This document shows, in pieces, positions 1 to 57,155 of a stretch of 57,155 nt of DNA. The first letter of the stretch is position 1; every line of letters begins with the position of its first letter. The position numbers were made by a program, and so were the translations under genes. The stretch comes from an uncultured Verrucomicrobiales bacterium (GTDB taxonomy: Bacteria > Verrucomicrobiota > Verrucomicrobiia > Verrucomicrobiales > Akkermansiaceae), in the NCBI GenBank assembly GCA_937930235.1, contig CALGLJ010000098.1:1-57155 (forward strand), read 5' to 3'. The notes beneath the pieces are model-generated. The model saw only the letters and a program-made list of their open reading frames with translations. It did not search any database and was not told where the DNA came from.

Positions 1-1
1 C

Positions 2-184
2 GGTGGAGGTCTCGATGTTGGCACCAATGGGCGCTATGCTCCAACGACATCAATCGATAGTTACTTTGCGGAACTCGCTCTCTGGTTCGGCTTGGATCCA
101 TCCGACCTTGCAGATGTATTTCCGAATCTTAATAGATTCTACACGTATGATCCAAACAACGCTCCTTTAGGATTCCTCATATAA
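2..184 (+). CDS. C-terminal fragment of a DUF1501-like protein (5' end outside window)
   Basis: Open frame from window start: GGLDVGTNGRYAPTTSIDSYFAELALWFGLDPSDLADVFPNLNRFY..., stop TAA 182-184; tail resembles DUF1501 proteins. Confidence 0.5.
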   Translation, partial: GGGLDVGTNGRYAPTTSIDSYFAELALWFGLDPSDLADVFPNLNRFYTYDPNNAPLGFLI

Positions 185-349
185 GAACTGATTTACCTTA
201 AAATAGGAACCTCCCATCAGTGGCATCAATCTAAGAGTCGTTCCATGTCGCTTCCAAACGACTGAGGGAACACCTCTCCAGATCAGCCATTTGTCAGAGT
301 GTCCGGACAGGTCTTGTCACCTCTTCAAGAGCAGGCTTGAATCACCTTC

Positions 350-2704
350 ATGATTCGCCTGCTTTTTTTGTGCCTGCTTCTCCTCCAGAGCATCAGCGCG
401 GCCCAGCCTCTGAACCACCAGATTCATAGCCACTTCCCCGCGAGTCGCTGGGAAGATGCCATGCTCTCGGGCAACGGCCTCAGCGGTGTCATGCAGTATG
501 GGGGCCAGCCAAAGGAAACCCTCATTTTCAACAACCACAAATTTATCAACCCCAGCAACGGACGAGACCCCATTCCGGACATGAGCGACATGCTCGAGCC
601 CATGCGTCGTGAAATGCTCGCCGGAAATATTGGCCAAGGGTGGAAACTCTACTGGGATGAATGGCAGAAGCGCACCAACGGAGGCATGTTCTGGACTCAA
701 AAATTTCACCCTGGCTATCGACTCAACTTAGAATTTATCGGTGGAAGTTACCCCACAAAATACCGCCGCACCACCCGCTATCAGACAGGCGAAATCCTTA
801 CTGAATTCACCGATGGCTTCGGAGATTGGAAACGGGAAACCTTCGTCTCTCGTGCGCACGATATCATCGTCACTCGTCTCACCTCTTCCTCCAAGGGACA
901 TCCCGTTAATGTCTTCCTCGGGCTCGAAGCCTGTGAAAGACAACCAAAAAACATTTCCTCGGAAGTCATCCTCGATAAAGAATGGCTAACCTGGAGAGCG
1001 AAATACCCCCCTCGAAAAGGGGAACATGGAGGCTATGAAGGAGTCACCCGCATCGTCCTCCCGAAAAAAGGTAGACTTCAAATCGACAAAAGCCGAAGGG
1101 TTAAAGTGACCGGCGCTCCCGAAGTCATTCTCATCACCGCTCTCGATCGCTACCGCGCTGACTTTAAGCAGTGGGACCAACAGAATCTCCGGAAAAAATT
1201 AGCCGCGATCTCCCCCAACTACGAAGAACTTCTGAGTCAACACACCGCTCTCCATCGCCCAATCTATGAACGTGTCAGCTACTCCCTGCACGCCTCTGAA
1301 GAGGACCGCGCACAAAGCACCGAAGAACTCATCGCCTCGGAGAACGCCGACTCCTCGACCATTCACCCCGCCCTTCTCGAACGTTTATTTTATACCAGCC
1401 GCTATCTCTTCATGGCCTCCAGTGGCGAACAGTATGCCCCACGCCTCTCTGGAGTCTTCATTGGGCGCTGGGGTGCAGCCTGGGCGGGAGACTACACGAT
1501 GGATGCCAACGCGAACATGGCTGTCATGGGAGGCCACATCGCCAACATGAGCGAGTGTATGCTCGGCTACCAAGCCCTCATTGAAAGAACTCTCCCCCAG
1601 TGGCGCGCTGGAGCCAAGCAACTCTATGGAATGCGAGGGATCATTGGCCCCGTTCGGATCGATGGTGAAGTGGCCGTTCCGCATCACTTTAATCACTATC
1701 ATGCTCACCCCACTGCTACCGGCTTAGGCCCCTGGATCATCTACCCTCTCTGGGAGCGATACCTCATCACAGGTGATCGGAAGTTTTTAAAAAACACACT
1801 CTACCCCATCATGAAGGAGATCCTTCTCTTCTACGAAGACTTTCTGACCTACCGAGATGACAACGGTAAGTTGATCTTCGTCCCCTCATGCTCACCGGAA
1901 AATGCCTGGGCTGCGATCAAACCTCGGACCTCTGCAGCCATCAACTCGACAATGGATATCTCGGCCTGCCGACAGCTTCTCACAAATCTCCTACAGGCAG
2001 AAAAAGACCTCGGACTGCCCCTCTCAAAATCGGCTCAAACCCTTCTCGCCGACCTCCCGCCCTACCTCGTCAACAAAGCAGGAGCTCTCCAGGAATGGGC
2101 TTGGCCCGGACACGGAGAAAACTATGGACATCGGCACTCCAGTCACATGTATGTCGTCTGGCCTGGCTACGATATTCATCCTGAAAATCCTGAGACCCGA
2201 CACCTTGTCCCCAACGTGATCAAAGCCCTTGAGAAAAAGAATCACCGCATCATTCAAGCGCACGACTTCATTCAGCGAGCCATCGCCTGGCTCCGCGTCA
2301 AGAAGCCCGAACCCTTTTATGACATTCTCAAATACACCCTTGAGAATAATTACCTCTTTGCCAGCCTCGCCACCTCCCACGATCTCAATCACCGCATCTA
2401 TAACTTCGACTACATTCTCAGTCTACAGGGAATGCTCATCGAGAATGCCCTCTTGACTCAACCTGGCCTCATCGAACTCCTCCCCGCCATGCCAGCAGCC
2501 TTAAAAAAAGGCGAATTCACCGGCCTCAAAGGTCGGAACCGCTGCACCATCGATCATCTCGCCTGGGACCTCAGTCGTAAAACCGCAGACCTCACGATCA
2601 CCAGTGACATCGATCAAGAAATCACCTTGATCATCCGTCCCTCCATCTCTCAAAAGCTTCACCTCAAAGCCGGTCAAACGCAGAAATTCCACTTTGAATT
2701 TTAG
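350..2704 (+). CDS. Secreted glycoside hydrolase, GH95-like (alpha-L-fucosidase-type)
   Basis: 784-aa ORF with signal peptide; N-terminal 'PASRWEDAMLSGNGLSGVMQYGG' resembles the GH95 'W.eAlPlGNGrlGamv' signature; long catalytic region and C-terminal beta domain. Confidence 0.65.
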   Translation: MIRLLFLCLLLLQSISAAQPLNHQIHSHFPASRWEDAMLSGNGLSGVMQYGGQPKETLIFNNHKFINPSNGRDPIPDMSDMLEPMRREMLAGNIGQGWKLYWDEWQKRTNGGMFWTQKFHPGYRLNLEFIGGSYPTKYRRTTRYQTGEILTEFTDGFGDWKRETFVSRAHDIIVTRLTSSSKGHPVNVFLGLEACERQPKNISSEVILDKEWLTWRAKYPPRKGEHGGYEGVTRIVLPKKGRLQIDKSRRVKVTGAPEVILITALDRYRADFKQWDQQNLRKKLAAISPNYEELLSQHTALHRPIYERVSYSLHASEEDRAQSTEELIASENADSSTIHPALLERLFYTSRYLFMASSGEQYAPRLSGVFIGRWGAAWAGDYTMDANANMAVMGGHIANMSECMLGYQALIERTLPQWRAGAKQLYGMRGIIGPVRIDGEVAVPHHFNHYHAHPTATGLGPWIIYPLWERYLITGDRKFLKNTLYPIMKEILLFYEDFLTYRDDNGKLIFVPSCSPENAWAAIKPRTSAAINSTMDISACRQLLTNLLQAEKDLGLPLSKSAQTLLADLPPYLVNKAGALQEWAWPGHGENYGHRHSSHMYVVWPGYDIHPENPETRHLVPNVIKALEKKNHRIIQAHDFIQRAIAWLRVKKPEPFYDILKYTLENNYLFASLATSHDLNHRIYNFDYILSLQGMLIENALLTQPGLIELLPAMPAALKKGEFTGLKGRNRCTIDHLAWDLSRKTADLTITSDIDQEITLIIRPSISQKLHLKAGQTQKFHFEF

Positions 2705-2737
2705 ATCCACTGAGACGAGCAGCTCATTCAGAAACGC

Positions 2738-3646
2738 TTAGTTCTGAGCTCTCAAAATGGGTGCTTCAGAAAATGCTCTTGCGCCGCCGCGTTGCTGAAC
2801 TTCCTGATATTGATTCCCCCACGGATCCACTCCTTTTTCAGGGAATACCGCGAGGCCCATGACCCCGACATTGCGAGTATTTCCATGGCGGAGATTGGCA
2901 TATGAATGGGGCACCGAGGAAAACTGGAATGCCGCAACTGCGTCTTCACTTGTCCGGAATCCTTTCACCTCGAGCTTCTTTCCAGGAGCGACAATGTATC
3001 CCCTCTTTTTGATGGAAGCAGGTTTTCCATCAATCACATCCAAACCATCTACACTCATGACCGCTTCGAGACGTGAACGGGATAAATTTTTCAACACCAG
3101 ACTGTATTTTTGCCCCTTTTTCCCCACCACAATCCGACCACGCTTCCAATAGTGCGTCGATAATTTTCGGGATCTTCCTTTCACCCCCCAAGAGACCAAA
3201 CCATTCGCAGCGCGCTGCAATGAGGTGCGGCGCACCCCTGGAGTCGCTCCCATCGCTCGCGCTCCCTCCGTATCATTATAATGGATGGTACTCACTCCAC
3301 CTGCAGGTTTACTACTGGCACGAACAAACCTCGTATAACTCATGCGTGAATTCACCTCTTCTCCCCACCCCGTCGCGAGACCTTGACGTGCGCGCCTCTC
3401 TTTTTTCGGCGCATTCAAGATCTGATCGATGGAATTTCGGCGAATCTTCGAGTCACCAGCTCTTTCTCCTGCGGTCACAACATTTCGAATATTCCCCGTA
3501 TCCGGTCCGTCATATGCCGGAGATCCTAACCATGGAGTGGCAACAGTCCGCGGTGCAGGTGCAGGTGCAGGTGGTCCCGGTGAACAACTCACGATCAATA
3601 AACTAACCCCACTAAAAAAAATGAATGACGATAAGAAGTGCCTCAT
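2738..3646 (-). CDS. Lipoprotein with conserved 'VDGLDVIDGKPAS..GYIVAPG..GFRTS..VAAFQFS..SYANLRHGNTRNVGV' domain, function unknown
   Basis: 302-aa ORF, lipobox 'LLIVSC', Pro/Ala repeat linker, recognisable conserved C-terminal block. Confidence 0.7.
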   Translation of the reverse strand: MRHFLSSFIFFSGVSLLIVSCSPGPPAPAPAPRTVATPWLGSPAYDGPDTGNIRNVVTAGERAGDSKIRRNSIDQILNAPKKERRARQGLATGWGEEVNSRMSYTRFVRASSKPAGGVSTIHYNDTEGARAMGATPGVRRTSLQRAANGLVSWGVKGRSRKLSTHYWKRGRIVVGKKGQKYSLVLKNLSRSRLEAVMSVDGLDVIDGKPASIKKRGYIVAPGKKLEVKGFRTSEDAVAAFQFSSVPHSYANLRHGNTRNVGVMGLAVFPEKGVDPWGNQYQEVQQRGGARAFSEAPILRAQN

Positions 3647-3785
3647 GGTTATGCTAGAAAAGCAGCAAAAGAAACACCCGTCAAACTCAAATGCTGTTTT
3701 TTTAACACTTTAATTTAATCGACTCATTTCTTGTGTTCATATGATGCCTTACTATATTTCTCGCGTTCACTCATTATTTCATCAC

Positions 3786-4442
3786 ATGCGCCTCATATCC
3801 ATTCTCATTCTCTGTGCGAGTTTTGCGCTCACGAGTTGTAGTAATCTCCCAAAATTTGGTGGCCCTCCCAAGCCAAACCCTCAGCAAACCGAGATTAAAA
3901 AAGCGGGCTACGTCAATCCCCACCCTGCGGGGACGTATGCGCACTTTAAGGCCAGAAGCTATCCGGGCACGACCCGCACTTGGAAAAACAACTCTCTCCT
4001 CGCTCGCGCCAATCCATCGAATACGAATGTGAAAATCGACCTTTCGATGCAACGGGGTTTCCTCATGGTCGGGGACCAAGTCGCAATGGATTACCGAATC
4101 TCTAGCGGGAGCTCGAAACACAAAACCCCCACCGGGAAATATCGCATCACAGAGAAGATCAAAGACAAACGCTCGAATCTCTACGGGAAGATTCTGAACT
4201 CTTCTGGATCAGTGGTGAAATCCAATGCTGATTCACGCAAGGATAAGGTTCCTCCCGGTGGCAAATTCCTCGGAGCACCCATGGCTCACTGGATGCGCTT
4301 AACGAATACCGGGATTGGGATGCATAAGGGAAATGTGAACCGCCGCTTTGCCTCGCACGGCTGTATTCGCACGCATTATTCTGCCGTTCCTATTGTCTAC
4401 TCCAAGACTCGTGTAGGAACGCCCGTGACCATCAATCCTTAA
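3786..4442 (+). CDS. L,D-transpeptidase (YkuD) lipoprotein, paralog 1
   Basis: Lipobox LTSC; catalytic motif HKGNVNRRFASHGCIR; the in-frame ATG at 3786 gives a better signal peptide than 3741. Confidence 0.85.
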   Translation: MRLISILILCASFALTSCSNLPKFGGPPKPNPQQTEIKKAGYVNPHPAGTYAHFKARSYPGTTRTWKNNSLLARANPSNTNVKIDLSMQRGFLMVGDQVAMDYRISSGSSKHKTPTGKYRITEKIKDKRSNLYGKILNSSGSVVKSNADSRKDKVPPGGKFLGAPMAHWMRLTNTGIGMHKGNVNRRFASHGCIRTHYSAVPIVYSKTRVGTPVTINP

Positions 4443-4464
4443 ACTTCTCTTCCTCGTTCAAACT

Positions 4465-5091
4465 ATGAAAACACAACCCATGAAATCTACGCTTACCCTG
4501 CTCACTTCAGCCATTGGCGCACTCTTCTTGAGCAGTTGCTCTTCTCTGGAAACTGTCAAAAAAGACGGAGTCACCGGGGGATCCTACAGCAAATTTAAAA
4601 ATCGCTCTGACTACCGCACTACCATGGCGGTCTACAAGAATGATTCCCTGTATAACGCTGCTGTCCCGGGGAAAAACAAAGTCCGCATCAGCCTCAGTAA
4701 TCAGAGGGCACAGCTCATTGTCCCTGGTGGTGGAGTCGCTATCGACACCCCAGTCTGCACCGGTAAGCCCGGCAAACGCACTCCAACTGGAGTCTATCCT
4801 GTCCAAGAAAAAATCGCGGACAAACGCTCAAACATCTTTGGCAGCACATACTATAAAGGAAAAAAAGTTCACGGTGGAGATCGCCGTAAGTATAGAGGCC
4901 CACGTGATAAATACATCGGAGCCCCACTCCCTTACTGGATGCGTATGACCGGGGGTGGCATTGGGATGCATGGTTCAAGCTATGTCCACCGCACTCCGCG
5001 CTCGAATGGGTGCGTGCGGACCCCACACCACATCATCGATGACATTTACCGTAAAATGACCAAGAGATCTCGAATCGAAGTCGTTCGCTAA
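4465..5091 (+). CDS. L,D-transpeptidase (YkuD) lipoprotein, paralog 2, variant SNGC motif
   Basis: Lipobox LSSC; MHGSSYVHRTPRSNGCVR; adjacent to and similar to paralog 1. Confidence 0.8.
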   Translation: MKTQPMKSTLTLLTSAIGALFLSSCSSLETVKKDGVTGGSYSKFKNRSDYRTTMAVYKNDSLYNAAVPGKNKVRISLSNQRAQLIVPGGGVAIDTPVCTGKPGKRTPTGVYPVQEKIADKRSNIFGSTYYKGKKVHGGDRRKYRGPRDKYIGAPLPYWMRMTGGGIGMHGSSYVHRTPRSNGCVRTPHHIIDDIYRKMTKRSRIEVVR

Positions 5092-5114
5092 TTCTCCCGC
5101 TTTTTAAAAACTCT

Positions 5115-5154
5115 AAAAACGCAGTTTCACTGAATGAGTGGACTGCGTTTTTTT
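5115..5154 (+). terminator. Intrinsic terminator after the LDT pair
   Basis: AAAAACGCAGT...ACTGCGTTTTTTT inverted repeat followed by T-tract. Confidence 0.8.
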
Positions 5155-5192
5155 AATCCCTGTAACCGGGCGAATACGGGATGATTCAGTTA

Positions 5193-5225
5193 GAAAAAAA
5201 CGCGATCCGTTTTCACGAATCGCGA
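5193..5225 (-). terminator. Intrinsic terminator for the cytochrome b562-like gene
   Basis: CGCGATTCGTG...CGGATCGCG then TTTTTTT on the minus strand. Confidence 0.7.
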
Positions 5226-5258
5226 CCGCACTGATTTGATGCAAGTGAGAGAAGAGAC

Positions 5259-5675
5259 TCAGTCTGTATACTTTTTGTGAGACTCTTTCTTGAGAGCTTT
5301 GAGCGCACTGCGGATTTCATCGGCTTTCTCCTCGTCCTCCTTCAAGTAAGCTTCCTCAAGCTCACAGAGGCTGGCAAAAGTGAGTCCAATGAGACGTTTG
5401 TAGTCCGCAGTGGCGAGAGCTTTCTCTTTCTCGTTCTTCATCTCCTTAAAAATGACTGGAAGATATTTCAGCGAATTCATGGTGGCAGTCTGAGCTGCAC
5501 GCACCAGCTTCACTTTTTCCTCCGTGGTCTCAGCCTTGCGCAATCCTTTCAGAGAGCTGCTCAGCGAATCCATCTCTTCCGCCAGTGGGGTATCATCCGC
5601 ATACCCCGGAGTGATGCTTCCCAAACACGCAATTGCTGCGAAGGATAATATCTTGAACGAATTTGTTGTAATCAT
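5259..5675 (-). CDS. Periplasmic cytochrome b562-like four-helix protein
   Basis: Signal peptide; mature region 'LAEEMDSLSSSLKGLRKAET...' to 'LKALKKESHKKYTD' aligns with cytochrome b562 including the Met near the N-terminus and the His near the C-terminus. Confidence 0.6.
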   Translation of the reverse strand: MITTNSFKILSFAAIACLGSITPGYADDTPLAEEMDSLSSSLKGLRKAETTEEKVKLVRAAQTATMNSLKYLPVIFKEMKNEKEKALATADYKRLIGLTFASLCELEEAYLKEDEEKADEIRSALKALKKESHKKYTD

Positions 5676-5760
5676 TACTCCAAATTACTGCAGAATCTCC
5701 CCCACTTTGTCAAAAATATCACGATCTTTCTTTTCATCTGAGGCCCCTCCCCCTTCAGTC

Positions 5761-6330
5761 TTACCGCGGCGGCACTGCGAGCGCTTCTGCCAGCATCTCT
5801 TGATAAATTTCTTTCGGCACTTCATAACCACCAAAACGGCGCAAGTGATCTGTCATCCACTGAGTATCGAGCAATATGACCCCCTCTTCCCGAAGCCACT
5901 CTACCAACTCCACTAACGCGACCTTGCTTGCATCAGTCTTACGACTAAACATGCTTTCTCCAAAAAAAGCCCCCCTAATACGAATCCCATAAAGCCCTCC
6001 CTGTAAACCATCCTCATCCCAACACTCGACTGAATGAGCAAAACCCATCTTAAAGAGCTCGCAGTAACTTTCTAAGATCACCGAATCAATCCAAGTCTCC
6101 TCTCGCTCCGCGCATCCTTCCATTACTTGACGAAATGCCGTGTTCCAACGAATCTCGAAAGGTCGCTTTTTAAGTGTGCGTCTCAATCCTTTTGAAATAT
6201 GGAAAGCTTCATCGAGAGGGATCAGCCCTCGGCGGATTGGAGAAAACCAATAAATCTCTCCATCTTCCGCCATCGGAAAGACCCCCTCGGCATAAGCACC
6301 GAGCATCATTTGGGGATCTATTACTCTCAC
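5761..6330 (-). CDS. aat: Leucyl/phenylalanyl-tRNA--protein transferase
   Basis: AYAEGVFPMAE...WFSPIRRGLIPL...GLYGIRIRGAFFGESMFSRKTDASKVALVEL...LLDTQWMTDHLRRFGG is a classic Aat signature. Confidence 0.95.
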   Translation of the reverse strand: MRVIDPQMMLGAYAEGVFPMAEDGEIYWFSPIRRGLIPLDEAFHISKGLRRTLKKRPFEIRWNTAFRQVMEGCAEREETWIDSVILESYCELFKMGFAHSVECWDEDGLQGGLYGIRIRGAFFGESMFSRKTDASKVALVELVEWLREEGVILLDTQWMTDHLRRFGGYEVPKEIYQEMLAEALAVPPR

Positions 6331-6380
6331 TAATGAATATTTTAATTTATTACAAAAAATGACAATATATTAATCGGCTA

Positions 6381-6866
6381 ATGAAAATCGATCTTATCAA
6401 CCTACCAGAAGAAGGACAACAGCACAAAGGAGAGATTCCGGCTCAATTCTTTGAACTGCAAAAAAACGACGCTCGTGCCGTGACGCCCCTCCAATACGAC
6501 TTTTTCGTGCAACGCTTTGATAATGAACTTCTTTTGACTGGAAATCTCGAAGCCACCTTCGAACTCACTTGCATGCGGAGCCTCCATTCATTTGAACAGA
6601 CCGTTCGCCTTTCACGAGCTGCGGTCTCTCATGAAATCACAGAAGGAGGAATCATCGACATGAGCGAAGCGCTCCGGGAGGAAATCCTCATCGAACTTCC
6701 CACCAATCCCCGTTGCGAAGAGGGCGACTATGAAATGAAGTGCGAGCTCGATCCTCGATATTTAGCAGTGGACAAAACTGGTAAAACAGATATAGACACC
6801 GCCCCCGCACAAACAGATGACAGCCCATGGGCCGCTCTGGATGAGCTGGAATCCAAAGACAAATAG
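6381..6866 (+). CDS. DUF177/YceD family protein
   Basis: Size and CELDPRYLAVDK-type C-terminus; located immediately upstream of rpmF-plsX as in many bacteria. Confidence 0.8.
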   Translation: MKIDLINLPEEGQQHKGEIPAQFFELQKNDARAVTPLQYDFFVQRFDNELLLTGNLEATFELTCMRSLHSFEQTVRLSRAAVSHEITEGGIIDMSEALREEILIELPTNPRCEEGDYEMKCELDPRYLAVDKTGKTDIDTAPAQTDDSPWAALDELESKDK

Positions 6867-6906
6867 CATTACCCGCTGTCAATAAACGCTTTAACTCAAT
6901 AAAATC

Positions 6907-7089
6907 ATGGCTGCTCCAAAACGTCGTACCTCCAAGCATAAGCAAAAACTCCGCCGCGGTGCCAACCGCTGGAAGAAGCCTCAGCTTCAGACTTGCTCTG
7001 AATGCGGGAGCCGTGTTCCCGGTCACATCGCCTGCCCTACTTGCGGCACTTACCGTGAGCGTCAGGTTCTTGACGTCGACCTCGTTTAA
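6907..7089 (+). CDS. rpmF: 50S ribosomal protein L32
   Basis: [22 protein letters not shown]...[25 protein letters not shown]. Confidence 0.97.
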
Positions 7090-7115
7090 TTTTTCCTCTT
7101 TTGAATAAGAACCGG

Positions 7116-7147
7116 GCGCGGAGAGAGTATTTTCTCCGCGCTTTTTT
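7116..7147 (+). terminator. Intrinsic terminator/attenuator between rpmF and plsX
   Basis: GCGCGGAGA-N8-TCTCCGCGC followed by TTTTTT. Confidence 0.8.
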
Positions 7148-7174
7148 CGTATCTCGAACTTTTCAACTCCGTTC

Positions 7175-8212
7175 ATGAAACTTGCGCTCGATGCCATGGG
7201 GGGCGACCACGCTCCCGAGGTAAACATCATCGGGGCTCGCGAGGCGCTCAAACTTCGCCCGACGATTGAGAAAATTTATCTCACCGGCCCTACCGAAACA
7301 CTCAAGCAGTGTGCCACGGAGAATGCACTTGATGATTCGCGGATCGAGTATGTCGAAGCCCCCCAAGTCGTCGGCATGGAAGAGTCCGGAGCCAAAGCCC
7401 TTCGGAAGAAAAAAAATTCCTCGATCTCTATTGCCGCAGAGCTTGTCAAACAAGGCAAAGCGGATGCCTTCATATCAGCGGGAAATACCGGAGCTGCCGT
7501 TGCTGCAGCCACGGTTAAACTCCGCCTGCTCAAAGGAGTCGCTCGCGCTGGAATCGCTTCCCCCATGCCCAATGAGTATGGCCAGTGTAACTTGCTGGAT
7601 GCGGGAGCAAATCCAGAAGCAAAGCCTCTGCACCTCGTCCATTACGCCATCATGGGAAGCGTTTACGCCAAAGAAGTGCTCAAGGTCAAAGACCCCCACG
7701 TCGGCATCATGTCGAACGGAGAAGAAGACGAAAAAGGGACCTCTTTCACCAAGGAAACGATGATGCTCTTGAAACAGCTTGTCGAACAAGGGAAAGCCCC
7801 CTTCACCTTCCGGGGCAATGTCGAAGGACATGACCTTTTTCAAACGAAGCTGGATGTCTGTCTCTGTGACGGATTTACCGGAAATGTGGTCCTCAAAAGC
7901 TGCGAAGCCACCGCCAAGGCCATGTCCAAATGGATGAAGGAAGAATTTAAAAAGAGCCCGATCCGTATCGCCAGTGCCCTCATGGGGAAAGGGGCCTTTC
8001 AAGCCGTTAAAAACCGTACTCACTACGAATCCTATGGCGGAAGCCCCCTTCTGGGAGTCAACGGAATCGTCATCATCGCCCATGGAGGGTCATCCGCCGT
8101 GGCCATTCAAAATGCCATCCTCATGGGAGCGGAAGCCATCCAACACCAAATCAATCCTAAGATTGAAGAAGCCTTGCAGGATCTAATCCTCCCTGCGCAG
8201 GAAGCAAAGTAA
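7175..8212 (+). CDS. plsX: Phosphate acyltransferase
   Basis: MKLALDAMGGDHAPEVNIIGAREAL... and full-length PlsX similarity. Confidence 0.95.
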   Translation: MKLALDAMGGDHAPEVNIIGAREALKLRPTIEKIYLTGPTETLKQCATENALDDSRIEYVEAPQVVGMEESGAKALRKKKNSSISIAAELVKQGKADAFISAGNTGAAVAAATVKLRLLKGVARAGIASPMPNEYGQCNLLDAGANPEAKPLHLVHYAIMGSVYAKEVLKVKDPHVGIMSNGEEDEKGTSFTKETMMLLKQLVEQGKAPFTFRGNVEGHDLFQTKLDVCLCDGFTGNVVLKSCEATAKAMSKWMKEEFKKSPIRIASALMGKGAFQAVKNRTHYESYGGSPLLGVNGIVIIAHGGSSAVAIQNAILMGAEAIQHQINPKIEEALQDLILPAQEAK

Positions 8213-8220
8213 GCGACTGG

Positions 8221-8815
8221 CTAGGGAGAGAAAGGCTCTAGGAAATACCGGAGCTGAAAAAATCTACGCGAGGGCTCGCCCTCTAGGGGTAAGGTCACCG
8301 CGAGTGCTCCAGTCGTGACATCGATCACCACGCGCTCTCGGGGGAGAAATTCTGTCAAATCATCACTCTCAAAAATCCATCCTTCAATCTGTGGATGGAG
8401 CACTCCAGATGCTCCAAGTGAAATGCCCGAAGATGCCACCATCAGGTGAATCTCGGGAGCTCGATCTTGGGCCTCCAGAGGGTGAGTTCCCCAAGCAAAT
8501 TCTTCCAGATTTGTAGAACCGTCGCCATCTGGGTCTTCAGAAATCCCACTCACTCCAAATTCCATCGCCCATCCCTGGTAGACTCCTGCGGGGCTTCGAG
8601 CGCGAATCACGGCAGGAATCAAATGATTTTCATCCCCCGTGGGATTCACCATTCCTACAACCGCGATCGTATTCGGATCAGAGCTGAAGAAATTTCGAGG
8701 GAACGGAGGCGGGATACTATCAGCAGGCCAAGTCCAAGATGGATTGGTCAGCAAAATCCAATTTCCGCGAAAATCATAACCCCAAATATACGCCCGTTCT
8801 CCCGCATTAAATGCA
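8221..8815 (-). pseudogene. C-terminal remnant of a secreted protein with a Ca-binding type-3 repeat, 5'-truncated at the IS200-like element
   Basis: Frame stays open above the annotated Met at 8754 (GGAFNAGERAYIWGYDFRGNWILLTNPSW...) up to the IS end; motif DPDGDGSTNLEEFAWGTHP. Confidence 0.6.
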
Positions 8816-9346
8816 CCACCCGCTAAAGCAGGTGGATTTAAGTTCGTCGACTAAAGTCGACTGGACGGTCTATCTATTCGCCTTCAACACCAAATTCGTC
8901 ATCGCGGTCACGCTCAACCTCTTGGTTTGCAATATACTCCTTGATAATTTCATCTGTCACATTTCCTGTCGTGCAAGCAAAATAACCGCGTGCCCACAGA
9001 TGACATCCCCAATACTCCTTTTTAAGGTGCCGATACTCCCCTAACAACTTTCGCGACGACCGTCCCTTAATACTCTGCATCAGCTTGGATATCGATAGGT
9101 GTGGTGGCACCGACACGAGCATGTGAACATGATCCGCACTTACATGCCCCTTCTCGATATACACATCCAAGCTTTTACAGGTTTCTCTCAACATCTCTCG
9201 TAATCGAACACCCACCGCTCCGCTGAGCACCCGCTTGCGGTATTTCGTAATCCACACCAAATGATATTTTAAATCGTATACACTATGGGATGATTTCCGG
9301 TAGGCCACGTCCCGCAAGCATACTGAAAGTCTTCGCCTAAAGGCGA
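8816..9346 (-). mobile_element. IS200/IS605-like element (TnpA only)
   Basis: TnpA ORF flanked by subterminal hairpins at 8816-8835, 8846-8861 and 9333-9346, all with CTAAAG (CTTTAG on TnpA strand) apices. Confidence 0.85.
8874..9317 (-). CDS. tnpA: IS200/IS605 family Y1 HUH transposase TnpA
   Basis: YDLKYHLVWITKYRKRVL, HUH-type 'DHVHMLVS', catalytic Tyr region 'GYFACTTGNVTDEIIKEYIANQ'; apparent TTG start. Confidence 0.93.
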   Translation of the reverse strand: MRDVAYRKSSHSVYDLKYHLVWITKYRKRVLSGAVGVRLREMLRETCKSLDVYIEKGHVSADHVHMLVSVPPHLSISKLMQSIKGRSSRKLLGEYRHLKKEYWGCHLWARGYFACTTGNVTDEIIKEYIANQEVERDRDDEFGVEGE

Positions 9347-9865
9347 GGGTTTTTCTCCCCGTTTACAGACAATCAAGCTCGGCTTATCACAACTGTATAC
9401 GCCTTCTAAGCGAATATCTCCCCCAAAGACAGCAAGCTGAAGTGCCATCCGTTGAAGATATTCAGATGGAGTTGCATTTCTTCTCCCAAGCTTCCCATTT
9501 TCAGGAAATGGCACTTGTCCAAAAAATCCAGCCAGAGTCCTTTTTACTGCCCGTGAATCAACCTCTCGAAAGAAGACCTCGTGTTCACTAGTACTATTTG
9601 AAACTAAATTTAGATTCTCAAATAGCTGCTCCGAAATTATCAGGGCTTTATCACGCGCCCAGCTTTCAAGATTTCCGATTTCGCCTCGGATAGATGCTGA
9701 ATCACCTGCGCACGGACTTGAGCCGCCGACAATTGCTTTTGCGGCGTCTTCGAAAGCTTGGCGTAGGTCTGCACTAGAGCTTGTGATGGGGCTTTGACTT
9801 TCATTTGAGACACCTTCGCCATCAGCAGCAGAGCTGTCAATTGGATTTGAAGGTGGAATGGGCAT
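9347..9865 (-). pseudogene. N-terminal part of a polyvalent-protein-like kinase-domain gene, 3'-truncated by the IS200-like element
   Basis: ATPSEYLQRMALQLAVFGGDIRLEGVYSCDKPSLIVCKRGE resembles the start of the kinase domain of phage/ICE polyvalent proteins; the frame then runs into IS sequence. Confidence 0.45.
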
Positions 9866-9942
9866 ACAGAAATCGAGATTTTTGACTAGTTCAACTAAGA
9901 TCAGGAATATTTTATGGCTCCAAAGTCAATCTATAGAAATGA

Positions 9943-9967
9943 AAAGAGCGGGGCAAACCCCGCCCTT
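9943..9967 (-). terminator. Intrinsic terminator of nrdBA
   Basis: GGGCGGGGTTTGCCCCGCTCTTTT on the minus strand just after the nrdA stop. Confidence 0.85.
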
Positions 9968-9984
9968 TAAAGTTTCTTAGGTCT

Positions 9985-12900
9985 CTACTGACAGGCTTCG
10001 CATTCTTCACCGTTCATCATGGCTTGGATGCTGCAGGCTTGTTGCTCGGCGGGGGTGTAAGTTTTCTTCTCGGCGGTTTTTCCGACGGTGGATTTCTCGA
10101 TGTCGCTGGCTTGTTGAGTGCGGAGGTAGTAGGTGGTTTTGAGGCCGGTGTGCCAGGCGTGGCGATACATGTGGCTGAGGCTCTTCATGTCGGGTGTTGG
10201 TAGGAAGAGGTTGACGCTTTGAGATTGGTCGATCCACTTTTGGCGGCGCGCAGCGGCGTCGATAATGGCTTCGTAGCCAACTTCGAAGACGGTTTGGTGC
10301 TTCGCTTTGAGGTGGTCGGGGATGCCTTCGATGTTGGCGAGTTCTCCGTTGAAGTATTTGAGCTGGTCGATCATATCGCTGTCCCAGAGGCCTTCTTTTT
10401 TGAGGTCATTGACCAAGACGGGATTAAGGACGGTGAAGTCGCCACCGAGGTTACTTTTCACGAACAAGTTGGTGTAGTTCGGCTCGATGCAGGGAGTCGT
10501 TCCCATGATGTTAGAGATGGTCGCGGTGGGGGCGATGGCGAGGACGTTGGAGTTACGCATACCGTTTTGGGCGATGGACTCGCGGACGGGACGCCAGTCC
10601 ATTTTTCCACCACGGGGGACTTTGACATCGACTCCCCTTTCGTCTTCGAGGCTGTCGACGGTATCTTGCGGGAGGATGCCGCGATCCCATTTGGAACCTT
10701 TGTAGCTGTTATAAGTGCCGCGCTCGGACGCTAATTCGGAGCTCGCCGAATAGGCATAGTAGCTGATCGCTTCCATGAACTCGTCGTTGAAATCAATGGC
10801 GGCATCGGAAGCGAACTGGAGGTTCTTTTTGAAGAGAGCGTTTTGAAGACCCATGACACCGAGTCCGATGGGACGGTGGCGAGAGTTCGCGGTCTTGGCG
10901 GCATCGGTTGGGTAGAAGTTGATGTCGATGACGTTATCGAGCGCACGGATGGCGACGGTGACGGTCTCGCGGAGCATGTCGTGATCGAGCATGCCGTCTT
11001 TGGTGATGTGAGTATCGAGGACGACGGAGCCGAGGTTACAGACGGCGGTTTCTTCGTCACTAGTATTGAGGGTGATCTCGGTGCAGAGGTTACTGGAGTG
11101 GATGACGCCAGCGTGGTCTTGTGGGCTGCGGAGGTTGCAGGGATCCTTGAAGGTGATCCAAGGGTGGCCAGTTTCGAAGATCATTTTGAGCATCTTTTTC
11201 CAAAGCTCGATGGCTTCGATCTTACGGGACCAAATTTTGCCTTCTTCGGCCATCTTTTCGTATTCACCATAGCGTTGCTCGAAGGCCTTGCCGTAGAGAT
11301 CGTGGAGATCCGGGCACTCATTGGCGCGGAAAAGAGTCCAGCTTTGACGGGCCTCCATCCGCTTCATGAATAAATCCGGGATCCAGTTGGCGGTATTCAT
11401 ATCATGCGTGCGGCGACGCTCGTCACCTACATTGACGCGGAGCTCAAGGAAGTCCTCGATGTCATTGTGCCAAGACTCGAGGTAGGCGCAGCCGGAGCCG
11501 CGACGTTTGCCGCCTTGGTTGACGGCGATGAGTTGGTCGTTGTGGAGCTTCAGGAAAGGGATGACGCCTTGGGACTCGCCATTGGTGCCCTGGATGTAGC
11601 CACCAGTTCCGCGAACAGCGGTCCAAGAACCACCGAGTCCTCCGGCCCACTTGGAGAGGAAGGCATTTTCGGCAATGCCACGGTGCATGATGGACTCAAT
11701 GGAGTCATCGACCTTGTAAAGGTAGCAGCTGGAGAGCTGGCTGTGGAGGGTTCCGGAATTAAAGAGAGTTGGCGTAGAGGAGCAGAAGCGGCGTCCTTTA
11801 TACAGCTGATAGAGGCGGATGACCCAGTCTTCGGCATTGGTTTTCTCGGCCTTGAAGAGACCCATTGCAACACGCATCCAGAAGAACTGCGGAGTCTCCA
11901 TGCGGCGTGGTTTTTTCCCCGTCTTATCAACATTGAGATAGCGATCATAGAGGGTCTGAATGCCGAGGAATTCAAAATCAAGATCCGCAGAGGGATCGAG
12001 GGCATCAGCAAGGCGATCAAGATCATACTTCTCCATAATGTCTGGAGAGAGGCGTTTGATTTCTACTCCATGTTTGAGATACGATTTAAAATTGTCGCGA
12101 TGAGCCTCCTTGAGCGCTTCGATTCCATCGGTCTGAATATTCCATGGCAGCACTTCTTCATAGATATATGACAGAAGAATGCGACCGGCGAACTTGGACA
12201 TATCGGCATCTTTTTCAAGAAGGGTCTTGGAATTGAGAATGATGGTCTTTTTAAGATCTTCTTGAGAAATTTCAGCTCCAATAGATCGGCGGAGTTCTTT
12301 TTCGATCTCATCTTCGGCCATGGAGAGGTCGAGGCCGATGGAGGCGAATTGAATGCGCTTCTTAAGCTCGGCGCCGTCCCAGAAATTCGATTGCCCATCA
12401 GGGGTCGTAACGGTGACGAAGGACTCTTGAGCAGGGTCTTCTATTTCGACCGGATGCTCGATGCGGAGACGGGCGCGTTCATCGCGATAGCGAACGTAGT
12501 GAGCCGCAACTTTAAAAAAGCCCTGACGCATGAGTTCTTCTTGCACCAGATCTTGCACATCCTCGATGTGTACGAAGGCTTGGTCTCCGGTCCGGACACG
12601 GGCCGTCACCGCTTGGGCGATTCCATTTGCGCCAGTCGTATCCTCTTTTACGGTCAGAAAAGCGCGGGAGACGGCCTGTTCAATCTTGGTCTCAGACCAT
12701 GGGACAACATTCCCATTGCGCCGGATCAGACGCACAGGCATCTCCGTCGGCTCATCTGTAACGGCAATCTCACCTGTGGATTCGAGCGAGCGCTTAAAGA
12801 CAAGAGACTTTGCCACGTCGTGCGCATCATTTTCGATGAGAGCTTTTTCAATGAGCAGGTAGAGATCATTCTGAGTGAGCTTGAGCTGTCCTCCTCGCTG

Positions 12901-13224
12901 CACTTCATTCATGAGAGACTGAGAGACTCGATGAGCAACGGATGAAACGAAGGAACGGTTCTTATCAGAAAAAATGGCATCCTCTGGTTCATTGCGGGAA
13001 ATGAGGAGATTGGTGAGAGATTCACCAATGGCATCGGCTACGTCGGCGAGAGAAAAGTGCTGCTCCGCACCCGCCCGCGTGATGGTAATCTCGGGGATGG
13101 GAGTGCGATGCTCCGTGGCGAGCGTTTCGCGCCAAGCATATGAGGCAGCACCATCAGGATTAAAGCGAGAGGCGACAGTTTCTTTTAACGCGAGATCTTC
13201 GTTGAGTGTGAGGGAACGATACAT
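9985..13224 (-). CDS. nrdA: Ribonucleoside-diphosphate reductase class I large subunit, probably two N-terminal ATP-cones
   Basis: 1079 aa; ATP-cone 'VRLIRRNGNVVPWSETKIEQAV', RNR core (SSCYLYKVDDSIESIMH, NLCTEITLNTSDEETAVCNLGS, PTATISNIMGTTPCIEP), C-terminal CEAC. Confidence 0.95.
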   Translation of the reverse strand: MYRSLTLNEDLALKETVASRFNPDGAASYAWRETLATEHRTPIPEITITRAGAEQHFSLADVADAIGESLTNLLISRNEPEDAIFSDKNRSFVSSVAHRVSQSLMNEVQRGGQLKLTQNDLYLLIEKALIENDAHDVAKSLVFKRSLESTGEIAVTDEPTEMPVRLIRRNGNVVPWSETKIEQAVSRAFLTVKEDTTGANGIAQAVTARVRTGDQAFVHIEDVQDLVQEELMRQGFFKVAAHYVRYRDERARLRIEHPVEIEDPAQESFVTVTTPDGQSNFWDGAELKKRIQFASIGLDLSMAEDEIEKELRRSIGAEISQEDLKKTIILNSKTLLEKDADMSKFAGRILLSYIYEEVLPWNIQTDGIEALKEAHRDNFKSYLKHGVEIKRLSPDIMEKYDLDRLADALDPSADLDFEFLGIQTLYDRYLNVDKTGKKPRRMETPQFFWMRVAMGLFKAEKTNAEDWVIRLYQLYKGRRFCSSTPTLFNSGTLHSQLSSCYLYKVDDSIESIMHRGIAENAFLSKWAGGLGGSWTAVRGTGGYIQGTNGESQGVIPFLKLHNDQLIAVNQGGKRRGSGCAYLESWHNDIEDFLELRVNVGDERRRTHDMNTANWIPDLFMKRMEARQSWTLFRANECPDLHDLYGKAFEQRYGEYEKMAEEGKIWSRKIEAIELWKKMLKMIFETGHPWITFKDPCNLRSPQDHAGVIHSSNLCTEITLNTSDEETAVCNLGSVVLDTHITKDGMLDHDMLRETVTVAIRALDNVIDINFYPTDAAKTANSRHRPIGLGVMGLQNALFKKNLQFASDAAIDFNDEFMEAISYYAYSASSELASERGTYNSYKGSKWDRGILPQDTVDSLEDERGVDVKVPRGGKMDWRPVRESIAQNGMRNSNVLAIAPTATISNIMGTTPCIEPNYTNLFVKSNLGGDFTVLNPVLVNDLKKEGLWDSDMIDQLKYFNGELANIEGIPDHLKAKHQTVFEVGYEAIIDAAARRQKWIDQSQSVNLFLPTPDMKSLSHMYRHAWHTGLKTTYYLRTQQASDIEKSTVGKTAEKKTYTPAEQQACSIQAMMNGEECEACQ

Positions 13225-13313
13225 TTTTGGAGAAAAGTTATGGATGAAGTGAGTAGTGAAAATGGAGTGAGAGAAAAAATGAGGTCGAGAAATACCGGAA
13301 AAGGAGAGAAGTT

Positions 13314-14408
13314 TTAAAGATCATCGTCGTCGTACGAGGTATCTTCGAGGACACTGGATTTCTGATATTCGGTGACTTTTCCTTCGAAGAAGTTTTGCTC
13401 TTTCTTAAGATCAATGGCTTCCGATAGCCAAGGGAATGGATTTTGGGTCTCTTGGTTCAGAGGATCGAGGTGACAGTTGACGAGACGGCGATCACCGATG
13501 TGATCGATGTATTGCTCGAATTCGGCAATGCTGAGACCAACGGCAGCAACGGGAAGGCAATCCCGAATGAATTCTTTTTCGAGACGAACGCCTTCAGCCA
13601 TAGTCTGGCGGAGGTCTTCTTTAAATTCGGCAGTCCAAATTTCAGGATTCTCCGTGACGAGGGCATTAAGGAGATTGCGGAAGACTTCGATATGATTGGA
13701 CTCATCCCGCAGGGTGTAGCGGAACATCTGACCAATGCCGGGAAATTTATTCTGACGATACAGGCTCAGAATCATGCCAAAGAGGCCGTAAAATTGAGTC
13801 CCTTCCATGACTTGGCCGAAGAGAAAGATGTTCTTGGCGAGTGCCTGCTTATCTTCAATCTTGGTGAGATCGAGGTCACGTCGAAGACCTTGGGAATTGC
13901 TGACAACGAAGTTATTTTTTGCCTTAATGGTGGGAATGTCCTCAAACATGGCCTCACACTCATGAGGATTGAGTCCGAGAGAAGAGATCATGTAAACGAG
14001 AGAGTCTGCATGGATATTTTCCTCATGGGCATGACGACCGAGAACGAGCTTTAACTCAGGAGCGGTCATGGCTTCGCGCACAACGTGAATGATATTATCC
14101 CCCACAATTCCCTCGGCTGCGGAGAAGTAGCCGATCCCCATTTTGATGATCCAGCGTTCAACATCTGAGATTTCTGACCCGCGCCACTGCTCGACATCTT
14201 TCTGCATTTGGATGTCTTCGGGCTCCCAATGGTTCCCTTTCATCGTTTTGTAGAGATCATAGGCCCACTGATATTTCAGTGGGAGAATGTTAAAGAACAT
14301 GGTCTCACGTCCGTTGATCACTTTTTTGGAAGCGAGAGCAGCTTCGGCTTTTTCTTTATCGAGAACGAAAGTGCGATCTCCCAGAGTAATGGTAGTGGTG
14401 TCTGACAT
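13314..14408 (-). CDS. nrdB: Ribonucleoside-diphosphate reductase class I small subunit, radical-site Tyr replaced by Leu
   Basis: Metal-ligand motifs AAEGIVGDN, HEENIHADSL, RDESNHIEVF; start ATG at 14408 (MSDTTTITLGDRTFVLDKEK). Confidence 0.93.
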   Translation of the reverse strand: MSDTTTITLGDRTFVLDKEKAEAALASKKVINGRETMFFNILPLKYQWAYDLYKTMKGNHWEPEDIQMQKDVEQWRGSEISDVERWIIKMGIGYFSAAEGIVGDNIIHVVREAMTAPELKLVLGRHAHEENIHADSLVYMISSLGLNPHECEAMFEDIPTIKAKNNFVVSNSQGLRRDLDLTKIEDKQALAKNIFLFGQVMEGTQFYGLFGMILSLYRQNKFPGIGQMFRYTLRDESNHIEVFRNLLNALVTENPEIWTAEFKEDLRQTMAEGVRLEKEFIRDCLPVAAVGLSIAEFEQYIDHIGDRRLVNCHLDPLNQETQNPFPWLSEAIDLKKEQNFFEGKVTEYQKSSVLEDTSYDDDDL

Positions 14409-14427
14409 GAAATGTTTTTGGTAAGGG

Positions 14428-14447
14428 TTAAGACCGTAGTCTTTAAG
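14428..14447 (-). promoter_or_regulatory. UNCG-type hairpin in the nrdB 5' leader
   Basis: Minus-strand AAGAC-TACG-GTCTT, a cUACGg tetraloop stem about 20 nt upstream of the nrdB ATG. Confidence 0.5.
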
Positions 14448-14539
14448 AAAAGTAAGATTTATAACTGCTTTTAAAGTAGTCCAATCGAGTGAAGTGCATC
14501 TTAGACCGATGGACAGGTCTGAGCAAGGTTGAAGTTGCT

Positions 14540-14575
14540 CATGTAGTATTCTCAAATTATTCACAATACTACATG
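14540..14575. promoter_or_regulatory. Perfect 11-bp inverted repeat upstream of nrdB (candidate operator)
   Basis: CATGTAGTATT - 14 nt - AATACTACATG. Confidence 0.6.
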
Positions 14576-14857
14576 TTGTGGTTGAATCAGTTTTCTTGAA
14601 TATTCATTTTAGTCTTGATTTGGGGTGAATCCTTATCATTTCAGGAAATAAGAGGGTCAATTTCACTCATGAAATTGATGACCGATGAGATGAGTTGGGG
14701 TCTCAAAAAAATTGGAATATTTTTGAAAGACTTCTTTCTGGTGATTTTTTTAAAAAAATAGGATTTCAAAAAACCACTCTCATCAAAAGAGATCTCAAGC
14801 CTCTTTTAAAGTCACTTACGGGGATAAATTTTTATTTTGCACGTGGAAATCATGCCG

Positions 14858-14896
14858 AAAAAAAAAACTCCTCTTCTCTTATCAAGAGGAGAGGAG
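14858..14896 (-). terminator. Intrinsic terminator of the RGG-rich protein gene
   Basis: Minus strand CTCCTCTCCTCTTGATAAGAGAAGAGGAG followed by a poly-T run. Confidence 0.85.
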
Positions 14897-14924
14897 CTGA
14901 AAAGGAATGAGCTGACCGATTTCT

Positions 14925-16895
14925 TTACTCTGAGCCTGTGACGGGAGGCTCTGCTTTAGACTTGGCCTCGGCCTCGGCAACAGCAGGAGACGAAATTTCC
15001 TGCTCCGGTGCGGAAGCAACCTCTTCCGGGGATGGAGGAGGTTTTGGAGCCTCTGATTCGGATGCTCCGGTTTTCGCTTCCTTCGCTTCCGGTTCAGAAG
15101 CTTTGTCCGATGAGGATTGAGATTCGGTTGAGGTTTCCGTGCTCACGGCTCCGGGAGAGTTGCCATCGTTCTTTGCTGCTTTTTTGGGGGCCTTCTTTTT
15201 TGGTTGCTGCGGTTGCGGAGCTGGTGATTTCGCAATGTGCAGCGTGGTATCATTGAGGAGGATGGCGTGCCCTTGGTTTAAAAGCCAATGCAGATCATGA
15301 TACCATTCGCGCTTGTGTTCATCGGACGCGTCTTTCGGGAGAACGATTTCCCAAAGCTCGGCCAGCTTTTTACCAGTATTCTCTTTCAGGTAGGTCAAGA
15401 TCGCTTGCGGGCGTTCGGCGAGCTGAAGATCATCAGAAGCGGCATGAGGTCGAGAAGGACCGACTTTTAATTTTTTCTCCCACTTATAGACGGCCACATG
15501 ACGGCCAGAGAGCTGGCGGCAGACGACCGGCATGAGATTGGCAGGGTAGCGTTTCTCTTCCTGCACCGTATTCTTGAGTAAGGTAAGAAGTCCGGGAGAG
15601 AGGAGGTTGCCTTTGATGTCTCCAAGAACCCAAGCGCGATTCGTCTCTTCAAAGACTTGGTCGAAGTGATTCTTCAGAAAATGCTGCTCCACCTCACGTG
15701 AGGTTTCGAAAAGGGGCGCTTCGACAACTTCAACTTCAACTTCAGGTTCTGGAGTGGATACTGGATCTTCTTCCCCTGCTGTGTCCGGATCAGATTCGGC
15801 CTCAGAAGTTTCTGGTTCGGAAGGAGTTTCATCAGTCTCGGATGCAGGAGTTTCTGGCTCAATTGCATTTTCCGTAACGGTCTCTTCTCCTGGGATTTCG
15901 TCTGCTGCAGTTTCGTCTGTTGCAGTTTCGTCTGTTGCAGCTTCTTCTTTCGGAGTCTCTTCCACCGGAGATTCAGAGGATTCATCAGGCGATGATTTTT
16001 CCGCTTCGACTTTGGTTTTCGCTGCGGCTTCGGCTTCTTTTATAAGATCTGCCTCGGTTGTTTCCCGCCACTTGGTGACGGTCTTCATGGATTCGAGCCA
16101 GGCTTGGACGGCTTCCTCGCCATGCTCCATTTTAATTTTGGATTTATACTGATCCAGTGACATGTGGCCAAAGCGTTCCCGATGGAGCGTGGCGATATTC
16201 TGCTGGTATCCGTGATAATTAGGTGGGCCGAGAAGTTCACCCGAGATGCCGCATTTGGCGACCGAGCTAAAGCTTCCCTTGGGCGCGTCTCCTTCACTCT
16301 GCACCGCGATGTAAAATTTCTTCAGCCAATCACCGCGCCAGATCTGGCGGCGAGCCTCTTCCTTGGTCAGCCAGACAGAATGATCTTCACGGCAACGGAA
16401 GAACTTCTGGTCTTTATTCTCAAAGGTGACCCGAAAGCGATCACGTCCTTGCAGGCAGACCTTTGCGAGATCAAAGACGGAGTAGGTCCTTCCAGTCTGC
16501 ATGATCTCTTTTGCCAGGAGGTCAAGTGACTCTTCGAGAGGCATGAGCTTAACGGTAAAGCCTTCCGGAGCTGGAACTTCCGTGCGTTGATGACGACGAT
16601 CCTGAAAGCGTCCACGTCCTTTCCCTCCCTTTCCTTGGAATTTTCCGCCGCCACCGCCGCCACCGCCGCCGCGATGATCACGGCGGTCTCCTCTTCTCTG
16701 GCCACCACCTCCGCCGCCGCCGCCGTCTCGACGACCACCGCCCCGGCGGGAGTCATCACGATCCCCACGGTCCTTGAATTTTTTGAGTGATTTGGATTCC
16801 TTATCATCGCGAGCCCATGCAGGCCCGAAATTGAGGCTGGAAAGATCAAGGCCCGTATCGGCACCTTCGGATGAATCTGAGGGATCGTTACTCAT
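14925..16895 (-). CDS. RGG/Gly-rich putative RNA-binding protein with acidic repeat linker and basic C-terminus
   Basis: 656 aa; RRGGGRRDGGGGGGGGQRRGDRRDHRGGGGGGGGGKFQGKGGKGRGRF; conserved region CGISGELLGPPNYHGYQQNIATLHRERFG; PKKKAPKKAAK. Confidence 0.75.
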   Translation of the reverse strand: MSNDPSDSSEGADTGLDLSSLNFGPAWARDDKESKSLKKFKDRGDRDDSRRGGGRRDGGGGGGGGQRRGDRRDHRGGGGGGGGGKFQGKGGKGRGRFQDRRHQRTEVPAPEGFTVKLMPLEESLDLLAKEIMQTGRTYSVFDLAKVCLQGRDRFRVTFENKDQKFFRCREDHSVWLTKEEARRQIWRGDWLKKFYIAVQSEGDAPKGSFSSVAKCGISGELLGPPNYHGYQQNIATLHRERFGHMSLDQYKSKIKMEHGEEAVQAWLESMKTVTKWRETTEADLIKEAEAAAKTKVEAEKSSPDESSESPVEETPKEEAATDETATDETAADEIPGEETVTENAIEPETPASETDETPSEPETSEAESDPDTAGEEDPVSTPEPEVEVEVVEAPLFETSREVEQHFLKNHFDQVFEETNRAWVLGDIKGNLLSPGLLTLLKNTVQEEKRYPANLMPVVCRQLSGRHVAVYKWEKKLKVGPSRPHAASDDLQLAERPQAILTYLKENTGKKLAELWEIVLPKDASDEHKREWYHDLHWLLNQGHAILLNDTTLHIAKSPAPQPQQPKKKAPKKAAKNDGNSPGAVSTETSTESQSSSDKASEPEAKEAKTGASESEAPKPPPSPEEVASAPEQEISSPAVAEAEAKSKAEPPVTGSE

Positions 16896-17018
16896 GAATT
16901 GATTCAGGAATTAAACACATGCCCGATAGCTAGGGAAGCACGTGTTTAATCCATTTTTTAACAATTTTTCATCCATGGCCCCCTATTTTCTAGTGATCAA
17001 ATCTCCTGCTAAGAAAAA

Positions 17019-18035
17019 TTAACCCATCGGGTAGAGAATTTCTTGAGAGACTTGATCGATCTTTTCCATGATTTCAGGCGCGAGCGTGAGGTCAGCAGCG
17101 GCGAGAATGGGAGGAAGTTGATCGGGTGAAGAGGCTCCAATGATAGTGGAGGCGACAAAATCATGCTGTTTACTCCAAGCTGTAGCCAAGGTGAGCACAT
17201 GAAGACCTGCTTCATCTGCAATCTCCATAAACCGAGCGGTGGAGGCGATGGATTTTTCATTCACAAAGCGCGTGGCCATGGTTTTTTGGCGTGGACCTCC
17301 CGTTTTGAGGTACTCTGAAAAACGAGCATCATCAGGAATCTCTTTATTATATTTCCCGCTCAAAACCCCTCCGGCGAGAGGACTATAGGGAAGGAGAGAA
17401 ACATTTTCCCGGCGAAGACATTCGGCGAGTTCATCTTCATCGCGCCTGTTATTCAGGGAAAAATTATTCTGCACCGTGTCAATTCTCGTGAGATCATGCA
17501 GCTCACTGGCGGCGAGAAATTTCATGACGCCGTAGGGATTATCATTGGAAAGACCAATGGCACGCACTTTGCCCTCGCGCACGAAATCATCAAGCACTTC
17601 GAGGGTATCAGTCACCCGCATCCCGTGATCAGGCCAATGGATCTGATAGAGATCAATGTAGTCGGTCTTGAGACGACGCAGTGAACCTTCGAGAGCACGA
17701 CGCAGATGCACTCGATCCAGGGCCGCTTTCCCATGACGAATCGGAGGGTTAAACCAACCATGGGCTGCCCCGGCGATTTTACTTGCGATGATGAGAGATT
17801 CACGCGGTTTTGTACTGAGATACTCCCCTACCCATTCCTCGGTGAGTCCGGCCAACTCGGCAGAAGGAGGCACGGGATAGACCTCTGCCGTGTCAAAGAA
17901 ATCAATGCCAGCCTCGATGGCGGCATCCATAATTTCGAACGATTCTTTTTTATCTGCCTGCGTTCCAAAAGTCATCGTGCCGAGGCAAATTTCGCTCACG
18001 ACGATTCCAGAGGTTCCAAGTCTTCGCTGCTGCAT
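17019..18035 (-). CDS. Aldo/keto reductase (Tas-like)
   Basis: MQQRRLGTSGIVVSEICLGTMTFG...DFFDTAEVYP...DYIDLYQIHWPDHG. Confidence 0.93.
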   Translation of the reverse strand: MQQRRLGTSGIVVSEICLGTMTFGTQADKKESFEIMDAAIEAGIDFFDTAEVYPVPPSAELAGLTEEWVGEYLSTKPRESLIIASKIAGAAHGWFNPPIRHGKAALDRVHLRRALEGSLRRLKTDYIDLYQIHWPDHGMRVTDTLEVLDDFVREGKVRAIGLSNDNPYGVMKFLAASELHDLTRIDTVQNNFSLNNRRDEDELAECLRRENVSLLPYSPLAGGVLSGKYNKEIPDDARFSEYLKTGGPRQKTMATRFVNEKSIASTARFMEIADEAGLHVLTLATAWSKQHDFVASTIIGASSPDQLPPILAAADLTLAPEIMEKIDQVSQEILYPMG

Positions 18036-18102
18036 ATCGCCAGATTGAAGAGGAACGATGGGAGGAGCAAGCTCGGAGATATGAGAAGCATCTCTTCATC
18101 TG

Positions 18103-18270
18103 CCTAGTGCTCCGAAAACCTTAAACTGACGAATATCTCCTTGTGTATTTTCGCGATCGCCGCGTCGTCATCCTTTCTAAGAATCCCGATTCACTGAAAG
18201 ACTTCCTCCTTGCGATCCCAAAAATCTCCAGCGGATCTATCCACCAGTTTAAGCTTTTCGGAGCACTAGG
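18103..18270. mobile_element. MITE-like element bounded by 26-bp near-perfect terminal inverted repeats
   Basis: CCTAGTGCTCCGAAAACCTTAAACTG ... CAGTTTAAGCTTTTCGGAGCACTAGG; one mismatch across 26 bp; total 168 bp, intergenic. Confidence 0.7.
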
Positions 18271-18304
18271 GTGAAAAAGAGAAAAATTTACCAAATTCCC
18301 AAAG

Positions 18305-19186
18305 TCACAAATCCCAGCTTCGAACTACTGCCCCAGGATAAGAAGGAGGCACCTCGCCTCCTAGGGCGACAATGGTAGCCAGCGCATCCGCCAGCCACGC
18401 CGTCTCCGCTTCCACCGCAACGATTCGCCGGGAAGGAGGGCTATCGCCAGAAAAAGGATCGATGAGGTGATTCTCCTTCGAGATAGTGGTGAGACGTTGA
18501 CCTGAACCACTCGACACGGCGAGGGCGCGATCAAGCATCAATGACTCCTGCGTTCCTTGTATTTCGACTGGAAAAGGACGCTGACCGATCACGCGATATT
18601 CTCCAAAATTCACAAGCGCCGAGCTGACACGGGGCTTTAAAAAATCATGCACCGCATCCGTGATGTAACCTTGCGCAATTCCATTGAGCGAAAGCTCGCC
18701 CCCCGGTGGCAGAGTCACGCTTTGTCGGGTGATTTGCACTTGTGAAAAATCGACAAGACTCCGGCGTTTCTTTTTCTCTGCAGAAGTCGGGTCACGCCCC
18801 TCGGCCAACTCCGCCTTCAGCCACTCCAGATATGAGTGCACGGACGGGTCAAAGAGTCCCTGCGATTTTTGATGAAGTTCCTTTGCCAGTTGAAGAGCCT
18901 TAAACAAATCTTGCGAAGGAGCCGTCAGTTTCCCATCTCGATTCAAACGGCGCAATTCAGAGTTCTCATCCCAGAGGGAAAAAATTGCCTCCTTCTTTCG
19001 GGCTAAAGCATGCGCTTCTTCTCCAAGAGCCTTTGCATCTGCAGTTAATAGTTCTCGGAAGCGAATGGAAACCTCAATACCAAATAAAATCCCTCGCCAC
19101 AATACCTCTTCCCTTCCCTCTGCCCGGCATCCACTGAAACTCGTGAACCCGCCGATGAGAGAAAGAGCATGTCGCCGCTTCATCAT
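18305..19186 (-). CDS. apbE: FAD:protein FMN transferase
   Basis: LSLNGIAQGYITDAV, SALVNFGEYRVIGQRPF, HLIDPFSG, WLADALATIVALGG. Confidence 0.88.
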   Translation of the reverse strand: MMKRRHALSLIGGFTSFSGCRAEGREEVLWRGILFGIEVSIRFRELLTADAKALGEEAHALARKKEAIFSLWDENSELRRLNRDGKLTAPSQDLFKALQLAKELHQKSQGLFDPSVHSYLEWLKAELAEGRDPTSAEKKKRRSLVDFSQVQITRQSVTLPPGGELSLNGIAQGYITDAVHDFLKPRVSSALVNFGEYRVIGQRPFPVEIQGTQESLMLDRALAVSSGSGQRLTTISKENHLIDPFSGDSPPSRRIVAVEAETAWLADALATIVALGGEVPPSYPGAVVRSWDL

Positions 19187-20013
19187 TTCTCATTGAGTTG
19201 AGTTCGATTCCGCCCATTCGCACCCTCTCGTCGTTTCGGAAAAAGGCGGAGCCCTAAAATCGTCAAAACCACAATTCCTAAAGCTGCAAAATCATTCAGC
19301 AAACGACCGAACGAACCAAATAATTTACCAGAATGAGCATCCAGTAACACGCGCGACAGCGGCATAAATCCCATATCCTTGAGACGATTGAGAAGCTGCT
19401 TTTTCTCATCTTCCGGCAGAGGTCCGAGTGGCAAACTCGAGACAGACTTGGGTGTGCTATTCACCTTCTCAAACTGGAGTAAATCTCTCCCAAAGCGCCA
19501 CCAACTTTGAGTCGTCTTCACAAGGAGAGCCCCATCTTGATCAGTTGCCAGACCCGCTATCGGTAAGGGCGGGAGAGAAATCTCATCGTGCTCCAGAATG
19601 ACTTCATCCGCCCCTCCGATCACGAGCAGGCGCTCATCAGATGCGATCACGAGCTGATGACCCACCGGCACTGCGCCCACCAGCTCTCCCTGCATATCCA
19701 ATCTTTCACCATCTAACAAAATCATCCCGTCCCACTGGGCCACCAGGCGCTCCCCTACTCGCATCCCCACCGGCTCGCCCTCGGGCAGCTGATGATAGTG
19801 CCGCAGGACCCAAGTTGCCGTCACGCGATGCTGATCCAGCCCAAGTGCATCCGAATGATTCAGCGCCACCCCACTGATCGCGAGCCAGAGCAGAGGAACG
19901 GTCACGAAAAGCCCCAGCCACCGATGCCAAGCGCGTGCAAGTTTGCGCTTTCTCGGCACGGACAATTTCTGGCTGTTGCGAGGTCGCTTTTTCGTATCGG
20001 AAGGCTCACTCAT
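19183..20013 (-). CDS. PepSY-associated membrane protein
   Basis: RKLARAWHRWLGLFVTVPLLWLAISGVALNHSDALGL and C-terminal TM helix. Confidence 0.75.
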   Translation of the reverse strand: MSEPSDTKKRPRNSQKLSVPRKRKLARAWHRWLGLFVTVPLLWLAISGVALNHSDALGLDQHRVTATWVLRHYHQLPEGEPVGMRVGERLVAQWDGMILLDGERLDMQGELVGAVPVGHQLVIASDERLLVIGGADEVILEHDEISLPPLPIAGLATDQDGALLVKTTQSWWRFGRDLLQFEKVNSTPKSVSSLPLGPLPEDEKKQLLNRLKDMGFMPLSRVLLDAHSGKLFGSFGRLLNDFAALGIVVLTILGLRLFPKRREGANGRNRTQLNEK

Positions 20014-20582
20014 TTCTGGCTTTCCAGATAGAGTGCCAGACGAGCGAGCTTGGTCAATGCTCTCACGGACAAAGTCGCTCCTGCAATATTCCGGGGCTGC
20101 TTCGAAAGGCCTCCCTTTGACTTTAAGGTAGCTCCCCGAAACTGCTTAGTGAAAGGAACTCGAGCGACTTCCCAGCCGTGCGACTCCCGGTAAACCAACA
20201 CCTTCACCGAATCAATTTTGCCATTTTTTACTGCAAATCCGGTTGTGATATACTCCGTCTTTCCGATTTCTTCTAAAATAAAAACCGTCTTTCCTTTCTT
20301 CTGCCAATAGCGAATTGCGCTCGATTTATAGCGCTTCCCCAAGATGGCTCGGACGCTCTTCTGCTGAGCTCGAGAGAGCTGGATCACCTGAGTCGCAGGG
20401 ATCTCCCCCAGACTCGAACGAACAAAATCGGATGGCTTTTGATACACTCTCGGCGCACCAAAAGCGCTTCCCCCAAAGAGGAGAAACGCCATCAAGGTAC
20501 CACAGCTCAGAAACCTAGAAGCTGTAGCCCATCCCAAAGTTGAAGGTCTCAACCTTTTCTTTTCCTTTTTCATCTTCAACAT
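20010..20582 (-). CDS. FMN-binding domain protein (likely covalent-FMN acceptor)
   Basis: FMN-binding fold with IAGATLSVRAL near the C-terminus; ApbE gene in the same cluster. Confidence 0.75.
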   Translation of the reverse strand: MLKMKKEKKRLRPSTLGWATASRFLSCGTLMAFLLFGGSAFGAPRVYQKPSDFVRSSLGEIPATQVIQLSRAQQKSVRAILGKRYKSSAIRYWQKKGKTVFILEEIGKTEYITTGFAVKNGKIDSVKVLVYRESHGWEVARVPFTKQFRGATLKSKGGLSKQPRNIAGATLSVRALTKLARLALYLESQK

Positions 20583-21774
20583 TAAAGTCCGCTTTCAAGA
20601 CCACATTCGAGGTCGGCCAGTAATTGACCCCCGCGCTGAACTCATCAACCTCTTTGAGAATCCCGCCTTCACCAAATTGGGAAGAGCTATAACGCCCGAA
20701 TATGCCCACCTTTTGGTCTCCTCCTAAACTCCAAGTATAGGAAGGCTCGACAAAATATCCATACTGCTCGTCCGTGTTATTTGCGCGAAAGGCATCACCG
20801 GAGATATCCCAACGCGCTGCCAATGCACGCAGACCGAAGCCCCCGTTTTGGTAAATCGCCGTCGCCCCGACCAAAATCGCGGAATCATCCCCGCCCAAAC
20901 CAGCCGAAATGTCATTCTGATACTGCGCAAAGCCAGATAACTGAAGACCATTAATTCCAGCATAACGCACCCGAGCCGTCACCGCTACATCCGGATCATC
21001 AAACTGAGCCACCTTTTGACGCCCACTCCGGATATCACCATTCGCGGGATCCACCTGTAGTCCAGAATGAATCGCAACATCTACCCCTAGGCCATTATCA
21101 AAATTTTTCGTTCCGCCTACACCAGCTTCCCACCAAGTCGAGGGAATGATATCCGCTTCGATATTATTACGCTCCACTCCGAAGAATGTTTCCGGCTCGT
21201 GAACCTCATTCAAAATCCCCACGGGGACCAAAAACTGACCCACTCGTGCGCTATACCCATTTTCCAAATCAAACTCAATGTACGCCTGCTCTAACTCAAT
21301 CTCTCCATTCTGCTTCTCTCCCGCCACCGAGTGCTCCAGTTCTAATTCAGAAAACAGCTTCACTTTATCATTAAAGCGATGATTCAAAAAAAGCACCCAA
21401 CGGTGGAAATCAACCTGACGTCGATCTCCCGTATTCAGGTGCAGTTCCCCATACCCACCGAGGGATGTCCTTTCCCACCATCCTCCAGCTCCTCCCGCAA
21501 GAGATTCATTAAGAAAACCAGCATCAATATCATCAGCCGTAGCGAATCCTGTCGTCTTCGGTTGGCTCGCAGGCTGAGGCATCGCAATTGCATTTGATGC
21601 ATTCGAACGAGGTGCAGGAGTCGCTTTCTCCAGCGGACCGTATTTCTTCTCATACGCAGAAACTTTACTCTCCAACTTATTCAGGCGAGCCGCCAGTTCT
21701 TCTAAAGTGACGCCGGAAGCACTTCCTGCAAATACCGTAAAAACGAGCGCCGATAAGGAATGTTTAATTGTCAT
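20515..21774 (-). CDS. Porin / outer-membrane beta-barrel protein (OprP/OprO-like)
   Basis: Signal peptide, coiled-coil N-terminus 'LEELAARLNKLESKVSAYEKKYG', barrel ending ...NFGMGYSF. Confidence 0.75.
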   Translation of the reverse strand: MTIKHSLSALVFTVFAGSASGVTLEELAARLNKLESKVSAYEKKYGPLEKATPAPRSNASNAIAMPQPASQPKTTGFATADDIDAGFLNESLAGGAGGWWERTSLGGYGELHLNTGDRRQVDFHRWVLFLNHRFNDKVKLFSELELEHSVAGEKQNGEIELEQAYIEFDLENGYSARVGQFLVPVGILNEVHEPETFFGVERNNIEADIIPSTWWEAGVGGTKNFDNGLGVDVAIHSGLQVDPANGDIRSGRQKVAQFDDPDVAVTARVRYAGINGLQLSGFAQYQNDISAGLGGDDSAILVGATAIYQNGGFGLRALAARWDISGDAFRANNTDEQYGYFVEPSYTWSLGGDQKVGIFGRYSSSQFGEGGILKEVDEFSAGVNYWPTSNVVLKADFNVEDEKGKEKVETFNFGMGYSF

Positions 21775-21835
21775 GCCGACACCTTCTATTGAGACTGAGT
21801 CTCAACATCAAGAGGAATTTAAAAATTTTTATTTC

Positions 21836-22522
21836 TTACTCCCCCAGAGCGTTCTCAATCTGAGCTTCTACCTCTGCCCGGTATTCTCCATCGGAAATGC
21901 GCGAGGCCCAAAGCTTGGCCTCATCAGGTTTGGCCCACTTAATCACATGCGCATAGAGTTCAATCGCCTGATCTAGAACCGGAGAAGATTCCTGCCGAGA
22001 AAGCCAATTCGACACCGCTCGGATATCCTCAACGGCCCATTGAGAAATCAATTCCGGCACTAATTGCTCTTTGATCTCAGAGAGATCCGTCTCAATGAGC
22101 CAATTCAAACTATCCTGCGGATCTGCTAAAAAGCGTGCCACTACAAATTCCTCTACCCGCTCAATCTCATCAAGACTCCAGATCTCTCTCCCCTTATCCA
22201 AGGCTTCCGCAAGCGTTAACTCACTGGTGATCGCTTCAATGAGATCGACCGAGAGACTCTCCGCCAACTCCTCATCATCAATTTTCTTCCATGCCTGAAT
22301 TTTATCATCAAGCGAGAGATCTTCATTTCTGAAATCTTTTAAAAACGAACTTTCTCGTACCTCTTCGTTTTCCGTATGAGCAACTGCTTCTAATTGTCTT
22401 TCAGTTTGCTCTACGTGGAGATGAGGCGTTTCCGCATCGTTCGATACATAAATGATTCCTTGCACCACCAGAATGATCACCATCGTCACTCGAAACAGCA
22501 CTCGTTTAGACCTCATCATCAA
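21836..22522 (-). CDS. Membrane-anchored hypothetical protein with helical-repeat-like region
   Basis: N-terminal TM segment; start codon overlaps the upstream gene stop (ATGA). Confidence 0.6.
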   Translation of the reverse strand: MMMRSKRVLFRVTMVIILVVQGIIYVSNDAETPHLHVEQTERQLEAVAHTENEEVRESSFLKDFRNEDLSLDDKIQAWKKIDDEELAESLSVDLIEAITSELTLAEALDKGREIWSLDEIERVEEFVVARFLADPQDSLNWLIETDLSEIKEQLVPELISQWAVEDIRAVSNWLSRQESSPVLDQAIELYAHVIKWAKPDEAKLWASRISDGEYRAEVEAQIENALGE

Positions 22523-23301
22523 TTTTTCCCAATGATTGATATTCCACCCTCCGCTGATGCATCTTCAGCCATCAGCCCGTACTTGAGATCACGGTAAACA
22601 GAAGCCCGCTCATCCGGAGATAAGCCACGTGCATTCATAAATGATGTCACCTCCTTGCCACGATCTGCGTAAATGAGTCCTTTAGAAAATTCACGGAGGA
22701 GATGACGAGATTCACTCTTCCCAGCTCCATGGTCTTGAAATTGATCCCACACCATTTGCCAATCCTTCCCCGATTTTAAGAGCGCATGACTCAAACGGCT
22801 CAAGGCAATCATGCGAGCATCCTTCTCCGCATCCGAAAAAAGCTTCCAAGCGTGAGCCGGATCCGTCGTCGCCACTCCCGCGAGCAGTCCAGCCAAGAGA
22901 GGACTGCGTCGCCATTTCTCAAATACCCCTGTCTGCTGCAGAGTTCCGCGGTCAATCTCATCTTGAAACCAAGCAAGCGCCGCATCGGGCTCTACCTGAG
23001 CCCACCCCTCGATAAAATCGGTCGCGAGCTCAATCTCATCATGCTCGATCAAACGATTTAAACTGACCACTGGAGATGCAGAAATAAGATTAGAAGAAGA
23101 TGCTTCTGGAGCGCCACTCCGCGCTCCGCTTCGCCCCTGATCTAGAGAAACCGGCGCTCTCGCATCAGAAGACCGCACCTTGGAAGACATCGCTCGGGAA
23201 GAGTAGATATTTCCCCAAAACGCAAATCCTACAGACAGAACAAGCGCTCCATCGATCAGATTCCTTCTAATTTTCATACTCTTAGGAGTATAAAACAACA
23301 T
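22519..23301 (-). CDS. Hypothetical membrane-anchored helical-repeat protein
   Basis: 260 aa, TM N-terminus, 'EPDAALAWFQDEID...TDPAHAWKLF' repeats. Confidence 0.6.
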   Translation of the reverse strand: MLFYTPKSMKIRRNLIDGALVLSVGFAFWGNIYSSRAMSSKVRSSDARAPVSLDQGRSGARSGAPEASSSNLISASPVVSLNRLIEHDEIELATDFIEGWAQVEPDAALAWFQDEIDRGTLQQTGVFEKWRRSPLLAGLLAGVATTDPAHAWKLFSDAEKDARMIALSRLSHALLKSGKDWQMVWDQFQDHGAGKSESRHLLREFSKGLIYADRGKEVTSFMNARGLSPDERASVYRDLKYGLMAEDASAEGGISIIGKN

Positions 23302-23398
23302 GACTCATTCCCTCCGCTTCCTATTTTTTTATTCCCAAAAGATCGGCTAAAAATACCGCGACCGATCTCAAAGACACAGTCACCCCGGGAACGCGAAA

Positions 23399-23439
23399 TA
23401 AAAAAGGGTTGGGGATTTCGAAAAATCCTCCAACCCTTA
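23399..23439 (-). terminator. Intrinsic terminator downstream of tRNA-His
   Basis: AAGGGTTGGAGGATTTTTCGAAATCCCCAACCCTTTTTTATTT on the minus strand. Confidence 0.8.
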
Positions 23440-23445
23440 AAAAGA

Positions 23446-23522
23446 TGGGGCGACCGACGGGGCTTGAACCCGCGACAACCGGAATCACAATCCGGGGCTC
23501 TACCAACTGAGCTACGGCCACC
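23446..23522 (-). tRNA. tRNA-His (GTG), with encoded CCA and G-1
   Basis: G-GTGGCCGTAGCTCAGTTGGTAGAGCCCCGGATTGTGATTCCGGTTGTCGCGGGTTCAAGCCCCGTCGGTCGC-C-CCA; cloverleaf with GTG anticodon. Confidence 0.95.
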
Positions 23523-23704
23523 AACTGATGCGCGGAGAATTATCTCTGCGCCGGAAGATTTTCAAGAGAAAAAATACTCCAAAATATTGTCCTTTGCCCG
23601 GAGTGAACTCGCAGGTTCAAAAAACAGACTCGAAGATGGGGATTAGCCTTGTGACCCTCTCCTCCTCGGCCTAGTCTTCGACAACCGTTGAAGGAGGCTT
23701 ATTT

Positions 23705-24457
23705 ATCAGCGAAAAAACAAAAATCGTTGGCATTATTCCGGCCCGTTGGGCCTCTTCCCGCTTCCCCGGAAAGCCCCTCCATCCCCTCTTGGGAAAGCCT
23801 CTTCTGCAACACGTTTTTGAACGAGCCCAACAGTGTCGAGAGCTGGATGAACTCGTGATTGCGACTGATGACTCACGCATCGCAGACCTTGGGAAACAGA
23901 TTGGGGCTCAGGTAGTGATCACGCATCCAGATCATCCCTCTGGCACGGACCGCATCGCGGAGGCGGCGAAAGAATGCGGAGACGCCACCCATGTCCTCAA
24001 TATTCAAGGAGATGAACCCTTACTCGATCCATCCCTCGTCGACGCCCTAGCCCAGACCCTACGAGCAGATGATCAACTTCCGATGATAACCGTGGGCAGT
24101 TTGCTCACTGATGAAGAGCAAATTGCAGATCCAAATATCGTCAAACTTGTCCTCAATCGACAAGGGAACGCGCTTTATTTCTCCCGCTCCCCGATTCCCT
24201 ACCGACGAGAAGATGTCCCCACGCTCCCAACCTATCGTCATTTAGGTCTCTATGGATATCGCATTGATTTCCTCCATCATTTCGTCTCTCTTCCACCATC
24301 TTCGTTAGAACGAACTGAGGGTTTAGAACAACTCAGAGCACTCGAGGACGGCGCAACCATCCGCGTGCTCCTGACCGAGCATGATGCCATCGGTCTCGAT
24401 ACTCCTGATCAAATCCCTCTCATCGAATCTCTTCTCTCATCTTCAACGCACACATGA
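23705..24457 (+). CDS. kdsB: 3-deoxy-manno-octulosonate cytidylyltransferase, apparent non-canonical start
   Basis: [36 protein letters not shown] is the KdsB N-terminus; no ATG/GTG/TTG in frame upstream of it; SD AAGGAGG 23691-23697 precedes ATC 23705. Confidence 0.9.
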
Positions 24458-26064
24458 AATACATCTTTGTCACCGGAGGGGTCGTCTCCTCACTCGGGAA
24501 AGGCCTCGCCGCTGCCTCCATCGGCACTCTGCTTGAGCATCGAAACCTGAAAGTTCAGCTCCAAAAATTTGACCCCTATCTGAATGTCGATCCCGGCACG
24601 ATGTCTCCTTATCAACATGGTGAAGTGTATGTTCTCGATGATGGGGCTGAGACAGACCTTGATTTAGGACACTACGAGCGCTTCACAAATTGTACCCTTT
24701 CTCAATTTAACAGCCTCAGCTCGGGCCAGGTCTTTGAAAATGTCATTAAAAAAGAACGTCGTGGCGATTACCTCGGAGCCACGGTCCAGTTCATCCCGCA
24801 CGTGACTGATGCGATCAAAGATCACATTCAACAAGCTGCGGAGAAGACCCCGGACACCGATGTCATCATTACTGAAATTGGCGGTACTGTAGGTGATATC
24901 GAGGGACATCTTTTCTTGGAAGCTCTCCGGCAGTTTTCGCTCGAAGTAGGTCGTGAAAATGTCTGTTTCATTCACGTCACTCTGCTCCCCCTCGTGAAAG
25001 CCGCAGGTGAGATTAAGACCAAACCCACCCAACAATCTGTCGCCAAACTTCGAGAAATCGGAATTCAGCCCGATATCATCATCTGCCGGACGGAGCATGA
25101 TCTGGACGAAGACAATCGCCGAAAAATTGCGATGTTTTGTAATGTCCCCGCTCTCAATGTGGTGGCCTTCCGTGATGTCGAGCACACCATTTACGAGTGC
25201 CCGTTGGATTTAAGAAAAGACAAAATTGACCGACTCGTCTCTGACGTGCTCGGCCTAGAGTCCGATACTCCTGACCTGCAACAATGGCAAAACTTTGTCG
25301 AACGATTGATCAAGCCCAGTCACAAAGTCCGCATCGGAATCGTGGGGAAATACATCGAACTCCAAGATGCCTACAAATCCATCTACGAATCACTCACCAT
25401 CGCAGGAGCGGCACACGATACTAAGGTTAAACTCGTGAAAATCGATGCCGAAAAAGTCGAGAAAGAAGGCACCAAAGCAATTAGTAAGAAAATTGATGGC
25501 ATCTTGATTCCAGGAGGATTTGGCGAACGTGGGATCGAAGGGAAAATCCTCGCTGCTCAGTATGCCCGGGAAAATGACATCCCCTATTTTGGAATCTGCC
25601 TCGGCATGCAAATCGCAACCATTGAATTCGCCCGCAATGTCTGTGGGCTTAAGGGAGCAAATTCGACAGAATTTGAAAAAGACGCTCCGCATCCCGTCAT
25701 TTGCCTCCAAGAAGAACAACAGGGTATTACAGACATGGGAGGATCGATGCGCCTCGGAAACTGCCGCTCCATCCTCATCTCAGGTACGAAGTCTGCCGAA
25801 CTATACGATAACGCCCCTTTCATTAATGAACGGCATCGACACCGCTACGAGGTGAACTCCGATTATCAGGATCAACTACAGGAAGCTGGTCTCGTGATCG
25901 CTTCCGTCTCGGAAAAAGAAGGCCTCGTCGAAATCATCGAAAACCCAGAACACCCTTATTTCGTGGCGGCGCAATTCCATCCAGAATTCAAATCTAAACC
26001 CAATCACCCCCACCCCCTCTTTTCAGGATTCATTCAAGCAACTCTGAAAAACAAACTCGCATGA
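24454..26064 (+). CDS. pyrG: CTP synthase
   Basis: [30 protein letters not shown]...; C-terminal glutamine amidotransferase GICLGMQ. Confidence 0.98.
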
Positions 26065-27137
26065 GCGCGAATTGTCTCATCGTCGGAATTCAGGGATTGG
26101 AACTCACCCCGGAAGAAACAACTCTCTTTCGAGAAGTCCAACCCGCTGGATACATCCTTTTTACGCGGAATTTAGAGAACGCAGCTCAAATTCGCCAACT
26201 GACTGATTCCCTGCGCGATCTTTCCTACGATCCCCCCTTCATTGCCATCGATCAGGAAGGAGGGCGGGTCTGGCGCACTCGCGAGATGGGAGCAGCGCCT
26301 CCTGATGCGGCGAGCTTTGCGGATAAAGGCACGTTTGCACAAATTTCCACATTTGGCGCGCTCACCGGTCAACTCCTCGAGCTCTTAGGGATCAACTTTA
26401 ACTTCGCTCCAGTGCTCGATCTCGACCATCATCCAAATGAAAACAATGGCCTCCGAGGCCGTTGCTGGGGAAATGATTCTCAAAGCGTCATCGACAAAGC
26501 CGGCCTCTTTAATCGTTGGATGCGTAAGAACGGAGTCTACGGTTGTGGAAAACACTTTCCCACGAATGGACTCGCCCTCTCTGATCCCCATCACGAACTC
26601 CCCGTGGCTGACATTTCACGTGAAGATCTCCTGAAGGAAGACCTCCTCCCATACACCGCCCTCATGCCTGAACTCGATGGCATTATGGCTTGTCATCTCC
26701 ATTTCCCACAGCTCGATTCCGAGTATCCGGCCTCGCTTTCGAAAAACATCCTCACCGGACTCTTGCGAAATCAGCTCGGCTACGAAGGACTCATTCTCAC
26801 AGACGATCTCGATATGGGAGCCATCGTCAATCACTACGGTCGCGGGCCGGATGTCCGTCTCGCCCTAGAAGCGGGAGCCGACCTCGCCCTGATTTGCCAC
26901 CAGACAGATTCCATCCCGGCTGTTCTAAAAGACCTCGCCCAACTTCCAGCGGGAATCCTCGACGATGCAAGCAAACGCGTCGATAAAGCACGTCGAAAAC
27001 TGAGTAAGCCTCCTGAATTTAGCGAATCACGGCTCGAAACGGTCAACCAGAAATTGGTCGAACTCACCCGAGAAACCATTGGAACAGAATACTTTGAACC
27101 AGCTCATTCCCCCCAAAGCCCGGTCGAAAAGTATTAA
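26061..27137 (+). CDS. Glycoside hydrolase family 3, beta-N-acetylhexosaminidase-like
   Basis: [40 protein letters not shown]. Confidence 0.88.
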
Positions 27138-27300
27138 GTGCTTCCTTCCGCGCGTTCCGTGAGAGATTGCCCTGCTCAATTGGAGAAAAAGTCTCCATCC
27201 TGACACTATATCTAAGAGAAGTGAGCGATTTCTTGCTATTCCGACAGTTCTAAGGCAAGGAGCGCGCGCGTCTTGCACGTGAATTCCAAATCTCATCGTT

Positions 27301-29127
27301 ATGTCACAGTTTAGAAACCTCGCAATTATCGCCCACGTTGACCACGGGAAAACTACCCTTGTGGACGAACTCCTGAAAGCCGGAGGCGTCTACCGTGAAA
27401 ACCAGGCCGTCACGGAACGCGCCATGGACTCCATGGATTTGGAACGGGAAAAGGGAATTACCATTAAGGCCAAAAATACCGCCGTTCACTGGAAAGATCA
27501 CATTATTAACATCGTCGATACTCCGGGACACGCCGACTTTGGCGGAGAGGTAGAGCGCGTCATGAAGATGGTCGATGGAGTCATCCTCGTAGTCGATGCT
27601 TTTGGAGGCCCGCAAGCTCAGACCCGCTTTGTTTTAAGAAAAGCACTCCAAGAAGGTCTCAAGCCCATCATCGTGGTGAATAAGATCGACCGTCCGAATT
27701 CTGATCCTCTCGGAGTCCATGACAAAGTGCTTGAACTCTTCCTCGAACTCGACGCCACCGATGATCAATTCAATGCCCCGACCTTATATGGATCGGCTAA
27801 GAATGGGTTCTTTTCCACCTCGCACGATGCCACTGAGGGAGATTGCATTCCACTGCTCGAAGCAATTATCGAGAACATCCCCGCTCCAAAAGTCGAAGAA
27901 AATGCGCCTTTTAAAATGCTCATCTCGAACATTGACTGGGATGACTATGTCGGCCGGATTGCCATCGGCAAAATCCTCTCTGGTTCCGTAAAAAAGGGCG
28001 ATTCCCTTTTCCGTTTCTTGAAAGACGGCACAAAACTGAGAGCCAAAATCGGAAAGGTCTTCGAATATACTAATCTCGGTATTCAGGAAACAGAAGATGG
28101 CGTGGCTGGAAACATCGTCGGCATCGCTGGATTCGAAGATGCTGACATTGGTGAAACTCTTGGGGCAGACGAAGAGGCCGAGGCTCTCCCCGCAGTCAAT
28201 ATCGACCCTCCCTCTGTGCAGATGCAATTCTCCATTAACGATGGGCCATTTGCAGGAAAAGACGGCAAGCACGTTCAATCGCGCGTGATTCGGGAACGCC
28301 TGTTCCGGGAAATGAAGACCAACGTCTCCATTCATGTCGAAGACTCTGATCTCGCAGGAACCTTTAATGTTTCTGCCCGAGGCGCGATGCAAATTGCTGT
28401 CCTCGTGGAAACCATGCGCCGGGAAGGATTCGAACTCCTCGTCTCCCGCCCCACCGTCATCATCAAACGTGATGAAAATGACAAACGCCTGGAACCATGG
28501 GAAACACTCTATCTCGAAATGCCCTCCGAGTATGCCAACTCCCTCCTAAAAATCCTGAACGATCGAAAAGGCGTGCTGGAGAATATGGAAACCAATGACA
28601 ACTCTGGCCGCACGCTCATTACCGCCAATATTCCCACCCGAGGAATCATCGGCCTCGAATTTGAACTCGTCAACATCACGTCCGGTCACGGGATTATGTC
28701 GCACCTCTTTGATGCTTACAAACCATGGGCAGGTCAGATCCAGACTCGCCTCGCGGGAACTCTCGTCTCCATGGATACGGGTCCAGCCACCGCATATTCC
28801 CTGCTCGCCCTCGAAGGACGTGGCACCCTCTTTGTCGATCCCACCGAGGAAGTTTACACCGGAATGATCGTGGGAGAAAACTCTCGGGCAGATGACCTTC
28901 CCGTCAATCCTGTGAAAGCGAAAAAGCTCGATAACATCCGCTCGGCTACCAAAGAAAACACCGCCAAACTTGCACCTGCATTGAAGTTTTCTCTCGAGCG
29001 TGCCATCGAATACATTGACCCGGACGAACTTGTAGAAGTCACTCCAAACTTCCTTCGTCTTCGCAAGCGAATCCTCGATCCCAACGAACGCAAGCGAGCG
29101 AACAAAGCCGCCAAAATGGAGAGCTAA
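27301..29127 (+). CDS. typA: Ribosome-associated GTPase TypA/BipA
   Basis: [29 protein letters not shown]...; full-length 608 aa. Confidence 0.97.
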
Positions 29128-29154
29128 GGAATCTCACCGAAAAAAACTCTCTTC

Positions 29155-29182
29155 AGCCCGAGCGAAAGCTTGGGCTTTTTTG
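29155..29182 (+). terminator. Intrinsic terminator after typA
   Basis: AGCCCGAGCGAAAGCTTGGGCTTTTTT. Confidence 0.8.
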
Positions 29183-29204
29183 GATCCCGCTTCATAGTCC
29201 CCAC

Positions 29205-29972
29205 ATGATCGCTCTCCTCTCGCCCGCGAAGTCACTCGATTACACCTCCCCTCTCCAAACCTCGAAAAGCACGCAACCGCGCTTCAAAGAAGAAACGGCC
29301 GAGCTCGTCACTCATCTCAAAAAAATGAGTGCAGCCCAATTAGGGAAACTCATGTCCATCAGCGAAAAACTATCTGACCTCAATCATGATCGATACCAAA
29401 CATTCGAGTCAGATTACACCAAAGAGAACGCCCGCCAAGCCATCCTCGCCTTCACTGGTGATGTCTATCAGGGCCTCACTCTCGCCGAATGGTCTCCTGA
29501 AGATTTTGCCAACGCGCAAAAGTCCATCCGCATTCTCTCCGGGCTCTACGGGATTTTACGCCCTCTCGATCTGATGCAGCCCTACCGTCTCGAAATGGGA
29601 ACTCATCTCGCCACCCAACACGGAAAAACTCTCTACGACTTTTGGGGAAGTAAGATCACCGCACAGTTGAACAAAGACCTTGGAAAGGGGGAAACATTTA
29701 TCAACCTCGCCTCCAATGAATACTTCTCCTCCGTCAAGGCGCAAGACCTCAAGGGGCAACTCATCACGCCCGTCTTTAAAGACGAAAAAAATGGCACCTA
29801 CAAAATCATTTCGTTTTATGCCAAAAAAGCACGAGGAATGATGGCAGATTTCATCGTGCGCAATCAGCTCACTGACCCAAATGATTTGAAAAAATTTAAC
29901 ACTGCAGGTTACAAATTGAATGCCAAAGAGTCGACCGATGACACCTTCGTTTTCTTCCGTGCAGAACAATGA
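29205..29972 (+). CDS. yaaA: Peroxide stress protein YaaA (DUF328)
   Basis: MIALLSPAKSLDYTSPL...ILSGLYGILRPLDLMQPYRLEMGT. Confidence 0.95.
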   Translation: MIALLSPAKSLDYTSPLQTSKSTQPRFKEETAELVTHLKKMSAAQLGKLMSISEKLSDLNHDRYQTFESDYTKENARQAILAFTGDVYQGLTLAEWSPEDFANAQKSIRILSGLYGILRPLDLMQPYRLEMGTHLATQHGKTLYDFWGSKITAQLNKDLGKGETFINLASNEYFSSVKAQDLKGQLITPVFKDEKNGTYKIISFYAKKARGMMADFIVRNQLTDPNDLKKFNTAGYKLNAKESTDDTFVFFRAEQ

Positions 29973-30688
29973 AGAATTGGCGTGAACTTCTCGCTCAACG
30001 AGAATCAGCCACCCACTTCGTCGTGGAGGGACAGCTCGCGGTAGACCGGCTCCTGGCCTCAGATTACGAAACCGTCGCCGTATTCAGAATTGGTGAAAAT
30101 CTCACTCGCGAAGAAGCGTCTCACATTCTCGGCTACCAGTTTCACCGGGGAGTCCTCGCTCTTGCTAAAAAACCAGAACCCGTCCCCCTCTCTCGTTTCG
30201 GGACCGGCACGCTCGTCGCTCTCCCGGAAATAGCAGACCCTGGGAATTTAGGAGCGATTATTCGTAATGTCGCCGCCCTCGGTGGCAGCGGCGTGATTTT
30301 GGGAAAAGGCACTTCACCCTATAACGCAAAAGCCATTCGCGCTTCCGCAGGAAATCTCTTTCGAATTCCCGTCCGATGTTCACCCGATATTTTAGCAGAT
30401 CTCACTGAGCTTCAACAAACTCACATCCTCATTGGAGCTGACCTCAGCGCCCAATCACAACCATTCACCACCCTTCCCCAGCTTTCAAAACCACCCCTCC
30501 TCATTTTAGGCCCTGAAGATTTTGGGATTGATGCTACCGTTCGTTCACTCTGCCACCATTTAGCCCACCTCCCCATGGATCATGATATCGACTCGCTCAA
30601 TGTCGCCTGCTCTTCTGCCATTTTCCTCCACCTCCTCAACCAAACCCATTTCACTCCTCACCATGCGCTTCCTCCTCTTTCTCGGTAG
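29969..30688 (+). CDS. TrmH/SpoU-family RNA 2'-O-methyltransferase
   Basis: EIADPGNLGAIIRNVAALGGSGVILG...LILGPEDFGID...LPMDHDIDSLNVACSSAIFLH. Confidence 0.9.
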   Translation: MKNWRELLAQRESATHFVVEGQLAVDRLLASDYETVAVFRIGENLTREEASHILGYQFHRGVLALAKKPEPVPLSRFGTGTLVALPEIADPGNLGAIIRNVAALGGSGVILGKGTSPYNAKAIRASAGNLFRIPVRCSPDILADLTELQQTHILIGADLSAQSQPFTTLPQLSKPPLLILGPEDFGIDATVRSLCHHLAHLPMDHDIDSLNVACSSAIFLHLLNQTHFTPHHALPPLSR

Positions 30689-32381
30689 TATGCTTTCTCT
30701 GCATGCGGGCACGCTCCAGATCAAAATCCACCATCAATTTGACGGGCGTCCACTCTCTCTGAATTCGTTGCGTTACCAAGGCCAAGAGACCTTTTCTATT
30801 TCCCGTCTCAGCTACCTCCTGAGTGAGTTCTCCATCCAAAATGATGATGGAACATGGATCGATATCCCGAACCAATTTGCCTACCTCGATCTCGCGAAAA
30901 GAAGGACCAGCTTTACCCTCTCATCACTTCCTCAAGGCTCATATCAACGGCTGCGATTTTCGCTTGGCCTCCCTCAGTTGACCAATCACGCCAACCCCGC
31001 CGAGCTTCCCGCAGACCACCCCCTAAACCCAAATGTCAACCAACTGCACTGGGACTGGCAAACAGGCTATATTTTTCTCGCCCTCGAAGGTCGCTACCGC
31101 ACCGCCAAGAAAGAACTTCAAGGATACGTCTACCATCTTGCCAATGACGCCAATTTGACAAAAATTCAACAAGAGGCTCGCTTCCAAATCAAAGAGAACA
31201 CCGAGATTCAGCTCGCTTTTGAAGTTCAGAATCTCTTTCAAAAACAACGGACTGTGTCTTTCCAAACTTATGGTCATTCGTCGCATTCTCATCCAGATGA
31301 CCCCATAGCGAAAACTCTCGCCCAGAATATCGCGAACTCATTCAGCCTCCTCACGATCAACTACCCGGCGGGAACCCAGTCAGCCCAGCCGGAAAAGAAA
31401 GTTCTCCCTCTTTACCTCCCTGAAAAATTCACTCCATTTCAATTCAAAACAAATCGCCACTTCCCGCGTCCGCAACTCCCACTTGATAACCCACTTCTGA
31501 AGGAACGAGTCACTCTCGGAGAAGACCTCTTTCACGATAGCATCCTATCAATCGATGGCACCATTTCATGTGCCGCATGTCATGACTCCAATCTCGCCTT
31601 TAGCGATGAGCGAAAACTTTCAGAAGGGTTTAATGGACGACTGAGTAAACGACATTCGATGCCCCTGTTTAACTTAGCCTGGAAATCATCCTTTTTCTGG
31701 GATGGCCGTGCCGCATCGCTTCGTGAACAAGTCCTTGAGCCCATACAAGACCCTCGAGAAATGGCTGCCAATTTAAGACGCATCATTGCCCGCCTCAACC
31801 GCAGCCGGAAGTATTCCCAAGCATTTACCAAAGCATTTGGCCCCGGCCAAGTGACCTCTGAAAAACTCGCTCTCGCCCTAGAAAACTACCTCCTCACTCT
31901 CACCAGTTACGACTCAAAATTTGACCAAGCAATAGCTGGGAAAAAAAACCTCAGTGAATCAGAACAACGGGGAATGAAGCTCTTCTTCACCGAATATGAA
32001 CCACGCAATCAACAATATGGAGCGGACTGCTTTCATTGTCATGGCGGAGCGAATTTCTCCGACCATCAATTTCACAATAACGGGCTCAAACCCACTCAAG
32101 ATCTAGGGCGATTTTCCGTGACCAAAGACCCCAAAGATCGGTTTCATTTCTCAACTCCAAGCCTGAGAAATGTCGGTCTGACCCCTCCCTACATGCACGA
32201 TGGCCGCTTCGCCACTCTCGCCGAAGTGGTCGAGCACTATAGCAGTGGGATCCACCGCAGCGAAACCCTCGATCCCAATCTCGCAAAACACCCACGAGTA
32301 GGACTTCAATTCAGTGAACAGGCGAAAGCGGACCTCGTTGCCTTTCTAAAAACGCTCACCGACCCTAAATACGGCCCATAA
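30663..32381 (+). CDS. Fusion of an MbnP-like copper-protein domain with a di-heme cytochrome c peroxidase (MauG/MbnH-like)
   Basis: N-terminal 'LSYLLSEFSIQNDDG...HWDWQTGYIFLALEG' (MbnP-like); C-terminal hemes CAACH and CFHCH with the MauG/CCP scaffold; ATG 30663 overlaps the methyltransferase gene. Confidence 0.85.
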   Translation: MRFLLFLGSMLSLHAGTLQIKIHHQFDGRPLSLNSLRYQGQETFSISRLSYLLSEFSIQNDDGTWIDIPNQFAYLDLAKRRTSFTLSSLPQGSYQRLRFSLGLPQLTNHANPAELPADHPLNPNVNQLHWDWQTGYIFLALEGRYRTAKKELQGYVYHLANDANLTKIQQEARFQIKENTEIQLAFEVQNLFQKQRTVSFQTYGHSSHSHPDDPIAKTLAQNIANSFSLLTINYPAGTQSAQPEKKVLPLYLPEKFTPFQFKTNRHFPRPQLPLDNPLLKERVTLGEDLFHDSILSIDGTISCAACHDSNLAFSDERKLSEGFNGRLSKRHSMPLFNLAWKSSFFWDGRAASLREQVLEPIQDPREMAANLRRIIARLNRSRKYSQAFTKAFGPGQVTSEKLALALENYLLTLTSYDSKFDQAIAGKKNLSESEQRGMKLFFTEYEPRNQQYGADCFHCHGGANFSDHQFHNNGLKPTQDLGRFSVTKDPKDRFHFSTPSLRNVGLTPPYMHDGRFATLAEVVEHYSSGIHRSETLDPNLAKHPRVGLQFSEQAKADLVAFLKTLTDPKYGP

Positions 32382-32459
32382 GAAACGGAAAAAGATCTTA
32401 AACCTCTCGCATTTCTGATTTTTCGTTTCCATTCCCTTGTCCTCCTTTAACATCCCGTC

Positions 32460-32963
32460 ATGCGTACTTTGGGAATCGACCCTGCCGTCCGAAATACCGG
32501 CTATGCCCTTCTTGAGGGCGACCACACCAATGCTCGGGCGCTTGATTACGGAGTGATCTCTGTCCCAGCCAAAATTCCACAATCTGGTGCCCTTGAAGCG
32601 GTATGCACCGGACTCAAAAACCTCATCACCAAATGGGAGCCCGATGAAGTCGCCGTCGAAGGCATCATCTTTGTGCAATCTTACCGCACCGCCATCTCGA
32701 TGGGAGCAGCCCGAGCCGCCCCCATGATCGCGGCGGCCTCTCACGGCCTTAAGATCTACGAATACGCTCCCAAAAAAGTCAAAAAAGCGATTGTTGGCAA
32801 AGGAAACGCTGACAAACACCAAGTTGCCTTCATGGTTCGAGCGCTCTTAAAACTCCCTGAAACTCCTCCCTCAGATGCCGCCGATGCCCTCGCCATCGCC
32901 ATCGCCCACCTCCAATCATCCGACCCCCTCAAGGCCTCCATGCTAGAACGCAAGCAAGTCTAA
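32460..32963 (+). CDS. ruvC: Holliday junction endodeoxyribonuclease RuvC
   Basis: MRTLGIDPAVRNTGYALLEGD...VAVEGIIFVQSYRTAISMGAARA...DAADALAIAIAHLQ. Confidence 0.93.
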   Translation: MRTLGIDPAVRNTGYALLEGDHTNARALDYGVISVPAKIPQSGALEAVCTGLKNLITKWEPDEVAVEGIIFVQSYRTAISMGAARAAPMIAAASHGLKIYEYAPKKVKKAIVGKGNADKHQVAFMVRALLKLPETPPSDAADALAIAIAHLQSSDPLKASMLERKQV

Positions 32964-33213
32964 AAAGCATTATCTTATACTATTAAGATAAATTTCATGA
33001 CATTAAATCGTGGATCTCAAGCATTTCCTTGATCTAGCATCCAGCCAATACCAGTAAGTAACAAAACTCTAATTCCAAGGATTTCAAGAATCGTCAAATA
33101 GCAAAGATCGCCACATCACTCTTTTCATGGCATCCAAAGTAGCAATAGTTCATTTCGAAATTAAAAAACAATAAAATTTGACATTGTGTTTAAATTCATG
33201 AAATAAGATACAT

Positions 33214-33720
33214 ATGTCTAATGACAACATCAAACCAACAAAAGAAGAACTGGACGCTTATACTATCCTTGCCAAGAAATCACTGGCGAAAAAAGTCTCT
33301 TTGGTGAATCAAGCGCGTCTTGAGAATTCTGAATTAGCAGAAAAAATTTCTGCACCTTCAAGCTCTCCCTTCGATATCACGGCGTCTGCTCAGCTTGCAT
33401 TAGCCTCAGCATTCATTCACTCATGGCTCTACACGAACACTCCATTGGTTTTTAAAAAAGATGGTAATGAAATTGGTAAATTAAACTATAGAGGAGAAGC
33501 TTGGGGAGTTGCTTTAGGGGGAGGAGTACTCTGGGCAACAGGTTGGATGGCTGATCCGAATTCACTGATTGGTGATGCTGATTTTGCGCTTTCGACTAGC
33601 CCTGTTTATACTGAGATTGCTTTTTTCAAAAAAGGCGTGCCAGTTGGCGTCTTGATAGCCGGAGGAATCAATGTTCAAGTTGGAGGTGTCGGGGGATCTG
33701 GGAAATTTACCAAAGCATAA
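33214..33720 (+). CDS. VapA/VapB-family-like small protein (putative)
   Basis: C-terminal 'GEAWGVALGGGVLWATGWMADPNSLIGDADFALSTSPVYTEIAFFKKGVPVGVLIAGGINVQVGGVGGSGKF' resembles the Vap beta-barrel domain by eye; no signal peptide. Confidence 0.5.
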   Translation: MSNDNIKPTKEELDAYTILAKKSLAKKVSLVNQARLENSELAEKISAPSSSPFDITASAQLALASAFIHSWLYTNTPLVFKKDGNEIGKLNYRGEAWGVALGGGVLWATGWMADPNSLIGDADFALSTSPVYTEIAFFKKGVPVGVLIAGGINVQVGGVGGSGKFTKA

Positions 33721-33864
33721 TTTTAAATCATTGGGTGAATTTCAACCCCTCGTGGCAAGCTAAGGATGATGGCACAAATGAAGATGCCTACTTTGCAAAT
33801 CAGAGTCAGATTACTGTATTGCTGAAGCGTCCCGGAGGAATTTACATTTCATCTTACATCAAGC

Positions 33865-33896
33865 ACGCGACCTTTATTCAAGGGTCGCGTTTCTTT
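33865..33896 (+). terminator. Intrinsic terminator between the Vap-like gene and the convergent giant gene
   Basis: ACGCGACC-tttattcaa-GGGTCGCGT followed by TTCTTT. Confidence 0.65.
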
Positions 33897-33928
33897 GACC
33901 AGACCGAGAACCAATATCACTAATTGGT

Positions 33929-36900
33929 TCAAATTTGCGCTCTAAGCTGTTCGATCCATCCAGCAAAGTCTTCTTGTCCCTTATGCCGGAGGATTGTTTC
34001 GGCGATCATCAGATCATGTGTGACAAGGTTAATTTGGCGGGGAGAGCCTGCTGTTTTAAGAACCTGAAGGTAGGATTGAGCGTGATTGTGGATATTTTCT
34101 TTTAGGCTATGATTAAACAGGGCTTCCAAAGCGTATTGCTGAGGGCGAGCGGCTCGCTCCCAAAAGAGTTCACCCATATCAATCAGGTCTTCGCCCGCGA
34201 GAGTTTTGGAAAAACTGAGAAGTTCCCGAAAGTCTTTTGAACGCTCCTCTTCGTTATCGGGATTTCGCAGAAAGATTGCGAGGAGGAGATTATTCAATGG
34301 GTAAGGAATAAACCCTTTGTCTTTTCGGGTTTGCTCGAAAGACTTACGATAATGCTCTTCCATAAGGCGCAAAGGAGCTTCACAGGATTTTGCTTCGCCG
34401 AGGGTCGCTTCTAAAAGTGCGGCATGTTTAGCAATAGAACCTCGGCAGGCGCTCCGACGCGCAGTGGGTCCGAACTGCTTTTCGAGCTTCGCTATTTGCT
34501 GGTCGCACTGCTTTAGAATCGCGCGAGACTTTTTGAGTTCGGTGGAGCCACCATCCCCCTGCCCTACCATTTTCAGGGTAAGACGCGCTCGGTTTTTGGC
34601 CTGCTTTTCGATCGCTCGGAGAGTGATCTGACTATCGCCGCTCGCTTGAGCTAGATCATAGGCTTCGATCGCTCTTTCTAACTCGTCGAGTTGGATCCAA
34701 GTGTCGCCAAGGGTCATGGCAAACTTTCCATTACTTCGCCAATCAGCAGGCAATTTTTCTAAGAACTCAATGAGACTTTCGACAACACAGGTGGTGCAGT
34801 GTCCTCGAAGAGTTTTGGCTTTCTGTCCAATATTCGCAGTGCAGACGATCGCCTCGGAGAGAGAAACAGGATCGGGAATTTTTTCCGTTTCTGATGATAC
34901 CTCATGCGAGGTGAAAACATAGGAAGGGTCACCATAACATTGATAAGCGGCCCAAGTATTTCTGCTTGGGTGCCGTTCGTGGGTCCGCTGACGCGCCCGG
35001 AAAACCGATTGTCCAAAATTGGTTCCTTTCATCATCTCAGCATAGAAACAATCAGCAAAGGTAAGAGCTGCTTGATCATCGACAGCCCAGCCCGCCGCAA
35101 TAACAGCCCGGACGCCCTGGTTGATGAGCTGCGTCGCGAGGTTTGCGGCCAATTGATAAGGCTTGGCAGGGAAATCAGCCGGACGAGCGTCGCCATCCAC
35201 ATTTCCCAGGTGACAGCAATTGATAAAGACGAATTCCGGAGTGCCCGGCATGCGCTCGATCAGAGACGGGGTAAGGAAAAGACCGTCACCAATGACCATG
35301 CCGGAAACTGGGGCGGGTGTTTCCTCGCCTGCAGTGAGATTTTTTGGGACATATTCGAAGACCCCGTGCCCTGCGAGATGGAGAATATGATGCTCACGAC
35401 TCATCAGCTCACGGATGACAGTCTGAGCGTCAGGCTTCTCGTGAAGAGACACTTCGAAAGTCGCCTTGAGATGTTTTTTCTCAAGAAGATCTCTCACCGC
35501 ACGGCCTTCTCTTTGAGCACCAAAAAGAGGCGGGAAATCTGAAGTTGGGTCAGCAATGATGAGAGCCTTCCCATTTCGACAAAGTTTAGGGCGAAGAACC
35601 AGAGGAGAACTGAGCTGTCTCACCATGGGACTGCGAAGCGCCATGGCACGATCACTTTCACCTTCGTGATATTGCAAGATTTCCCATGGGTAAGCAGCCG
35701 CCTGCTCGTCAAGGATCAGGACGAGGGGGCGATTGTCGCCCGAACTGGACTTCAAGGCTCTCGGGACGAGTAATTCGTGAAGAACGCGGCCCGTATCAGG
35801 ATCAGCTGCGGTAGACCGAGTGACATCCCGCAAGAATGGATCAACTGCTTGTCGCTCTTCAGAAGTAGTGATCATGGGAAGCCCCGCTCGATCAGAAAGA
35901 GGAAGGAAAGACATCCGGCCATCGTCAACGGCGATCCGAAGACGTTGCCAGAGAGATTGATCCAGCCCACGAGAAACGCGATAGAGTCCACCATCGCCAT
36001 AAACGAGACGTTTTTCGACCGTGATGTGTTCGTTAAAATAAGGAGAATCTTGGAGGTCCAGAAGGAAGTGTTGCGCCTCTACCGCAAGATCTTCATAAAT
36101 TTCAACAAAAGAGATCTCAGTGAGAGGGAGAGAATCGGTCTCGGGATTACTCAGAAGGAGTTCATTTGCTCGAATCGCCGCTCTCAGAACAGCAGCAATG
36201 CTGTCACTAATACTCACTCCTCCTACCCCTGCTCCTGGAATCAAGGCGCATAATTTCAAACCAGCAGTAAGACTCCCCTTCGCCTCTTCATTCGTCTCGA
36301 GAGAGTATCGTAGGAACGCTGTTTGAAGGGTTTCAGTGAGCTTCCCAGGTGACAGCTCGCCCATAACTCCGAGGCCGACCACCAGAGCTCCGGGGAACTC
36401 ACCAAGCTGATCAGAATAGCGAATCAAATCACTCGTATTGAGTCGCTCAGGATAGAGGCCGAGGCGGTATCGTTCGCTAAGGCGGCCATCAAGTCGCTGA
36501 TCAATTGCACCCTCAGATCCCTCGATGGGATCGTTGATAAAATGACCAACCAGAACGGGCTGGTCACAGAAAATGAGATTCCCGTGAGAGATGGAGACAC
36601 GTATTGTAGGTGTGACAAGCTGGCTCTGCGGATCGTCTTCAATGGAACTGCCTCCGCCCATCATGATGGATCCAAATTCGGATTCAGGTGGCAAATAGGG
36701 CACATGAGAAGGAGGAAGGTAAGTGAGTTCCTCGCTGCCTCGGCTGACCCATGCCCTATTAGGGAGGAGGCGAGTGGTTCCCTGTTCAAGAAGATCTACG
36801 ATTGCAGGAAAAGAACGAGGATGATCTGCCAAATCGCCGTGTTTAGCGGGGCTATACCAATGAGAAATTCCTTCGGGAATGCCATCGGACCAAAGAACCC

Positions 36901-39409
36901 GCCCATCGCCACGGGAACTCGCAAAGAAGTGGAGACGCTTCCACAGCCTGCCCTTCACTCGATAATCACATGGGGTCTTTCGAGCCTGCCCAGCGACGTA
37001 GAGGGTAATCTCAGGGTCGAGAGAAACGCTTTCAAGTGTCTTCCAAGTCTTACGAGCTTTTCGTAAAAGGGTCTTGGTAGGAGCCTTCCACTTCCGTCCC
37101 ATCACGGAAGAGAACTTGTTCCAGAGATCAGCCTCGAAGGCTCGCTCATCATGAGAAAGAGGAAGAAGCTCCAATACACCCGGGAATTTCCGAAGAATAT
37201 CAAGGTAGTCGTTTTCGCTCATGCTGAGGTCGAGCAGGGACAGAAGGTTAATCAACGAATCCTGACCAACGAGAAGCCGGAGGATCGAATGAGAACCTTT
37301 ATTCGGAGTGCCTAACATGATGAGGCGGGCTCCTTTACGGGCTGAAAATTCTTGCCAAGTTTCATGATGCTCAGCCATGACCGCTCGACAGACCAAACCT
37401 CCCATCGAGTGAGCAACGATACGAACGGGACCGGTGGTTTGTTGTAACTGTCTCTTCATCTCGTCAGCCAATTGATCTCCCGCGTCCAGAATGGACTTTC
37501 TCCAATCGTAGGAAAATGGAACGACCTTGTGGCTTTCTTTGAGATATTCGATCAACCGCTGATAAGAGTCTTTGTGCGGTCCATCTGGAGAAATGGTATG
37601 AGGACTGTTAATATCAAGTTTTCGAAATGCCCCACGCATCAGATCCGATTTATCGACCCAAACACGATCATCATCCACTCGGAGGTTAGACCCGGAAATT
37701 CCCGGAACCACAATGACACAAGGACTATCTGGCTTGATCTCGATACCCCGGCTCCTTTTCAGAGCCTTGGTATTGCGAGGAAAATATTGGAAACCACTTG
37801 GCTTATCCTCACCAGCGACAATTAGGGCACGGATCCCATCTCGAACTTTTTGATCCGCGAAATAATTGGTATGCATGACATTCCGATTAGGAATCATGGT
37901 GGGAACCAATTCATCCCGATAGACGCCACCATCCATCGAGGCAAAATTGACAACGAGATCATTCGGTCCTTTATAGAAGAGATCGACGAGCCAATCGTAA
38001 AAGCGGTGTTTATTGGTCGGCTCATAGTCCGAAGCAATGACTGCGAGGTGGGCTGAAGAACTCAGATCAAGACCATTTAGGAACCTCTGATTCAAGAGCT
38101 GAATCTGCGGCGAGCGAGGCATCTGGGCTTCCAAACCAGGGAAAGCTTCAGGATCAGTTCGATCCTTCACCGCCGCAATGAGAAGTGTTTTGACTGCGCT
38201 ATAAATCGGACTCCCAAAGAACCCGGGAATGAGACCGATCGCGTGAAGGACGATATTGAGAGTCACATCCAGACGCCCACTGGCGAGCGTTGTCCCCCTC
38301 GCTGGACAGGCGACTCGCACGAAGCGTTCGATCACTAAGTTTTTCTCCCGAAGTTCATGATCGAGAGACTGAAGCTCTTTTAGATGTTGTTCATAAATAT
38401 TATCTGCTGCACCACGTGAGGTGAGCCAATCAAAAGCTCTTTCGATGATATTACCGTCAACATCCTGACCTGAAAAGAGAGAGAGTTCTTCCGGTGAGAA
38501 TACTTTGCCCTCATGACGAGTGCTTTGACCTCGCGCGAGGAACTCGCCCACCAGTCCTCCTCGAGAATGAGTGATGAGATGAAGCCTAGCTCCAGCGGGG
38601 AGGCTGTGACAGAGAGCCCGCGCATTTTCAATCGGACTCTCAGTGAGAGTCCGGTGATCATAGGCATAGATTTGTGAGCCAAATTTCGAAGTCAGTTCTT
38701 TCCAGAAGCCATCAGTATCATCAGTCAGAAGCTCTGAAAATCCGCCTGCAGTGGAGCTAAAAGTCCCATGAATAAAGACGAGGATGGGTTGAGAAATATC
38801 AATCTCGCTCACAGGCACAGGCTGAAAGTGAGCCTCCTTCCACTGCTCTGTCTTTTTGGTCTCGATCAGTTGTTCCCGAATATCTGAGGCATAGAAGAGT
38901 CCGCCATCTTGAATGATCCCCTTTTCAATTTTACGAGCAAGGGCTCGAATCGCCTCTTGACCGACTCGTGAGACAATTTCTCCTTCAAATTTTTCCTTTA
39001 AGTTGAAGATATCTAGCTTCTTAAGAAGGCGCGAAAACAAGCCTCTCTCTCCCTCCAGACTGGGGAGATCTGAGGTGATGGTAACGAGATCTTCATCATC
39101 AGAGCCACCACGATTTTCAGATTGCCCGGCATAGATTTCCGACAAACTTTCAGGTGTTAGAAAAAGCTCGGTCCCATCACTGAGTTCAAGACGAGCAACA
39201 TCCCCTTCTTGCATCTCGAAACGATGCCCGGGAGATTCATCAGATCGATCGGCTTGGGGACTAAGGTCAATTGAAGCCCCCGAACTCATATCGAGTTTGA
39301 AAAAACCATCTAGGCCCAGGTCCTGATTCAGCTCCTTCTCTCGGTTTATTTTAGAATTCAGACGACCTCGAACAAGGAAACATTTAGAAGGTGTGGAAGT
39401 CTCAGACAT
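33929..39409 (-). CDS. 1826-aa multidomain protein: alpha/beta hydrolase, LCAT/PGAP1-like lipase domain, M17-N-terminal-like region (tentative), CHAT caspase-like protease, TPR-like C-terminus
   Basis: First hydrolase: [12 protein letters not shown] / [13 protein letters not shown]; second: [12 protein letters not shown] / [29 protein letters not shown] / [11 protein letters not shown] / [43 protein letters not shown]. Confidence 0.85.
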   Translation of the reverse strand: [1826 protein letters not shown]

Positions 39410-39858
39410 TAATGTGATTAAGATTAAATAGAAGCGACATCATTACTGTTAGAATCACTGAACAAAAATACATCCTAACATATGACAAAAGCCACTTAGA
39501 CCTAAAACCATAGAAATCAGAGCCTTAATTCAATCCTAAATATTATCATTTCAAGAAAATCTTCTGTAACCCTGACTATTAACTCAGATCTGACCCCACA
39601 AATCAGATTCATGGCGAATCCCGCCTTTTCCATTCACTGTCTCATGATTCAGGTTATGAACCTTTATAAATCACGCTCTGCGACGACGCATCAGCCTAAA
39701 GCAACGAGCCCACTCAGAATGACAATCGATCGCTCTGGCACTGAATTAAAATGACTCACGATTTGGATGAGTCGCATCGCTTATGAAGAAAAACACTCTT
39801 ACTGATCTGAAACGCTTCACCAGACTCCACGGGCCGCCTAGGGATTTGGGCTAAAAAA

Positions 39859-40221
39859 ATGAAACAACCTCAAAGATGGAATGACTGGATGCTCCTCTTG
39901 GCCATGCTCTGTATGATACTCGCTCCCTTGTGGAGTCTCTTGATGATTTTCGGAATCGAGAGACCACTATTCAGGGAGCTACAAGCAAGTCACATCCCTT
40001 ATGGGAATGGAGGTCCGGGCCACTTTTTTTCTTATGGCATGGCCAAGATGGTGCGAATGATTGGATCTCTTGGAATCCTGATCTTTGGTATGATCTTCGC
40101 CTTAATTGGGGGGATAAACGTTCCTCAAAAAGCGACTGGCACGCAAGCACTGCGATACCTCACCTGGATGATGTCAATTTTCTCTCTCTTAGGAATACTC
40201 GCTTGTTTAAGGTATCTTTAA
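39859..40221 (+). CDS. Small hypothetical membrane protein (about 3 TM)
   Basis: 120-aa ORF with three hydrophobic stretches; in-frame start at 39859. Confidence 0.55.
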   Translation: MKQPQRWNDWMLLLAMLCMILAPLWSLLMIFGIERPLFRELQASHIPYGNGGPGHFFSYGMAKMVRMIGSLGILIFGMIFALIGGINVPQKATGTQALRYLTWMMSIFSLLGILACLRYL

Positions 40222-40330
40222 TGCAAATTTGACAGTCGCGCAGGCTCTTCGATTCAAATAGATGCGGATGAAGTGAACGTCTCATAGAGGTCGGGCTTTT
40301 CTTTTTTGATTGAGCAGATAAGTTCTCCGA

Positions 40331-41266
40331 ATGTCTTTTTATCGGACAACATCGATACTCATTTTCACCGCTAGTTTCGCTTACCTGACTTCCTGCGGGA
40401 AAGATGCTGGAGTTCCACTCGCAGCAACGACAAAAGCAGAACAGAATGAGGCGCTTGCAGTTTTCAACCGCGCAGCAACCAATGAAGCAGCAGGAAAAAC
40501 CAAAGCCGCCATTAAGGGATACCGGTTGGTGGTAAAAGATTACCCTCTCTCAACCTCCGCCGCCGAAGCAAGTTACCGCGAGGCCGCTTTATTAGAAAAA
40601 CAGGGAAATCTCTTGGACGCATTTGACCTCTATCATTCCTTCCTCTCGAAATACCCAGCTTCCACTCACTACAGTGCCGCGATCAAACGGCAGGAAGAAA
40701 TCGCTCATGCCGTCGCCAAGGGGCATATCACCAATAGCTTCATCGGCCTCAAAACACGCATCGAACCCAAGAAAGCAACCGAAATGCTCGCTAAGGTGCG
40801 AGACAATGCTCCGCGTTCTCCATCCGCCTCACGAGCGCAGTTTGCCATCGGCCAAGTTTGGGAGAATCGAAATCAGCCAGACCAGGCGGTTGCGGCATAC
40901 CGTCGTCTCTCACGGGATTTCCCGAATGCTCCAGAGGCTCCCGAAGCTCAATATCGGATTGGTTTTACTCTCGCAAATAAGCAAAAAAATGGAAATCCTG
41001 ATACGGCCAATTTAGACCGAGCCAAGGAAGCTTACGAAGACCTTCTCTTACGCTATCCTAATTCCAAGCGAGCTTCCGATGCCCGCCGCGAAGTCGCCAA
41101 ACTTTCATCAGGAGATATTCAGCGTTCGTACGATTTAGCGGAATTCTATCGCAAGAAAGGGAAAAATACCTCTGCCGTCTTCTATTACGGTGAAGTCATC
41201 CGTATGTCGAAAACCGGAGCGCTCCGCTCTCAGGCAGAAAATTGGATCAAACAATTGGGTCAATAA
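40331..41266 (+). CDS. BamD-like tetratricopeptide lipoprotein
   Basis: Lipobox LTSC; BamD/YfiO-type TPRs (AIKGYRLVVKDYPLSTSAAEASYREAALLEKQGNLLDAFDLYHSFLSKYPAS). Confidence 0.75.
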   Translation: MSFYRTTSILIFTASFAYLTSCGKDAGVPLAATTKAEQNEALAVFNRAATNEAAGKTKAAIKGYRLVVKDYPLSTSAAEASYREAALLEKQGNLLDAFDLYHSFLSKYPASTHYSAAIKRQEEIAHAVAKGHITNSFIGLKTRIEPKKATEMLAKVRDNAPRSPSASRAQFAIGQVWENRNQPDQAVAAYRRLSRDFPNAPEAPEAQYRIGFTLANKQKNGNPDTANLDRAKEAYEDLLLRYPNSKRASDARREVAKLSSGDIQRSYDLAEFYRKKGKNTSAVFYYGEVIRMSKTGALRSQAENWIKQLGQ

Positions 41267-41773
41267 ATGAAGATCTCTTTCATCGTCTGCCTCCTCGCTC
41301 TCCTCTGCGCATGCGGAGGATACCAAATTGGAGGGCACAAACCTTCCAAGCTGGCCAAGATCCGCAATATCGCGGTGCCGATGGTTCAAAACCGAACCCT
41401 CTTCCCCCGAGCGGATGCCACCGCGACCAACTCCATCGTTGATGCCCTCACGAAAGATGGCACCTATCGGATCAGCACTCTTGATGAGGCAGACGCCATC
41501 CTTTACGTCAGCCTCAATAAGATAAAATACGATCAAAGCCGCTCAAGCCGAGAAGATACATTACGCTCTGAAGAACTAGAAATGAGAGTCACTCTCGATT
41601 GGCAACTCTCTCTTCCCACGCAACGGAACAAGCCCCTGGAAGCGGGCTCTGCCACCGGACACACTCGCCTCTTTGCTCAAGGCAATCTCCAAACAGCCCG
41701 CGCCGGAGCCCTCCCGGATGCTCTCATGCGCGCTTCACAAATGATCGTTTCCCGCCTTGCAGACGGGTATTAG
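41267..41773 (+). CDS. LptE-like LPS-assembly lipoprotein
   Basis: LLCACGGYQIGGHKPSKLAKIRNIAVPMVQNRTL; ATG directly abuts the upstream stop. Confidence 0.75.
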   Translation: MKISFIVCLLALLCACGGYQIGGHKPSKLAKIRNIAVPMVQNRTLFPRADATATNSIVDALTKDGTYRISTLDEADAILYVSLNKIKYDQSRSSREDTLRSEELEMRVTLDWQLSLPTQRNKPLEAGSATGHTRLFAQGNLQTARAGALPDALMRASQMIVSRLADGY

Positions 41774-41785
41774 CTTTCATCCCTC

Positions 41786-42454
41786 ATGCTCACCTTCGTA
41801 CCCACTCCGATCGGCCACCTAGGGGACATCACTCTTCGTGCCATCGAGACTTTGCGCGAGGCCGATCTCATCGCCTGTGAAGACACCCGCCACTCTCGCA
41901 AGCTCCTCTCACATTTAGAAATTTCCAAACCACTCACCTCGCTGCACGATCACAATGAAGCGACACGCGGCCCAGAGTTAATCAAACGCGCACTCGCAGG
42001 AGAACACATCGCCATCATCTCGGACGCAGGTACCCCATGCCTTTCCGACCCCGGTCATCGTCTCTTAAAAAGCGCTCGCGATCAAGGAGTCGAGTTTACT
42101 GTCCTCCCAGGACCATCCGCCATTACCACCGCGCTTGTAGCCTCCGGCTTCCCTCCCCATCCATTTTCATTCCATGGCTTTCTCCATGTCAAAAAAGGGA
42201 AACGTGGCAAACAACTTCAAGCCGCCCTTGATTCTTCCGAGACCACTCTCTTCTTTGAATCTCCCCACCGCTTACCATCGACGCTCGACATCCTTACCCA
42301 ACTCTCCCCCAACACTCAGCTCTGTGTTGCTCGAGAATTGACGAAAAAGTTCGAAACCCTTCATCATGGCACGTCTTCAGAATTGAATACTCATTTTCAA
42401 ACACATAAACCGAAAGGCGAAATTGTCCTCCTCATCCCTCCTCAGTCCAAATAA
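41786..42454 (+). CDS. rsmI: 16S rRNA (cytidine1402-2'-O)-methyltransferase
   Basis: MLTFVPTPIGHLGDITLRAIETLREADLIACEDTRHSRKLL...ISDAGTPCLSDPGHRL. Confidence 0.95.
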   Translation: MLTFVPTPIGHLGDITLRAIETLREADLIACEDTRHSRKLLSHLEISKPLTSLHDHNEATRGPELIKRALAGEHIAIISDAGTPCLSDPGHRLLKSARDQGVEFTVLPGPSAITTALVASGFPPHPFSFHGFLHVKKGKRGKQLQAALDSSETTLFFESPHRLPSTLDILTQLSPNTQLCVARELTKKFETLHHGTSSELNTHFQTHKPKGEIVLLIPPQSK

Positions 42455-42471
42455 AATCCCCATCTACGACC

Positions 42472-43446
42472 ATGCTTAGCTTCTCAACTTGCTGGAACAA
42501 TGCCCGTCATAACTGTGGCGAAGAAATGATCGATGAAATCCTCGATCTTGGATTTGATACCCTAGAATTGTCTCATGGCATGACCATCACGAAGCTCCCA
42601 GGGATTCAAAAAGCCTATAATGAGGGGAAGTTTCGCTGTGTGGGAGTGCACAATTATTTCCCCTCGCCCACCGAGGTCATGATCGACGCCCCAGATGCCT
42701 ATGAGTTTTCCTCCGACAATCCCAATGAACGCCGGAGAGCCTACGAGCTCACTCTCAAGACCATCGAGCTCGCGCATACTTTTGGAGCATACTATGTCGT
42801 TCTGCACATGGGATCTGTCCCCATTATGCCGCACAAAAAATGGACCGGGGCACTCACGAACAAACTCTCCGAAGGAGAACAGCTCTCCGGGCACTATGCC
42901 GATGATAAGCTAGAGTGTGTCAAGAAGCGGGAAAAAAGCGGCCCAAAGTATTTCGAACGTGCCATCGAGGTTCTCGAACTTCTCATCCCCATCGCCCAGC
43001 AAGCAGGGGTCGTTCTCGCCGTCGAATCACGCTCGAAATATGAGGACGTCCCAGACGAACGAGAAATGCTCTACCTTCAGGAACACTTTGCTGACTGCCC
43101 TCACATCGGTTACTGGCATGATTTTGGGCATGTCGGTCTCAAGCACAATCTTGGCCTTTTAGACCATGCCCAGTGGCTTGAAAAAATGGCTCCCTACCTC
43201 ATTGGCTGCCACCTTCATGACGTCAAATGGCCCAAACGAGATCACAGCATCCCCTTCACCGGCTCTCTTCCATACGAGACGCTCCTCAAACATTTCCGAC
43301 CTGAAATGCCATTCACCTGGGAACTCTCACCAGGACGTAAAGGCCCCGCGATCAAAGAGGCGCTCAAAGCTTGGAAATACCTCTTCCCGCAAACCATGGC
43401 TCAGGAACCACAAGCTGATAACACCATCGGCGGGGTAGCGAGTTAG
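42472..43446 (+). CDS. Sugar phosphate isomerase/epimerase (TIM barrel, xylose-isomerase-like)
   Basis: IDEILDLGFDTLELSHG...YYVVLHMGSV...HIGYWHDFGH...GCHLHDV. Confidence 0.85.
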   Translation: MLSFSTCWNNARHNCGEEMIDEILDLGFDTLELSHGMTITKLPGIQKAYNEGKFRCVGVHNYFPSPTEVMIDAPDAYEFSSDNPNERRRAYELTLKTIELAHTFGAYYVVLHMGSVPIMPHKKWTGALTNKLSEGEQLSGHYADDKLECVKKREKSGPKYFERAIEVLELLIPIAQQAGVVLAVESRSKYEDVPDEREMLYLQEHFADCPHIGYWHDFGHVGLKHNLGLLDHAQWLEKMAPYLIGCHLHDVKWPKRDHSIPFTGSLPYETLLKHFRPEMPFTWELSPGRKGPAIKEALKAWKYLFPQTMAQEPQADNTIGGVAS

Positions 43447-43473
43447 AGCCGACGCTTTGAATTCCCGCTCCCG

Positions 43474-45429
43474 ATGCCATCTCCACAGCTCACTCTTGAA
43501 AAACACTTCGGGCACTCCTCATTCCGCGAGGGCCAGGAAGCGGTCATTCAATCGCTCCTAGAAGACCGCTCTGCGCTCGCCATCTTCCCCACAGGTGGAG
43601 GGAAGTCTCTTTGCTATCAACTTCCGGCGCTCCTCTTCGAAGGCCTCACCCTTGTTGTCTCCCCTCTGATCGCCTTAATGAAAGATCAGGTAGACAGCCT
43701 CATCGCCAAAAAAATTTCGGCCGCCAGGCTCGACTCCACCCTCACCGCCGATGAAACCATTTCACTCTATCGGCGCCTTGAAGCGGGAGACATCCGGCTC
43801 CTCTATGTCGCTCCCGAACGACTCGCTAACGAAAAATTTCGATCACGCCTTAAAAAACAAAACATCTCCCTGCTCGCCATCGACGAAGCACATTGCATCT
43901 CCGAATGGGGGCATAACTTTCGCCCTGACTACTTGAAGCTGACTCGCTTTGTCGAGGAACTCAAAATCAAACGCGTCCTCTGCCTGACCGCCACCGCAAC
44001 CCCCAAGGTTGCCGCCGACATCTGTCGATACTTCCACATTCAAAAAGAAGACCACCATCAACTGACCTTCTATCGGAAAAATTTGAACCTAGTCGTGACT
44101 CCTCTAACTGATCAGGAGCGGCGCACGTATCTTCTGAAAGAGCTGAAAAAATCCCCCCTTCAGCCCACGATCATCTATACGACTCTCCAGCACGGGGCCG
44201 AATCTCTGGCATCCTATTTAAAGCAAAACGGCCTTCCCGCGCGGCCCTATCATGCTGGCCTACGACCCGAAGCCCGCGTGGAAATCCAAGAACAATTCAT
44301 GGCCGATGAAACTCCTATCATCTGCGCCACCATCGCCTTTGGCATGGGAATTGATAAAGCCAATATTCGAGCTGTTTATCACTATAACCTCCCCAAATCT
44401 CTCGAAAATTATACCCAAGAAATCGGTCGCGCAGGCCGAGACGGCGAAGAAGCGCGCTGCGAACTCCTCGCATGCCATGATGACCTCAGAGTGCTTTCTA
44501 ACTTCACTTACGGAGACACTCCCCAAGCCGATAGCCTGCGCCATGTCTTGCACTCTTTGTTAAATCAATCAGATGAGTTCGACATCTCAACTTATGAACT
44601 CTCTCGCTCACATGACATCCGCCCACTCGTCATCAATACTCTGCTGACTTACCTTGAGCTCGCTGGTTACCTCGCGGCGACTGCTCCCTTTTATGCCAGC
44701 TATAAGGTATCGTTCGCCCGTGATCTCGAACACCTCTTGAAAGGCTTCACTCCAAAACGCCAAGACTTTCTCCGCCGCCTCTTCGCGACTGGAAAAAGCA
44801 GTTGGAAATGGACCGAATTCAACCTTGAAGAGAGCGCCGCTGCCTTAGAAGAAACTCGAGAAAAAATCACCAAGACACTCAACTACCTCGAAGAACACGG
44901 GGACATCTCACTCAAACCCGCAGGAGTCCGCCAGGGGTACCGCCTTCTCAAAAAGCCAGATCATTTCGACACCCTCCATCTTCAAATCACGGAGCAGTTC
45001 CATCAGCGAGAGCAATCCGATCTCCAACGACTTCAAGAAGTTGTCGATCATGCCCTCTCTCCCAAATGTCTTTATCAATCACTCCTCACCCACTTTGGTG
45101 AGTCGATGGATCCTTGTGGGCATTGCTCCACCTGTCTCGGAAATACTCTTCCCAAAGAACTCCCGAGTTCCCCCGCTCCCGAAATCACTCCGGAAGACCT
45201 CAATGCGCTTCGGCAGCTCATTAGCGAAAAACATCCCGGCTTACGTAATCCACGGGCATTAGCTCGCTTCCTCTGTGGAATGACTTCACCTGCAACCTCC
45301 TACTCGTGGTATCTCCCCCCCGGAGCTCAGCGTAAGCAACGACTCACAAAACATGACGCATACGCGCTCCTAGAAAACCATGAATTCCAGAACATTCTGG
45401 AACTCTGTGAAGCGCAAATCATTCTCTAA
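43474..45429 (+). CDS. recQ: RecQ-family ATP-dependent DNA helicase
   Basis: FGHSSFREGQEAVIQSLLEDRSALAIFPTGGGKSLCYQLPALL, DEAH, QEIGRAGRDG, Zn motif CGHCSTC. Confidence 0.93.
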   Translation: MPSPQLTLEKHFGHSSFREGQEAVIQSLLEDRSALAIFPTGGGKSLCYQLPALLFEGLTLVVSPLIALMKDQVDSLIAKKISAARLDSTLTADETISLYRRLEAGDIRLLYVAPERLANEKFRSRLKKQNISLLAIDEAHCISEWGHNFRPDYLKLTRFVEELKIKRVLCLTATATPKVAADICRYFHIQKEDHHQLTFYRKNLNLVVTPLTDQERRTYLLKELKKSPLQPTIIYTTLQHGAESLASYLKQNGLPARPYHAGLRPEARVEIQEQFMADETPIICATIAFGMGIDKANIRAVYHYNLPKSLENYTQEIGRAGRDGEEARCELLACHDDLRVLSNFTYGDTPQADSLRHVLHSLLNQSDEFDISTYELSRSHDIRPLVINTLLTYLELAGYLAATAPFYASYKVSFARDLEHLLKGFTPKRQDFLRRLFATGKSSWKWTEFNLEESAAALEETREKITKTLNYLEEHGDISLKPAGVRQGYRLLKKPDHFDTLHLQITEQFHQREQSDLQRLQEVVDHALSPKCLYQSLLTHFGESMDPCGHCSTCLGNTLPKELPSSPAPEITPEDLNALRQLISEKHPGLRNPRALARFLCGMTSPATSYSWYLPPGAQRKQRLTKHDAYALLENHEFQNILELCEAQIIL

Positions 45430-45618
45430 AAAGAACGTTGATCGGACGTTTCACTTCTAAAAAGTGGAATGTCAAACTGTCCGGGCACCATCTCACACAC
45501 CGGGACATATTGTCACAAAGCCCTTCTCTCATGGTCATGATTCTCTTGAAGAATCAAGGTTTCTACCCGCTGGCACACCATTCGCTAAAGTAAATCAAAC
45601 TCAAATTTACTTTTTGCC

Positions 45619-48231
45619 ATGTCTTCAAATCAAATGACCGTCAAACTTCAAGAAGCGCTTCAGGCTGCCCAACAGCTTGCCTTACGCTCAGCACATCCCG
45701 AACTGCGCAGCACCCACCTGCTCCTCGCTCTCTTACAACAGGACGGAGGGATCGTGACGCCTATTCTCGAAAAAGCCGAAGTTGATCTCACCAAACTCAA
45801 AGCCAACCTCGCGACTGCGCTGGAAAAAGAACCACGGATTCAAGGAGCTGGATCACAGCCTCAAATTAGCTATGGCCTTCGTACGACGTTGGATGAAGCT
45901 GACCAAGCCCGAGAGTCCATGAACGATGACTATCTGAGCGTCGAGCATGTCTTCATCGGCATGCTCAAAGCTGATTCTCCCGCTGGCCAGCTTCTCAGCG
46001 CAGCCGGACTCACTCAGAAAAAACTCGAAGCTTCACTAAAGGAAATTCGTGGATCTCAGAAAGTGACCGATGAAGATCCTGAAGGAAAATACCAAGCGCT
46101 GGAAAAGTATGGGCAAGACCTTACCGCAAAAGCTCGCGAAGGAAAAATTGACCCCGTGATTGGGCGGGATGAAGAAATCCGCCGCATCCTGCAGGTTCTT
46201 TCTCGGCGTACCAAAAACAATCCAGTTCTCATTGGGGAACCAGGAGTAGGTAAGACCGCCATCGTAGAAGGACTCGCACGGCGTATCATTAGTGGTGATG
46301 TCCCTGATTCCATGAAACAAAAACGCCTCATCAGCGTCGATCTCGGAGCGATGATTGCAGGGGCCAAGTATCGTGGAGAATTCGAAGATCGACTCAAAGC
46401 CTTCCTCAAGGAGGTGACCGAATCCAAGGGGGAAATCATTCTCTTTATTGATGAACTTCATACCATCGTCGGTGCCGGAGCCAGTGAAGGAGCAGTCGAT
46501 GCCTCAAACCTCCTCAAACCACAATTAGCTCGAGGAGAACTCCGCACCATCGGCGCGACCACCCTCGATGAATACCGCCAGCATATTGAAAAAGATGCAG
46601 CCCTGGAACGCCGCTTCCAACCAGTCAAAGTCGGAGAACCTTCAGTTCCCGACACCATCGCTATTCTGCGGGGCCTAAAAGAACGGTACGAAGTCCATCA
46701 CGGGGTTCGGATTCAGGACAACGCCATCATTGCCGCCGCCAGTTTAAGTGATCGCTATATCTCCGATCGTTTCCTCCCAGACAAAGCCGTGGACCTCGTC
46801 GATGAAGCAGCCTCTCGTATGAAGATTGAACTCGACTCCATGCCAACCGAGATTGACCAACTCGAACGACAAGTCCTCCAGCTCGAAATGGAACGTCAGG
46901 CTCTCGAAAAAGAATCAGACCCCGCTTCTCAGAAACGGCTCGCGAGTGTGAAACAGGAAATGGCGAATCTGAAAGAGGACTCTTCCGGACTCATGGCACA
47001 ATGGCGGCAGGAAAAAGAAGTCATCGATGAGCTCCGCTCTCTTCAAGAAGAAATCGATCGTCTGAAGACCCAAGCTGAACAAGCCAAACGCATTGGCAAT
47101 CTCTCGCTCGCCTCAGAACTCACATACGGAACACTCCCTGATGTTGAAAAACGACTGAAAGATAAAGAAGCCATCATCGCAGAACAAAAACAAACGAACC
47201 GCCTCCTCAAAGAAGAAGTCACCGAAGAAGACATTGCTAAAGTAGTCGCCTCTTGGACTGGGATTCCAGTCAGTCGTCTGCAAGAAGGAGAACGCGAAAA
47301 ACTTGTCCGAATGGAAGAACGCCTTGGCGAACACGTCATCGGTCAAGAACCAGCAATCACGGCAGTATCCAACACCGTTCGTCGAGCTCGCGCAGGACTC
47401 CAAGATGAAAATCGCCCCATCGGATCACTCCTCTTTCTCGGGCCGACAGGAGTAGGGAAAACAGAACTTTCAAAAGCACTCGCAGAATTTCTTTTCGACG
47501 ATGAAGGCGCCATGATCCGGATTGACATGTCCGAGTATATGGAAAAGCACGCCGTATCACGTCTCATCGGAGCCCCTCCCGGATACGTAGGCTATGATCA
47601 GGGAGGACAGCTCAGTGAACATGTCCGGAGAAAACCGTACTCCGTCGTCCTCTTTGACGAAGTAGAAAAAGCACACCCAGATGTCTTCAACGTCCTACTC
47701 CAAGTCCTCGATGACGGACGAATCACGGATGGTCAGGGGCGGACCGTGGACTTCCGCAATACCGTCCTCATCATGACCTCGAATATCGGAAGTCAATTCA
47801 TCATGAATGAAACAAATTCCGAACAACGCAAAACCAAAGTCACCGAAGCGCTCCGTGCACATTTCCGGCCGGAATTCCTCAACCGGATTGATGAAACTGT
47901 CATCTTCGATCGTCTGAACCGGGACGAACTCGCAGGCATCATTCAAATTCAACTCGATCGAGTCAAAAAACGTTTAGAGAAACAAGGACTCCACCTGGAA
48001 CTCACGGCGGAAGCCATCGAGTTCATCGGCGACCTAGGCTATGACCCCGTCTACGGAGCGCGACCTCTCAAACGAGCGATTCAAAACCACCTCCTCGATG
48101 CTCTCAGTCTGGAAATTCTGGAAGGAACATTTCAGGAAGGAGATACCATCAGAGTCACGATCGAAAATGGTTCCCTCTCCTTTTCTCATCACGCGACTCC
48201 CCAAAGCTACGAAATGGAAAAGTCAGCCTGA
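45619..48231 (+). CDS. clpB: ATP-dependent chaperone ClpB
   Basis: 870 aa; two AAA modules [15 protein letters not shown] and [15 protein letters not shown]; ClpB middle coiled-coil. Confidence 0.96.
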
Positions 48232-48249
48232 ATCTCCCCGCTGACTACA

Positions 48250-48284
48250 AAAAAGCCCTAGGTGAACATTGATTCACCTAGGGT
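48250..48284 (-). terminator. Intrinsic terminator of rpsP (convergent with clpB)
   Basis: Perfect 10-bp stem CCCTAGGTGA-acattgat-TCACCTAGGG, followed by GCTTTTTT on the minus strand. Confidence 0.85.
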
Positions 48285-48310
48285 TGGAAAAATGTAAAAG
48301 ATGCCGCAGC

Positions 48311-48553
48311 TTAGCCCGCGTTGCGCACCTTCTTGATGATGCTAGCAACCGTCGTGCTTGGCTTGGCGCCAACGCCAACCCATTTATCTGCTTTTTCAAG
48401 ATCGAGGGTATAATTTACCCCATCGTTCATCGGGTTATAAGTACCGATCTGCTCGATGTAACGGCCATCACGGCGTTTACGGCTATCAACGGCTACGATC
48501 TTGTAATAAGGGCGGTCTTTTGAACCTTTGCGGGAAAGTCTGAGTGCTACCAT
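48311..48553 (-). CDS. rpsP: 30S ribosomal protein S16
   Basis: [41 protein letters not shown]; true start at 48553, not the ORF-track start 48625. Confidence 0.97.
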
Positions 48554-48689
48554 AAGCTCTTGTTCTTGGGGGGCGGAAGCTGGTATGATTTCTCTACTTA
48601 AACAAGGTTTTTTTCTATTTTTCACTCAAGTTTCTCTGTGATAGACGCTATTTTACGGTAAAAATGTTCCATTATCCCTTCATCTCCTC

Positions 48690-49610
48690 ATGAATTCACT
48701 GTTTCTCTGGCTCCTTCTGACTGGGCTTGCCATGGCCCAATCCTGGCCCCAGACATTCCAACCAAACGCGCAACACGGCTGGAACAAAGCCCTAGCTAGC
48801 GACGGCAAAGCCCATCGCTACGAAACGCGACACTTCATTCTGGAAGTGCCTAGCCCCCTCGAACACACCCAGTTAAAAACCTTCACTCAAATCATCGAAT
48901 CCGTCCCCATCATCCTAAAAAAAATCCCACTCTCCCTACTCACCCCTCCTCGAGGATCCCGTGCCCGGGTTCGAATCTTCGCTACCGACGAAGATTTCAT
49001 CAAAGCCGGCGGCCCCATCAAAGCAGCGGGACTCTACAGCGGCGCCGATCGTCACGTCATTCTCCGTGGAAAATATTTCTTCAGTGAAGAAGGGAAACAA
49101 CGCCCCGATCACGACCTCTTGATTCACGAACTCACACACCTCTGTATGCATGAAAATCTCTGGAAATATCAACCATGGTTTAACGAAGGAGTGGCTGAAT
49201 ACATGGCCGCCGCGCACAGCCATGATGGAAATTTCCGTTTTAATCAAATCCATACCACGATCAAGGACCACATCAATCTCCGCAATCCCCCTCGACAAGG
49301 AATGACCACCGTGACCTCGATGTCCAAGCTCGTAGAATTTTCGGGGAAAGACTGGGTCACCCAATTACAACAACTGGAACCAGCAGAAATCTTATCACCT
49401 TACTCTGCCTCCCTTCTCTTGATCCATTATTACTTCCACGGAGGTCCAAAGCGCAGGAAGGAAGTCGAAGACTATCTCAGAGCCCTAAGCACCATCAAAT
49501 ACCGAAACCAACCGATCCCCCGCCTGGTTACGGCAGAACATGCCCAAAAGATTCAAACTAAGCTCAAACGCTTCTGGGCACCAAAAGGATTACGACTTCA
49601 GTTTCGGTAA
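48690..49610 (+). CDS. Secreted putative gluzincin metalloprotease
   Basis: Signal peptide; LLIHELTHLCMHENLWKYQPWFNEGVAEYMAA (HExxH plus downstream E). Confidence 0.75.
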   Translation: MNSLFLWLLLTGLAMAQSWPQTFQPNAQHGWNKALASDGKAHRYETRHFILEVPSPLEHTQLKTFTQIIESVPIILKKIPLSLLTPPRGSRARVRIFATDEDFIKAGGPIKAAGLYSGADRHVILRGKYFFSEEGKQRPDHDLLIHELTHLCMHENLWKYQPWFNEGVAEYMAAAHSHDGNFRFNQIHTTIKDHINLRNPPRQGMTTVTSMSKLVEFSGKDWVTQLQQLEPAEILSPYSASLLLIHYYFHGGPKRRKEVEDYLRALSTIKYRNQPIPRLVTAEHAQKIQTKLKRFWAPKGLRLQFR

Positions 49611-49691
49611 GATCTTCGAAAATAATCGTTGATCGCTCATTCTCTTAATAACAAGGCTCGACCTTCCTCACGTTCTCCCCTAGTCACTCAC

Positions 49692-50909
49692 ATGCCTTTC
49701 AACCAGCTCGGGCTTTCTGCCCCCATACTCCAAGCCGTCACTGAAGCCGGCTATGAAGACCCGACGCCTATCCAAGAACAATCGATCCCCCTCATTCTTG
49801 AAGGTAAAGATCTCATTGGCGCTTCTCAAACTGGCACCGGAAAAACCGCAGCCTTTGCCCTTCCCTCTCTCTCCAAAATCCAACCACTCGGAAAACCTCA
49901 AATCCTCGTTCTCGAACCAACTCGTGAATTAGCGGATCAAGTCGCCGAGCAGTTTATCACCTACGGGAAACATACCGGCCTAAAAGTCGCCCTCTTATAC
50001 GGAGGAGTCGGTTATGGTAAACAAGACGAGCAACTCAAAGCCGGAGCCGACATCGTCGTGGCCTGCCCCGGCCGTTTGATTGATCATTTCTACCGGGCGA
50101 TGGTTCGCTTCGGCGCGCTCAAAATTCTCATCCTGGATGAAGTCGATCGTATGCTTGATATGGGCTTCCTCCCCCAGGTTCGCAAGATCATCAACATCTG
50201 CCCTTGGAACAATGAAGAGCAGACGCGCCAGACGCTTTTCTTCTCCGCCACCATGCCACCCGTCATCAAAGGCTTTGCCGAATGGTGCCTCACGAACCCC
50301 TCCACGGTGGAAATCGCACGCGCTTCGGTCGCCTCGACAGTCTCGCACGCCTTCTACCCCGTGGCCATGACCCAGCGTGACGAACTTCTCCTCGGACTCC
50401 TCGATAAAACGGATTTCCACTCCGTCATGATCTTCACCCGGACTCGTAAAGAAGCGGACACCGTGACGATGATGCTGAATGAAGTCGAAGCCATCAAGGG
50501 TAAGGTCATCGCCATGCACTCAGACATTCGCCAGAATGATCGCATGAAAGCCCTAAAAGGCTTTAAAGACGGACAATACCAAATTCTCGTCGCCACAGAT
50601 GTCGCCGCACGCGGGATTGACATTTCCGGAGTCACCCACGTCATCAACTATCGTGTTCCTGAAAACGCGGAAGACTATGTGCACCGCATCGGAAGAACTG
50701 GAAGAGCTCAAAAAGAAGGAGACGCCTTCACTCTTCTCACCGCAGACGAACTCGAATTTGCAGAATCCGTCGAAAATTTCATCGAAAAGAAAATCGAACG
50801 CAAGAAATTGGAAGGATTTGACTATCAATACACCGCCATGCTCGACACCGAGCCGCGCAAATCATTCAAAAAGCCCAAACGCGGCGGTGGCAGACGTCGT
50901 CGGAGATAA
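49692..50909 (+). CDS. DEAD-box RNA helicase (RhlE-like)
   Basis: MPFNQLGLSAPILQAVTEAGYEDPTPIQEQSIPLILEGKDLIGASQTGTGKTAAF; DEVD; SAT; HRIGRTGRA. Confidence 0.93.
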   Translation: MPFNQLGLSAPILQAVTEAGYEDPTPIQEQSIPLILEGKDLIGASQTGTGKTAAFALPSLSKIQPLGKPQILVLEPTRELADQVAEQFITYGKHTGLKVALLYGGVGYGKQDEQLKAGADIVVACPGRLIDHFYRAMVRFGALKILILDEVDRMLDMGFLPQVRKIINICPWNNEEQTRQTLFFSATMPPVIKGFAEWCLTNPSTVEIARASVASTVSHAFYPVAMTQRDELLLGLLDKTDFHSVMIFTRTRKEADTVTMMLNEVEAIKGKVIAMHSDIRQNDRMKALKGFKDGQYQILVATDVAARGIDISGVTHVINYRVPENAEDYVHRIGRTGRAQKEGDAFTLLTADELEFAESVENFIEKKIERKKLEGFDYQYTAMLDTEPRKSFKKPKRGGGRRRRR

Positions 50910-50974
50910 TTCACAGATCATTGGTCGTGATTCTTTGATCTGGCAATCTTTCCAGATTCATTGAATCTCTCTTC

Positions 50975-51916
50975 ATGGCCACTGCACCAGCACTTGATCT
51001 GAAGGAAGAAATACTGCGTCTAAAAAAAGAGCGCAATGCTGTCATTCTCGCGCACAACTACCAAGTTGGCCCCATTCAAGATCTCGCCGACTACGTTGGA
51101 GATTCTCTCGGCCTCGCCTACCGCGCGCAAGAGACAGATGCCGATGTCATCGCATTCTGCGGCGTCCACTTCATGGCCGAAACGGCCAAAATCCTAAATC
51201 CTAACAAAACCGTCGTCCTCCCCGATAAAGACGCCGGATGTTCACTGGAGCAAGCTTGCCCTGCGGACAAACTCGAAGCCTATCTCAAAGAGAATGCTGA
51301 TAAAAATTACTACGTCATCGCCTACATTAACTGCTCTGCGGGAGTAAAAGCCCTCTGCGACGTCATCTGCACCTCTGGAAATGCTCCCCGCATCGTTGAG
51401 CAAGCCCCCGCTGACCGTCCCATCCTCTTCGTTCCCGACGCAAATCTCGGCGCGTGGGTCATCGAGCAGACCGGCCGTAAGATGGACCTCTGGCAAGGCT
51501 CCTGCTACGTTCACGTAGAATTCACCCGGGAATCGATTCAAAAAATCAAAGATGAATATCCTGATGCGACCGTCGTCGCTCACCCGGAGTGCACTACCGC
51601 CGTGCGTCTCCTTGCCGATGAAGTCTGCTCGACCGAGAAGATGATCCACTTTTGCAAGACCACTCCCGCGAAGAATGTCATCGTCGTCACCGAATCTGGA
51701 ATGCTTCACCGCATCAAAAAAGAAGTCCCTGAGAAAAATCTCATCGCCGGACCTACCGATCACTGCGCCTGTGCCGACTGTCGCTATATGAAAATGAACA
51801 CGCTGGAAAAACTCCACGATTGCCTTAAAAACCTGGAACCAAAAGTGGAACTTCCCGAGGACATCCGGGCCAAAGCGGAAGTCTCTCTCGTTCGCATGCT
51901 GGAGCAATCCAAGTGA
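50975..51916 (+). CDS. nadA: Quinolinate synthase
   Basis: AVILAHNYQVGPIQDLADYVGDSLGLAYRAQ...VIAFCGVHFMAETAKILNP...VVAHPEC. Confidence 0.97.
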   Translation: MATAPALDLKEEILRLKKERNAVILAHNYQVGPIQDLADYVGDSLGLAYRAQETDADVIAFCGVHFMAETAKILNPNKTVVLPDKDAGCSLEQACPADKLEAYLKENADKNYYVIAYINCSAGVKALCDVICTSGNAPRIVEQAPADRPILFVPDANLGAWVIEQTGRKMDLWQGSCYVHVEFTRESIQKIKDEYPDATVVAHPECTTAVRLLADEVCSTEKMIHFCKTTPAKNVIVVTESGMLHRIKKEVPEKNLIAGPTDHCACADCRYMKMNTLEKLHDCLKNLEPKVELPEDIRAKAEVSLVRMLEQSK

Positions 51917-51938
51917 AAGAATGACCTGCCTGTAAGCT

Positions 51939-52517
51939 ATGCTAGTCGTTATCGATAACTACGATTCTTTCACCTACAACTTGGTGCAATATTTCGGCGA
52001 ACTGGGAGCCGAAATGAAAGTGTTACGCAATGATGCCGCGACCATAGATGACATTCGCGCGCTTCGCCCTTCTCGTATTTGCATTTCTCCCGGGCCGTGT
52101 ACCCCAAATGAAGCGGGGATTTCTTGTGATGTCATTAGGACATTTGGGGTCGAGATTCCTGTTTTTGGAGTCTGTCTCGGCCACCAATCGATTGGGCAGG
52201 TCTATGGCGGTGAGGTGGTTCGCGCAGAGCAGTTGATGCATGGGAAAACCTCCATGATGCATCATGAAAACAAGAGTGTCTTCGCTGGATTAAGTAACCC
52301 TTTTGAAGCCACTCGGTATCATTCCTTAATTGTCAAAAAGGAGACGCTCCCTGATTGCCTTGAAGTGACCGCTTGGACCGATGACGGAATGATCATGGGG
52401 CTGCAGCACAAGGAGCTGAATGTGCACGGAGTCCAGTTCCACCCTGAATCGATTCTGACCAATGAGGGGAAGCGACTGCTGCAAAACTTTTTGGAAATGC
52501 CAACCGAAAGGCCGTAG
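51939..52517 (+). CDS. Anthranilate/aminodeoxychorismate synthase glutamine amidotransferase subunit
   Basis: [23 protein letters not shown]...[12 protein letters not shown]...[10 protein letters not shown]...[11 protein letters not shown]; TrpG/PabA family. Confidence 0.95.
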
Positions 52518-52527
52518 GAAGGCGACC

Positions 52528-53649
52528 TTACTTCAAGGTGGCGTGGATCTGCTCCAGCGCCATGACAGCATAGCAAGTGACGAGGATCGCATCGTTTTCC
52601 ATCCAGCGAGAAGTTTCATTGATCCATGAACCATCTTCACGTTGCGTGCTTAAAATCTTAGCAGAAAGGTCCTTCCGCCAATGAATATCCTGACCTTCTT
52701 TATTTTTCAGGGTGGGTAAATTCGCTGCCGCAAGAGTTTTCGCAATGGCGTGGTAGTAATAGTAAAGACCTTGCCCTCCGAGGCCGGGGTTTTCTTCGAG
52801 AGTGTAGTTCTTTCCGAGCCACTCTGTGACCGCCTTCACCCGTGGATCATCGGCTTTTAAGTCAGCGTATACGAGTGAGAGGAGACCCGCATAGGACATC
52901 GAGCCATAGCCGCGGAGAGAGACTTTTCCATCTTTACTGGTTTGCGTCCCCGCCTTCGAGTTGCCTGGGAAGTAAACGAAAGAGCCGTCATTTCCTGTCA
53001 GTTCACCTGGATTGGTCGATTCAAGATTTTGGCAGCGAGTGACAAAAGCGAGGGCTGCACCCCAGTCGAGTTCGGGCTGTTTTTTCTCACCGGTATCAGT
53101 AGCGAGCCGACGCGTGTGATAGAGAGCTTCCAGCGCAAGATGGGTGTTCGAGAGATCGGAGTGCGCATAGGAGCCGCCATAGCCGATTCCTCCATCGAAT
53201 TCGGAATCATCTTCCCCTTTGATCCCCCAGTCGGTCTGTTGATTGATGAGGAAAGCACGTGCTTTGAGAATTTGGTCTTTGTATTTTTGCGCATCGGCTG
53301 AGACCAGAGCCATGATCGCAGCCGAGGTATTATATGTCGCGAGGCCTTTACCATAGATCCCGCCATCACGTTTCTGCTGAGCTACCAGCCAATTCAGCCC
53401 CTTGGTGAATGCTTCTGGAAATGGCTTCTTACGATCCAGAGAAGGGTCGAGCAAGAGTGCCCGGAGTGTCATCGCCGTAAATGCGGGAAGCTTGGGTTCG
53501 CCCCAGTAGCCGTCCGCATGCTGTTGCTTCAGCAGGTATGCATTCCCCTTCTGAATGGTCTGTTGCATTTCGAGCTTCTCGGAGAGGAGGTCGTCAGCGG
53601 ACGAGAGAAAGCTGAACGAGAGGAGAAGAGTGGTGATAATAATCTTCAT
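52528..53649 (-). CDS. Secreted prenyltransferase/squalene-cyclase alpha-toroid repeat protein
   Basis: GNAYLLKQQHADGYWGEP...GLNWLVAQQKRDGGIYGKG...ILSTQREDGSW repeats. Confidence 0.85.
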   Translation of the reverse strand: MKIIITTLLLSFSFLSSADDLLSEKLEMQQTIQKGNAYLLKQQHADGYWGEPKLPAFTAMTLRALLLDPSLDRKKPFPEAFTKGLNWLVAQQKRDGGIYGKGLATYNTSAAIMALVSADAQKYKDQILKARAFLINQQTDWGIKGEDDSEFDGGIGYGGSYAHSDLSNTHLALEALYHTRRLATDTGEKKQPELDWGAALAFVTRCQNLESTNPGELTGNDGSFVYFPGNSKAGTQTSKDGKVSLRGYGSMSYAGLLSLVYADLKADDPRVKAVTEWLGKNYTLEENPGLGGQGLYYYYHAIAKTLAAANLPTLKNKEGQDIHWRKDLSAKILSTQREDGSWINETSRWMENDAILVTCYAVMALEQIHATLK

Positions 53650-53654
53650 TGATT

Positions 53655-54392
53655 TTAAGGGGTGTAAGGTTTGAGCGTTATTGTGACAACAGATTCCAAT
53701 TTTGGGAGAAGTTTCTTATTGGGAATCCAGACATCATCATTGGATCGATCCTTACCTGGATAGTTGAGCATCGCAGGTTGCGAAGTATAGATCGCGATCA
53801 AGTCCCCTGCGACCTCTGCTTTATATTTCCCCTCATGCATGTAGGAGCCGGTATTCAGCCAGGGACCTGGTTGCATCGTAGTTTCCGTCACGATGTGATA
53901 AATGAGCTTGTTCATCGCGAATGTTTTTTGAGCGCCTCCCTCTTTCCAACTCACGTGAATATCTATCCGAGATGCTTGGCGTTGCGCCTCCGGAACGTCA
54001 GGGTATTTTCCGGTAAGATTGAAATCTGCGTCCATGATTTCGAAGAGCTCTTGAGATTCCTGATAGCGTAACAGCTTGAGCGCAATATTCAGATTAATAG
54101 GAGAAATATCGGTGAGGAAGAGAGATTCGTGAACCTTCCCTTTGGTCATAACAAGAACGTACTCTAAGAGGCCTTCGTTCATATTCAGGCCCGCATCAAA
54201 GGAAATTTCCCGAGTTTTTTTATTCAGATGAATTTTCCCAATCTGAAGCTCGTCGGCGTTAATTTCTTTGATGACCGGTTTGACCGTTGCGGGAGCTTCT
54301 TTAGACGGCTCTTGCGCGAGTAAACTAGTGCTCATAAGAACTGGGATCAGCAGTCGAATCATGATTCTTTGGTTTAAAACTGATTTGAACAT
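53655..54392 (-). CDS. Secreted hypothetical protein
   Basis: 245-aa ORF with signal peptide; clustered with flanking minus-strand genes. Confidence 0.65.
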   Translation of the reverse strand: MFKSVLNQRIMIRLLIPVLMSTSLLAQEPSKEAPATVKPVIKEINADELQIGKIHLNKKTREISFDAGLNMNEGLLEYVLVMTKGKVHESLFLTDISPINLNIALKLLRYQESQELFEIMDADFNLTGKYPDVPEAQRQASRIDIHVSWKEGGAQKTFAMNKLIYHIVTETTMQPGPWLNTGSYMHEGKYKAEVAGDLIAIYTSQPAMLNYPGKDRSNDDVWIPNKKLLPKLESVVTITLKPYTP

Positions 54393-54399
54393 GGTTTTA

Positions 54400-55428
54400 T
54401 TAGTCTATTTCTTTCAGACGTTCGCTCTTTTTCGCTCGTGGAGGAAGGCTGGGAGGAGAACTCCGCTTGGGGACGAGGGTGGCCGCATAATCTCGCCACA
54501 TGAGACGAGTCATTCCTTCGCTCAAATCACGTGGAGAGGCATCATCTGGCACCGCATAGCCCAGATCAGAAAGCTGCAGGCGAACCATTCGAAAGAGAAT
54601 TTTAGCCAGTTCATCTGTGGTAGAAGAAGCTTCGTGAGAGAGTGAATTCAAAGTCAGCACGGGACCATCCCCTCCCGCAGTGAGTTGAAGCGCGATGCTT
54701 TGCGCCGCATCCTCCCTCCTACCACTACTAATCTTGGGAATGACTTCGAGCTGAAGGCTGGAGGCTTCCCGAATCTGGGTTGCGACATCTAGGGCGGCTT
54801 TCTTCAAATGAGCGGGAACCTTCCCCGCACAAGTGAGATGAAGGGTAAGAGTGATTTCCGTGCTAGGATCGATGGCCCAGTGCGGGAGTTCCTTGGACAG
54901 CGCCCTAATCCCAGCCGCAGCTTGTGCGGTTTCACTGGGATTTGAGATCGTGGAATCGATAACGCGTTCCAGCGCTAGGAGAGCTCGCTGTGATTGGCCA
55001 AGAGTTTGGAGACGGGAAGAGAGATCTAAAGTGCGTGCCGGACCTTCCTGACGCGCAAAATCGCGGTATTCTGCGAGACCGGGAGCATGTTCGAGATTTC
55101 CGAGATCGGTTTCCTCAATACGTAAATTTTCTAGGATTTCAGGTTCTTCTTTCAGAGGCTTCGGAGGAGGAAGCACTAGAGGAGTCACTTTAGGAATGCC
55201 ACTCACGAGATCTGCGCCAAAGTCTTCCGGAGGAAGAACGGCCCCTCGTGGGGACATGAAATCATAATGTCGCGTCCCTGCGAACCAGGTGCCATAGATG
55301 GACCCCAGGATGCCAATAACGACGATATACCACGGAACTCTCAAGAGAACTTTAAGATGAAGCTTTGAGCGAGAGATGCAAGTGCGAGTGCGGGGGCACA
55401 AAAAATGCCCGCTGTTTTGAGCGGACAT
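54400..55428 (-). CDS. Hypothetical protein with one N-terminal TM (start uncertain)
   Basis: ORF with TM 'WYIVVIGILGSIYGTWFAG'; the Met at 55428 sits inside the rplS terminator hairpin, so the start is doubtful. Confidence 0.5.
   Translation of the reverse strand: MSAQNSGHFLCPRTRTCISRSKLHLKVLLRVPWYIVVIGILGSIYGTWFAGTRHYDFMSPRGAVLPPEDFGADLVSGIPKVTPLVLPPPKPLKEEPEILENLRIEETDLGNLEHAPGLAEYRDFARQEGPARTLDLSSRLQTLGQSQRALLALERVIDSTISNPSETAQAAAGIRALSKELPHWAIDPSTEITLTLHLTCAGKVPAHLKKAALDVATQIREASSLQLEVIPKISSGRREDAAQSIALQLTAGGDGPVLTLNSLSHEASSTTDELAKILFRMVRLQLSDLGYAVPDDASPRDLSEGMTRLMWRDYAATLVPKRSSPPSLPPRAKKSERLKEID
55398..55428 (-). terminator. Intrinsic terminator of rplS
   Basis: TGTCCGCTCAAAACAGCGGGCATTTTTT on the minus strand. 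Confidence 0.75.
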
Positions 55429-55456
55429 TTTCAGAAAAAAGGAAATTCTAAAGAAC

Positions 55457-55804
55457 TTATTCTGCACTCTTAACGAGAGTCGCCTTCTTACCCACGCGGT
55501 CACGCAAGTAATGAAGTCGAGAACGGCGCACTTTACCGCGAGAAACGACTTCGACTTTATCGATACGAGGGCTGTGCTCGCAGAACACCCGCTCAACTCC
55601 AGTTCCATAAGAAATTTTACGAACCGTAAACCCAGAATTTAAGCCGCGGCCACCGCGACGGGCAATCACGATGCCCTGAAAGATCTGGATTCGCTCCTTG
55701 CCACCTTCCACAACGCGGGTGTGGACTTTCACCGTATCACCTACGCTGAAATCAGTGGTTTCAGCTTTCAGTTGTTCTTGTTCAATTTTTTTGATGATGT
55801 CCAT
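55457..55804 (-). CDS. rplS: 50S ribosomal protein L19
   Basis: [68 protein letters not shown]. Confidence 0.97.
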
Positions 55805-55885
55805 AATCGTGGTTACTTGTTGGCAGCGCGCAGGAGCTAAGGGATTTGCAGAGGGTTTGCAAACGTTTTTTTAGTTAAACTACTC

Positions 55886-57155
55886 CAGGGCGATCAAGCT
55901 CGGGAGACCCCATCATCTTGTAGCATATAAGACTGGTACGCTATATTTAGGTATTCTAAACTATTTGAATGCCTCGTAATCCAAATAAAATCGACTACAC
56001 AGGTGGCTTGCCTGCTTGCCTCTCATCCTTTCAGGTTATCGAAGACCCACGTACCCCGGGAAATACTCAACATCATTTTGGAGAGGTCCTCTTTGTCTGC
56101 GTGACCGGCGTTCTCTGTGGCATGAACGGCTTTGCCGAGATCCAGGACTTCTGTGAACTCCAGCTGGATTGGTTTAAAAAATGGATTTCCCTGCCCAACG
56201 GCGTGCCCACTGCCCAGACCCTCTCTAATATTTTTCAACTCATTGATCCGGATCACTTTCAGCGCTGCCTCATCGATCACATCGGCGCCCTCCATCCCGA
56301 GCTTCAAGCTCAGATCATTGCTGTCGATGGCAAGAAGCTGCGAGGTAGTCACGAACTTCTCAAAGGAGCGGTGCATGCAGTCAGTGCTTGGGCGGCTGAC
56401 TCTGGCGTGACCTTGGCGCAGGAATTTGTGGATGAAAAATCCAATGAAATCACGGCTTTGCCCAAGCTGTTAGAAATGCTCGATCTGGAAGGTCACATCG
56501 TCACCATTGATGCCATGGGTGCCCAGACCGAGGTGGCCCAGCAGATTACTGATCAAGGAGCGGACTACCTCCTCGCTCTCAAAGGCAATCAGGGTAATAC
56601 TCACAAAGAAGTCATCGACCACTTTGACTTTGCCCTTCGTCAGCTGGATCTCAAGAATGCCACAGGTTGGAGCTACTTCATACAGGAGCCTGAGAAATCC
56701 CATGGTAGACTCACCACTAGAACAGTCCTCTGCACCAACAATCTGGAAACTCTGGATCCTGAGATTCGTAAGCGTTGGCCCGATCTCACCAGTATCGTAG
56801 TTGTTGAGTCAGACACCGAGGAACTTACCACCGGGAAGCGACGCAAAAAAGAACGACGCTATTATCTCAGTAGCCTCAAGGCAGAGGCTGCGAGGTTTCA
56901 TGACATCATTCGCCGTCACTGGAGCATCGAGAATCAATGTCACTGGGTCTTAGATGTCGTTTTTCGTGAAGATGCGAATCGGACGCGTAAAGCAAATGCA
57001 CCCAAGAATTTTGGCTCCTTACTTAGGATTGCGTTAAACATTCTCAAACTCGACACCTCTCTAAAAGGAAGCCTCCCGAAGAAAAGGCGTCATGCTGCCC
57101 ATGACTTCGAATATCGCGAACGACTTCTGCAAATCTCCCGAGCTTGATCGCCCTG
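55886..57155 (+). mobile_element. Complete ISAs1-family insertion sequence with 22-bp terminal inverted repeats
   Basis: Left CAGGGCGATCAAGCTCGGGAGA; right end is its reverse complement TCTCCCGAGCTTGATCGCCCTG ending at the last base of the window. Confidence 0.93.
55969..57147 (+). CDS. ISAs1 family DDE transposase
   Basis: DPRTPGNTQHHFGEVLFVCVTGVLCGMNGFAEIQDF...IAVDGKKLRGS...IDAMGAQ...HWSIENQCHWVLDVVFREDANR. Confidence 0.95.
   Translation: MPRNPNKIDYTGGLPACLSSFQVIEDPRTPGNTQHHFGEVLFVCVTGVLCGMNGFAEIQDFCELQLDWFKKWISLPNGVPTAQTLSNIFQLIDPDHFQRCLIDHIGALHPELQAQIIAVDGKKLRGSHELLKGAVHAVSAWAADSGVTLAQEFVDEKSNEITALPKLLEMLDLEGHIVTIDAMGAQTEVAQQITDQGADYLLALKGNQGNTHKEVIDHFDFALRQLDLKNATGWSYFIQEPEKSHGRLTTRTVLCTNNLETLDPEIRKRWPDLTSIVVVESDTEELTTGKRRKKERRYYLSSLKAEAARFHDIIRRHWSIENQCHWVLDVVFREDANRTRKANAPKNFGSLLRIALNILKLDTSLKGSLPKKRRHAAHDFEYRERLLQISRA

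Follow-up and report, generated by a model that had tools for sequence, protein, structure and literature searches.

The window analysed here, a stretch of 57,155 nucleotides from an uncultured Verrucomicrobiales bacterium, carries on its reverse strand one uninterrupted open reading frame, a whole gene encoding a protein of 1826 aa (Table 1). A sequence-only reading of this DNA had described it as a single protein joining two alpha/beta-hydrolases to a CHAT caspase-like protease and a TPR-like tail. The frame is exact and intact, and both hydrolases and the protease matched Pfam families above the curated cut-offs: DUF7379 (residues 210-300 and further stretches, 123 bits against a cut-off of 33), LCAT (PF02450; residues 626-767, 2.2e-9) and CHAT (PF12770; 4.9e-27). 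The motifs quoted in that reading were all found at their places, namely HGTFSST (residues 214-220) and HSRGG (281-285) in hydrolase 1, PGISGSN (569-575) and AHSMGG (666-671) in hydrolase 2, and HLAGHG (1344-1349) and FINCCHLG (1395-1402) in CHAT. An NCBIfam scan of the protein gave no match above a cut-off, and PADLOC returned a weak match solely to the CHAT part of its SAVED_CHAT model. A membrane-anchored protein was considered and rejected, the top hydropathy windows being about 1.6 and lying inside hydrolase 1.

Table 1. Features of the lipase-CHAT gene in the window and of one homologous locus. Positions refer to the window unless a locus is named.
Feature	Position	Strand	Remarks
Whole gene	33929..39409	-	Two hydrolases, M17-N/macro-like domain, CHAT, TPR-S-type tail; Pfam, 78-homolog alignment
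N-terminal region, residues 1-200	38810..39409	-	Little conservation; not assigned to a family; model confidence low to medium
Alpha/beta-hydrolase 1, DUF7379, residues ~205-520	37850..38797	-	PF24096, 1.4e-35; putative triad Ser282/Asp484/His513
Alpha/beta-hydrolase 2, LCAT/LPLA2-like, residues ~563-870	36800..37723	-	Pfam LCAT, PDB profile, Foldseek
Variable linker between lipase half and sensor-protease half, residues ~905-937	36599..36697	-	Poor conservation
M17-N/macro-like domain, predicted ligand-binding, residues ~936-1140	35990..36604	-	Peptidase_M17_N in homologs, Foldseek
CHAT protease domain, residues 1206-1494	34928..35794	-	Pfam CHAT, Foldseek, His1348/Cys1399
All-helical tail, TPR-S type, residues ~1517-1826	33932..34861	-	TPR-S in homologs, helical model
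Ser282	38564-38566	-	Hydrolase 1 nucleophile; 78/78 homologs
Asp484	37958-37960	-	Hydrolase 1 acid, putative (from invariance); 78/78
His513	37871-37873	-	Hydrolase 1 His, putative (from invariance); 78/78
Ser668	37406-37408	-	Hydrolase 2 nucleophile; 76/78
Asp835	36905-36907	-	Hydrolase 2 acid, putative; 78/78
His857	36839-36841	-	Hydrolase 2 His, putative; 78/78
His1348	35366-35368	-	CHAT dyad; 78/78
Cys1399	35213-35215	-	CHAT dyad, putative nucleophile; 78/78
Two TIR-nSTAND1-WD40 proteins flanking a CHAT-TPR-S gene	L025 6978-10946 and 16447-20868		Rhizobium leguminosarum plasmid

To follow conservation, 78 proteins of nearly full length were aligned. S282, R283, G284, G285, D484, H513, D635, W636, R637, H667, D835, H857, H1348, N1397 and C1399 are invariant in all of them; S668 (76/78) and H214 (77/78) are nearly so. 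Since the homologs were collected with the CHAT peptide patterns [VA]F[LIV]NCCHL and NTW[GA]AYQ[CA], the conservation of C1398/C1399 is partly ascertained, while that of the hydrolase residues is unaffected. We infer that D484/H513 and D835/H857 complete the triads of the first and the second hydrolase, respectively, and that C1399 rather than C1398 is the CHAT nucleophile. As S282/D484/H513, S668/D835/H857 and H1348/C1399 are essentially invariant, all three enzymes are under purifying selection, and the decay of catalytic residues among homologs that had been named as a sign against the proposal did not appear. With a profile match above the cut-off and a His-Cys dyad the protease belongs to CHAT, with a match and a Ser-Asp-His triad hydrolase 2 belongs by sequence to the LCAT/LPLA2-type lipases, and hydrolase 1 is assigned to DUF7379 by its profile. 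The layout is not due to chance, because domain order and catalytic residues are common to 78 homologs of about equal length; this shared layout also led us to reject a fusion or assembly artefact.

AlphaFold models were made for the two halves of the protein from alignments of 45-46 homologs, with a mean pLDDT of 83 and pTM of 0.64 for residues 60-925, and 85 and 0.81 for residues 926-1826. The expected hydrolase and CHAT folds were recovered, with both nucleophilic serines (S282, S668) modelled at strand-turn-helix elbows. In Foldseek the lipase half was closest to lysosomal phospholipase A2 (LPLA2; 4x92, 8.6e-9) and also matched LCAT, in agreement with a PDB profile search (LPLA2, 7e-8). 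For the protease half, the SAVED-CHAT filament 8tl0 came first; next were macro-fold proteins together with the leucyl aminopeptidase (PepA) N-domain, and after these LGN-type TPRs, at modest E-values of about 1e-4 to 1e-3. Compared with natural macro domains, the middle domain reached a TM (target) of ~0.65 at an E-value of only ~3e-3; its VGLG and GTG-type glycine loops are conserved. DUF7379 was matched by all 46 of the N-terminal halves scanned and so was LCAT, and 45 C-terminal halves contained CHAT (45), TPR-S (PF20308; 39), Peptidase_C14 (25) and Peptidase_M17_N (10, the best at 2.1e-8). The region before CHAT, earlier suspected of a leucyl-aminopeptidase N-terminal-like fold, is thus supported by profile and by structure as an N-domain-like fold only, no catalytic M17 match being found by Pfam in the window protein or the 45 homologs. 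The TPR-like tail is likewise supported by the homologs and by an all-helical model; the window protein's own tail has no Pfam TPR or TPR-S match. The linker around residues 905-937 is poorly conserved among homologs, and its edges have low model confidence in both halves, as would also be expected from the chain being cut there; we regard it as a candidate cleavage hinge.

A single-sequence scan of genome contigs found no relatives, and an alignment-based one did. By tblastn against plasmids, co-linear full-length relatives with 29-33% identity were found in Azotobacter, Ensifer, Paracoccus and Burkholderia, and a profile-guided scan in which each species was represented by a single genome gave at least 569 relatives. 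The 80 loci examined from these belong to Pseudomonadota, Desulfuromonadales and other deltaproteobacterial lineages, Nitrospirales, Bacteroidota, Anaerolineales, Acidobacteriota, Planctomycetota and others. Near home the distribution is sporadic: the 28 genomes of the genus contain no full copy besides the window gene, and a sample of 394 genomes from across the phylum gave, at a strict E limit, a single one with the double-hydrolase part. In a FastTree phylogeny the window protein groups with four proteins from gammaproteobacterial MAGs (support 1.0), two of them tubeworm endosymbionts. Because the gene is a singleton in its genus and groups with gammaproteobacterial proteins, it was probably acquired by horizontal transfer.

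In genomes related to that of the window, CHAT is found with LCAT and M17-N (L150, 1080 aa), with LCAT and no detected M17-N (L144, L145), with DUF7379 but without LCAT (L146, L148), and with Lipase_3 and SLOG cluster 2 (L147 5816-10513 (-), 1566 aa), the last being a third lipase-sensor-CHAT arrangement. Judged by their domain matches, sister proteins thus exchange both the predicted lipase (DUF7379, LCAT, Lipase_3) and the sensor-like middle domain around an unchanging CHAT. SLOG has been proposed to sense nucleotide ligands in conflict systems, and, as it occupies the position of the M17-N/macro-like domain, this exchange suggests that the latter may be a ligand sensor as well.

The window copy stands alone. 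It is bordered on one flank by RuvC and an ORF without annotation; the opposite flank has a small ORF and then a housekeeping run (YfiO/TPR protein, LptE-like, TP_methylase, RecQ-like helicase), a setting that counts against an immune reading. The idea that the gene had entered cleanly at a conserved ruvC site was unsupported: a congener assembled in two contigs has ~0.8 Mb between ruvC and the YfiO/TPR gene, and in the other congeners listed the two genes do not share a contig. Elsewhere in the window, a 599-aa ORF (30582-32381 (+)) fuses an MbnP domain to a MauG-type di-haem peroxidase domain; in copper handling, MbnP and MauG are usually regarded as two distinct proteins that act as partners. 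The window's own genome contains a second CHAT protein (G000 contig C11:8728-9453, open frame of 748 aa). It gave no TIR_2 match, and no C14 match besides the CHAT described here, and these absences are provisional because the genome is 87% complete. The protein had been called autonomous, which fits the window copy, with neither partner found in that genome, but not the many homologs that have partner genes.

Ordinary flanking genes and a genuine LCAT/LPLA2-like triad are what one would expect if the protein were a non-immune housekeeping or stress enzyme for envelope lipid remodelling or turnover, the protease domain setting its amount. We consider this improbable in view of the sporadic distribution, the plasmid copies and the TIR and caspase neighbours of the homologs. 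The neighbours, described below, also speak against the objection, raised beforehand, that homologs might always sit in a metabolic context.

All ORFs of the homologous loci were clustered, and one recurrent companion emerged, a C14 caspase gene of 264-433 aa that, in ~15 of 80 loci, shares the strand of the lipase-CHAT gene and lies 7-296 bp upstream of it, an operon-like arrangement. In ~12 of 80 loci a TIR gene lies next to the lipase-CHAT gene, always on the same strand, and caspase, CHAT gene and TIR occur together in a few (L075, L077). Most of the 80 loci have neither an adjacent caspase nor a TIR gene, which counts against the immune reading. Within the same loci, C14 matches were found in 13/100 ORFs within 400 bp against 0/100 at ≥4 kb (Fisher p=1.6e-4), and TIR_2 matches in 13/100 against 2/100 (Fisher p=0.005), p values that ignore shared ancestry, many of the caspase loci being betaproteobacterial. 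Apart from caspase and TIR, PADLOC on near versus far ORFs revealed no broad defence-island enrichment: the near set contained mainly the caspase and two ThsB-like TIRs, and the far set scattered other systems. The defence-island enrichment that the sequence-only reading proposed to look for was thus seen for the immediate C14 and TIR neighbours and not for a wider island.

Individual loci add to this picture. An Azotobacter plasmid copy adjoins a type I restriction operon. A Rhizobium homolog has M17-N (weak), CHAT and TPR-S and no lipases, and lies between two TIR-nSTAND1-WD40 genes (Table 1). In Azotobacter chroococcum DSM 2286 (L072) a single locus holds two ORFs of the lipase-CHAT family, with a C14 caspase by one and a TIR by the other. 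Proteins of ~660 aa with TPR-S (PF20308) recur near 17 homologous loci (e.g. L036 7574-9607 (-)); by eye, their N-terminus is TIR-like or deoxyribosyltransferase-like and their end Rossmann-like. A small gene directly follows the lipase-CHAT gene in L071 (14938-15717 (+)), where it matches Peptidase_M15_3, and similar ones are present in L061, L078, L092, L094 and L100; in most of these loci the small gene overlaps the lipase-CHAT gene. In Paracoccus (L019 8544-11828, L021 8279-11524) a ~1090-aa protein with membrane-spanning stretches, as seen by eye, is encoded directly upstream. In L019 it carries a domain of the extracellular solute-binding type, and it is a possible envelope sensor partner. 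A shared upstream membrane partner was rejected, the Paracoccus (1094 aa) and L145 (1151 aa) genes being mutually unrelated and having no counterpart in the window.

The conserved upstream C14 gene invites the view that CHAT acts mainly in trans on partners such as this caspase or regulators, the lipases being separately controlled and placed on the same chain for co-delivery. The proteolytic cascade by which SAVED-CHAT systems work (PMC11229360) lends it a model. We hold it to be rather unlikely, since most loci, the window included, have no separate C14 gene nearby and a search of the window's 87%-complete genome gave none.

The TIR neighbours allow a different scheme, in which an ADP-ribose-type messenger made by the adjacent TIR would bind the macro-like domain and activate CHAT, which would then act on the lipases and the caspase, in a Thoeris-like pathway with a new effector. 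The same-strand TIR genes and the macro-like fold speak for it, and so does precedent: as summarised in PMC12847820, the macro-domain effectors of type II Thoeris are acted on by His-ADPR from a TIR enzyme, and in type IV it is N7-cADPR that switches on a caspase-like protease. If true, it would be a new immune pathway in which one protein combines caspase-like and lipase-based cell death. We find it unlikely, as most loci lack a TIR gene, no TIR domain was found in the window's 87%-complete genome, and some of the TIRs beside homologs carry fusions to other domains and may work on their own. Furthermore, ADP-ribose binding is not known for the M17-N domains of aminopeptidases.

From these results a hypothesis regarding the function may be put forward, to which we assign a probability of about one half: the protein is a phospholipase gated by a protease on the same chain, of the kind seen in bacterial conflict or abortive infection. 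The TPR-S tail, the macro-like domain or both would sense an infection- or stress-derived ligand or protein, and this would activate the CHAT protease, probably with oligomerisation. CHAT would then relieve inhibition of the two lipases at the N-terminus, and the simplest way would be a cut in cis within the variable linker; both the autoinhibition and the cleavage are conjecture. In homologs with an upstream C14 gene, CHAT might also activate that caspase, which would form a second arm. Once freed, the LCAT/LPLA2-like and DUF7379 hydrolases would attack the cell's own membrane lipids, and the cell would be halted or killed, perhaps in response to phage. Because the layout recurs in scores of distant bacteria, often beside caspase or TIR genes, it suggests a built-in switch for cell death or defence that is so far undescribed. 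The immune or signalling role proposed from the sequence is favoured by the C14 and TIR neighbours, by the module exchange that includes SLOG, and by sporadic plasmid and horizontal spread, but the neighbours that PADLOC recognises are mainly caspase and TIR. If the hypothesis is true, proteolytic and membrane-lipid cell death are coupled in one molecule, in a family that is found in hundreds of bacterial genomes, has well-defined residues for mutation, and offers a testable function both for DUF7379 and for the M17-N/macro-like domains of proteins other than aminopeptidases.

In the literature searched, which left most subscription papers outside it, neither a named lipase-CHAT family nor this fused architecture was found, and PADLOC has no model for a lipase-lipase-sensor-CHAT architecture. 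The building blocks are familiar. Hydrolase 1 matches DUF7379 with a full putative triad, but it is fused here to LCAT-like and CHAT modules, and the Pfam entry gives no function. Like LPLA2/LCAT, hydrolase 2 has the oxyanion motif PGxxGS, S668, the GDGxV acid and a late His, whereas it is bacterial and one module of a five-part protein, a predicted lipase by sequence and model. SAVED-CHAT (type III CRISPR/CBASS) similarly combines CHAT with an attached sensor and provides the best structural match of the protease half, and the C14 partner gene at ~15 homologous loci recalls its cascade. Membership was rejected, however: Pfam found no SAVED domain in the window protein, which has macro-like and TPR-S parts instead, as well as two lipases in the same chain, no Cas10 or CD-NTase was seen, and the PADLOC match was weak and confined to CHAT. 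The Craspase TPR-CHAT (type III-E CRISPR) was rejected too, there being no Cas gene among ten neighbouring genes. With Thoeris types II and IV the family shares TIR genes beside some homologs, and macro-like and caspase-superfamily domains, here in one protein; it differs in its putative lipase effectors, and membership was rejected for the window, where no TIR_2 match was found in the 87%-complete genome, adjacent TIR genes being confined to ~12 of 80 homologous loci. VMAP/MoxR-vWA ternary conflict systems also pair a caspase-superfamily domain with an alpha/beta-hydrolase, and Kaur et al. 2020 (PMC7159879) noted that VMAP caspase-superfamily domains are always accompanied by an alpha/beta-hydrolase gene and proposed that the two act jointly. 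MoxR, vWA and VMAP components are absent from the ten neighbouring genes, so membership was rejected here as well. The pairing of caspase and hydrolase is therefore already known from conflict systems; there the hydrolase is a neighbouring gene, whereas here two hydrolases and the protease form one polypeptide.
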